DNA of 38,822 nucleotides. Origin: Hyphococcus sp. (GTDB lineage: Bacteria; Pseudomonadota; Alphaproteobacteria; Caulobacterales; Parvularculaceae). Position 1 is the stretch's first letter, and every line of letters begins with the position of its first letter. This document shows positions 1 to 38,822 of this stretch, piece after piece. Location: NCBI GenBank assembly GCA_021776295.1, contig JAJFGE010000100.1:1-38822 (forward strand), read 5' to 3'. The notes under the pieces were generated by a model. That model searched no databases and was not told the origin of the DNA. It saw only the letters and a list, made by a program, of their open reading frames with translations. Both the position numbers and the translations under genes were made by a program.

Positions 1-24
1 GACCGCGGCGATGAGAAAAAGGGT

Positions 25-717
25 GTGAGCAAACCGGTGAATATTCGGGCAAGGGATATTTTGGCGACCGAATTCATCAAAGCGCCTGTCGTCAGCGTGA
101 ATCCCAACACGACAGTTCGAGAAATAGCGCTGCTGCTGTCGCACAGAAAGATCAGCGCGGCGCCGGTCGTTGACGGCAAAAAAATCGTCGGCATCGTAAG
201 CGAGCGCGATCTCCTGCAGCGGCGAGAGCTCGGCACCGAACTGACTCTCATGGGGCAGGGGGAATATGATGTGGACATTGCCAAAGCGCGCGGCATGCAT
301 GTGTGCGATGTGATGTCTGGTGACGTCATTACAGTATCACAGGATGCATCGCTGGCCGAAATCGTTGAGATCATGCTGACGAAGAAAATCAGGCGGGTGC
401 TGGTGACGCGGGATGGCGAGCTTGCTGGTGTCGTTAGCCGTAGTGATATCGTCCGTGTGCTTGCGGCGAGACCAGAGGGCGCCGGTGAACCAATGAGCGA
501 TGACGACGACATCATCCGCTTCAAGGTTATCGAGACGCTCTTGAGCATACCAGGCGCCAGCCCGTGGCTCGGCAACGTAACCGTGTCAAATGGCGTTGTC
601 GAACTCGATGGTACTGTCGAGGACGAAGCCGCTCGAGAGCCCTCTCGCATCGCCGTTGAAAACATCTCAACCGTCATCGACGTGAAAGATCATCGAAGCG
701 TTATGCAACCCTACTGA
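25..717 (+). CDS. CBS-domain pair protein with C-terminal BON domain
   Basis: This 230-residue soluble protein has two CBS motifs (about residues 16-72 and 92-150), with the usual VVDGKKIVGIVSERDLL-type and GVVSRSDIVRVL-type strands. A C-terminal BON-like domain follows (about 163-228: VTVSNGVVELDGTVEDEAAR). CBS pairs usually bind adenosyl ligands and act as energy or redox sensors; BON domains are linked to membrane or phospholipid association. The CBS-CBS-BON order is common in proteobacterial stress proteins, but the partner here cannot be read from sequence. The start is GTG at 25. An ATG at 11 is out of frame and hits TGA at once, and that TGA overlaps the GTG. The preceding gene lies outside the window. 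Domain assignment is solid; the physiological role is unknown. Confidence 0.88.
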   Translation: MSKPVNIRARDILATEFIKAPVVSVNPNTTVREIALLLSHRKISAAPVVDGKKIVGIVSERDLLQRRELGTELTLMGQGEYDVDIAKARGMHVCDVMSGDVITVSQDASLAEIVEIMLTKKIRRVLVTRDGELAGVVSRSDIVRVLAARPEGAGEPMSDDDDIIRFKVIETLLSIPGASPWLGNVTVSNGVVELDGTVEDEAAREPSRIAVENISTVIDVKDHRSVMQPY

Positions 718-730
718 GCTAGAGCGCCGG

Positions 731-780
731 GCGAAAAAGTGGCCCCTTCGACTTCGCTCAGGATGAGACCGGTTTTTCGC
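731..780. repeat. Imperfect palindrome with GCGAAAAA/TTTTTCGC ends
   Basis: GCGAAAAA at 731-738 is matched by TTTTTCGC at 773-780. The inner bases GTGG and CCGG extend the pairing imperfectly. The centre is the CCCCTTCGACTTCGCTCAGGAT-like sequence often seen in dispersed alphaproteobacterial palindromes. It follows the CBS-BON stop by 13 bp and could act as a weak terminator, but there is no clean GC stem plus U-tract. A dispersed-repeat identity is inferred. Confidence 0.5.
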
Positions 781-785
781 ACCCC

Positions 786-920
786 GACCGCGAAGGCGGT
801 CAGGTAATAATCTGCGCCCCTTCGGGCGCGGGACCGCGAAGGCGGTCAGGTAATAATCTGCGCCCCTTCGGGCGCGGGACCGCGAAGGCGGTCAGGTAAT
901 AATCTGCGCTTCGGGCGCGG
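786..920 (+). repeat. Three tandem copies of a 46-bp double-hairpin repeat
   Basis: Units occupy 786-831, 832-877 and 878-920; the last is 43 bp, missing three C residues. The first two are identical. Each full unit holds two perfect 6-bp hairpins with four-base loops: GACCGC-GAAG-GCGGTC and GCGCCC-CTTC-GGGCGC. They are joined by AGGTAATAATCT. A diverged relative on the other strand lies at 27041-27083. This is seen directly. The array sits between the CBS-BON gene and the response regulator, with no ORF of its own. It could be a REP-like element or an mRNA-stabilising structure. Confidence 0.9.
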
Positions 921-1004
921 GCCGGCGCGCCAGAAAGAATTTAGGGTATCGGGCGATTCCTGTTAATCGTCGGATACTGTAAAAAAAAGGATCGGACCTA
1001 ACCT

Positions 1005-1694
1005 ATGACGCGGGCCAAACGAATTCTTCTCGTCGATGATGACGTGCTTTTGACCGAGACTTTGGTCGATCAGTTCAAGCTTCATGATGAATATGCAATT
1101 GAGCCGGCGCCGGACGCCAATACGGCGATTGAGCGGGTGAAAGCCGAGGCGCATATCGACCTGATGCTGCTGGATGTCGGCCTGCCAGACATGGACGGGC
1201 GCGAGGCCTGCCGGGTGATGCGCAAAAACGGGTTTAAGTCGCCGATCATTATGCTGACCGGCGCTGATTCTGACGCCGACACCATTCTGGGGCTTGAGGC
1301 CGGGGCCAACGATTATGTGGTCAAGCCGTTTAAATTCGGGGTTCTTCTGGCGCGGGTGCGTGCGCATCTGCGCAGCCATGAGCAAAGCGAAGATGCGGTC
1401 TTTAAAGTCGGCCCTTATGAATTCCGCCCAGCGGTGAAGATGCTGGTGACCGCGGAAGACAAAAAAATTCGCCTCACCGAGAAGGAAACCTCGATTTTAA
1501 AATTCCTTTATCGCGCCGGCGGCAAGCCGGTAACCCGTGATGTCTTGCTTGACGAGGTTTGGGGTTACAATTCCGGCGTCACCACCCACACGCTTGAAAC
1601 CCATGTCTATCGGTTACGCCAGAAAATCGAGCCGGACCCGTCAAATGCGGCTATCTTGCTGACCGAAAGCGGCGGCTATCGGCTGGCGCATTAA
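1005..1694 (+). CDS. OmpR/PhoB-family response regulator, orphan
   Basis: This 229-residue two-component regulator has a receiver domain at about residues 6-118. The acidic pocket is D11-D13, the phospho-acceptor is D57 (LLDVGLPD), the switch Thr is T85 and the conserved Lys is K107 (VVKPF). An OmpR-type winged-helix DNA-binding domain follows at about 128-228, with LTEKETSILKFL and the recognition-helix region THTLETHVYRLRQKIE. No histidine kinase lies next to it, so it is an orphan by position; cckA 1.6 kb away has its own receiver and is not an obvious partner. arsC follows 13 bp after the stop and may be co-transcribed. Its target genes are not evident. Confidence 0.9.
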   Translation: MTRAKRILLVDDDVLLTETLVDQFKLHDEYAIEPAPDANTAIERVKAEAHIDLMLLDVGLPDMDGREACRVMRKNGFKSPIIMLTGADSDADTILGLEAGANDYVVKPFKFGVLLARVRAHLRSHEQSEDAVFKVGPYEFRPAVKMLVTAEDKKIRLTEKETSILKFLYRAGGKPVTRDVLLDEVWGYNSGVTTHTLETHVYRLRQKIEPDPSNAAILLTESGGYRLAH

Positions 1695-1707
1695 GGGCGA
1701 CAATTTT

Positions 1708-2055
1708 ATGAGTGTTACGATTTATCATAATCCCCGCTGTTCAAAATCACGCCAGACGCTGGCGCTGCTGGAGGACAGGGGCGTGAAACCGCAAATCGTT
1801 CACTATCTCGATAATCCGCCATCCGTAGCTGAGCTAACGGCAATTATCGCCAAGCTTGGCGGCGGCGCGCGCGGCCTCCTTCGCACGGGCGAGGCGGCGT
1901 ATAAAGAATTGGGGCTTGGCGATATTTCCAAGTCGGATGCAGTGGTCGTTAAGGCGATGGCCGACAATCCGATTTTAATCGAGCGGCCAATTGTCGTAAA
2001 CGGCGCCAAGGCCGCCATCGGCCGTCCGCCGAATGCGGTGTTGAGTATTCTGTGA
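1708..2055 (+). CDS. arsC: ArsC-family arsenate reductase-like protein
   Basis: This 115-residue thioredoxin-fold protein of the glutaredoxin-linked ArsC family starts with YHNPRCSKSR, which contains the catalytic Cys (C11) in the H-N-P-x-C-S-x-S-R motif. It ends with the family motif IERPIVV...AIGRPP. ArsC proteins reduce arsenate to arsenite using glutathione and glutaredoxin. Close relatives of unknown substrate (YffB/ArsC-like) share the fold, and no other ars gene is present, so a resistance role is not certain. The start ATG at 1708 follows a purine-rich AAGGGCGA. It is probably the second gene of a two-gene unit with the response regulator. Confidence 0.85.
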   Translation: MSVTIYHNPRCSKSRQTLALLEDRGVKPQIVHYLDNPPSVAELTAIIAKLGGGARGLLRTGEAAYKELGLGDISKSDAVVVKAMADNPILIERPIVVNGAKAAIGRPPNAVLSIL

Positions 2056-2120
2056 GCGACGCCTTGAATTGACCGCACACGGATAAAGCCGTCGCCGCCA
2101 AGTATTTCCGCGTGTAGTTT

Positions 2121-3044
2121 TCAGCGCTCCAGCAGCACCTCCAGCTCGGTGCGCACGCTGAGCAGCCCTTTGCGGCCCTCTTCGATAAACTCATCTGCGC
2201 GGTCAAACGCCGTTGGCATTGCATCGCGCATATCCGGGCGCAGCAAAATATCCGGCGGATCGGTCTGCGCTCTGGCGCGGGCAAGGTGCATTTGGAAGAT
2301 ATCGGCGGCCGCATAGGCGGTCTCGAACAGATGCGGCGCGGCGTCAGCGCGGGCCTTGGCGAGATCGAATTGCCGCTTAACGCCGCTGCGCGTTTCCTCA
2401 ATCAGCTTGGCGACGGCGCCGCTAAGGCCAGGCTTTGGCGCCGGCGAGGGCGTGCTGACGGGCAGGCTTGGCGCTGGCGCGTCGAAGCGGTCAAGGACCC
2501 GGGGGACAGCGTTTAAATCAACCGCAAGAACGATGTCAGCGCCCATAGCGCGCGCATGTGAGACCGGCGCGGGATTGGCGAGGGCGCCATCGACAAGCCA
2601 GCGGCCGTCGTGTTCAACAGAATGGAAAATTACCGGAATAGCGCTCGATGCGCGGGCCGCATCGATTACCGAGCCGGTAGTGATCACAACCTCCTCGCCG
2701 GTCGCAAGGTCAGCGGCGACGGCTGCAAATTTCACCGCCAGCGCTTCGATATTTTTGTCATAGCTGCGAAACGCATCGAAGGCGGGCGCGGTGTCAATCA
2801 GCCCGCCGCGACGGACTTTCAGCGTAAAGCGCTCCAGCGCCGACAGCGGCTTCAGCTCGCGCGCCCAGCTTTCAAATTCATCAAGCGCACCGATCACATA
2901 GGCGCCGCCGACCAGCGCGCCAACTGAGCAACCGGCGATAATGTCGGGCGCGACGCCGATCTCTTTCAGGCCGCGCAAGACACCGACATGGGCCCAGCCG
3001 CGCGCCGCGCCAGACCCCAAAACCAGCCCCAGTTTTTTAGCCAC
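2121..3044 (-). CDS. Patatin-like phospholipase, RssA-type
   Basis: This 307-residue protein has a patatin domain at about residues 4-175. It shows the oxyanion motif GSGAARGWAHVG, the nucleophile elbow G-C-S-V-G (S40) and the catalytic Asp in VDGALANP (D152), so the Ser-Asp dyad is intact. Patatins hydrolyse acyl esters of phospholipids, and RssA-like members are cytoplasmic or membrane-associated. The C-terminal third (about 200-307) is helical and Ala/Arg-rich with no known motif. The start is GTG at 3042-3044, preceded by GGGAGCGGCGA; the ATG upstream is out of frame. It converges on arsC with a 65-bp gap. Confidence 0.9.
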   Translation of the reverse strand: MAKKLGLVLGSGAARGWAHVGVLRGLKEIGVAPDIIAGCSVGALVGGAYVIGALDEFESWARELKPLSALERFTLKVRRGGLIDTAPAFDAFRSYDKNIEALAVKFAAVAADLATGEEVVITTGSVIDAARASSAIPVIFHSVEHDGRWLVDGALANPAPVSHARAMGADIVLAVDLNAVPRVLDRFDAPAPSLPVSTPSPAPKPGLSGAVAKLIEETRSGVKRQFDLAKARADAAPHLFETAYAAADIFQMHLARARAQTDPPDILLRPDMRDAMPTAFDRADEFIEEGRKGLLSVRTELEVLLER

Positions 3045-3079
3045 TCGCCGCTCCCGTCATTAATCCGCATAAGGATTTG

Positions 3080-3319
3080 TTATCGCCAGGCCGCATCTTC
3101 TAGCGCTTGCATAATCTGCAAGCCCGGATAGCAACGAAATAGGGTTGGGGCGGGCGTTTTCAATGCAATGAGCTGGATTTTGCCGCCTTCGCGGCTGATT
3201 TGCGGTTGACCGCCGGTCTGTTGGCCGGGGTTGCGGAAAACCAGCCTAATAAAGCCATAAAGCTCAGTGGCCTCACCTGGCGAAGGCCGCCATAATATCA
3301 GATTCGAATCACTTATTTG
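3080..3319 (-). CDS. Possible small unknown protein upstream of cckA
   Basis: The minus-strand frame ending at 3080 is open through the whole patatin-cckA gap. From about 3319 it reads SDSNLILWRPSPGEATELYG and ends LQIMQALEDAAWR. Codon choice looks like that of neighbouring genes, and the translation is not low-complexity. No ATG or GTG with a ribosome-binding site is visible in the gap. The only in-frame ATGs (3367 and just downstream) lie inside the cckA coding start. It may be a remnant or chance open frame; the start given here is only a bound. Function is unrecognised. Confidence 0.2.
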   Translation of the reverse strand, partial: QISDSNLILWRPSPGEATELYGFIRLVFRNPGQQTGGQPQISREGGKIQLIALKTPAPTLFRCYPGLQIMQALEDAAWR

Positions 3320-3336
3320 CCTGGAGACAACCCCTC

Positions 3337-6042
3337 GTGCCGAGCGCGCCTTCATCAAAACGCCCACCCCCGCCGGATAAACCTTCCGTCGAACGGGTTG
3401 CTGACGGGAATCCGGCTAAGGCGCCGAAAGCCGCCAGCCGCCCGCACACGCCGGCGGAAATCATCGCGCTGCTGGATGAGGCGGCGGCTAAGAAAGCCAA
3501 ACCGGCCGAACAAGACAGCGCCAGCGGCGGCGTTGTCCACATCGCGACTTTCTGGTTGCTTTGGGGCTGCATTTTTGTCGGGCTCGCCGCCATTGTCTAT
3601 TTCGTATTATCCTCTGCAGAAGCGACCGGACCGGGCCTCGTGCTTGCCGGCATATTGGCGCTGATTGTTGCGTTGTTTGTTGCCGCGGCCGCGACCAGCA
3701 AGTTCTCGCCGATATTATTGTCCGGGGCGATGTTGCGCCGCGCCGGCGGCAAGTCCTCTTCTGAAGCCGCCGAGCTTGCGGGGGCCGATATTCTCGGCGC
3801 GCTTGGCTTGGCTGAGCGGGTGCTCGACGCCGATCAGGATGCGCGCCTTGTCACCCGCCGCGACGGCGTCGTCACCTACGCCAATCGCGAGTATTTTCAT
3901 CTTGCAAAACAGGCGGGCGTCACTGGTCCGGCGGGCCTGCCGCCGCGCATAGACCGGTTTTTCGCCCAACAGGGCGCCGAAGCGACCAAAGTTTTCCGTC
4001 TTTGCCGGGCCGCAAAAGGCGGCGAGGCGGGTGAGGAAATTATCTACCAGCTCATGGGGCTCGAGGGCGCCGGCAAGCGCCGCCGGTTTGAAGTCAGTGT
4101 GCGTCCTATTCGCGGAGCGGACGATCATGTCGCCTGGCGGTTGCGTGAATTGCCGGTCGATGAAGAAAAGCATGATGTGCTGGCCTCGGCCTATGCTGAT
4201 TTCCTGCGGCCAGTGCTGGCGCTAGAAAAGTCCGGGCAAATTCCCTGGGCTAACGCGGCCATGCGCGAGGCGCTTGGCGTGGCGCGCGGCGCCATTTGCC
4301 ATATCGATGATATTGTCTTGGGGGAAACGGGCGATCTTGTGCGTTGCTTATGGCGGATGGACCGCACGCAATTGCCTGCGTTGATCCGCAGGCAAGACGC
4401 CGACCCGATTGACGGCGCGTTTGTCGCTTTTCGTCGCGGCGGCGTTGGCGAGGGTTTTGCCTGCGTTGAACTCATTATTGACGAGGTCGCCGACGAGATC
4501 GAAGAGGTGAAGCTGTCCGGCGACATTTCCGAATCGCCGTTCGGGATCGCCATTGTCGAAGGTGAAATCAATCGCGAAGGACGCGTGACGCAAGCCAATA
4601 AGGCGTTTACGGAGGTGTTTGGCGGCGCCAAGAAAAACACCCCGCTGGCGAAACTCCTGAGCCAGGAAGTGCTTGATGAGATTGCCGCTGAGGTGAGGCG
4701 TAAAGGCAAGACCGGCGCGGCGCTGGCGCCCATTGAAACCACCATCGGGACCGGCGTTGAGGCGCGGACATTTGCGCTCTATCCGCGCCCGGTAAGGCGC
4801 AAGCGCGGCGCCTATGGCGTGCGAAAAACTCTTCTTTACTCGGTCGATATTACTGACCGTAAGCGCATGGAAGAAGACTATGCCCAAGACCAAAAGCTGC
4901 GCGGCATCGGCGAGATCGCCAGCAAAGTCGCGCATGATTTCAACAACTATCTGCAAGTGGTGCTGGGACATTGCGAGCGGTTGATGTTGAAGCACCCGGC
5001 GGGCGACCCATCCTACACCGAGCTTGTACAAATCCGTGAGAATGCACAACGCGCTGCAAACACCACAAAACAGCTGCTCGCATTCTCGCGCAAGCAGACG
5101 CTGAAGCGCGAGGTTCTGTCCGTCACGGAGATATTACGCGACTTTTCCCGCTTTCTCACCCGCGCAATTGGCGAAAAGGTTCGCCTTGAGCTTATAAATG
5201 GCCGAGCGTTGCCGCTGGTGAAGGTTGACCGCTACCAGCTTGAAACTGCGATTATGAACCTTGCGGTTAATGCGCGCGATGCAATGGGCGCCAGTGGCGG
5301 CGCGCTGACGATCCGGACTGAGAACATTGCCGCCGATGACATCAAGGCGCTCAATGTCGCCGGCCTTAGCGAGCAGGACTATGTCTTGATTGAAGTTGCA
5401 GATATGGGCCCCGGCGTGCCGCCAGATATCGCAGCGAAAATTTTCGATCCGTTTTTTACCACCAAAGAACCCGGCAAAGGCACCGGCCTTGGCCTTTCCA
5501 CGGTTTACGGCATCATCCGCCAGATGGATGGCGCCATTGCGCTCGCCAATCGCGACGGCGGCGGCGCGGCTTTCAGCATTTACCTGCCGGCGCATACTGG
5601 CGAGGTTGAAGAAGAAGCCGATGTCGCGCCGCGCCCGCCCAGCCAGTCGCAGGACCTGACCGGCGCCGGGCGAATATTGATTGTCGAGGATGAGGATTCA
5701 GTGCGCACTTTCGTCGCCGCCACGCTCACCGATTGCGGTTATGAAATCACCGTCGCAGAGGATGGCGAGGATGCACTTGAAATTCTCGAACAAGACGGCG
5801 TCGATTTTGATCTGGTGATCTCCGATGTGATGATGAATGTTCTCGACGGGCCGTCTTTTGTAGCCAAGGCGCGCGAGCAGTTTGGCCTTAAATCAAAAGT
5901 TATTTTCATGTCAGCCTATGCAGAATCTGCCGTTCGCGAACAGCTCGACGTTATCGACGGCGCCGGGTATATTCAAAAACCGTTTACGCTGCGCGGGCTC
6001 GCAGCGCAGGTGAAAACCACGCTCTTTCCGCCTGAAGACTAA
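3337..6042 (+). CDS. cckA: Hybrid histidine kinase CckA, cell-cycle phosphorelay
   Basis: This 901-residue kinase has two N-terminal membrane helices (about 68-91 and 98-121) and diverged PAS-like regions (about 150-270, 280-380 and 395-505). The HisKA domain has the phospho-site H533 in VAHDFNN. The HATPase domain carries the N-box [10 protein letters not shown] (641-650), DMGPGV and [11 protein letters not shown]. The C-terminal receiver has phospho-acceptor D830 and K881. This order, with two TM, AHDFNN and an attached receiver, is CckA. It passes phosphate through ChpT to CtrA and controls the alphaproteobacterial cell cycle. The start is GTG at 3337 with GGAGA nine bases upstream. A Pro/Lys/Ala-rich tail of about 60 residues precedes the first membrane helix. 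dnaQ follows after 20 bp. Confidence 0.95.
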
Positions 6043-6062
6043 AATAGGGGAACGGCGTCGCC

Positions 6063-6776
6063 ATGCGTCAGATTGTATTCGATTTAGAAACCACAGGGTT
6101 TAAATTTTCCGAAGGCCACCGGATTGTCGAGATCGGCGCGATTGAGCTGATCCATGGCGCCGTGACGGGGAAAAATTTCCACATCTACGTCAATCCGGAA
6201 CGTGATATGCCCGAAGGCGCTTACCGGGTGCATGGCCTCTCGCAGGCTTTCTTGGCGGACAAGCCGAGCTTCGCGGACGAAAAAGTTGCGCCTGCTTTTT
6301 CCACCTTTATCGGCGATGCGGAGTTGATCGCCCATAACGGCGCCGGCTTCGATATGCCGTTCCTTCAGGCGGAGTTAAAGGCGGCGGGGCTGCCGGCGCT
6401 GAGCAATCAACTCGTCGATACGCTGCATCTGGCGCGGCGGAAGTTTCCCGGCGCGCCGGCGAGCCTTGATGCGCTGTGTTTGCGTTTCGGCATCGACACC
6501 AATGAGCGCAAACGCGATGGGCACGGCGCGCTTCTCGATTCCAGGCTTCTTGCTGAGGTTTATATTGAGCTTACCGGCGGCGCGCAGGCGGGGTTGAATT
6601 TCGCACGGGGCGACAGTGGCGACGAGCGGGCGGCCAACGGTGCGACAAAAACGCACCAAGCGCGCACGCGCCCAACGCCATTGGCGCCGCGTATCACTGA
6701 GGCGGAAAAGGACGCACACGAAGCTTTTTTATCCGACCTTGGCATCGACAGCCTGTGGCGGACGCCAGCAGAGTAA
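6063..6776 (+). CDS. dnaQ: DNA polymerase III epsilon subunit (proofreading exonuclease)
   Basis: This 237-residue DEDDh 3'-5' exonuclease has D7 and E9 in FDLETTG, then HNGAGFDMPF with D97, then H154 and D159 in GHGALLD. All metal ligands and the general base are present. The C-terminal portion (about 180-237) ends in a helical tail of the kind that binds the alpha subunit. It acts in the cytoplasm as the proofreading subunit of the replicase. A purine-rich GGGGAACGG precedes the ATG. Its stop lies 4 bp from the secB stop (convergent), an arrangement usual in alphaproteobacteria. Confidence 0.94.
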   Translation: MRQIVFDLETTGFKFSEGHRIVEIGAIELIHGAVTGKNFHIYVNPERDMPEGAYRVHGLSQAFLADKPSFADEKVAPAFSTFIGDAELIAHNGAGFDMPFLQAELKAAGLPALSNQLVDTLHLARRKFPGAPASLDALCLRFGIDTNERKRDGHGALLDSRLLAEVYIELTGGAQAGLNFARGDSGDERAANGATKTHQARTRPTPLAPRITEAEKDAHEAFLSDLGIDSLWRTPAE

Positions 6777-6780
6777 CAGG

Positions 6781-7275
6781 TCAGGCCTGTCCGGCGGCGC
6801 CGTTTTGCGCGCGCTCTTTATTGGCGAGAAATATTCCCATGAAGTCGATAGGCTCCAACATCAGGGGCGGGTAATTCCCGTTGCGCGTCGCATCGGCAAT
6901 GATCTGACGCATAAACGGGAATAATAACCTCGGGCATTCCACCAGCATCGCCATTTCAAGCTGCTCGCGCGGCAAGTTTTTAATTTCGAAAACCCCAGCA
7001 TAGGACGCCTCGACGACAAAAATCACTTTGTCGTCGCGCAGGGCCCGCGCAGACGCGGTAAGCTCAACTTCATATTGGTCTGCCGCAAGCGGGCGGCCCT
7101 CGACATCAACATTGACTTCCATCTTTGGCGGGGAGCCGGTCTGAAAACTCGCCGGCGCATTCGGGCTCTCAAAGGACATGTCTTTGAGATATTGGGCGAG
7201 GACCGCAAATGACGGGCCGTTGTTGCCGGGCTCGCCAGTTGGCGTTTGATTTGGGTCTTCAGGCGTTTCAGACAT
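6781..7275 (-). CDS. secB: Protein-export chaperone SecB
   Basis: This 164-residue cytosolic chaperone keeps preproteins unfolded and hands them to SecA. SecB signatures are present: VLAQYLKDMSFESPNAP near the N-terminus, EVELTASARA in the middle and ECPRLLFPFMRQIIADATRNGNYPPL-type sequence near the C-terminus. The last includes the CPRLLFPF and FPPL-like segments typical of the family. A Pro/Gly/Asn-rich N-terminal tail of about 20 residues is common in alphaproteobacterial SecB. It lies 65 bp downstream of fxsA on the same strand and is convergent with dnaQ. Confidence 0.95.
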   Translation of the reverse strand: MSETPEDPNQTPTGEPGNNGPSFAVLAQYLKDMSFESPNAPASFQTGSPPKMEVNVDVEGRPLAADQYEVELTASARALRDDKVIFVVEASYAGVFEIKNLPREQLEMAMLVECPRLLFPFMRQIIADATRNGNYPPLMLEPIDFMGIFLANKERAQNGAAGQA

Positions 7276-7340
7276 TGCGTCACCGTCTCATTTTACGAAG
7301 CGCGCTCTTTACACGGCGACCCCCTCGCCTGCAAGCGGCG

Positions 7341-7739
7341 TTATGGCCGATGGATGGTTATTGTCGCATCGCCGCGGTCGATGCGGCGTTTGATTTCCCG
7401 CAACGCCAATCGCGCAATCAGGCGGCGGACCGGCGGCGCCAGCAATGCAAAACCCACGGCATCGGTCAAAAAGCCGGGCGTCATCAAGAATGGAGCAGCG
7501 ACAACTAACAAAGCCCCGTCCAATGCAGCTGCGACCGGCGGTTTGCCGGCATTAAGGTCGCGGCGGGCGTTTTCGAGCGCCGCTAGGCCCTGCATCCGGA
7601 TGATCCAGCCGCCGATAAGCGCCGTCGCCAAACAGGCGCCGACTACCGGCAGGACCCCAAATGCTGAGCCAGCAGCCAGAAGCAGGTAAATTTCAGCAAT
7701 CGGGCCCAAAACGAAGACAATCAGGAGGATAAAAAACAT
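7341..7739 (-). CDS. fxsA: FxsA-family inner-membrane protein
   Basis: This 132-residue protein has hydrophobic helices at about 1-20 and 25-47 and a third hydrophobic stretch at about 68-103. It carries the FxsA hallmarks PIAEIYLLLA near the N-terminus, GGWIIRMQG, and ALLVVAAPFLMTPGFLTDAVGFALL-type sequence before a charged tail. FxsA in E. coli relieves phage T7 exclusion by F; its normal role is unknown. A GGAG lies just upstream of the ATG. It is transcribed away from the Tim44-like gene with an 86-bp AT-rich gap, and probably with secB downstream. Confidence 0.9.
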   Translation of the reverse strand: MFFILLIVFVLGPIAEIYLLLAAGSAFGVLPVVGACLATALIGGWIIRMQGLAALENARRDLNAGKPPVAAALDGALLVVAAPFLMTPGFLTDAVGFALLAPPVRRLIARLALREIKRRIDRGDATITIHRP

Positions 7740-7825
7740 AAGGCTGTGGTGTTTCCTATAATTTCCACCCTATATAAGAAGGGCTCGCGTATTTTTAAGA
7801 ATTTTTAGTGTAAAATCGACCAGAT

Positions 7826-8470
7826 ATGGACCCAGTTCTTCTTTTCTTCGCCGGCCTGACGGCTTTTATCCTGTTTCGGCTGATGTCGGTAATGGGGACG
7901 CGGTCGGGCCATGAGCAGCGCCATGACCTTGATAGTATACAGGCGAAATCGGCTGCGCATGAGCGACAGGTCGATGATACGGACAAGGATCGCCATGGCG
8001 ACGCGGCGCCGCCGACGCCGGTTTCAACCAATGCGCGGGTGTTGCGAGATGCTGATCCGGCATTTGATGAATCTGAATATCTCGCTGGCGCCCGGGCGGC
8101 CTATGAGATGATTGTTGAAGCTTTCGCCTCCGGCGACTTACGGTCTATCCGCGCCTATCTCAGCGATTCTGTATACGATGCTTTTAAGAGCGCTGTTGTT
8201 GCGCGCGAGGATGCTGAGCAAAGCGCCGATCTCAAATTTATTGGCGTCGATCATGCCGCAATAGTTGATAGTCAAGTTGATCGTGAGCGGATGCGAGCGA
8301 CCACGGAATTTACCTCCAATCAGGTGCGCGTCACCCGCGATAAGGCCGGCAATGTGGTTGATGGGGACCCGAATCGGATTGAGCTGGTTAAGGACCGCTG
8401 GACCTTTTCCAAGAAACGCTCAAGCCGCGATCCCAACTGGATTCTTGTCGCGACCGGCGGCGCGGCCTAG
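7826..8470 (+). CDS. Tim44-like domain membrane protein
   Basis: This 214-residue protein has one N-terminal membrane helix (about 2-22), a hydrophilic linker (about 25-75) and a Tim44-like domain (about 80-210: FDESEYLAGARAAYEMIVEAFASGD and a C-terminal DRWTFSKKRSSRDPNWILVAT). The final W-x-F...S.DPNW.L pattern is typical of bacterial Tim44-domain proteins. These are regarded as relatives of mitochondrial Tim44; their bacterial role at the inner membrane is not well defined. It is divergent from fxsA and heads a run with mltA and the Smr gene. The ATG at 7826 lacks a strong ribosome-binding site. Confidence 0.87.
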   Translation: MDPVLLFFAGLTAFILFRLMSVMGTRSGHEQRHDLDSIQAKSAAHERQVDDTDKDRHGDAAPPTPVSTNARVLRDADPAFDESEYLAGARAAYEMIVEAFASGDLRSIRAYLSDSVYDAFKSAVVAREDAEQSADLKFIGVDHAAIVDSQVDRERMRATTEFTSNQVRVTRDKAGNVVDGDPNRIELVKDRWTFSKKRSSRDPNWILVATGGAA

Positions 8471-8503
8471 ACTTTTTGGCGTCAACTGCGAGAGCGCCGA
8501 ACT

Positions 8504-9865
8504 TTGTTAATCCCGAACCACAGTCAAATGAGAGCGGTTTTTGTCGCCAGCACAATTTTTGCGGTGCTGGCCGGCCTGGTTGTGTTCGGAGGACTGATTG
8601 CGCCATTCTATCAAAAGCAGCACGCCGATACAGTCTATGGCGCGCCGGGCATCGACTTCCGGATAGCCAATTTTTATGAGCTTGGCGGCTGGCAGCAAGA
8701 TGATTCCCTGCCGGCGTTCGCGGCATTTTTAAGGTCGTGCGATGTGTTTGTTGCGCGCGAACCGTCTGAACCGGCGAACCCGCAGGAATATCTTGGCGAC
8801 CGGTTTGTGGGCGTAACGTTCGCTGGAACGGTGGCGGATTGGCGCCGGCCCTGCGAGGAAGCCGCCGAGATTAACAGCCGCACCTATTCGGACCGGTCGG
8901 TAAAGCGCGGCGCCTTTAGGGTTTTCTTTGAAAATAATTTCCAGCCCGTTCAGATATTACAATACAAGGCGCCCCTGTCGGGCGGCTTGATCCGCCGTAA
9001 CCGAGCGAAAGTAGAACAAACAGGCCTGTTCACCGGCTATTTTGAGCCGGTTTATGACGCCGTGCGAACGCCCGGCCCGGCCTTCACCGCGCCGGTCTAT
9101 CGCCGTCCAGACGACCTTATTGAAGTCGATTTGGGCGCCTTCCGGGAAGAGTTGTCAGGGCGGCGCATTGCTGGAAAGCTGGCGGGGAATCGACTTGTTC
9201 CTTATGCGGACCGTAAAGCGATTAACGAAGGCGTGTTGAACGCCGCCGCCGCGCCAATTGCGTGGCTTGGCGCCAATGATTTATTCTTCCTCCAGATACA
9301 AGGCTCAGGCCGGTTGCGGTTTGAGGATGGCGGTGAGTTGCAGGTAGGCTATGACGGGCAAAATGGCCATGCCTATACGGCGATCGGACGGACCATGGTC
9401 GAGCGCGAGATTATGCCGCTTGAAGATGTCACGATGGCGTCAATCCGTGCATGGCTCGACGGCGCTGGTGCAGACAATGCGCAAGCCATGCGTGAGAAAA
9501 ATGCATCTTATGTTTTCTTTCGTGAACTGGAGGCCCCAGAGCACAATCTCGGCCCGCCAGGCGCCCAAGGCGTGGCGCTGACGCCGCAAAGAAGCCTTGC
9601 CGTTGACCGCCGCTATCACGCGCTGGGCGCGCCGGTGTGGATTGATATTGAGCCGGTTGAGGGCGCCGGACCCACGCCCATTCGCCGGCTCATGGTCGCG
9701 CAAGACACTGGCGGCGCCATTCGCGGCCCGGTGCGGGGCGATGTCTTCTGGGGGACCGGCAAGGACGCCGGCGCCATCGCCGGGGTGATGAAGGCGCGCG
9801 GTGAGATGTATGTGCTTGTGCCGCGCAGCGTCGTGGAGCGGCTTCCCCGGAGGTCTGAGCAATGA
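8504..9865 (+). CDS. mltA: Membrane-bound lytic murein transglycosylase A
   Basis: This protein of about 450 residues has an N-terminal hydrophobic segment (MRAVFVASTIFAVLAGLVVFGG-type). The MltA barrel shows FTGYFEPVYDA, and the C-terminal 3D domain shows VAQDTGGAIRGPVRGDVFWGTG. The catalytic Asp is expected in this last motif. MltA cleaves the MurNAc-GlcNAc bond of peptidoglycan, leaving 1,6-anhydro ends. There is no lipobox Cys after the hydrophobic segment, so it looks signal-anchored rather than lipidated. TTG at 8504 has GAGAG nine bases upstream; the ATG at 8528 gives a tidier N-terminus but no ribosome-binding site. Either could be the start. It overlaps the Smr gene by 4 bp (ATGA). 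Confidence 0.92.
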   Translation: MLIPNHSQMRAVFVASTIFAVLAGLVVFGGLIAPFYQKQHADTVYGAPGIDFRIANFYELGGWQQDDSLPAFAAFLRSCDVFVAREPSEPANPQEYLGDRFVGVTFAGTVADWRRPCEEAAEINSRTYSDRSVKRGAFRVFFENNFQPVQILQYKAPLSGGLIRRNRAKVEQTGLFTGYFEPVYDAVRTPGPAFTAPVYRRPDDLIEVDLGAFREELSGRRIAGKLAGNRLVPYADRKAINEGVLNAAAAPIAWLGANDLFFLQIQGSGRLRFEDGGELQVGYDGQNGHAYTAIGRTMVEREIMPLEDVTMASIRAWLDGAGADNAQAMREKNASYVFFRELEAPEHNLGPPGAQGVALTPQRSLAVDRRYHALGAPVWIDIEPVEGAGPTPIRRLMVAQDTGGAIRGPVRGDVFWGTGKDAGAIAGVMKARGEMYVLVPRSVVERLPRRSEQ

Positions 9866-10419
9866 GCCGGCGCAAGTTGAGCCAGGGCGAGCATGATTTG
9901 TGGCGGCGCGCAGTCCGCGATGTCGCGCCGTTGCGACGGCCAAGTGTAGTTAAGACAGGTTTGCCGACAAGTCCCGCTGGCGTTTCCGCCGGTATCGCGC
10001 CCTTGCCGCACCGCCCGTCGGCGACGCCTGCGCAGCGGCGCGCGCAAAGCATCTCGCCGGATGTGTTTTCCGCCGGCGATCCCCGGCTCGACCGGCATGC
10101 AAGTCGCGGCCGGTTGCCGATTGAAGCGACATTTGATCTGCATGGGCACAATCAAGCCTCTGCGCGGGCGGCGCTTTATGGGTTTTTGCTGGAGGCGCGC
10201 CGGCGCGGTCATCGGTGCGTATTGGTGATTACCGGCAAAGGCGCGCGCGAGACAGCGGGCCGTAAAATCGGCGGCGTCTTACAGGCAAAATTGCGCGACT
10301 GGCTGTTGGAAGACGCCTTTCGTCAACACATTATTCGCGCCAGCGCCGCGCATCCGCGCCATGGCGGCAGCGGCGCGGTTTACCTGTTTTTAAAAACGTC
10401 TGGCCGCAATAAACCCTGA
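9862..10419 (+). CDS. Smr/MutS2-domain protein
   Basis: This 185-residue protein has a basic, Pro-rich N-terminal half (about 1-85) and a C-terminal Smr domain (about 95-180). The domain carries the motifs DLHGHNQASARAAL, LVITGKG and HGGSGAVYLFLK, the last equivalent to the HGG.GA.YV motif. Smr domains are nicking endonucleases or RNases linked to DNA repair or ribosome rescue; which applies to stand-alone alphaproteobacterial members is unsettled. It is translationally coupled to mltA through ATGA and converges on the next gene with a 6-bp gap. Confidence 0.9.
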   Translation: MSRRKLSQGEHDLWRRAVRDVAPLRRPSVVKTGLPTSPAGVSAGIAPLPHRPSATPAQRRAQSISPDVFSAGDPRLDRHASRGRLPIEATFDLHGHNQASARAALYGFLLEARRRGHRCVLVITGKGARETAGRKIGGVLQAKLRDWLLEDAFRQHIIRASAAHPRHGGSGAVYLFLKTSGRNKP

Positions 10420-10425
10420 TTATAT

Positions 10426-12315
10426 CTAGCCGTTGAGAAGAAGCTTCCACACCAGGAAACCAACCGCCAGGGCCGGCAGTACAAAGAAGAACAACACCCG
10501 CGAGAAGCGGATAAACATCGTCTCGGTAAAGTCCGCCGCCCATGCGCCGACCGCTTCGTTCCACCAGCGGCGCGGTGTGTGTTTGGGCAATTGCGCCTGG
10601 TCAGCTTCGAATGGCATCGCTGCAAGAATAGTGACGCCGCGATTTTTCCAGCGTTGAAAAGCCTTCTTGAGCGCGCCGTTAACGACCGAGCCGCGCAGGC
10701 GTTTGGTTATCGCCTTAAGGGGGCCGTAGCTAAAGTCATCCGGGAAAAATTCGACGTCCAGGATTACAGCGGCCGGCGATTTCGCCTCGCTATCCTCATC
10801 CAGGCGCACAACGCTATGGCGGACGCCATAATTGCGCAGGAAGTTTTCAATGTCGCCAATTGAGGCTGCGGTTTTGTCACGGCGGAACAGGAACATGACG
10901 CGCACGCCGCGCGCGCCGGTATTTTGTACCGAGAGCAGCATGAACGCGGCCAGCGCAAGCCCGCCGCCAACCAGCATCGCCCCAGTTGATGTTAGAGAGG
11001 ACAGCCACGACACGGCCGCGGGCAATTCGAGCGCCGGAAACGACGCGGCGCTGACGCCATAAAACCCAGCGGCAATCATGACGACCGCCAAGGTTGCGGC
11101 GACATAGCCGAGCATGTTCATAAAGCCCTGGCCGAACGCGCCTGTAGGGTTTGCGACCGCGGCGAGGCGTTTGGTCCAATAGCCGGTTTTGGCGTCGGTG
11201 GTGCGATATTTGTCTTCGTAAAGGGAGTGGTCGGGATTGTTTTCAACCACCATAAACCGCGTCTTCAAAGGCGGCGCATCGTCGATGTTGTGGTCGATGA
11301 TGACATAGTCGGACGAGCGCATGGCGACTTCATAGGGCAACGCCATCGCAAACAGGTTGCCGCTTTGCGCTTCCGCGCCAAGGGTAGAAAAATGGCGGGT
11401 GTCGCCGGTGATCGGATCGAACACCGTGTTTGTCTGACGGGACGTATTTATGGTTGAGCGCGCCAATCGCGCGAGTTCGCGATGCGGCTCTATGGTCAGA
11501 GGCATTTCTTTGGTTTCAACGCCAATGGCGCGCATGCCGTCGAGTTTGGATTTGCAACGCCTTGCCGCTTCCGGGCCGGCAAACACAACATCAATCCGGT
11601 CACGGATTAATTTTTGGTCGGCCATGTCAATCGGCAGACCAGCGCGTGGGGCCTCGCCATTGTAATCGTCGCCAGGCCGGTTGCCGCTGTCGGTGTCTGT
11701 CGCGCCCCAGGATTTGCGTATCCGCCGCTGCAGCGAGGAAAACCCTGTTCCCGGATGCGATGATTGAACAATGTCGTAAAGTTGTGATTCGTGAACGGCG
11801 AGACAAAAATGGTCCGTCGCTTCGATCTGTTGGATGCCACGCATGCGGGCGAGGCTGGCGACGCCGCGCAGCGCTTCGAAATCATAGCCCGCATACGGAT
11901 TATAAAACGGAACCAGCGCAAAGTCCGCCGTTCCCTGTTGCACCGCCATGAGTGCTTGTTCTTTGCTGCGCAAGGGTTGCGTGACCGGCGCATCGTAATC
12001 AAACGCATTATTCTTGCTGGCTTCTTCAAACTCGCGTTCAACGCGGACATTGTCCATGGCGCCAAAGCCGGCGTCGGGCACTGTGCCGCGATGTCTGGCA
12101 ATGTTGATGAACTTGGAGGCGGCCTGATAGCCGAAGCCGAACTCCTCGCCGGTGAAAGCAATTTTTGCGGGCGGTTTGGGTTTGTCGCCAAACGTAGATT
12201 TTCGTTTTTCCTTATCGGAAAATCGGTCCGGCGCGCTCGCAAAACGCGGGTCTGCGTCCTCCGCATAGGCGGCCATTGACCGTCGTTTGAATATTTTCGG
12301 CGATCCGTCAGCCAT
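10426..12315 (-). CDS. Membrane protein with prephenate-dehydratase-like head domain
   Basis: No single known family covers this 629-residue protein. Residues 50-360 track a prephenate dehydratase (PDT) domain. KIAFTGEEFGFGYQAASKF resembles the KIAFQGEPGAYS start. ALMAVQQGTADFALVPFYNPYAG resembles the AVENGEADYAVLPIENS segment. DYVIIDHNIDDAPPLKTRF ends in the catalytic-type T-R-F (352-354). Membrane helices follow at about 399-421, 441-463 and 605-627. A soluble alpha/beta segment (about 470-560: RVMFLFRRDKTAASIGDIENFLRNYGV) sits where PDTs have an ACT domain and looks ACT-like. The PDT head has no signal peptide, so it is probably cytoplasmic. An exact CtrA box lies 40 bp upstream. Enzyme or sensor function is unproven. 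Confidence 0.7.
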   Translation of the reverse strand: MADGSPKIFKRRSMAAYAEDADPRFASAPDRFSDKEKRKSTFGDKPKPPAKIAFTGEEFGFGYQAASKFINIARHRGTVPDAGFGAMDNVRVEREFEEASKNNAFDYDAPVTQPLRSKEQALMAVQQGTADFALVPFYNPYAGYDFEALRGVASLARMRGIQQIEATDHFCLAVHESQLYDIVQSSHPGTGFSSLQRRIRKSWGATDTDSGNRPGDDYNGEAPRAGLPIDMADQKLIRDRIDVVFAGPEAARRCKSKLDGMRAIGVETKEMPLTIEPHRELARLARSTINTSRQTNTVFDPITGDTRHFSTLGAEAQSGNLFAMALPYEVAMRSSDYVIIDHNIDDAPPLKTRFMVVENNPDHSLYEDKYRTTDAKTGYWTKRLAAVANPTGAFGQGFMNMLGYVAATLAVVMIAAGFYGVSAASFPALELPAAVSWLSSLTSTGAMLVGGGLALAAFMLLSVQNTGARGVRVMFLFRRDKTAASIGDIENFLRNYGVRHSVVRLDEDSEAKSPAAVILDVEFFPDDFSYGPLKAITKRLRGSVVNGALKKAFQRWKNRGVTILAAMPFEADQAQLPKHTPRRWWNEAVGAWAADFTETMFIRFSRVLFFFVLPALAVGFLVWKLLLNG

Positions 12316-12354
12316 GACCGGGCCCCACGCTAAATCTCCCTCAGACCAGATAGA

Positions 12355-12376
12355 TTAACCTGCTATTAACTTTAAC
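12355..12376 (-). promoter_or_regulatory. CtrA-type box upstream of the PDT-like membrane protein
   Basis: TTAA (12355-12358), seven bases, then TTAA (12366-12369) followed by C exactly matches the alphaproteobacterial CtrA site TTAA-N7-TTAA(C). A further TTAAC half-site follows at 12372-12376. The only gene it can serve is the minus-strand gene starting at 12315, because hslU on the other side ends at 12560. Control by the CckA-ChpT-CtrA relay is inferred; cckA itself is in this window. Confidence 0.65.
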
Positions 12377-12559
12377 GAAAGCCCGCTTTTGCCGATCATG
12401 GCCCGGATATGCCGCCGCCGTGGCCTTGCCGCCACGCCTTAACCGCTCGAAATTGCAGGGCAATTCGGATTGGGCGCGGGTTTGCCGGAAAACGGGTGGA
12501 ATTTCGTCCTTTCAAATAGTGCGTTGGAATCGTTTCGATGCCGTAAGCGGCCTTTATGG

Positions 12560-13867
12560 TTAAAGGATATACCGCGACAGGTCGGCGTTTCGAGTGATGG
12601 CGCCGAGGCGCTCCTCGACATAGGTGGCGTCAATCTTAATCGCCTCGTCAGCGCGGTCTGTGGCGGTGAAGGATATCTCGTCGAGCACGGTTTCCATGAT
12701 GGTGGCGAGCCGCCTTGCGCCGATATTCTCCACCCCGGCATTGACGGCGGCGGCGGCGTCGGCGAGGGCGTCGGCCGCGTCGTCCGTGAAGTCCAGGGTC
12801 ACGCCCTCGGTCGCCATCAGCGCGCAATATTGCTTGATGAGGCTTGCCTCCGGCTCGACCAGGATGCGGCGGAGGTCGTCGCGGGTCAGCGCGTTGAGCT
12901 CGACCCGGATCGGCAGGCGGCCTTGCAGTTCGGGCAGGAGATCGGACGGTTTGGAGAGGTGAAAGGCGCCCGAGGCGATAAACAACATGTGGTCGGTTTT
13001 GACCGGCCCGTATTTGGTGGCGACGGTTGCGCCCTCAATCAGCGGCAGGAGATCGCGCTGGACGCCCTCGCGCGAGATATCGGCGCTGGCGCGCTCTGCG
13101 CCGCGGGCGATCTTGTCAATTTCGTCGAGGAAAACGATGCCGTCATTTTCCGCTAGCTCAACCGCCTCGCGTGCGACTGCCTCGTCGTCGAGAAGGTTAT
13201 CGGCCTCTTCAGCGATAATTGGTTCGTATGCGTCCTTAACCTTGACCCGGCGGGTTGCTTTCGGTCCTTGGAAAGCCTTGCCGAGCATGTCCGAGAGGTT
13301 AATCATGCTCATCTGCGTGCCCGGCATGCCGGGGATTTCAAAGCTCGGCATGCCGCCTTGGGTCTCGCGCAACTCGATTTCAATTTCGCGGTCGTCAAGC
13401 TCGCCGTCGCGGAGTTTCTTGCGGAAGTGCTCGCGGGTGGTCTCGCCGCCGTTGTCGCCGACCAGCGCATCAATGACGCGTTCTTCGGCGGCGTTGTGGG
13501 CGGCGGATTTTACGTCTTCGCGTTTGGTTTCCTTGACCAGCGCGATGGCGATTTCCACCAGGTCGCGGACGATCGAATCGACATCACGCCCGACATAGCC
13601 AACCTCGGTGAATTTGGTCGCCTCAACCTTCAAAAACGGCGCGCCCGCAAGCCTGGCGAGGCGCCGCGAAATCTCGGTTTTGCCGACCCCGGTAGGCCCG
13701 ATCATCAAGATATTCTTCGGCGTGATCTCGTCGCGAAGATCGCCCTCCACCCGGCGCCGGCGCCAGCGATTGCGCAGCGCAATCGCCACCGCGCGCTTGG
13801 CGGCGCCCTGGCCAACGATGTAGCGGTCAAGTTCGGAGACGATTTCGCGGGGGCTAAACTCGGTCAT
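12560..13867 (-). CDS. hslU: ATP-dependent protease ATPase subunit HslU
   Basis: This 435-residue AAA+ unfoldase forms the HslUV (ClpYQ) protease with HslV. It shows the N-terminal [16 protein letters not shown], Walker A GPTGVGKT (57-64) and the pore-loop region [12 protein letters not shown]. An intermediate I domain spans about 110-240. Walker B follows as [12 protein letters not shown], then sensor [23 protein letters not shown]. The C-terminus is YIL, which docks into HslV. Everything needed for function is present. It lies downstream of hslV on the same strand, but 297 bp away; the pair is usually almost contiguous. Confidence 0.97.
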
Positions 13868-13940
13868 GAGTATGTTCCAAAACGATTACGGTGTTGAGCT
13901 GTCTGCGCTAGCGCTTGCGTATCCTCAATCCCCCCACGGG

Positions 13941-14064
13941 TCATTGCCGGGCTTGTCCCGGCAATCCAGAGATGTGGATTGCGTGAATTAGTGTCGCGTT
14001 TAGCGACGGAAAATTTGTCATTATCTGCGGGTTTTCTAGATTGCCGGAATAAATCCGGCAATGA
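13941..14064. repeat. Paired palindromic repeat between hslV and hslU
   Basis: Two small palindromes bracket about 70 bp: ATTGCCGG-n7-CCGGCAAT at 13943-13965 and the same arms with a different 7-base loop at 14040-14062. Together TCATTGCCGG...GGCAATC and GATTGCC...CCGGCAATGA also form an inverted pair. A third hairpin, GTCGC-GTTTA-GCGAC, sits inside at 13992-14006. TCATTGCCGG palindromes of this kind are widespread dispersed repeats in alphaproteobacteria. Translated, they give the familiar spurious WIAGTSPAMT peptide. It splits the hslVU unit. Confidence 0.85.
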
Positions 14065-14164
14065 CAGGTTTTGTGATTGAGGGCGAAGCATCAAGCTCGT
14101 ACTCGTTGCTTTTTTATATATACTCTTCTTACGGATTATTTTTGGAATGGGCGCCGCTGTCATG

Positions 14165-14719
14165 CTATTTGGCATTGTTTGAAATCATCTCCACGGTCAG
14201 CGCATCATTGGTGTAAACGCATACGGAAGCGGCGATCGCCATCGATTTTCGCACAATCGCTTCGGCGTCAAGCTCGGTTTCCTCCAACAGCGCCCTTGCG
14301 GCGGAGCGCGCATAATCGCCGCCCGAGCCAATGCCGGTGACGCCATATTGCGGCTCCAGAACATCGCCCGCGCCGGACAGCGTCAAAGTGACGTCCTTAT
14401 CGGCGACGATCATCATCGCCTCCAGGCGGCGCAGATAGCGGTCGGTGCGCCAGTCCTTGGCAAGCTCGACCGAGGCTCGGGTCAATTGCCCCGGATATTG
14501 CTCAAGCTTGGATTCCAGCCGCTCCAGCAGGGTGAAGGCGTCCGCGGTGGCGCCGGCGAAACCGGCGATGACGGCGCCGCCAGCAAGCCGGCGGACCTTT
14601 TTGGCGTCGCCTTTAACGACGGTCTGGCCAAGGCTCACCTGGCCGTCGCCGCCGACGCAAATCTCCGCCCCCCGGCGCACCGCCAATATTGTCGTGCCGT
14701 GCATGGTGTTGGCGCTCAT
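14165..14719 (-). CDS. hslV: ATP-dependent protease proteolytic subunit HslV
   Basis: This 184-residue threonine protease is the dodecameric core of HslUV. The segment [26 protein letters not shown] contains the catalytic N-terminal Thr, exposed after removal of [17 protein letters not shown] and [17 protein letters not shown] follow as in the family. The start ATG at 14719 has GGAGA upstream; the internal ATG six codons in is a second possibility, and the mature enzyme would be the same. It is divergent from hisB across a 119-bp gap, as in many alphaproteobacteria. Confidence 0.96.
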
Positions 14720-14838
14720 TTCGGTCTCCGGCTGGTTATAGCGGTCCTCAATATTGGACGCGCGGGCAAATATTCAATAAGGATCAAGGCATTCGGCGTT
14801 GCATAGCCGATGAGGCAGGATCTTAAAAGGAGTGCGCC

Positions 14839-15432
14839 ATGCGCGCGGCCACAATAGAGCGAAAAACCCGCGAGACGGAAATTTTCGTCGCCATGGAACT
14901 CGATGGCTCGGGCGATTACGATATCGAGACCGGCATTGGGTTTTTCGACCACATGCTGGAGGCGTTCGCCAAACATGCGATGATCGATCTTAAAATCCGC
15001 GCTGAGGGCGATTTGCATATCGATATGCACCACACGGTCGAAGATGTCGGCATCGTTATGGGCCAGGCGGCGGCCAAGGCGCTGGGCGATTGCGCCGGCA
15101 TTGGCCGTTTCGGCCACGCCTATATTGCGATGGACGAAGCGCTGTCCCGGGCGGTGATCGATATATCCAAACGCCCTTATCTGATCTGGAATGTGAACTT
15201 TTCGCGCCCGAAAATCGGCGATATGGACACCGAGCTGTTTAAGGAATGGTTCCATGCTTTTGCGACCAATACCGGCGCCTGCCTGCATGTGGAAAACCTT
15301 TATGGCGCCAACTCGCACCACATTGTCGAGAGCTGTTTTAAAGCGACGGCGCGGGCGTTCCGTGCGGCGGTGGAGCTTGATCCGCGCGCCAGCGCAGACG
15401 CGCCCTCGACCAAGGGCGTGCTTGGCGGCTGA
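14839..15432 (+). CDS. hisB: Imidazoleglycerol-phosphate dehydratase HisB
   Basis: This 197-residue monofunctional IGP dehydratase catalyses step six of histidine biosynthesis. It shows the paired metal-binding motifs [14 protein letters not shown] and [13 protein letters not shown], with both Mn-binding His pairs, plus [17 protein letters not shown] and [17 protein letters not shown]. Length and motifs are normal. AAAAGGAG precedes the ATG. It is the first gene of the his run. Its usual partner hisH is 1 kb away, separated by two small exported-protein genes and a repeat element. Confidence 0.97.
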
Positions 15433-15619
15433 GTGTCCCGCTACAGGCCGCCCTGCCCGGTGGTCTAACCAAAAATTATGCAGCCCGGCTGCCCGCGCGC
15501 ATTGACGCCGGCGGCGCGTTTGGGTCAGATCGCGTCCGGCTGGGGAGCTTTTTTGCGCCGCCGCCTTGTTGCGTAGTCGTTTTTGATCATTCCGGCGCAT
15601 CACACACAAGGGTGGAAAC

Positions 15620-15889
15620 ATGACATTCAAAATCCAAATATCCGCGATCGCTGCGGCGGCGATGATGGCGTCTGGCGCCTATGCTGGCGAGATGGCGGAC
15701 GCTTGCGTTGCGGCGCTGGAAGCGGACGGCCGCGACACTTCGGGCTGTGCGTGTCTTGAAGCAGAAGTAACGGCGGATGCGGCGTTGCAGGAAGAATTTT
15801 TAACGCTCGGCGAAATCGCTGACCCCGCAGAGCGCTATGCGGCCGGGTCAGACACAGCCAAAGCGGCGATGGATAAATGCACCCGCTAA
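15620..15889 (+). CDS. Small exported Cys-motif protein, copy 1
   Basis: This 89-residue protein has a signal peptide (about 1-22, AYA|GE). The mature part is acidic and Ala-rich, with four Cys at 29, 43, 45 and 87. The pattern C-x13-C-x-C...C is shared with the next gene, as is the sequence GxxxSGCxCL. AAGGGTGGAAAC precedes the ATG. It is a paralogue of the following gene and is expected in the periplasm, with disulfides or metal held by the four Cys. No family is recognised. It sits inside the his cluster without an obvious metabolic link. Confidence 0.8.
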   Translation: MTFKIQISAIAAAAMMASGAYAGEMADACVAALEADGRDTSGCACLEAEVTADAALQEEFLTLGEIADPAERYAAGSDTAKAAMDKCTR

Positions 15890-15919
15890 CCGGGATAATA
15901 ATCAACAGGAGACGACCAG

Positions 15920-16177
15920 ATGATGAAACAACTTGCCGCCATTGTGCTCGGCGTGAGCTTTGTCGCCGCACCGGCATTGGCCAATGACCTTGAAACCCAG
16001 TGCGTTGCTTATGCGAGCGAGACCAGTGGCGATGCGTCGGGCTGTTCATGCCTTGCAAAAGCTGCAGACGGCGCGATGACCGAGGAGTTGATGGCGATTC
16101 AGTCCGAGGCCGATATTGAAGCCTTGAGCGACGCCTCAAAAGGCGCCATCGCTTCGTGCTGGCCTGAGGCTTATTAG
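15920..16177 (+). CDS. Small exported Cys-motif protein, copy 2
   Basis: This 85-residue protein has a signal peptide (about 1-21, ALA|ND). Its Cys at 28, 42, 44 and 80 match copy 1 in the spacing of the first three (C-x13-C-x-C) and have the last near the C-terminus. GDASGCSCLAKA parallels DTSGCACLEAE in copy 1. Overall identity outside the motif is low, so the duplication is old. AGGAGA lies upstream of the ATG. It is co-directional with copy 1 after 30 bp and is followed by a strong terminator. Function is unknown. Confidence 0.8.
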   Translation: MMKQLAAIVLGVSFVAAPALANDLETQCVAYASETSGDASGCSCLAKAADGAMTEELMAIQSEADIEALSDASKGAIASCWPEAY

Positions 16178-16205
16178 CGCTAACTTTCTGACAAGATCGC
16201 ATCAA

Positions 16206-16238
16206 GCGGCGCATTTCATAGCGAATGCGCCGCTTTTT
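16206..16238 (+). terminator. Rho-independent terminator after the Cys-motif pair
   Basis: A perfect 10-bp stem GCGGCGCATT / AATGCGCCGC (16206-16215 and 16224-16233) has an 8-base loop and is followed by TTTTT. It lies 29 bp after the stop of copy 2. It implies that hisH downstream needs its own promoter or readthrough. Confidence 0.9.
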
Positions 16239-16244
16239 GTAATA

Positions 16245-16394
16245 CCAACGGTCAAAAGGATGACCGTTGGGCGTTCAAGCGCCACGCAGGCTATCGCGCC
16301 AGTGAGGCGGGAACCGCCAAACGCGCGGCGGCCCCAGACACACATAACGGTCGGCCTTGCCAAGGTGAAAATGAGGTACTCATTTTCATCTTGG
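16245..16394 (+). repeat. Structured intergenic repeat, copy 1
   Basis: Hairpin B has perfect 10-bp arms CCAACGGTCA/TGACCGTTGG at 16245-16270. A core follows that shares 41 identical bases (16261-16301) with the minus strand of 27220-27260. A nested GGCGG-GAA-CCGCC hairpin lies at about 16306-16318. The shared GTCGGCCTTGCCAA is at 16350-16363. Hairpin A has a 16-bp stem with one G-T pair at 16360-16394. In the second copy hairpin A has the same shape but different stem bases. It ends 67 bp before hisH. It could be a mobile palindromic element or a structured RNA. Confidence 0.9.
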
Positions 16395-16461
16395 GATTAA
16401 GCGCAAATGACTGGCATCCTGGCGATTGCCCGGACGCCTTGTCTTGTTCTAAAAGCCCGCC

Positions 16462-17109
16462 ATGGCGGAAAAAGTTGCGATTGTTGATTATGGCTCGGGC
16501 AATCTGCGCTCGGTGCAAAAGGCGCTGCAGCGCGCCACGCGTGAGGCCGGCGTGGCGGCGCGTGTTTTCGTCACCGCTGACGCTGAAACCATCGCTAATG
16601 CGGACCGTATCGTGTTGCCGGGGGTTGGCGCTTTCGGCGCCGGAATGGAGGGCTTGCGCGCTCGTGTAGGCGTTCTCGAAGCCATGGAGCACAGCGTATT
16701 GGCGGCGGGGCGGCCGTTTTTGGGTATTTGCGTCGGCATGCAATTGCTGGCCGATTGCGGGCGCGAGTTTGGCGCCCATGACGGTTTGGGCTGGATTGCC
16801 GGCGAGGTGACGGCGCTGCCGCAGGCTGCGCCGGCCTACCGCACGCCGCATATGGGCTGGAATGCGGTGCGGGTGGAGACCCCGCACCCGGTGCTCGAAA
16901 ACATCACGGAAGAGGCGTTTTATTTCGCCCATTCCTATCATTTCGTTGCCGAAAATGCCGTTCATTTGATTGGCGTATGCCATCATGGCGCCCAGCTCGC
17001 CGCTATCGTCGCCAGGGACAATATTTTCGGCGTCCAGTTCCACCCGGAGAAGAGCCAGGCGGCTGGTTTGGCGTTGTTGGCGAACTTTCTCCAATGGGCG
17101 CCCGCATGA
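16462..17109 (+). CDS. hisH: Imidazole glycerol phosphate synthase, glutamine amidotransferase subunit HisH
   Basis: This 215-residue class-I glutaminase delivers ammonia to HisF. The triad is present: C90 in FLGICVGMQLL, and H194 and E196 in VQFHPEKSQ. It also shows the N-terminal VDYGSGNLRS, the PGVGAFG oxyanion region and the PHMGWN motif. It completes the fifth step of histidine synthesis with HisF and feeds AICAR back to purine synthesis. The ATG has only a weak upstream Shine-Dalgarno. Its stop overlaps the hisA start (ATGA). Confidence 0.96.
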   Translation: MAEKVAIVDYGSGNLRSVQKALQRATREAGVAARVFVTADAETIANADRIVLPGVGAFGAGMEGLRARVGVLEAMEHSVLAAGRPFLGICVGMQLLADCGREFGAHDGLGWIAGEVTALPQAAPAYRTPHMGWNAVRVETPHPVLENITEEAFYFAHSYHFVAENAVHLIGVCHHGAQLAAIVARDNIFGVQFHPEKSQAAGLALLANFLQWAPA

Positions 17110-17846
17110 GCCGCGCGCTGACCATATACCCGGCGATTGACCTCAAATCGGGGGTCTGCGTCCGGCTGCTCCATGGCCGCATGGACCAGGCTACAGTCTA
17201 TAATGAAGACCCAACGGCCCAGGCGGAGATTTTTGCCAAAAACGACTTCACTTGGGTTCATATTGTGGATTTGGACGGCGCCTTTAGTGGTAAGTCCAAA
17301 AACCGCACTGTGGTTGAGGCCATACTCGCGAATACAGCGCTCAAGTCCCAGCTCGGCGGCGGCATCCGCGATATGGCCGCAGTAGAGCTGTGGCTCGGGC
17401 TCGGCATGGCCCGCATCATCCTTGGTACGGCCGCGGTGCGCGATGCTGATTTTGTCAAAACCGCCTGCTGCGCCTTCCCCGGCCAGATTGTCGTCGGCAT
17501 CGATGCGCGCGACGGCCGGGTGAAGACTGACGGCTGGGATGGCGACACCAGCCATACCCCGCAAGAGATTGCAAAACGCTTTGAAGACCAAGGGGTTGCG
17601 GCCATGGTCTATACCGATATCAGCCGCGACGGCGCGCTGACGGGGGTCAATGTCGAGGCGACCGCAGCGCTTGCGGACGCCGTCGCCATACCGGTGATTG
17701 CCTCCGGCGGGGTCGCCTCGGTGCGCGATATCGAACAGCTGGCCGGCGCCCATGACAATATTGAGGGTGTGATAATCGGCCGCGCGCTTTATGACGGCCG
17801 AGTGGACCCAGCCGCCGCGCTGAAGGCGGCAAGCGCGACAAAGTAG
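17106..17846 (+). CDS. hisA: ProFAR isomerase HisA
   Basis: This protein of about 246 residues is a (beta/alpha)8 isomerase that converts ProFAR to PRFAR. It shows IYPAIDLKSGVCVRL with the catalytic Asp (D12), VVGIDARDG, YTDISRDGALTGVN with the second catalytic Asp, IPVIASGGV and GVIIGRALYDGR. I chose ATG 17106, which overlaps the hisH stop. An in-frame ATG at 17094 would add four residues. The open frame runs further upstream into hisH but that part is not coding. It is translationally coupled to hisH. Confidence 0.96.
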   Translation: MSRALTIYPAIDLKSGVCVRLLHGRMDQATVYNEDPTAQAEIFAKNDFTWVHIVDLDGAFSGKSKNRTVVEAILANTALKSQLGGGIRDMAAVELWLGLGMARIILGTAAVRDADFVKTACCAFPGQIVVGIDARDGRVKTDGWDGDTSHTPQEIAKRFEDQGVAAMVYTDISRDGALTGVNVEATAALADAVAIPVIASGGVASVRDIEQLAGAHDNIEGVIIGRALYDGRVDPAAALKAASATK

Positions 17847-17948
17847 GCAAAGTAGGGCCGGGCATAGCTCTTTTGCGGCGGCCGATACCGTTTTGCCGTC
17901 CGATGTAATAAGGTGGGCCCTGTGTAGTATGTGGAGTTTTCGCCAGCG

Positions 17949-19469
17949 ATGGGCCGGGATGCGACCGAATTTGAGCTGAAATTTGCCGGCGCGCCAGCGG
18001 CCGTCGCCGCCCTGCCGCGCAGCCTGTTTGTGCGTGCGTTGACGCCGGCCAAAGGCGTGTGGCGGCGGCTTGAAACCACCTATTATGATACCGGCGCTCG
18101 CGATTTGGAGCAGGCCGGGCTTAGCCTGCGCCTGCGTATCGAAGCTGGACGCCGCATTCAGACGGTAAAACGCCCCGGCTCCTCGCCGGTAGTGCGCAAG
18201 GAATATGAGCGCGTGCTTGGCCCCGGCGAAACCTTCCCGGCGCCGGCCGGTAAGAAGAAAGTCGACGCCAAGATTGCGGCGCTGGCTGAAGCATTGCGCC
18301 CGACCGCGCGCACCATCGTCGACCGCTGGACGGCGACGGCGAATTTCGGGGCTTCGCAAATCGAGATTGCCGTCGACCTTGGCCGGGCTGAAAGCTGGGA
18401 TAGCGCGGGCGCGGCCTATGAGGCGCCGCTTGGCGAGGTCGAGCTGGAGCTGAAAGCCGGCGCGCCGCGCGATGTCTTCGAGCTTGGCCGAGAGCTTGCC
18501 GCTGCTGCGCCGTTGCGCCTGGCGACCCGCAGCAAACTCGAAATGGCGCGCGGCCTCACTGATGGCGGGGCTTATGGGGTGTTGCAAGGAACGGCGCCAA
18601 TTCTGGCGCCGGATGAGACTGCCGCGGGCAGCCTTAGTGCGGCGCTTGGCGCGCTTGCAGAACGCATCGCACTGCTCATCCCCCATATCACGCTGACCCG
18701 GCGGCCCGAAGGCGTTCACCAGATGCGCGTCGCCCTGCGGCGTCTGCGGGCTTTGGAGCAGGGTCTGCGTCCATTTTTGCTGAGCGAAGATTTGGCGCAG
18801 CTTGGCGCCCGTGCGCGCAGCTTCGCCAACGCGCTGGGCCCGGCCCGCGACTGGGATGTTTTTCTCGCCGACACGGGCGTGTTGCAAAACGCTAACCTGC
18901 CAGACGGGGCCGCAAGGTTGAAAATCCGCGCCGAAACTTTGCGCGCGGCGGCGTGGCAAAATGCGGTGGAGGCGGTGAACAGCGCCGACTTCACAAGGTT
19001 CCTGATTGACCTGTTGGAATTTACCCATTCGGGGGAGTTGCAAAGTGAGGCGGCGTTGCAAGCGCCAACCGCCGTGCTTGCCGCGAAGCTGCTCAAGCGC
19101 AGTTGGAAAAAAGCCCGCCGCACCGCGCGCGAGGTCGATTTTGAAATCCCGGCGACGATGCATCCGTTGCGGCTTGCGGTTAAACGACTGCGCTACCAGG
19201 CGCAGATGGTGCGCGGGCTTTATGCAAAAGACCAGCGCGCTGAGTTTATGACCGCGCTGTCGCGGTTGCAGGAAGGGCTTGGCCGCATCAACGATGCGGC
19301 GACCGCTGGACGGCTGGCGGAAGCGGCCGCGCTTGGCGAAGGCGAGGCGGCGATGCGTGCGGCCGGGTTTATCAGCGGCTATATGGCCGCCGAGGCTGGC
19401 GCCGGCGCGCGCTATATCGCCGGCGAGTGGAATGCGATACCAAAGGCCAAGCGGTTCTGGCGCATATAA
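17949..19469 (+). CDS. CYTH-CHAD domain protein (inorganic triphosphatase type)
   Basis: This protein of about 506 residues begins TEFELKF, the EXEXK signature of CYTH triphosphate-tunnel enzymes. A CYTH barrel runs to about 200 and carries RLETTYYDT, SLRLRIE, TVKRPG and GEVELELKAG. A CHAD domain of helical repeats follows at about 225-500, with VHQMRVALRRLRALEQ and MHPLRLAVKRLRYQ and their conserved His/Arg. Such fusions hydrolyse tripolyphosphate, and CHAD binds polyphosphate granules. The ATG at 17949 has GGAG 12 bases upstream; GTG at 17931 adds six residues. It sits between hisA and hisF, an unusual place for it, and hisF starts 3 bp after its stop. Confidence 0.9.
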   Translation: MGRDATEFELKFAGAPAAVAALPRSLFVRALTPAKGVWRRLETTYYDTGARDLEQAGLSLRLRIEAGRRIQTVKRPGSSPVVRKEYERVLGPGETFPAPAGKKKVDAKIAALAEALRPTARTIVDRWTATANFGASQIEIAVDLGRAESWDSAGAAYEAPLGEVELELKAGAPRDVFELGRELAAAAPLRLATRSKLEMARGLTDGGAYGVLQGTAPILAPDETAAGSLSAALGALAERIALLIPHITLTRRPEGVHQMRVALRRLRALEQGLRPFLLSEDLAQLGARARSFANALGPARDWDVFLADTGVLQNANLPDGAARLKIRAETLRAAAWQNAVEAVNSADFTRFLIDLLEFTHSGELQSEAALQAPTAVLAAKLLKRSWKKARRTAREVDFEIPATMHPLRLAVKRLRYQAQMVRGLYAKDQRAEFMTALSRLQEGLGRINDAATAGRLAEAAALGEGEAAMRAAGFISGYMAAEAGAGARYIAGEWNAIPKAKRFWRI

Positions 19470-19472
19470 AAA

Positions 19473-20288
19473 ATGCTGAGCATAAGAATTATTCCCTGTC
19501 TCGACGTCAAAGACGGCCGCGTGGTCAAGGGCGTTAATTTCGTCAATCTGCGTGATGCGGGCGACCCGGTTGCGGCGGCCGAGGCTTATGATGCGGCGGG
19601 CGCGGATGAAATCTGCTTTCTCGATATCTCCGCCAGTCATGAGGGCAGGGGCATCCTCCTCGACAAGGTCAACCAGGTCGCCGAGCGGTGTTTCATGCCG
19701 CTGACGGTGGGCGGCGGCGTTGCGTCGATAGATGATTTTCGCAATCTGCTGCTCGCCGGCGCCGACAAGGTTGCGATTAACACCGCGGCGGTGAAAAACC
19801 CCGACCTCATCAACGCCGCCGCCGAACAGTTTGGCGCCCAATGCGTGGTGGTGGCGATTGACGCCAAAGCTGTAAGCGAGAACCCCAAAACCGCGAGGCA
19901 AGGTTGGGAGATTTTCACCCATGGGGGGCGAGAGCCAACCGGTATCGACGCCGTTTCTTTTGCAAAAGAATGTGTCGCGCGCGGCGCCGGGGAGATTCTG
20001 CTGACCTCCATGGACCGTGACGGCACCAAAGCCGGGTATGATCTGGCGCTTATCCGCGCCGTGGCGGATGCGGTCACTGTGCCGGTCATCGCCTCCGGCG
20101 GCGCCGGCAATGCGGCGGATATGGCCGATGCGGCGGTCAAAGGCGGCGCCTCGGCGGTGCTTGCCGCCTCGATTTTTCACTTCGGCGAGGTGACCATGGA
20201 CCAGGCGCGCAAGGCGCTGGCTGAGGCCGGCGCGCCGGTCCGAACTTTGTTCGAACCTTCTTATCGACAAAAGGGCGGCCATTCTTGA
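19473..20288 (+). CDS. hisF: Imidazole glycerol phosphate synthase, cyclase subunit HisF
   Basis: This 271-residue (beta/alpha)8 cyclase partners HisH to form IGP and AICAR. It shows [18 protein letters not shown] with catalytic D11, VVVAIDAK with catalytic D130, the phosphate-binding VGGGVAS and ASGGAGN, and [11 protein letters not shown]. It is slightly longer than average through its C-terminal tail. It begins 3 bp after the CYTH-CHAD stop, so it is probably translated in the same message. A 9-bp hairpin overlaps its stop (20278-20300). Confidence 0.97.
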
Positions 20289-20381
20289 AGAAAGAATGGC
20301 GCGCCGGCGCGCGTTCCGGCAGCGCTCTGTTAGACCTTGAACCCCGCCGCCTGAACGGCTAGTCGCTAGCGACCCGTAATA

Positions 20382-20735
20382 ATGGCGAGACCTATGGCCC
20401 CAACCAACGATACGCTCGGCGATGTCCTCGCGCGATTGTTCCAAACCATCGAGGCGCGGCGCGGCGACAGCGCTGAAAAATCCTACACCGCCGCGTTGCT
20501 CGCTGGCGGCAATGTGCGCTGCGCGAAAAAATTTGGCGAGGAGGCGGTTGAGGCGGCGGTTGCCGGGGCGATGGGCGACAGGCTCGCGCTGACGGCCGAA
20601 GCGGCGGATGTCCTCTATCACCTGATGGTGCTGATGGCGTCGGCAGGCGTTGCGCCAGATGCGGTCGCCGCAGCGCTTAGCCAGCGCGAGGGCCAGTCCG
20701 GCCATGCCGAAAAAGCCGCGCGCAAGGACGGCTAA
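20382..20735 (+). CDS. hisE: Phosphoribosyl-ATP pyrophosphatase HisE
   Basis: This 117-residue all-alpha NTP pyrophosphohydrolase catalyses the second step of histidine synthesis. It shows LGDVLARLFQTIEARR, SYTAALLAGG, KKFGEEAVEAAVAG (the E-E metal-binding helix) and AEAADVLYHLMVLM (the second E..D metal helix). The ATG at 20382 or 20394 may start it; neither has a strong ribosome-binding site. It is the last his gene here. hisI, hisG, hisD and hisC are not in the window. Confidence 0.95.
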   Translation: MARPMAPTNDTLGDVLARLFQTIEARRGDSAEKSYTAALLAGGNVRCAKKFGEEAVEAAVAGAMGDRLALTAEAADVLYHLMVLMASAGVAPDAVAAALSQREGQSGHAEKAARKDG

Positions 20736-21045
20736 ACCCCGAGCACCGGACACAAAGGCGGCCAGAGTACAAAATCTGTATCTCGCTATATTCATGCCGC
20801 TGCACGCCTCCTTTCCGGTGTTTGAACTGACTGGAAGGAGAGGGTAGGGCCGGGCAAACTGATGAGGATGGCGGCGCTGTCTGGACCGGGCTTTTACACC
20901 GCTGAGGCGCTGTGGCCCTTATGGCGAGCAACCATTTCGCGAAATAAGGGTCGGCATAACCACCACAGATTGATTTTTGTAACGCGCGGCGCAACATCGG
21001 CGGGACAGGCAAGAGAAATATTTTCTGACCAATGCGGGTGTAACA
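20736..21045. other. Gene-poor gap between hisE and the M2 peptidase
   Basis: I see no supported gene in this stretch. Short frames on both strands lack family resemblance and ribosome-binding sites. It ends in the bidirectional terminator. Confidence 0.5.
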
Positions 21046-21074
21046 AAAAAGCCCCGCGTTACGCGGGGCTTTTT
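21046..21074. terminator. Bidirectional rho-independent terminator
   Basis: AAAAAGCCCCGCG, TTA, CGCGGGGCTTTTT form a perfect 13-bp stem whose outer five pairs are A-T. It therefore offers a U-tract on either strand. It serves the his run from the left and the M2 peptidase from the right. Confidence 0.92.
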
Positions 21075-21124
21075 GTCGTCAATTTACAACAACCGTTACA
21101 AGCGGCCCTCTACCAGCCACCCCT

Positions 21125-23023
21125 CTACCAGCCACATTGCCGGTCTTTGTTTTGCTCTTTGAGGTAGTCCATCAGCGGCGCGAAATATTCAACCACTGCC
21201 GAGCCATCCATCTCAGCCGTGCCGGTGAACGCTTCGAGCGCTTCCGGCCATGGCTTGGAGGCGCCGATTTCCAGCATGGCGTTAAATTTCTCGCCGATTT
21301 CCTTTGCACCGTATACAGAGCAACGGTGCAACGGGCCTTCCCAGCCAGCCATGTCGCAGGCCGCTTTATGAAACTGGAATTGCAAAATATTGGCGATGAA
21401 ATAGCGCGTATAGGAAACATTGCCGGGGATGTGAAACTTCCCGCCCGGATCAAAATCACCTGCGGAGCGGTCCACCGGCGGGCGGATGCCCTGATACTGG
21501 GTCCTGAGCGCCCACCAGCCTTCATTATAAGTCGCCGGCGTTAACTCGCCGGAAAACACCTGCCAGCGCCACTTGTCCATGAGCAGGCCAAACGGCTGGA
21601 ACGCGATTTTTTCAAGCGCGGTGTTCATCAGGAGGCCAAGATCTGCCGAAGCGTCAGGAACCTCGTCAAGCAGGCCAATGGTTTTGAGATAATCCGGCGT
21701 AATCGACAGCGCCACCATATCGCCAATCGCCTCGTGGAAGCCGCCATTGGCGCCGGTTTGGAACAGCACTGATTGGTCCTGATAGGCGCGTTGATAATAG
21801 TTGTGGCCAAGCTCGTGATGCACGGTCTGGAAGTCGTCGGCATTGACCTTGGTGCACATCTTGATGCGGATATCATCCTGCCAGTCGAGATCCCAGGCCG
21901 AGGCATGGCAGACCACTTCACGGTCGGCAGGCTTGGTGATTTGCGAGCGCTCCCAGAATGTATCGGGCAGCGGAGCAAACCCGAGCGACGAGAAAAATCC
22001 CTCACCGGTCTCAACAATCTTCTTGGCGTCATAGCCGTTCTCGACAAGCAGCGTTGTCAGGTCGTAAGCCGGCGCGACGGTGTCTGGAGAGACGAGATCG
22101 GAAATATTCCCCCAGCTCTGGGCCCACATATTGCCCAACAGGTCAGCGCGGATCGGCTGGTCGAGGGGCACAATATCGTCGCCATATTGCTCGTTAAGCT
22201 TGGCGCGGACATGACAATGCAGCTCGTCATAAAGCGGCTTGACCTGCCCCCATAAACGGTCGGTCTCGGCGGCAAACTCCGCAGGCGGAAGATCGTAGCG
22301 TGCGCGCCACATCGTGCCGACATCATCATAGCCAAGCTCGACGGCGCCCTCATTGGCGATCTCGACCATGCGCGCATAGTCGGTCTTCATGGAGCCGCCA
22401 TCATCGTTTGGCGCAATCGGAACCGCGCGCCATTTGGTCCAGATTTCCTGCAACCGGGCCGGATCGCGGACCTTGCCCATCATTTCTTCCAGATCGTTGC
22501 GGGCAACCTCCTCGCCATCGAGTTCAATCTTGCCGGTGGCGTAGGTTGAGCCCATGCGGGTGTTGATTGCGGCCAGTTCAGCGGCTGCGCCCGGACGTTC
22601 CGGCGCCGGCAGGTTGAGGCCGAGCTTGATCGCCTCGATCTTGCGGCGCATTTCCGCCGGCAATTCAACATCGTTGAAGCGCTTGGCCTGATTGGCGAAC
22701 TTAACCCCCATCTCGGTCGATTCCGTATCGACCCGGGTGACCAGCCAGTTGGTGTCGTAATTGATATAGGTCGCCTGGACCCAGGCGACGCGCGCGTAAT
22801 ATTCGCCAAAATCGCGGCTCCATTCCTCGACGCCTTCGATAAAGGCGGCGGCGTCTTCAACGCTGGCGACATCCCCGGTCGCTGCCGGCTCCACAGAGCC
22901 AGCCGCATCCGCTGCGGAGGATGCGGCGCCGGTTTCGTCCTGCTGGCTGCAGGCGGCGACAAGCGCCAGCGCCGATACGGCGGCAAGCGCGCCAAGCGGG
23001 CGCTTAAAGTTCCGAATTGTCAT
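21125..23023 (-). CDS. M2-family (ACE-like) metallopeptidase, predicted lipoprotein
   Basis: This protein of about 632 residues is a zinc peptidyl-dipeptidase of the angiotensin-converting-enzyme family. The N-terminus MTIRNFKRPLGALAAVSA leads to a lipobox LVAAC, then an Ala/Ser-rich linker. The M2 domain contains HELGH (H403, E404, H407) and the downstream HEAIGDMVALS with the third zinc ligand. The open frame extends 49 codons further upstream, but ATG 23023 is preceded by GGGAGAT and gives the clean signal peptide. It is expected in the envelope, trimming dipeptides from oligopeptides. A short duplication of GGCTGGTAGAGG spans the stop codon. Confidence 0.93.
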   Translation of the reverse strand: MTIRNFKRPLGALAAVSALALVAACSQQDETGAASSAADAAGSVEPAATGDVASVEDAAAFIEGVEEWSRDFGEYYARVAWVQATYINYDTNWLVTRVDTESTEMGVKFANQAKRFNDVELPAEMRRKIEAIKLGLNLPAPERPGAAAELAAINTRMGSTYATGKIELDGEEVARNDLEEMMGKVRDPARLQEIWTKWRAVPIAPNDDGGSMKTDYARMVEIANEGAVELGYDDVGTMWRARYDLPPAEFAAETDRLWGQVKPLYDELHCHVRAKLNEQYGDDIVPLDQPIRADLLGNMWAQSWGNISDLVSPDTVAPAYDLTTLLVENGYDAKKIVETGEGFFSSLGFAPLPDTFWERSQITKPADREVVCHASAWDLDWQDDIRIKMCTKVNADDFQTVHHELGHNYYQRAYQDQSVLFQTGANGGFHEAIGDMVALSITPDYLKTIGLLDEVPDASADLGLLMNTALEKIAFQPFGLLMDKWRWQVFSGELTPATYNEGWWALRTQYQGIRPPVDRSAGDFDPGGKFHIPGNVSYTRYFIANILQFQFHKAACDMAGWEGPLHRCSVYGAKEIGEKFNAMLEIGASKPWPEALEAFTGTAEMDGSAVVEYFAPLMDYLKEQNKDRQCGW

Positions 23024-23173
23024 GAAATCTCCCTGATACGACTGAGAACCGAATGAATTGGCGCCACCATAGCGGAGGCGAGCCATAGAGCAAAATGGCG
23101 GATTTGCGCCATTTGCCGCGGTTTTGTGAAACTCGTGTAGGGTCGGGGTGCGGGCAAACAAGAGGGACATATT

Positions 23174-23659
23174 ATGATACGCGTTGTGAAGATATTCCTG
23201 ATGATAAGCTTGGCGTTATGGGGCCTGGTCGGCGCCTCGGGCAATTTCCAAAACTGGGGCGAGACCGTGGGCTCTGTCAGCGCGGTCACCACCATGGTGA
23301 CGATTGAGGGCGGCGGCGGCAAATGGCAGGCGACCAGCAACCCAGTGATTGTCTGGGCGGGCGCGCTTTTCATCGCCGGGTCAAAACTCCTTATGGGCCT
23401 GATGTGCACCCTTGGGGCGGTGCGGATGTTGGCTGCACGCGGGGCTGATCCGGCGACGTTTAACGCCGCCAAGACAATCGCGCTCGCCGGCGCGGGCATC
23501 GCCGTGATCATGCTGTTTGGCGGTTTTATTGTTATCGCTGAGAGCTGGTACGAGCTTTGGCGCTCGCAATCTGAACTGGGCGGGGCTCTGGACGCGGCCT
23601 TTCGCTATGCGGGAATGATTGCGTTGATCGCAATCTTTGTCGCCATGCCGGATGACTAG
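23174..23659 (+). CDS. DUF2165-family small membrane protein
   Basis: This 161-residue protein has about four membrane helices (3-20, 57-82, 99-122 and 143-158). It matches my memory of DUF2165: an N-terminal ISLALWGLVGASGNFQNW, a hydrophobic centre ending ALFIAGSKLLMGLMCTLGAVRML, and FIVIAESWYELWRS. Function is unknown. AGAGGG lies upstream of the ATG. Its TAG stop consists of the TA target plus the first G of the IS element that begins here. In the presumed empty site the same stop is rebuilt, so the protein end is unchanged. Confidence 0.82.
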   Translation: MIRVVKIFLMISLALWGLVGASGNFQNWGETVGSVSAVTTMVTIEGGGGKWQATSNPVIVWAGALFIAGSKLLMGLMCTLGAVRMLAARGADPATFNAAKTIALAGAGIAVIMLFGGFIVIAESWYELWRSQSELGGALDAAFRYAGMIALIAIFVAMPDD

Positions 23660-25757
23660 GCCGTGTACTCATAAACGACATGTAGTTGATGTCCGCTTTC
23701 GCGGTATGCCGCATGACCACAAGCCAGCGCGACTACGCGATTTGACGAACGTCTATTAACGCTGAGTTCCTTGGCGTAGTCTCCAATCAACGGATATTTT
23801 CACGCCGGATACAAACAACGGGCATCGCCAGCAGATATGCGCTTCAGCCTTCCTAGAGCATTGGGTTACCTAGTCGGTGGGCTCTGGACAGGCTGGGGCG
23901 GACGCAAGCGAATTGAAGCCAGGCAACGCCGCAATCTGCGGCGTCTCGTGGAAAAGGTGCGGCGCGACTCACCCCTGTTTCGCAGGCTCTACGCGGATCT
24001 GCGGCCATCAAGCGAGATCGAGCTGCGCGACTTGCCGGTGACCCGCAAACCCGATCTCATGAGGGAGTTCGACGACTGGCTGACGATCCGTTCTCTTCCC
24101 CTCGAGAGGGCCCGCGAGCATCTCCGGGATATCCGGAATGTTGGTGTGCCGATCGACGATGTCGCCATTTTCCAGACCTCCGGGACATCAGGCGAACCAG
24201 CGGTCATCGTGCTGCCCTCATCGTTTGTGGAGTATGCCTATGGGATTTTGATGGCGCGCTTCGATCGGCGCCAGTGGAAGCTCGTCCGGGAAATCCGCAA
24301 GCTCGGCGTGAGGGTGACGATCACCGGCGGCAACGGTCATTTTGCTGGTATCGGGTTCAGCAAATTGGTGAAACGGCTGTATCCGTGGCTGGCGAGGAGG
24401 TTCGGGGTGACCTTCATCGAGGCCGAACAGCCGATCGGTCGGCTCGTTGAAAGGCTCAATGCGATCCCGAAGGTCGCCTGGATCATGACCTACCCAAGCA
24501 TGCTGACCATCCTCGTCAAGGAAAAGGAGGCCGGGCGACTGCAGATCGAGCCGGCGCTCTTCAGTTCAGGGGGCGAGACACTCACGGACGATCTTCGCGA
24601 GCGGGTTCGACGGGCCTTCCCCTCGCTGCAATACGGCATTCTTGACCCTTATGGCTGCACCGAGTGCCTGATGCTTTCGTTCGAATGCAGCTGCGGGCGG
24701 AAACATGTGAACGAAGACTGGGTCATCTTCGAAGCGGTCGACGAAGCGATGCGGCCCGTTCCCGATGGCACGATGTCGGCAACCGTGCTGCTGACGGTGC
24801 TCGCCAACGACGTTCAACCCTTTATCCGCTATGATCTCGGTGACTGTGTTCGATACTACAAAGACACCTGCCCCTGTGGGTCGCCGTTTCGCAGTTTTCA
24901 GGTGGAAGGACGCCAGGCGACGCTCGTGCGTGTGGGCGAGGTGACGCTGTCGCCGCTCGTCTTCGATCTGGAGCACGACCATGCCCAGCGCATCCAGCTG
25001 GTCCAGACTGGTGAGAGAGATTTCGAAGTGCGAATACAAGTGGCCAATGAGGCGGCGGCAGGGCTTGTCTTTCAAGAGCTCATCGAGTCGGTGAAACGAG
25101 TGTTTCGCGATAACGGCCTGGACGACGTCGAGGTGCGAGAAAGCGAAAAACTTCCCGGATTCACCGCGAGCGGCAAGTTCCACGAAGTCGTGCCTTTGCA
25201 AAGCGACGACGCACGAAACATGACATTATCGGGCATTCGCCAGCTGGCGACCGAGTGAGGAGATGATCGACAGCACCATAGTCCGCGCCCATCAGCACGC
25301 GAGTTGCATCCAAAATAGCGCTGGCGAAGGCTTTGGACGTTCCCTTGGAGGGCTAACGATTAAAACCCACGCCGTGGTCGATGCGAACGGGCTGCCGCTA
25401 CACGCCGCGATTACCGGTGGTCAGCAGCATGATAGTCTGGCGGCTTGCGCTCTGCTTGAAGGCCTACCGAACGGCGGAATGGTTCTCGCCGACAAGGCTT
25501 ACGAGGCGACCGAAATAAGAACATTCGTGAGTGCATGTGGAGGCTGGGCGAACATCCCACCCCGTCGAAACCGGCGCGATCCTATCTGCTTCAGTCCGTA
25601 TCTCTACCGCCATCGAAATCATGTCGAACGTTTCTTCAACCGGATCAAGCACTGTCGGCGCATCGCAACTCGTTATGAGAAACACGCTGCCAACTTCCTG
25701 GCCTTCGTCAAGCTCGCTGCCATCCGGCTTTGGCTCCGCGTTTATGAGTCCACGTCC
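23659..25757 (+). mobile_element. IS5-family element carrying an AMP-ligase gene
   Basis: The ends are inverted repeats. GGCCGTGTACTCATAAACG at 23659-23677 matches the complement of 25739-25757 at 17 of 19 positions. Both ends abut TA in a CTAG context, fitting the short TA-type target used by IS5-family members. Inside are a PaaK/CapK-like ligase gene and the catalytic C-terminal transposase ORF. The N-terminal transposase ORF normally found at the left is absent. The element is 2,099 bp and sits tail-to-tail between DUF2165 and coq7. Confidence 0.85.
23837..25258 (+). CDS. AMP-dependent ligase, PaaK/CapK-like (coenzyme F390 synthetase-like)
   Basis: This 473-residue adenylate-forming enzyme has the P-loop-like motif TSGTSGEP (114-121), the core YGCTEC and the hinge region FIRYDLGDCVRYY. 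Two Cys clusters, ECSCGRKH and CPCGSPF, look like a zinc site, as seen in PaaK-like relatives. The family activates a carboxylic acid with ATP, usually to a CoA thioester; in CapK-type loci it modifies exopolysaccharide. The substrate is not readable here. Codon use is richer in C/G third positions than its neighbours. It lies wholly inside the IS and ends 4 bp before the transposase ORF, so it is cargo. Confidence 0.85.
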   Translation: MRFSLPRALGYLVGGLWTGWGGRKRIEARQRRNLRRLVEKVRRDSPLFRRLYADLRPSSEIELRDLPVTRKPDLMREFDDWLTIRSLPLERAREHLRDIRNVGVPIDDVAIFQTSGTSGEPAVIVLPSSFVEYAYGILMARFDRRQWKLVREIRKLGVRVTITGGNGHFAGIGFSKLVKRLYPWLARRFGVTFIEAEQPIGRLVERLNAIPKVAWIMTYPSMLTILVKEKEAGRLQIEPALFSSGGETLTDDLRERVRRAFPSLQYGILDPYGCTECLMLSFECSCGRKHVNEDWVIFEAVDEAMRPVPDGTMSATVLLTVLANDVQPFIRYDLGDCVRYYKDTCPCGSPFRSFQVEGRQATLVRVGEVTLSPLVFDLEHDHAQRIQLVQTGERDFEVRIQVANEAAAGLVFQELIESVKRVFRDNGLDDVEVRESEKLPGFTASGKFHEVVPLQSDDARNMTLSGIRQLATE

Positions 25758-25760
25758 TAG
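25263..25760 (+). CDS. IS5-family transposase, catalytic C-terminal ORF (orfB)
   Basis: This 165-residue DDE transposase half begins MIDSTIVRAHQHA, where full-length two-frame IS5 (IS427-group) transposases enter the catalytic domain. The catalytic set D3, D77 (VLADKAY) and E122 (HVERFFNRIKHCRRIATRYEK) is intact. The DUF4096-type N-terminal ORF that normally precedes it is missing and the ligase gene occupies that place. The ATG has GAGGAG just upstream, overlapping the end of the ligase. It extends through the right inverted repeat. Without the N-terminal domain it may not be active alone. Confidence 0.85.
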   Translation: MIDSTIVRAHQHASCIQNSAGEGFGRSLGGLTIKTHAVVDANGLPLHAAITGGQQHDSLAACALLEGLPNGGMVLADKAYEATEIRTFVSACGGWANIPPRRNRRDPICFSPYLYRHRNHVERFFNRIKHCRRIATRYEKHAANFLAFVKLAAIRLWLRVYESTS

Positions 25761-25772
25761 TTAGAGGTTTGC

Positions 25773-26327
25773 CTAGATCTTTTCAGCGATCTTGATCGCC
25801 GCCCGGCAGCCGGCTCGGATGATGCCGGCCAGGAGCGGATAGCCGGGCGCTTCTTCGGCCCCGGCGGCTTGCGCGGTTGCCTTGTGCTCAAGCTCATCAT
25901 CGCGGAATTGGGCGATGGTCGCCGACAGCTCAGGCTCGTCATCGCCGAGCGCTTCGATCTGGTCGCCATAGTGTTTTTCAATCACCTCCTCGACCGCAGC
26001 AGTGCAGGCCATGGCGGCCTTCTCGCCCATCAATGCGGTGGCCGCGCCCAGCCCGAAGCCGGCAATGTTCCAGAACGGGGCCAAGAGCGTCGGGCGCACG
26101 CGCCGCTCAGCCAGCAGCCGGTCGAAGGTTTTAAGGTGTTCTTGTTCGCCAGCTTCCATTTCCGCAATCAATGCGGCGGTCTCGTGCTTGTTGGCGAGGC
26201 CTGAGAACACGGCGTGCTGGCCGCGATAGATCGCCACTGCGCCATATTCCCCGGCATGATCGACCCGCAGCATTTGCGCCAGGCGGCGCGCATTCGGGCC
26301 CGATTTTTTGACTGCGGCGGATGTCAT
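25773..26327 (-). CDS. coq7: Demethoxyubiquinone hydroxylase COQ7 family
   Basis: This 184-residue di-iron oxygenase begins LRVDHAGEYGAVAIYRGQ with the first ligand E27. It shows the ExxH motifs GEQEHLKTFDRLLAERRVRP and DDELEHKATA, plus AVEEVIEKHYGDQ. This is the full carboxylate/His set of COQ7. It hydroxylates demethoxyubiquinone late in ubiquinone synthesis and binds the membrane face through its hydrophobic helices. Its start overlaps the dsbB stop by 4 bp. Its stop is 15 bp from the right end of the IS element. Confidence 0.93.
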   Translation of the reverse strand: MTSAAVKKSGPNARRLAQMLRVDHAGEYGAVAIYRGQHAVFSGLANKHETAALIAEMEAGEQEHLKTFDRLLAERRVRPTLLAPFWNIAGFGLGAATALMGEKAAMACTAAVEEVIEKHYGDQIEALGDDEPELSATIAQFRDDELEHKATAQAAGAEEAPGYPLLAGIIRAGCRAAIKIAEKI

Positions 26328-26881
26328 GTTATTGTTCCGGGTGCGGAGTTTCTCTCTTCACGGGCGGCGTGCGTTTCCGCCAGCGCCGCGGCCATGGTCA
26401 GCGCAAACAACCCTACCGACGCCAGCAGATTATAGCCGGCCATCGACAGGCCCAAAAACGTCCACTGCACATCCGAACAGGACGGCGCATCCGCGGGCTG
26501 GCCGAGCGAGGCGGCAAGGTTTTGCAGATCGACAATCGCCGGCCCGCCAGCAGCGCAAATCGCCGGGCCGGGCCAAAATTCATATTCAACGCCGGTATGG
26601 TAAAAAGCCAGGCCGGCGCTGACCGCATAGACCAGCGAAGTCGCACCCACCGCTGCTGCCGCGCCGAGCCTTGATTTAAACAATCGCGCCGCAATCAGGC
26701 CGGCAAGCGCAACGCCCGCCGCCGTCCAATGCGCCTCACGCTGGTCAAGGCATAAAATGCACGGGACAAGCCCGCCGAAATGCTCAAACAGATGCGCGCC
26801 GGCAAGCAGCGTCGCGCTTGCGGCAAGCGATATGGCAAGGGCGCGTTCAGTAAAGGAAAGCTTGGCGAGGGGCTGCAACAT
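26324..26881 (-). CDS. dsbB: DsbB-family disulfide oxidoreductase
   Basis: This 185-residue inner-membrane protein has four helices (about 14-36, 50-66, 71-93 and 141-167). It has the first periplasmic pair C41-x-x-C44 (PCILCLDQRE) and a second pair C109 and C135 in the large loop. DsbB reoxidises DsbA and passes electrons to ubiquinone. That makes its coupling with coq7, a ubiquinone gene, functionally sensible. The coq7 ATG overlaps its stop. The upstream region is the hairpin-dense gap to the ExoD gene. Confidence 0.9.
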   Translation of the reverse strand: MLQPLAKLSFTERALAISLAASATLLAGAHLFEHFGGLVPCILCLDQREAHWTAAGVALAGLIAARLFKSRLGAAAAVGATSLVYAVSAGLAFYHTGVEYEFWPGPAICAAGGPAIVDLQNLAASLGQPADAPSCSDVQWTFLGLSMAGYNLLASVGLFALTMAAALAETHAAREERNSAPGTIT

Positions 26882-26938
26882 GGCGGTGATAATAGAAGGG
26901 ACGACGCATTCGCGCGCCCGCGCAGATCGTCACACGGG

Positions 26939-26974
26939 CTATAGAGAAATCAATGAATATTGATTTCTCTATAG
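26939..26974. repeat. Perfect 16-bp AT-rich hairpin
   Basis: CTATAGAGAAATCAAT (26939-26954), loop GAAT, ATTGATTTCTCTATAG (26959-26974). The stem has no mismatch. It lies 57 bp upstream of the dsbB start on that gene's 5' side. There is no GC-rich stem or U-tract, so it is not a standard terminator. Its length and shape resemble hairpin A of the structured repeat, but not its sequence. Confidence 0.9.
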
Positions 26975-27040
26975 TTTGTTACAGCTCGCGGCTAATCCTT
27001 GCTGCACCCCGTTACCGAAAAGGGGGGGGCTGCGCGGGCC

Positions 27041-27116
27041 GCGCGCGAAGGCGCGCTCACTATTATTCAACCGCCTTCGCGGTAGCGGCGCATAAGCGCC
27101 GGGGCGCAGTCGCCCC
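27041..27116 (-). repeat. Diverged double-hairpin repeat plus two further hairpins
   Basis: GCGCGC-GAAG-GCGCGC (27041-27056), then an ATTATT-containing spacer, then ACCGC-CTTC-GCGGT (27070-27083). This is the reverse-strand counterpart of the 46-bp repeat at 786-920, with the first stem changed on both sides so pairing is kept. CGGCGC-ATAA-GCGCCG (27086-27101) and GGGGCG-CAGT-CGCCCC (27101-27116) follow directly. Confidence 0.8.
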
Positions 27117-27154
27117 CTTATTGGACTCAAAACTCACCTCAATCGACTATATTA

Positions 27155-27273
27155 TGCCAAAGTACAAAATGAGTTCTTCATTTTGTACTTTGGCAAGGCC
27201 GACTGGCCGCCGCGCCTTATGGCGCGATAGCCTGCGTGGCGCTTGAACGCCCAACGGTCATTTTGACCGTTGG
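27155..27273 (-). repeat. Structured intergenic repeat, copy 2 (inverted)
   Basis: Read on the minus strand, it starts with hairpin B (CCAACGGTCA-AAA-TGACCGTTGG, 27251-27273). It continues with 41 bases identical to 16261-16301. Copy 1's nested insertion is replaced by ATAA within CGCGCC-ATAA-GGCGCG. GTCGGCCTTGCCAA follows. It ends with hairpin A, an 18-bp perfect stem at 27155-27195. The hairpin A stem sequence differs from copy 1 while pairing is preserved. It lies between dsbB and the ExoD gene, 18 bp past the latter's stop. Confidence 0.9.
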
Positions 27274-27290
27274 TGTAAAATATAATCGCG

Positions 27291-27980
27291 TCAAATCCTT
27301 GCAGCGAGCCAGTCTTTGATCAGGCTGGCCGCCTCAAGCCCGAGTGTCGCCAGCAGCGCGACCCAGACAAAGCCGACCACCAGGCCTAAAATAACCAGCA
27401 CGCCGTCGCGCTCAATCACCCCGAGCGAGGCAATGGCGACGCCGATTCCGGGGATGGTGTTGGTCCCCGGCAGCGGTATGAGAATGGATGCGGCGGGGAT
27501 CAAAAGCAGCGCACCGACGAGCCGGCTGCCGTGATGGCTGGTGATGGCCGAGAGGCGCGGCCGGGCGAGGCGCTCAACCCAGCCGACATATTTCTCGCTG
27601 CGGTCGAGCACGGTTTTAAACGAGCGTACCGAAAACGACCGCTTATGCAGCCGCGCCGGCAGCCACGGATGTTTGCGGCCCATCGCCATCTGGCCCGCCA
27701 GCGCCAGCATTGGCAGGGCGACCAGCTGCGGCAGGAGATAAACGAAAGGCAGCGTGCAAGGCAGCGCCAGCAACAACACGAGAAGGCCAAAGGCGCGCTC
27801 GTCGAGGCGGTCGAGGACATCGCCGAGCCTGGCTTTGGGACCGGCGTCCTTGCCCTCGCCGGTCGTTGCCGCAGCGTCAAAACCAGCCCCAGGCGCAGCC
27901 TCAAGCTCACCAAGAATATCGCGCAAGTACTGTGTGGCGCCGCGTTCGGGCCGGCCAGGTTGGGTGGGCTGAGGGCTCAT
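27291..27980 (-). CDS. ExoD-family membrane protein
   Basis: This protein of about 229 residues has a hydrophilic N-terminus (1-60), then membrane segments at about 63-100 and 150-225. It contains ERAFGLLVLLLALPCTLPF-like, LPQLVALPMLALAGQMAMGRKHPWLP, and GTNTIPGIGVAIASLGVIERDGV, all typical of the ExoD (exopolysaccharide synthesis) family. ExoD affects exopolysaccharide and alkali tolerance in rhizobia; the molecular function is unknown. I chose ATG 27980 with GGAACAG upstream. The frame is open 19 codons further, but that extension is less likely to be coding. Confidence 0.85.
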   Translation of the reverse strand: MSPQPTQPGRPERGATQYLRDILGELEAAPGAGFDAAATTGEGKDAGPKARLGDVLDRLDERAFGLLVLLLALPCTLPFVYLLPQLVALPMLALAGQMAMGRKHPWLPARLHKRSFSVRSFKTVLDRSEKYVGWVERLARPRLSAITSHHGSRLVGALLLIPAASILIPLPGTNTIPGIGVAIASLGVIERDGVLVILGLVVGFVWVALLATLGLEAASLIKDWLAARI

Positions 27981-28112
27981 TACTGTTCCACAGATTTGGA
28001 CATGTCTTCTGCTAAAGTGTTGCGCTGCTATCTTCAAACCGAACGGTAAAGAATTCTATTCGCCCCAGCTTGATCTCATCAGGCGCCGCTCTATCATGCG
28101 CGGCCCATTGAT

Positions 28113-28199
28113 GCCCCTCTGGCGGAATTGGTAGACGCGCTGGATTCAAAATCCAGTTCCTTTGCGGGAGTGCCGGTTCGATTCCGGCGGGGGGCACCA
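28113..28199 (+). tRNA. tRNA-Leu(CAA)
   Basis: This 87-nt class-II tRNA has acceptor GCCCCTC (28113-28119) pairing with GGGGGGC (28189-28195), one G-T pair included. The D-arm is GGCGGAATTGGTAGACGC. The anticodon stem CTGGA/TCCAG carries loop TTCAAAA, so the anticodon is CAA. A variable arm follows, then the T-arm GCCGG-TTCGATT-CCGGC. The discriminator is A96 and CCA is encoded at 28197-28199. It reads the UUG leucine codon. Confidence 0.97.
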
Positions 28200-28408
28200 T
28201 TTTTTATCTCGCGGCGCAAAGCGCCTCCGGCGGTTTTGCTTTTGTTGTGATCGTCATGTGCGATTCCCGGGCCGGCGTGATCTGCCAAAATATGTCCGCA
28301 ATCGGGCGCCGTGTGCGCCAATCTTGCCGCATTTGGCTGGCACCCGTTAACCATCGACATCCGGCCGGGGGCGGCGGCACATATGGCTCGGGGGCCATGG
28401 AGATATCG

Positions 28409-28885
28409 ATGAAGTCAATCCTGAAAGGATTTATCGTGCTGGTCATGAGCGCAGGCATTTACGGCTTTGCCCAAGCGTCGGCCGAATACAAACCGGACTA
28501 TTGCGCGATCGATCACGATCACCGCTCGCATAATACGTCCTATTATGACTACTACGCCAAGGACAATTACTACCGCGCCGGTTCTTACCGTCAGGGCTCG
28601 CGAAGCCGCCACAACAACCGCTATGATGATGGCCGCGGCTATAACCGCAGGCATAATCGCCGTCACAGGGCGCGCAGCCGCGTCGTTAATCGCGAGACCT
28701 ACAGCACGCGGTGGGACGCGCGCATCACACGGGTCGAAGAGATATATTGGACACGCTCAGGCCGCCGCCAGCTTGTCTGTTCAGTGGTGGTGCGTGGCTA
28801 TGAAGCCCATCATGTGCCGCACCGGCGCCTGAAACGCATCGCGCATCGCGATTGCTCACCGCGTGCGCGCATTCAATATTTGTAA
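28409..28885 (+). CDS. Exported Tyr/His/Arg-rich protein of unknown function
   Basis: This 158-residue protein has a signal peptide (about 1-25, FAQASA). A low-complexity region (about 30-95) is very rich in Tyr, His, Asn, Asp and Arg (NTSYYDYYAKDNYYRAG, RRHNRRHRARSR). A more ordered C-terminal part (about 98-158) holds WDARITRVEEIYWTRSGRRQLVCSVVVRGYE and a Cys pair. GGAGAT before ATG 28409 fixes the start; the open frame continues 54 codons upstream without support. It probably sits in the periplasm or surface. No family is recognised. It may bind metal or anionic polymer. Confidence 0.7.
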   Translation: MKSILKGFIVLVMSAGIYGFAQASAEYKPDYCAIDHDHRSHNTSYYDYYAKDNYYRAGSYRQGSRSRHNNRYDDGRGYNRRHNRRHRARSRVVNRETYSTRWDARITRVEEIYWTRSGRRQLVCSVVVRGYEAHHVPHRRLKRIAHRDCSPRARIQYL

Positions 28886-28902
28886 CTCAACTTGTAAACG
28901 AC

Positions 28903-28931
28903 AAAACCCCCGGAACTTACCGGGGGTTTTT
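28903..28931. terminator. Bidirectional rho-independent terminator
   Basis: AAAACCCCCGG, loop AACTTA, CCGGGGGTTTT (28903-28913 and 28920-28930) make a perfect 11-bp stem with A/T ends. It separates the converging Tyr/His/Arg-rich gene and the beta-helix gene. Confidence 0.92.
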
Positions 28932-28961
28932 AAGTACTGTGATCGTTGAACTATGCGGCGG

Positions 28962-30026
28962 CTAGCAGCGCCCCTTGCGGCGGTCGCGCTTGGAACATTT
29001 ATCGCCGGCGTTGTTCTCGATGAAGTTGTTGGCGATTTTTGGCTCCAGACCGTCGCGGGTGAATATCGCCAGACCGTCATTGCCGACAATATCGTTGTTT
29101 TCAATCAGGCCGTTAACGCCGAACGGCACCGCAATGCCATCGCCGGCGTTCTGGACAATTTCATTATACCGCACCAGCGACAGCTTGGTGTATTTGTCGA
29201 GAATGACGCCCGAGCCTTTATTGTTGCGAATTTTATTGCCGATCAGTTTTGATGCGCCATAGCCGGAAGATTTCACGCCGCTGTCGAGATTGTCGAAAAT
29301 CTCGTTGCCGGCGATGACAACATCGGCCCGGCTGCCAGAGGCGATATCAACGCCGACTTTGTTTTGCAGGATTTTATTGTCGATGATGAAGCTCTGCGAC
29401 AGGGAGTGCGCCTGCTCAATAAAGACGCCTTCGGAGCCTGCGCTGATGCGGTTTTTCTCCAGCATCACCGTACCGCCGGAAATCTTGACGGCTGGACGAA
29501 TGCCGGAGCCCAAAACATCGCTCTCCTTCAGCGTGAAAACGCCGCGCTGGACATCAACGCATGCCCCGGCGCCGGAATTGATTTTCGACTTGAACTGAAC
29601 ATTGGCGACCACCGCATGGGCGGTTGCAATTTTCGGTGCAAAGGTGAGGCAAGCCGTATTCATCGGCGCGGATATTTCAACCCCGGACCCCGGACCGCGG
29701 TCGCCCTGAATGAACACCGACTTATTGAGCGTCAGCGCTTCATTATAAACGCCGTGCATGATGTAGACGACGCCGCCTTCGCCGACATCCTTGACCGCTT
29801 TGGAAATGGTTTTGTAGGGGCCGGGACCATTGACATCGACGATGATTTGCATCGGCCCGTTTTTGCCTTTGGTCGGCGAAGCGCCGCCAGGCCGCGCCCC
29901 GGCGCCCGGCTCGCGAATGGGGAACCCGCCAAGCGACTGGGCGTTTGCGGCGTCGGCCAGAATCAGTCCCGCCGCGCAAAACACCGCCGCGGCAGGGGTG
30001 AAATATTTCAATACAGCGCGTTTCAT
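28962..30026 (-). CDS. Exported right-handed parallel beta-helix protein
   Basis: This protein of about 354 residues has a signal peptide (about 1-29, ANAQS) and a Gly/Pro/Arg-rich linker. The start of a right-handed beta-helix, GPYKTISKAVKDVGEGGVVYIMHGVYNE, resembles pectinesterase/NosD folds. Regular coil repeats follow (about 165-345), such as IIDNKILQNKVGVDIASG, VIAGNEIFDNLDSGVKSSG and LIGNKIRNNKGSGVILD. The C-terminus is basic with two Cys. Such folds bind or cut polysaccharides; no catalytic residues can be assigned. The ATG at 30026 is six bases after GAGGGG; the ATG at 30032 would abut it. The Sel1 gene lies 14 bp upstream on the same strand. Confidence 0.82.
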   Translation of the reverse strand: MKRAVLKYFTPAAAVFCAAGLILADAANAQSLGGFPIREPGAGARPGGASPTKGKNGPMQIIVDVNGPGPYKTISKAVKDVGEGGVVYIMHGVYNEALTLNKSVFIQGDRGPGSGVEISAPMNTACLTFAPKIATAHAVVANVQFKSKINSGAGACVDVQRGVFTLKESDVLGSGIRPAVKISGGTVMLEKNRISAGSEGVFIEQAHSLSQSFIIDNKILQNKVGVDIASGSRADVVIAGNEIFDNLDSGVKSSGYGASKLIGNKIRNNKGSGVILDKYTKLSLVRYNEIVQNAGDGIAVPFGVNGLIENNDIVGNDGLAIFTRDGLEPKIANNFIENNAGDKCSKRDRRKGRC

Positions 30027-30040
30027 TATCATCCCCTCAA

Positions 30041-31351
30041 CTACTGAATGTCGCGCGTATATTCGAAGCTCAACCGGCGCAGCGCGTCGTTCGCCGGTTT
30101 GTAGCCAAGCACCGAAGCCCGCGCCAGGTGGAGCGCGGATTTGCGTTCATCTGGTGAGACTTCATTGAGCCCGGTAGTGCCGTCGCGGAAGACGACGCCA
30201 AGCGCGTAATGCGCAATCGCGAGGTCATGATCGTCGGCGGCTTTTTCAAGCCATTTGACCGCTTCCTTGCCGTTCTGCTCAACCCCGATGCCGCGCACAT
30301 GCATGATGCCATAGACATATTGTGACATAGGATGTTCGGATTTTGAGGCGTCCTTGAACAGGCGCACGGTCTGCCGCGGCGTCAGAACGCCAGTGACGAC
30401 GGCTTGCTTGTCGCTCTCATCCATGTCGAAATTTTTGGCGACAGTTGAATATTGGAACCGCCGGATCGCTTCGCGGGTGCCGCGCCCGAGCTTGTTGTCG
30501 ACCACGCCGGCGCGGAAGCCGAGCGCGTTGAGCGCGCGCTGGACCAATTCAACATCGATGTCCGACACGGCTTTGAGCGCTTCGGCCATCTTGATTTCTT
30601 CCAGCTCGCGTTTGAGACGCTCGAGTTCTTTTTGCTGGTTGGTCTTGCCGGTATATTCCGGCGGCAAGGGCGGCTGCCATGTACCGGCATTTTTTTGCGC
30701 GGTCTCAATTTCCTTCTTGCTCATCAGCGTTTCAAGGAATTCATACGCCGCGCTGGCTTCACCAACGCCGCGCGCTTGCGACAGCGTATACATCTGCAAC
30801 GCCTTGGTGTTGTTTTTGGCGATGCCGGCGCCTTTTTGGTACATATCGCCAAGCCGATAAAGGTCATAGGCGCTGCCGGCTTCAAAGGTCTGCGCCACCA
30901 GCTTTTCAGCTTTCGTGACATTGGATGTGCTCATCCGTGCCCGGATTTCCGGCAGGCGCTGTTCGGCGAGGATGCGCGCGTTCACCTCTTCAGCGCTCGG
31001 CGTCTGATAGGCGGAGAAATCATGATGGGCGGCCAGTGAATACCAGACCAGCGCCTGGACATTATCAACCGGGATGGCTTCCAGCGGCGTTGCCGCCGAC
31101 CGTGCGCCTTCAAGCGACTTGCCGGAATAGACGTCGCCAAGAATTTTCTTGGAGCGAACATCACCGGCCACCGCAAAGCGCCGCCAGATATCGAGCGCTT
31201 GCGTATACTGACCATTCAGATAGGCCTGAACGCCGGCTTCAAAAGTTGCATGCGCCGGCGTCGTCGCCGCCAGCGCGAGCACGGACGCTGCCGCTAACCC
31301 GCCAAGCGCAAGGCGCGCGCGTCTTACAAACGTCATAGGATTTTTCTTCAT
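30041..31351 (-). CDS. Exported Sel1-repeat protein with peptidoglycan-binding domain
   Basis: This protein of about 436 residues has a signal peptide (about 1-36, TPAHA). Sel1-like helical repeats lie at about 38-75 and 150-195 (AYDLYRLGDMYQKGAGIAKNNTKALQMY). A charged coiled-coil stretch covers about 225-255 (QQKELERLKRELEEIKMAEAL). A PG_binding_1-like domain follows (about 262-320: VELVQRALNALGFRAGVVDNKLGRGTREAIRRFQ). Two more Sel1 repeats end it. It probably scaffolds envelope complexes. The ATG at 31351 is ten bases after GAGGGG; a TTG two codons earlier is less likely. It is likely co-transcribed with the beta-helix gene. A CtrA-type box lies about 140 bp upstream. Confidence 0.83.
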   Translation of the reverse strand: MKKNPMTFVRRARLALGGLAAASVLALAATTPAHATFEAGVQAYLNGQYTQALDIWRRFAVAGDVRSKKILGDVYSGKSLEGARSAATPLEAIPVDNVQALVWYSLAAHHDFSAYQTPSAEEVNARILAEQRLPEIRARMSTSNVTKAEKLVAQTFEAGSAYDLYRLGDMYQKGAGIAKNNTKALQMYTLSQARGVGEASAAYEFLETLMSKKEIETAQKNAGTWQPPLPPEYTGKTNQQKELERLKRELEEIKMAEALKAVSDIDVELVQRALNALGFRAGVVDNKLGRGTREAIRRFQYSTVAKNFDMDESDKQAVVTGVLTPRQTVRLFKDASKSEHPMSQYVYGIMHVRGIGVEQNGKEAVKWLEKAADDHDLAIAHYALGVVFRDGTTGLNEVSPDERKSALHLARASVLGYKPANDALRRLSFEYTRDIQ

Positions 31352-31483
31352 TCCCAATCATCCCCTCACCAGACCGGCGCGCCGTCACCCGGCAGCGCCA
31401 AAACTTCGCGGCTCCAAAATTCGCGACCGAAGCCAACCAGGCTCCAGCCGGTATTAAAGCACGCATTTGCGCCCCGCTCCACA

Positions 31484-31504
31484 TTAACCTTAACCAAATT
31501 TTAA
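31484..31504 (-). promoter_or_regulatory. CtrA-type box upstream of the Sel1/beta-helix pair
   Basis: TTAA at 31490-31493, seven bases, and TTAA at 31501-31504 match the CtrA spacing. An extra TTAAC half-site lies at 31484-31488. The site is in the 205-bp gap between the TusA-like stop and the Sel1 start, both on the minus strand. Its distance from the Sel1 start (about 140 bp) is greater than usual, so its role is less certain than that of the box at 12355. Confidence 0.45.
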
Positions 31505-31556
31505 AGCAAAAGCCGCGTGGCGGCGAGCGGCGGGATATGGCCGTAAAAGCAAAGCC

Positions 31557-31799
31557 CTACGCTGATTTCGCGCCGCGCGTGACCAGAAAGACGCAAATAC
31601 CCGCCGCGCTTTCAAGCCGCGTCACATTGTGGCCAGCCTCGCGGCAGAAATGCGGAATATCAATCGCCGCAACCGGATCGTCAGCAATAACAGTGACTTG
31701 GCCGCCATCGACCAGGCCGCGCAAGATCGCCTCAAGGCGGATCACCGGGATCGGGCAGCGATAGCCGCTGGTGTCGAGGGTTTGCGGGCATGCGGGCAT
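31557..31799 (-). CDS. TusA/SirA-family sulfur-carrier protein
   Basis: This protein of about 80 residues contains LDTSGYRCPIPVIRLEAIL, the family motif with the active Cys in R-C-P-x-P. GQVTVIADDPVAAIDIPHFCREAGH follows, matching the DDP...DIP.FC pattern of TusA-like proteins. The family relays persulfide sulfur for tRNA thiolation or other sulfur chemistry. The ATG at 31799 begins just before the conserved part. The longer frame to 31883 would translate the TonB receptor's terminator, so I reject it. No strong ribosome-binding site is visible. Confidence 0.85.
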   Translation of the reverse strand: MPACPQTLDTSGYRCPIPVIRLEAILRGLVDGGQVTVIADDPVAAIDIPHFCREAGHNVTRLESAAGICVFLVTRGAKSA

Positions 31800-31829
31800 G
31801 CCGGATGTTTTATATTGCCGCACAGCAAC

Positions 31830-31858
31830 AAAAAAGCCCCTCGCACTTGGCGAGGGGC
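31830..31858 (-). terminator. Rho-independent terminator of the TonB receptor gene
   Basis: Read on the minus strand: GCCCCTCGC, loop CAAGT, GCGAGGGGC, then TTTTTT. It has a perfect 9-bp stem. It lies 38 bp past the receptor's stop and before the TusA-like gene. Confidence 0.92.
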
Positions 31859-31895
31859 AATGGGGCAAGGTTATCAGCCGCAAGTAGGGCGGCGA

Positions 31896-34544
31896 TTAAA
31901 ACTCCAGATCAACACCGAAATACAGCAAGGCGCCGCGCGGGTCGTGGACTTTGGAATCAAAGCCGCCATTGGTGAACACCTGAGGCGGTTTTTCGCCCGT
32001 GATGTTGCGTCCGCCGATGGTGATCTGGGCAAGCTGATCACGGTTCAAATATTCGTTGATCGCCAGCGCATATTGGATATCGACCCGGGTGTCGGAATCG
32101 ATCGCGATTCCACCATTCTGATCGTCTGTATAGCTATTAATATGACGAACAAAGACATTTGCCGAATGGGCGCCGTTATTCCACTGTATGCCGCCATTGA
32201 TACGCACGGTCGGAGCGGAGGTGCCGAAATTGGCGAAGTTGCGATTGCCTTCGCCGCTAACCGGCCCGGCCAGAGGGTCGACCAAATCATAGTCGATGAT
32301 ATAGGTGCCCTCGATGCTGTGCGTGAACTCGCCAATACCGGTGTCGTGCGTCCAGCGTGCGGCAAAGTCGATGCCGCTGGTGTCAAGCGAGGCGGCGTTC
32401 ACAAAGTCCGCATTGATCTGAACAATGGTGCCCGCCGGCGAGCGGATGACGTCCGGGCCGGTCGGGTCGGCGTTGACGATTGCCTGGAAGTTTTCCGGGA
32501 TGATGACGTCAGTGAAGCTGAAGTCCCAATAATCGACATTAAACGTCAGACCGTCTACCGGCTCAAATGTGCCGCCGACATTAAACGCTTCGGACTCTTC
32601 CGGCACCAAAGTGGCGTCGCCAAACGTGCGCACGGCAGCGAACGCCGTGCCGCCGGTTACCGGATCAGAAACCTGATTGAGCGAAGTGCCCTGGCCAAGT
32701 TGCTGGAACACAGACGGCGCCCGGAACGACGTAGAGAACGATCCGCGCAGCGACACCATGTCATTGGGCCGGATAAGAATCGCCACTTTAGGATCTACCG
32801 TCGATCCGCCTTCACTGTCGCCATAGTCCTCATAGCGCACCGCAAGCTGTAGATCGATAAAGTCCGCTAACGGAACAGCAAGCTCGCCAAAGAATCCATA
32901 GACATCGATGCTGCCAGCATAGGGCTGCTCGCCGATCAAAAAGCCAAAATTATCCGCCTGCGATATCGCATCAAAATCAGCGGACAGGCCGTTGTCGCGA
33001 TATTGCCCGCCCACGGCGACGCTGACCGGCCCGGCGGGCAAGTCAAACAACTCGTGGGAGACGTAACCTTCGATGACTAGCATGTCGGATTGAAGGTCGC
33101 GCACCTGCGTGCCGATGATGAAATCAAGCACAGACTGACTGTTTGGAGAGGCGGTGAACGATGTTGCAAATGGGTTGAAAAACGTTCCGACGCCGGGAAA
33201 TCCAGCTTCTCCGGCGACGCTGGCGCAGTCCAGCCCCAGGGATGTGCCGACAGCGACATCAAATCCGGCAAGCGCGCACTGGAACCGGTCGGTGATCGTG
33301 TCTTCGGTGGCGACGATGTAATCATTCTCCGCATAGGTGAAAGAAACCTCCCATGCGCCGCGCTCGAGATCGCCGCCGACGCTGGCGGAGGCCCGCCAGG
33401 TTTCCGAATCGATATTATTTGGCGACACTGAGCCGCCATTGCCGCTCGCGCGGCCAAAAAACAGAACGGTTGAACCGAAAATATTGTTCGGGTTGGTTGG
33501 CGGCACGAGCGCCGATTGCAGGAACGGAAAGGTCGGCGAGTTGCCACGGACCGACGAATTGTCGGCGTAAGTGAACTCAGCGTTAAAGGCGATCGTGTCG
33601 GTTAGATCCAAACGCCCCTGAGCGTAACCGGTAAATCGCTCTTCGTCCGGAACCAGATTAAAGAAGTCGCCAAAATCGAACCGGCAGAGCCCAACATCGG
33701 GAACACCTACCGGGGTTGCGGAAATGATCTGGGGTATGCCGCCAAATTCCGAACAACCGGTTGGGTCGATCACGGGCGCTGTGGCGGGAAACCCTGGAAC
33801 GCCGAAAAATGAACCTGGATTGCCGAGTGCGGAACTATCATCAACCGCCCGCGACAGTCGCCGCTCCAGGGTGGTCAGGGGGGTGCGCTCAAGATAACTC
33901 GCCGCCAGCAAAATATTGCCGCGCTCAAAGTTGTGACCGATCATTCCCTGGACCGTAAACTCGTGGTAATCGCCCTGGCTTTGATGGCTTGTCCAGTTGC
34001 CGGAAAGGGCGAACCCTTCGTAATTGTCGCGGGTGATAAAGTTGGCGACGCCGGCGACGGCGTCGGTGCCGTAAAGCGCGGATGCGCCGTCTTTCAAAAT
34101 TTCCAGCCGGTCAATGGCGATCATCGGCACCAATGAAGACGTATCGACAAAGCTGATCCCGTCATTGGTGGTAGTCGCCGTCGTCACCTGCCGCTTGCCG
34201 TTCAATAGCACCAGTGTTGAGCCAAGGCCCAGGCCGCGCAAGTTGATGCTCGATGTGCCGGTGGTTGAGTTTTGGGTAAAAGCGTCCGGGTTGTTCTGGG
34301 CGCCGGTGTTGATGGTCAGGGTCTGGGTTATATCGCCAATATTTTGCGCGCCGATGTCGGCAATCTTGGCTGCGCCGACCGTATCAAGCGGCGAAGGCAA
34401 ATCAGCCTGGTTTTTCTTCTTGATGAAAGAGCCGGTAACGATGATCACATCGCCCGTACTGTTTTGAGCCATAACATGTTGCGGTGCAGCAATTGCTACG
34501 GCCAAAGCAATAGCAGATACTCTAGCGGCATAATGCAGCTTCAT
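31896..34544 (-). CDS. TonB-dependent outer-membrane receptor
   Basis: This 882-residue protein has a signal peptide (about 1-26, HVMAQ). A plug domain follows (about 33-165: VTGSFIKKKNQ, INLRGLGLGSTLVLLNGKR, IDRLEILKDGASALYGTDAVAGVANFIT). A 22-strand-type beta-barrel ends in FGVDLEF with the C-terminal Phe needed for outer-membrane assembly. The form resembles receptors of marine alphaproteobacteria that import oligosaccharides, peptides or other nutrients; the substrate cannot be told. GGGAGG precedes the ATG. It stands alone, with a good terminator downstream and no neighbouring regulator. Confidence 0.95.
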   Translation of the reverse strand: MKLHYAARVSAIALAVAIAAPQHVMAQNSTGDVIIVTGSFIKKKNQADLPSPLDTVGAAKIADIGAQNIGDITQTLTINTGAQNNPDAFTQNSTTGTSSINLRGLGLGSTLVLLNGKRQVTTATTTNDGISFVDTSSLVPMIAIDRLEILKDGASALYGTDAVAGVANFITRDNYEGFALSGNWTSHQSQGDYHEFTVQGMIGHNFERGNILLAASYLERTPLTTLERRLSRAVDDSSALGNPGSFFGVPGFPATAPVIDPTGCSEFGGIPQIISATPVGVPDVGLCRFDFGDFFNLVPDEERFTGYAQGRLDLTDTIAFNAEFTYADNSSVRGNSPTFPFLQSALVPPTNPNNIFGSTVLFFGRASGNGGSVSPNNIDSETWRASASVGGDLERGAWEVSFTYAENDYIVATEDTITDRFQCALAGFDVAVGTSLGLDCASVAGEAGFPGVGTFFNPFATSFTASPNSQSVLDFIIGTQVRDLQSDMLVIEGYVSHELFDLPAGPVSVAVGGQYRDNGLSADFDAISQADNFGFLIGEQPYAGSIDVYGFFGELAVPLADFIDLQLAVRYEDYGDSEGGSTVDPKVAILIRPNDMVSLRGSFSTSFRAPSVFQQLGQGTSLNQVSDPVTGGTAFAAVRTFGDATLVPEESEAFNVGGTFEPVDGLTFNVDYWDFSFTDVIIPENFQAIVNADPTGPDVIRSPAGTIVQINADFVNAASLDTSGIDFAARWTHDTGIGEFTHSIEGTYIIDYDLVDPLAGPVSGEGNRNFANFGTSAPTVRINGGIQWNNGAHSANVFVRHINSYTDDQNGGIAIDSDTRVDIQYALAINEYLNRDQLAQITIGGRNITGEKPPQVFTNGGFDSKVHDPRGALLYFGVDLEF

Positions 34545-34748
34545 TGGTAACCTCCCTGTACGCGCCGGCCTGCTTGTCGCAAGCCGACTTTCCTGTGCGC
34601 TGCGATGATGCCACCCTTATCTGCGCCCGCCAATGGCGCCAGAGCGGATGTGGCCTCTTAAAAGAAGGTTTAGTGAAGCCGAGCTGCGCATGAGGAAAAA
34701 GTGTTGCGTAAATCCCACAATTTTAGCGTATTGCGTTTCCGGCGCACC

Positions 34749-34777
34749 AAAAAGGGGCGCCGCAACAGCGACGCCCC
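34749..34777 (-). terminator. Rho-independent terminator of the slipin/NfeD operon
   Basis: On the minus strand: GGGGCGTCGC, loop TGTT, GCGGCGCCCC (one G-T pair), then TTTTT. It lies 25 bp after the slipin stop. Confidence 0.9.
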
Positions 34778-34802
34778 TTGCCGCTTCAAAGCGTTTCAGC
34801 GG

Positions 34803-35561
34803 TCAGTAATTGTCGCCGCGGACGGCTTTGCTGACCTGTTCCATGGAAAACGGGAAGACGATGGTGTTGGTGCGGTCGCCGGCGATTTCCTGCAGTGCAT
34901 TGAGATAGCGCAGCTCCATGGCGCCGGCTGAGGTCGCCAGAATGGCCGCCGCCTCGGAAAGCTTGGTGGCGGCCTGTTGCTCGCCTTCGGCAATGATGAT
35001 TTTCGAGCGCCGCTCGCGTTCGGCCTCGGCCTGTTTGGCGATCGCCCGGATCATCGACTGATCGACGTCGACATGCTTGATCTCAACATTCGAGACCTTG
35101 ATGCCCCAGGCCTCAGTCTGGACATCAAGGATCGCCTGAATATCCTTGTTGAGCTTGTCGCGCTCCTGCAACATTTCGTCGAGGTCGTGCTTGCCGAGCA
35201 CCGAGCGCAGCGTCGTCTGCGCCAGCTGGCTGGTCGCCGCCATATAGTTTTCCACCTGGACGATGGCGCGCACCGAATCGATGACCCGGTAATAGATAAC
35301 GGCGTTGACTTTCACCGAGACGTTGTCCTGGGAGATGACGTCTTGCGTCGGCACGTCATGGACCAGCGTGCGCATATCGACTTTGCGCATCACCTGGATG
35401 CCGGGGATTAAGAGCACCAGGCCCGGCCCTGCGGCTTTGCGGCCAACGCGGCCAAGCGTAAAGACGACGCCCTTTTCGTATTCCTTCAAAACCTTGATGA
35501 CATTCGTCAGGATAAAGATGATAAAAAATCCTAAGATGCCCAAAATGCCGAAGCCTGGCAT
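34803..35561 (-). CDS. Slipin/stomatin-like SPFH (Band 7) protein
   Basis: This 252-residue protein has an N-terminal membrane helix (about 4-24). An SPFH domain follows (about 28-190: YEKGVVFTLGRVGRKAAGPGLVLLIPGI, VPTQDVISQDNVSVKVNAVIYYRV, LRSVLGKHDLDEML). A coiled-coil Ala/Glu-rich segment (about 175-215) leads to a C-terminal hydrophobic helix region. Slipins form membrane-associated oligomers and are cleaved by NfeD/STOPP proteases; the two NfeD genes lie directly upstream. GGAGAACGCC precedes the ATG. It is the last gene of a three-gene operon. Confidence 0.93.
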   Translation of the reverse strand: MPGFGILGILGFFIIFILTNVIKVLKEYEKGVVFTLGRVGRKAAGPGLVLLIPGIQVMRKVDMRTLVHDVPTQDVISQDNVSVKVNAVIYYRVIDSVRAIVQVENYMAATSQLAQTTLRSVLGKHDLDEMLQERDKLNKDIQAILDVQTEAWGIKVSNVEIKHVDVDQSMIRAIAKQAEAERERRSKIIIAEGEQQAATKLSEAAAILATSAGAMELRYLNALQEIAGDRTNTIVFPFSMEQVSKAVRGDNY

Positions 35562-35611
35562 GGCGTTCTCCTTTGTTGTCGCTCCGGCGCGGCGCCGGCG
35601 GTTTTGCTATG

Positions 35612-35923
35612 TTACTGCTTTTTACTGACTTCGAGCGTTAGCCCGTCGACGCGGGTGACGACGAGCTTGTCGCCGGGGTTGAATGTCTCGGTCGCGACCG
35701 CCCGCCAAAGCTCGCCGCCGGCGCGGACCCGGCCCTCCTGTCCTGACCATTCCGCGACGACAGCGCCGACATTGGCCATCTGGCCGCCGACGCGGTGCAA
35801 AGTTTTGCGGCCCCATTGGGTTGCGCCCCAGGCGAGCTTGATGGCGAGGGCTGCAAAACCGCCGGCGACCAAAACGCCGAGCATGAAGGTTGCGGAGGGA
35901 AGGTCAGAGAATTCGTCGCCCAT
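35612..35923 (-). CDS. Short NfeD-type OB-fold membrane protein
   Basis: This 103-residue protein has one hydrophobic helix (about 12-32) followed by an OB-fold NfeD domain (about 45-100: GAVVAEWSGQEGRVRAGGELWRAV and PGDKLVVTRVDGLTLEV). It lacks a protease domain. Such short NfeD proteins partner slipin/SPFH proteins. It starts 12 bp after the long NfeD stop and ends 50 bp before the slipin start. Operon position supports a shared complex. Confidence 0.85.
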   Translation of the reverse strand: MGDEFSDLPSATFMLGVLVAGGFAALAIKLAWGATQWGRKTLHRVGGQMANVGAVVAEWSGQEGRVRAGGELWRAVATETFNPGDKLVVTRVDGLTLEVSKKQ

Positions 35924-35935
35924 TCGATACGCCCG

Positions 35936-37429
35936 TTATGCCTGGCTTGGCTGCAATCCGCCGAGAAGACCGCCAGCTTTGGCCTGTTTGACGACCAGAA
36001 CAAGGCCGTCAACTTCAACCACGCGGACCTTGTCGCCGGGCTGCAACGGCTTGTCGCCGCGCGCGCGCCAGCGCTCGCCCTCGACAATCACCCAGCCGTC
36101 CTTGCCGTCCCATTCATCGACCACGCCTTCGCGCTTGCGGATCGCATCAGCGCCGATCATCGGTCCGTGGCTGCGCGAGGCGACCAGCGCGTAAAAGATC
36201 AACCCCAAAAGCGCGCCGGCGACGGCAAGGATGGTTCCGATAACCGAGGGCGAGACCCGTAAAGATTCCGGGAACAGAAAATACATGCCGACCCCGAACA
36301 GCGCCATGCCGGTCAGCCCGGCGACGCCGAAGGTTGGGGTGTAGGCCTCAAGCACAATCAACACCGCGCCAATCCCCATCAGCGCCAGCGAGACGACGCC
36401 GACCACGCCGGGGAAGATCGAGCCGGGATTCCACATTTCGATGATGATGCCGGTGGTGCCGAGCGACATTAAAATCACCGCGACATTGGGATTGGCGATA
36501 AAGCCGAGAATTTTTTCAACCATTGTCGGCTCGATGCGCTCAAGCTTGAGCTCGGCGCTGGCGATCACCTTTTCGCCGCTTGCCGTGGCGACGGTTTTGC
36601 CGTCAATCTGGGTCAGGAGATCGTCAATATCATCCGCAATCAAATCAATCACGCCAAGCTCAAGCGCCTGGTTGGCGGTGACGGAGACCGCTTCGCGCAC
36701 GGCGCTTTCCGCCCAGTCGGCGTTGCGGCCGCGCTCTTCGGCGAGCGCGCGGATATAGGCGACGGAATCGTTGATGACTTTGGCTCTAAGCGCGTCATCG
36801 CTGGAAAGCGGGGCTGCGGTGTCGCGGCCGCGGTCTTGCAGTGGCTCTGGCGCGCTGGTGCGCGTGTCTTCGTCTTCCTCCGCAGCATCGCCGCCGCTTG
36901 TCGGCTCGGGATTGGTCACTTCGTCGGCGTCATCGCTTGGTTTTTTATCTTCAAGCGGATTATCTTCCGAAGGCCCGCCGCCAATCTCAATCGGCGTCGC
37001 CGCGCCGGTATTGGTCGCCGGCGCCATGGCGGAGATATGCGCCGAATACATAATGTAAAGCCCGGCGCTGGCGGAGCGTGCGCCTTGCGGCGAGACAAAG
37101 GTCGCCACCGGCGTATCAGAGGCGAGGATCGCCTTGATGATGGTCTTCATCGAATCCACCAGCCCGCCTGGCGTGTCGATTTCTATAATGATGAGTTCTT
37201 TGCCGGCGTCGGATGCGGCGGCGATTTCGCGCGCCAGATAATCAGCCGCCGGCGGCGATACCGGACCATTAAGGGTGAGAATAACGCCTTGTTTGGCGGC
37301 GGGCGCGGCGGCGTTTTGAGCGAGAGCAGAAAGCCCGAACATCGCCGCGCCAATTGCGAACAGGCCGGCAAATATATCGGCGGGCCTGATCTGCCGGGAA
37401 TTCCTTTGAAATCTCGCCGTTATCATCAC
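35936..37429 (-). CDS. nfeD: NfeD membrane-bound serine protease (ClpP-class plus OB fold)
   Basis: This protein of 496-497 residues has an N-terminal signal or anchor (about 20-40). The ClpP-class protease domain (about 45-250) shows IIIEIDTPGGLVDSMKTII and GARSASAGLYI with the nucleophile Ser. Three or four membrane helices lie at about 300-410, and a C-terminal OB fold at about 430-485 (GWVIVEGERWRARGDKPLQPGDKVRVVEVDGL). An acidic low-complexity insert (about 148-215) sits after TGAATPIEIGG, where relatives usually have a short loop. It is expected to cleave slipin near its C-terminus. GTG 37429 or ATG 37426 starts it after GGAGGGG. Confidence 0.92.
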   Translation of the reverse strand: MMITARFQRNSRQIRPADIFAGLFAIGAAMFGLSALAQNAAAPAAKQGVILTLNGPVSPPAADYLAREIAAASDAGKELIIIEIDTPGGLVDSMKTIIKAILASDTPVATFVSPQGARSASAGLYIMYSAHISAMAPATNTGAATPIEIGGGPSEDNPLEDKKPSDDADEVTNPEPTSGGDAAEEDEDTRTSAPEPLQDRGRDTAAPLSSDDALRAKVINDSVAYIRALAEERGRNADWAESAVREAVSVTANQALELGVIDLIADDIDDLLTQIDGKTVATASGEKVIASAELKLERIEPTMVEKILGFIANPNVAVILMSLGTTGIIIEMWNPGSIFPGVVGVVSLALMGIGAVLIVLEAYTPTFGVAGLTGMALFGVGMYFLFPESLRVSPSVIGTILAVAGALLGLIFYALVASRSHGPMIGADAIRKREGVVDEWDGKDGWVIVEGERWRARGDKPLQPGDKVRVVEVDGLVLVVKQAKAGGLLGGLQPSQA

Positions 37430-37494
37430 GCCCCTCCAAAAGGTCTAATTTCTAGAACGTAAGCGGGATCGGCGCTGATTCAATGCATCAGCGC

Positions 37495-38511
37495 TTATTC
37501 GTGCGCGCCCGCAGATAGTATCTGCGCAATCAACGCCTTATCGTCAGGCAGAATGCCGGCGGCCGGCAGGCGTGCGATAAGCTCGCGCCAGGCTGGCCAG
37601 GCGGTGAAGGCTTCGGCGAAATACGGCAGCGCCGCATCAATGTCGCCGACCGAGGCGAGGGTGACGGTGCGCCAGAACACCATTTCATGATTGCCGGGCG
37701 CTAGCTCCGCGGCGGCGGCATAAGCGCGGTTGGCGGCTTCCATATCGCCGGCTGTGACCGCCGCATCGCCCGCATCCATGAGGTTATAGGCGCGATTAAG
37801 CACCAGCAAACGCCGCAACTCGACTAGCGGCTCGGGGTTGTCTTCAACCCGCAAATCGACCAGCCGGCCGTCCCATGGATTTTCCTGGCGCGTGGCTTCA
37901 ACCACGATCATGGCGGCGGATTGTTTACCGCGGATATCGCCGCCCTCGCCTTGCGCCGCTTCCAGCGCCGCCATCAAGCGGTTGGCAAGATCGCCGTCGG
38001 CCGCCTCAAACGCCGCCGCCATCGCAGATCAGACGGTTGGGTTGGCCATCAGGTTGGCCTGCACCGTGTAGCCGTCGCCCTGTTGGTCGCAAGCCTCAAC
38101 AATGGCTTTTGCGCCGGTATGGGCGGCGACGCGGCCTTGCGCATCGACAAACCCGACCTGGCGGACATTTTCATTTTTGTCTTTGGCGATGAGTTTTTTG
38201 AGTGCTTTGCCGGCAGGCGTTCCTTTGCTCATGGCTTTGAGGCCGAGTGGCCCATAGGAGACTTCTGTGAAAGACTGGGTGACGATAGCGCCGACGCCGG
38301 CGCGCGCATGCGGCACGCGGGCGCCGACAGAAAACCAGTGCGACTGCACCGCAGCGCCAAGTTCTCCGGTCGCCGCATCGCGCGCGACAATCGAATAGGT
38401 GGAAATCGGACGGCGCGGTTTTGCGTCGCCAAATTCCGCCGCCATGGCGGCGTAGGGCAATAGGGTTGAGGCGAGGGCGAAAGTGAAAAGCCGGGTGAAC
38501 TGGCGGTGCAT
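37495..38511 (-). pseudogene. DUF1028 protein interrupted by an in-frame TGA
   Basis: A signal peptide (MHRQFTRLFTFALASTLLPYAAMA) leads to DUF1028: STYSIVARDAATGELGAAVQSHWFSVGARVPHA, VTQSFTEVSYGPLGLKAM, AAHTGAKAI and VQANLMANPTV. TGA at 38029-38031 follows. The same frame continues SAMAAAFEAADGDLANRLMAALEAAQGEGGDIRGKQSAAM and a helical tail to 37495. Family memory puts Trp at the TGA position (NPTVW.AM), so one base (TGG to TGA) explains the break. The two halves are otherwise intact and show no decay. It may be a recent nonsense mutation, readthrough or sequence error. DUF1028 proteins are Ntn-hydrolase-like; their substrate is unknown. Confidence 0.85.
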
Positions 38512-38586
38512 GGGCTGCGTCCGGGGTTGCTGCGCCGGCGAGCTTACGCGCTCTTGGCTAGAATTCAAAAACAGGCGCCCACACCA

Positions 38587-38624
38587 GCGCCGCCCGCGAT
38601 CCGTTTCAAGATCGCAGGCGGCGC
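38587..38624 (-). terminator. Likely terminator of the PEP-CTERM-type gene
   Basis: GCGCCGCC-C-GCGATC and GATCGC-A-GGCGGCGC pair over 14 bp with one central mismatch. It lies 27 bp beyond the minus-strand stop at 38651. The U-rich run on the minus strand is displaced by about a dozen bases, so termination is plausible, not certain. Confidence 0.55.
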
Positions 38625-38650
38625 CGGTTTTTTGAAGTTCGTGGTTTTAG

Positions 38651-38822
38651 CTAGGCTTTGGATTTGCGACAGCGCCCGGCAAAACCGAGGCCGGCAAGGC
38701 CGGAAAACAGGAGCGGCAAAGCGCCCGGCAAAGGAATTTCCGAAACATCCATTGCGTTCACGTAAAACTGCTTGTTGTCGTAAAACAGCTCAATCATCGT
38801 GACGTTTTGGAAGAACGCGTCA
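38651..38822 (-). CDS. C-terminal end of a VPLPA/PEP-CTERM-sorted exported protein
   Basis: This partial gene runs off the window edge. The minus-strand frame reads FFQNVTMIELFYDNKQFYVN, then the sorting tail SEIPLPGALPLLFSGLAGLG, then FAGRCRKSKA and TAG. The order P-L-P motif, hydrophobic helix, basic end is the VPLPA-type PEP-CTERM signal. It is recognised by exosortase systems that sort proteins to the envelope and biofilm matrix. The amount of upstream protein and its function cannot be seen. An exosortase gene is not in this window. Confidence 0.75.
   Translation of the reverse strand, partial: DAFFQNVTMIELFYDNKQFYVNAMDVSEIPLPGALPLLFSGLAGLGFAGRCRKSKA

Follow-up and report, generated by a model that had tools for sequence, protein, structure and literature searches.

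A probably mobile, hairpin-ended DNA repeat with a conserved core in Hyphococcus and other Alphaproteobacteria

The Caulobacter CcrM-associated intergenic repeats (CIR; Chen and Shapiro, 2003) are described in the excerpted texts of PMC2229807 and PMC10969869. According to the excerpt of PMC2229807, CIR are ~110 bp long, lie between genes and are built of two hairpin arms and a linker, with GANTC in one terminal loop; they have TA at their termini, occur across the alphaproteobacteria and are tabled there without terminal inverted repeats. Judged by these descriptions, CIR appear to be the closest in plan to the repeat reported here, which shares with them the length class, the intergenic seat, the two long hairpins with a linker, the TA termini, the presence in several alphaproteobacteria and, in the MnTg02 lineage, a GANTC in the apex of its last hairpin (H3). 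However, both copies studied here are without GANTC, and the repeat has terminal inverted repeats in difference to CIR as tabled in that excerpt. Its two-hairpin core inside the linker, its empty sites and the probable exchange between its copies come from the present analysis. Membership in CIR is not claimed.

MITEs such as RUP, Correia and ERIC, as presented in the excerpt of PMC10969869, resemble the repeat in being smaller than 500 bp and dispersed, in their inverted terminal consensus, in their insertion at A/T-rich spots and in their empty sites. However, the present element is GC-rich, each of its ends is itself a palindrome, it has a conserved core, and no parent IS was found for it around three Y1 genes and one IS5 fragment. 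REP elements and BIMEs moved by RAYT share with it the hairpins at the 3' ends of genes and the tandem clusters, but no Y1 gene was found in three carriers of the present element, the richest among them, and it does not lie beside the Y1 genes that exist. With IS200/IS605-derived PATEs it has in common a hairpin at each end and, in its genus, the lack of a clear target duplication. It is set apart from PATEs by hairpins that reach to the very ends, by the unlikeness of the two hairpins and by the core inside.

Anatomy of the repeat

The window, i.e., the whole stretch of 38,822 nt that was analysed, holds two copies of the repeat (Table 1). The initial annotation, made from the letters alone, had described them as an inverted pair, which was confirmed; the resemblance far exceeds chance, the best match to another copy in the genome having an E-value of 3.4e-37. 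Its block of 41 identical bases is indeed identical but, by an exact repeat search, one base longer, and its bounds hold except for the ends, as the left end lies 2 nt further out in each copy and in copy 1 the right end as well.

Table 1. Coordinates of the two window copies and of adjoining features.
Feature	Position	Strand	Description
Copy 1	16243..16396	+	154 bp; ends TACC...GGGA; H2a and H2b loops long
Copy 1, H1	16245..16270	+	arms CCAACGGTCA / TGACCGTTGG
Copy 1, core	16271..16359	+	GCG TTCAAGCGCC-ACGCA-GGCT, H2a (with an inserted additional hairpin), H2b (lengthened loop), CTTG
Copy 1, H3	16360..16394	+	16 bp; arms 16360-16375/16379-16394; one G-T
Copy 2	27155..27275	-	121 bp; ends CACC...GGCA; loops short
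Copy 2, H1	27251..27273	-	hairpin
Copy 2, core	27196..27250	-	H2a CGCGCC-ATAA-GGCGCG; H2b GGCC-AGTC-GGCC
Copy 2, H3	27155..27195	-	18 bp; arms 27195-27178/27172-27155
Identical inverted block	16260..16301 (+) vs 27220-27261		42 nt; exact repeat search
Terminator-like hairpin with T-run	16206..16238	+	context, outside the element; read by eye

Both copies open with the same hairpin H1 of 10 bp and close with H3, whose arms are unlike in sequence between the copies while the pairing is kept in each, with 16 bp including one G-T against 18 bp; both hairpins had been described correctly. Between them the core runs in the order GCG-TTCAAGCGCC-ACGCA-GGCT-NN, H2a, H2b, TTG and H3, and the core model R2 (see below) matches it at 16274-16361 in copy 1 and at 27192-27247 in copy 2. 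The middle insertion of copy 1, which had been taken for a hairpin, sits in the H2a loop and folds on its own, and the H2b loop is longer too. The 5' arm of H3 in copy 1 resembles that of the copy at the same site in genome G006. A T-run after H3 is found in neither window copy. Copy 1 follows directly after a terminator-like hairpin that stands behind the small upstream gene and is retained in G026 and G007, both of which are without the element at that site.

In the family as a whole, the plan is a terminal inverted consensus, TWATACC / GGT(A/G)TWA, with H1, the conserved core and H3 inside. The core of the family reads TCARNCGCC-arm-GGCT, H2a and H2b with an RGTC loop, often followed by CTTGCC.

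Distribution and insertion sites

Eight copies, the two window copies included, were found in the genome of the window, an assembly of 186 contigs that is 85.5% complete, and model R1 (86 positions, built from 30 sequences) likewise found eight. Of the 28 genomes in the genus, 7 have the repeat at E<=1e-3, the window's own among them (G000, G006, G007, G016, G019, G021 and G026), where G003, with one weak R1 match (E 0.007) in the search of the order, is counted as a non-carrier. With copy 2 as query, 8 of 60 genomes matched at the same threshold, namely the seven of the genus and G050, from the same order and another genus, with a weak and partial match. The richest carrier in the genus is G026 with 17 match rows for this query. 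The initial annotation had proposed a covariance-model search of the genome and its relatives, and had named a lack of further copies or a match to a known Rfam or REP family as outcomes against it; further copies with compensatory changes were found, and neither an Rfam match nor a RAYT/REP partner.

A scan for the core pattern gave 63 stretches in genome contigs, which belong to Marinicaulis MAGs, the alphaproteobacterial MAG M_MetaBat.60, Bacterium MnTg02 and Caenispirillum salinarum AK4, and three in viral contigs. The copies of MnTg02 form head-to-tail arrays with a period of about 130 bp. The first half of the core is unchanged in the copies from Caenispirillum and the viral contigs, and their H1 and H3 differ in sequence and still fold; H3 of L060 is weak.

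Searches of more than 40 genomes with R1 and with R2, a model of the core alone (56 positions, 33 diverse sequences), were run with strict filters and 11-15 candidates scored per genome (138 for the genus g18), and all counts are lower bounds. R1 matched at least 19 of 385 genomes of the class (E<=1e-3) and at least 36 of 299 of the order (E<=0.01); in its matches from other lineages the short core loop ACGCA becomes a long hairpin arm. R2 matched at least 49 of the 385 class genomes, about one in eight, and at least 44 of 277 genera. The anatomy and the covariance models are of use to annotators for a repeat to which Rfam has given no matching model. In a sample of the phylum it matched at least 27 of 398 genomes, 25 inside the class and two outside at 26.5 and 30.8 bits, and its best score against 41 genomes of g18, a genus of the order, was 27.9 bits. 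Plasmid records gave short partial matches and nothing fuller, and phage records gave no match when searched with the long-arm form of the core alone. Rfam reported tRNA alone, both for the window at the gathering score and for 14 loci at relaxed thresholds, where mir-590, at 31.7 bits, stayed below its threshold of 65. In the literature searched, including the excerpts of PMC12306157, PMC10969869 and PMC2229807, no description of the core was recognised.

Among the further loci, a variant of H2a (CCTCGCATAAGCTCGGG or near) with two adjacent pyrimidine mismatches recurs in several families (L150, L153, L141, L357). On a Phyllobacterium plasmid (L217) and a Bosea plasmid (L216) the H2a-H2b halves of the core adjoin tRNA-like sequence, recognised as such by eye.

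At 12 sites with a copy in a single genome, chosen among the one-genome copies and followed by flank searches in six genomes, the core was found in 0 of 48 matching places of near relatives; these places were located by one flank, the core motif was sought within about 295 nt, and at one of the 48 (G011 at the L041 site) the opposite flank is dissimilar. These 12 sites are most simply read as private insertions. G000 and G006 carry the element at the hisH site (TIGR01855), where G019 keeps a remnant and G026, G007 and G011 lack it. Behind a gene of the ExoD family (PF06055) it occurs in G000 and G019; G007 keeps a remnant there, and G026, G006 and G011 lack it. The remnants at both sites show that copies were lost by deletion as well as gained. 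The non-autonomous mobile palindrome proposed initially is supported by the dispersed copies, the empty matching sites, the inverted terminal consensus and the lack of an Rfam match.

In 68 copies from two lineages the left end reads T-W-A-T-ACC and the right end GGT-(A/G)-T-W-A, its mirror image. The copies of G369, G070 and G102 are very similar to each other, and most complete ones end in TACC...GGTA, with TTA, TAA or TCA outside. The 3 bp flanking each end are exactly equal in 21 of 77 copies against 13.3 when shuffled (reached in 13 of 2000 shufflings) and in 12 of 33 for MnTg02 against 7.3 (26 of 2000), counts for which many registers had been tried beforehand (best z 3.7). In the window's genus equality was found in 4 of 38 copies against 4.2 shuffled, so that an exact target duplication is unsupported there, and in five of six copies of G369, G070 and G102, where shuffling also gives 5.0. 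In the MnTg02 arrays TTA or TAA stands between neighbours in L110 and L061 and not in L080 and L091. A 3-bp TNA target duplication is thus a suggestion and not a finding.

Covariation and probable exchange between copies

The alignment A3 holds 150 R1 matches, some weak opposite-strand ones among them, and has 93.0% of its cells paired against 76.2% when shuffled, with 412 double-changed cells against 111.7 shuffled and 50-68 slid. In A4, an alignment of 33 divergent cores, 95.6% of cells are paired against 76.6% shuffled; double changes make up 70 of 495 cells, compared to 20.1 shuffled and 8-23 slid, and wobble pairs 5 of 495. Because of this covariation in A3 and A4 the conservation of structure is real. 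The initial annotation had read paired changes as a sign of selection on structure, and for the covariation itself, which is very strong, this stands; however, Watson-Crick pairs make up nearly the whole total, and G-U is overall just as rare as A-C.

An RNA stem that is kept in one strand tolerates G-U but not A-C. The H1 and H3 hairpins of 93 copies hold 2177 Watson-Crick, 60 GU, 48 AC and 57 other pairs (GU vs AC, p 0.29), with G-T and A-C scored alike and hairpins scoring under 7 left out. By lineage, GU against AC is 1 vs 5 in H1 and 19 vs 16 in H3 for the genus, 10 vs 10 and 26 vs 12 for MnTg02, and 1 vs 0 and 3 vs 5 for the others. The modelled stems of 132 A3 rows hold 63 GU against 74 AC, 24 of the latter at a single H2b pair where the register may differ, and H1 alone 43 against 26. 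As a control, the acceptor stems of 33 tRNAs from the same loci hold 19 GU and 0 AC, as called by ARAGORN, which itself favours GU. Since GU is overall no commoner than AC in the outer hairpins, the paired changes are no argument for RNA. By these near-equal counts, either the palindromes are maintained chiefly at the DNA level or both of their strands are in use. Two subsets, H3 of MnTg02 and H1 of A3, still show a mild bias of the RNA kind. Pairs so dominated by Watson-Crick are what palindrome-preserving or strand-symmetric processes would yield, and not what a one-strand RNA stem would, and templated correction inside a palindrome can yield compensatory changes without selection. Strong covariation without an overall preference of G-U over A-C is therefore, by itself, insufficient for an RNA claim.

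Ten sites are common to two or three of five near relatives, and the copies there (23 copies in 16 orthologous pairs, out of 38 copies in all) were compared between orthologues and within genomes. The flanks are far more alike between orthologues (0.878) than within a genome (0.533), and so is H3 to a lesser degree (0.893 vs 0.812), neither difference being reached in any of 2000 permutations. The core, in contrast, is not bound to the site (0.790 vs 0.818; reached in 1547 of 2000), and H1 hardly is (0.897 vs 0.877; 294 of 2000). It follows from the permutation result for the core that the distinct loop forms found in H2a and H2b, those of copy 1 included, are not site-bound either. Two G000 copies at different sites have one H2b loop in common, which their G006 orthologues are without. 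This suggests conversion between copies through the near-identical core as the simplest cause of cores that are independent of the site.

Position among genes and possible explanations

Neighbouring genes were called with a home-made ORF scorer. In the genus both neighbours were called for 31 of 40 copies, of which 11 lie between convergent, 19 between tandem and one between divergent genes (convergent against divergent, sign test p 0.006). For MnTg02, with both neighbours called for 36 of 45 copies, 24 are convergent, 10 tandem and two divergent; here arrays are counted several times, and by our own count from the list about 17 distinct gaps are convergent against two divergent. Caenispirillum has one convergent and four tandem cases. 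Of the neighbours called in the genus, 23 of 37 at one end of the element and 22 of 34 at the other turn their 3' end towards it; in MnTg02 the counts are 35 of 42 and 30 of 39. Its orientation therefore hardly matters, and many elements start or finish beside a stop codon. Inside a predicted ORF lie 2 of the 40 genus copies and 2 of the 45 MnTg02 copies.

In the viral contigs L122 and L124 the gap between the major capsid gene (PF19821) and the next gene holds the element, immediately after the capsid gene and in its sense, and between these two phage types H1 and H3 show paired changes; the element of L123 is the same as in L122. From connector and tail matches we read these phages as podoviruses. 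The most suggestive sign of a role as RNA comes from these copies behind the capsid gene. Other contigs filed as viral (L286, L307 and L308, which are one contig of the viral collection, and L320) hold tandem arrays of the element with a period of about 108-119 bp and may be host DNA or the edges of proviruses.

The copies are dispersed and patchily present, some are private insertions, relatives occur throughout the class and in phage contigs, the elements sit at gene 3' ends in either orientation, their pairing is nearly strand-symmetric and their cores are not bound to the site. On these observations we consider the element to be, probably, a small mobile DNA repeat that is non-autonomous, of the MITE kind and elaborate in its anatomy. 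An enzyme acting in trans would recognise the folded or palindromic ends together with the core, and insertion would take place at short A/T-rich spots, perhaps TNA. Cores may be swapped by homologous conversion between copies, and the hairpins may be kept perfect by templated repair inside the palindromes or by selection for a foldable substrate, so that paired changes would arise without an RNA function. Copies would persist chiefly at the ends of genes, as those inserted into genes or promoters would be lost. Against a passive MITE speaks the core, which is conserved across families beyond passive need, and against the MITE reading in general that phage contigs hold the copy at one fixed place and in sense orientation. 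Further points against it are that the searches gave no mobilising enzyme, that an exact target duplication is unsupported in the genus, that the 12 empty sites were picked among one-genome copies while deletion also removes copies, and that two subsets have more GU than AC. Tentatively, the element could belong to an ancient, class-wide lineage of mobile structured elements, whose core would be the substrate of an undescribed alphaproteobacterial mobilising system and be recognised either through an RNA intermediate or as single-stranded DNA in its folded form; only complementarity would be read in the outer hairpins, and phages would have adopted the copy at the capsid gene. The mover, if found, would show how ends that are free in sequence but bound in complementarity get recognised.

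A functional structured RNA (a 3' UTR element, attenuator, terminator or sRNA) that acts from one strand and is incidentally mobile would account for the class-wide conservation of the core, for the excess of double changes in A4, for the two subsets with more GU than AC and for the sense copies behind the capsid gene with their paired changes. However, the balance of GU and AC in the outer hairpins compared to the tRNA control, the scarcity of wobble pairs in the divergent cores, the position of both element ends at gene 3' ends and the lack of an Rfam match make it unlikely. A bidirectional terminator or an mRNA-protecting palindrome with a REP-like function, selected at convergent gene ends, would suit the symmetric GU/AC balance, which is compatible with a use of both strands, the excess of convergent over divergent gaps in the genus and in MnTg02 and the many elements that abut a stop codon. 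Such a function is nevertheless improbable for an element whose H3 is without a T-run in both window copies, which in copy 1 lies behind a terminator-like hairpin already present, and which is missing from the same gene neighbourhoods of relatives at the 12 chosen sites. Membership in the CIR of Alphaproteobacteria, with a methylation site in the hairpin apex, is possible but doubtful. The shared plan of ~110 bp, intergenic seat, two arms with a linker and TA termini (excerpt of PMC2229807) argues for it, as does GANTC, which occurs in H3 of 24 of 39 MnTg02 copies (shuffled mean 6.9) and, by eye, in copies of G070, G102 and G066. In the genus, in contrast, GANTC is found in H3 of just 5 of 39 copies (2.0 shuffled) and of neither window copy; of the others, 2 of 11 have it (1.3). 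It was therefore rejected as a defining feature for this genus, and the terminal inverted repeats of the present element are not tabled for CIR in that excerpt.

REP elements moved by RAYT or another Y1 transposase would equally be short, hairpin-ended and mostly intergenic, and within the genus, where Y1_Tnp is found in 6 of 28 genomes, it occurs in four of the seven carriers but in two of the 21 non-carriers. No mobilising enzyme was found, however, when Y1_Tnp and DDE_Tnp_1 were searched in the carriers. Y1_Tnp was not found in G026, the richest carrier, nor in G019 and G021; the six Y1 loci are without an R1 match better than E 0.1, and the RAYT-like genes of G006 and G016 adjoin, by eye, other repeats of a GTAG type. 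A Y1 mover was rejected on these grounds, and this reading is very improbable. DDE_Tnp_1 (E<=1e-5) was found in five of nine carriers tried and not in G019, G026, G021 and G070, and was rejected for this misfit in distribution, where the incomplete assemblies of G019, G026 and G070 make the absence of any enzyme weak evidence. The inspection for a parent IS covered the surroundings of three Y1 genes and of one IS5 fragment. The latter, at 25263-25760 and about 1.4 kb from copy 2, codes for the C-terminal portion of a transposase of the IS5 family (NF033580 positions 93-258; PF01609) and was rejected as a source, as no element-like or clear IS ends were seen nearby.

The window holds other repeats as well. 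Three head-to-tail units of 46 nt (GACCGCGAAGGCGGTC...) lie at 786-923 (within 779-923), and a related copy in inverted orientation follows closely downstream of copy 2, at 27039-27091. At about 26940-26973 stands a long palindrome rich in A/T (TATAGAGAAATCAATATTCATTGATTTCTCTATA), part of which also occurs at the corresponding place in G007.
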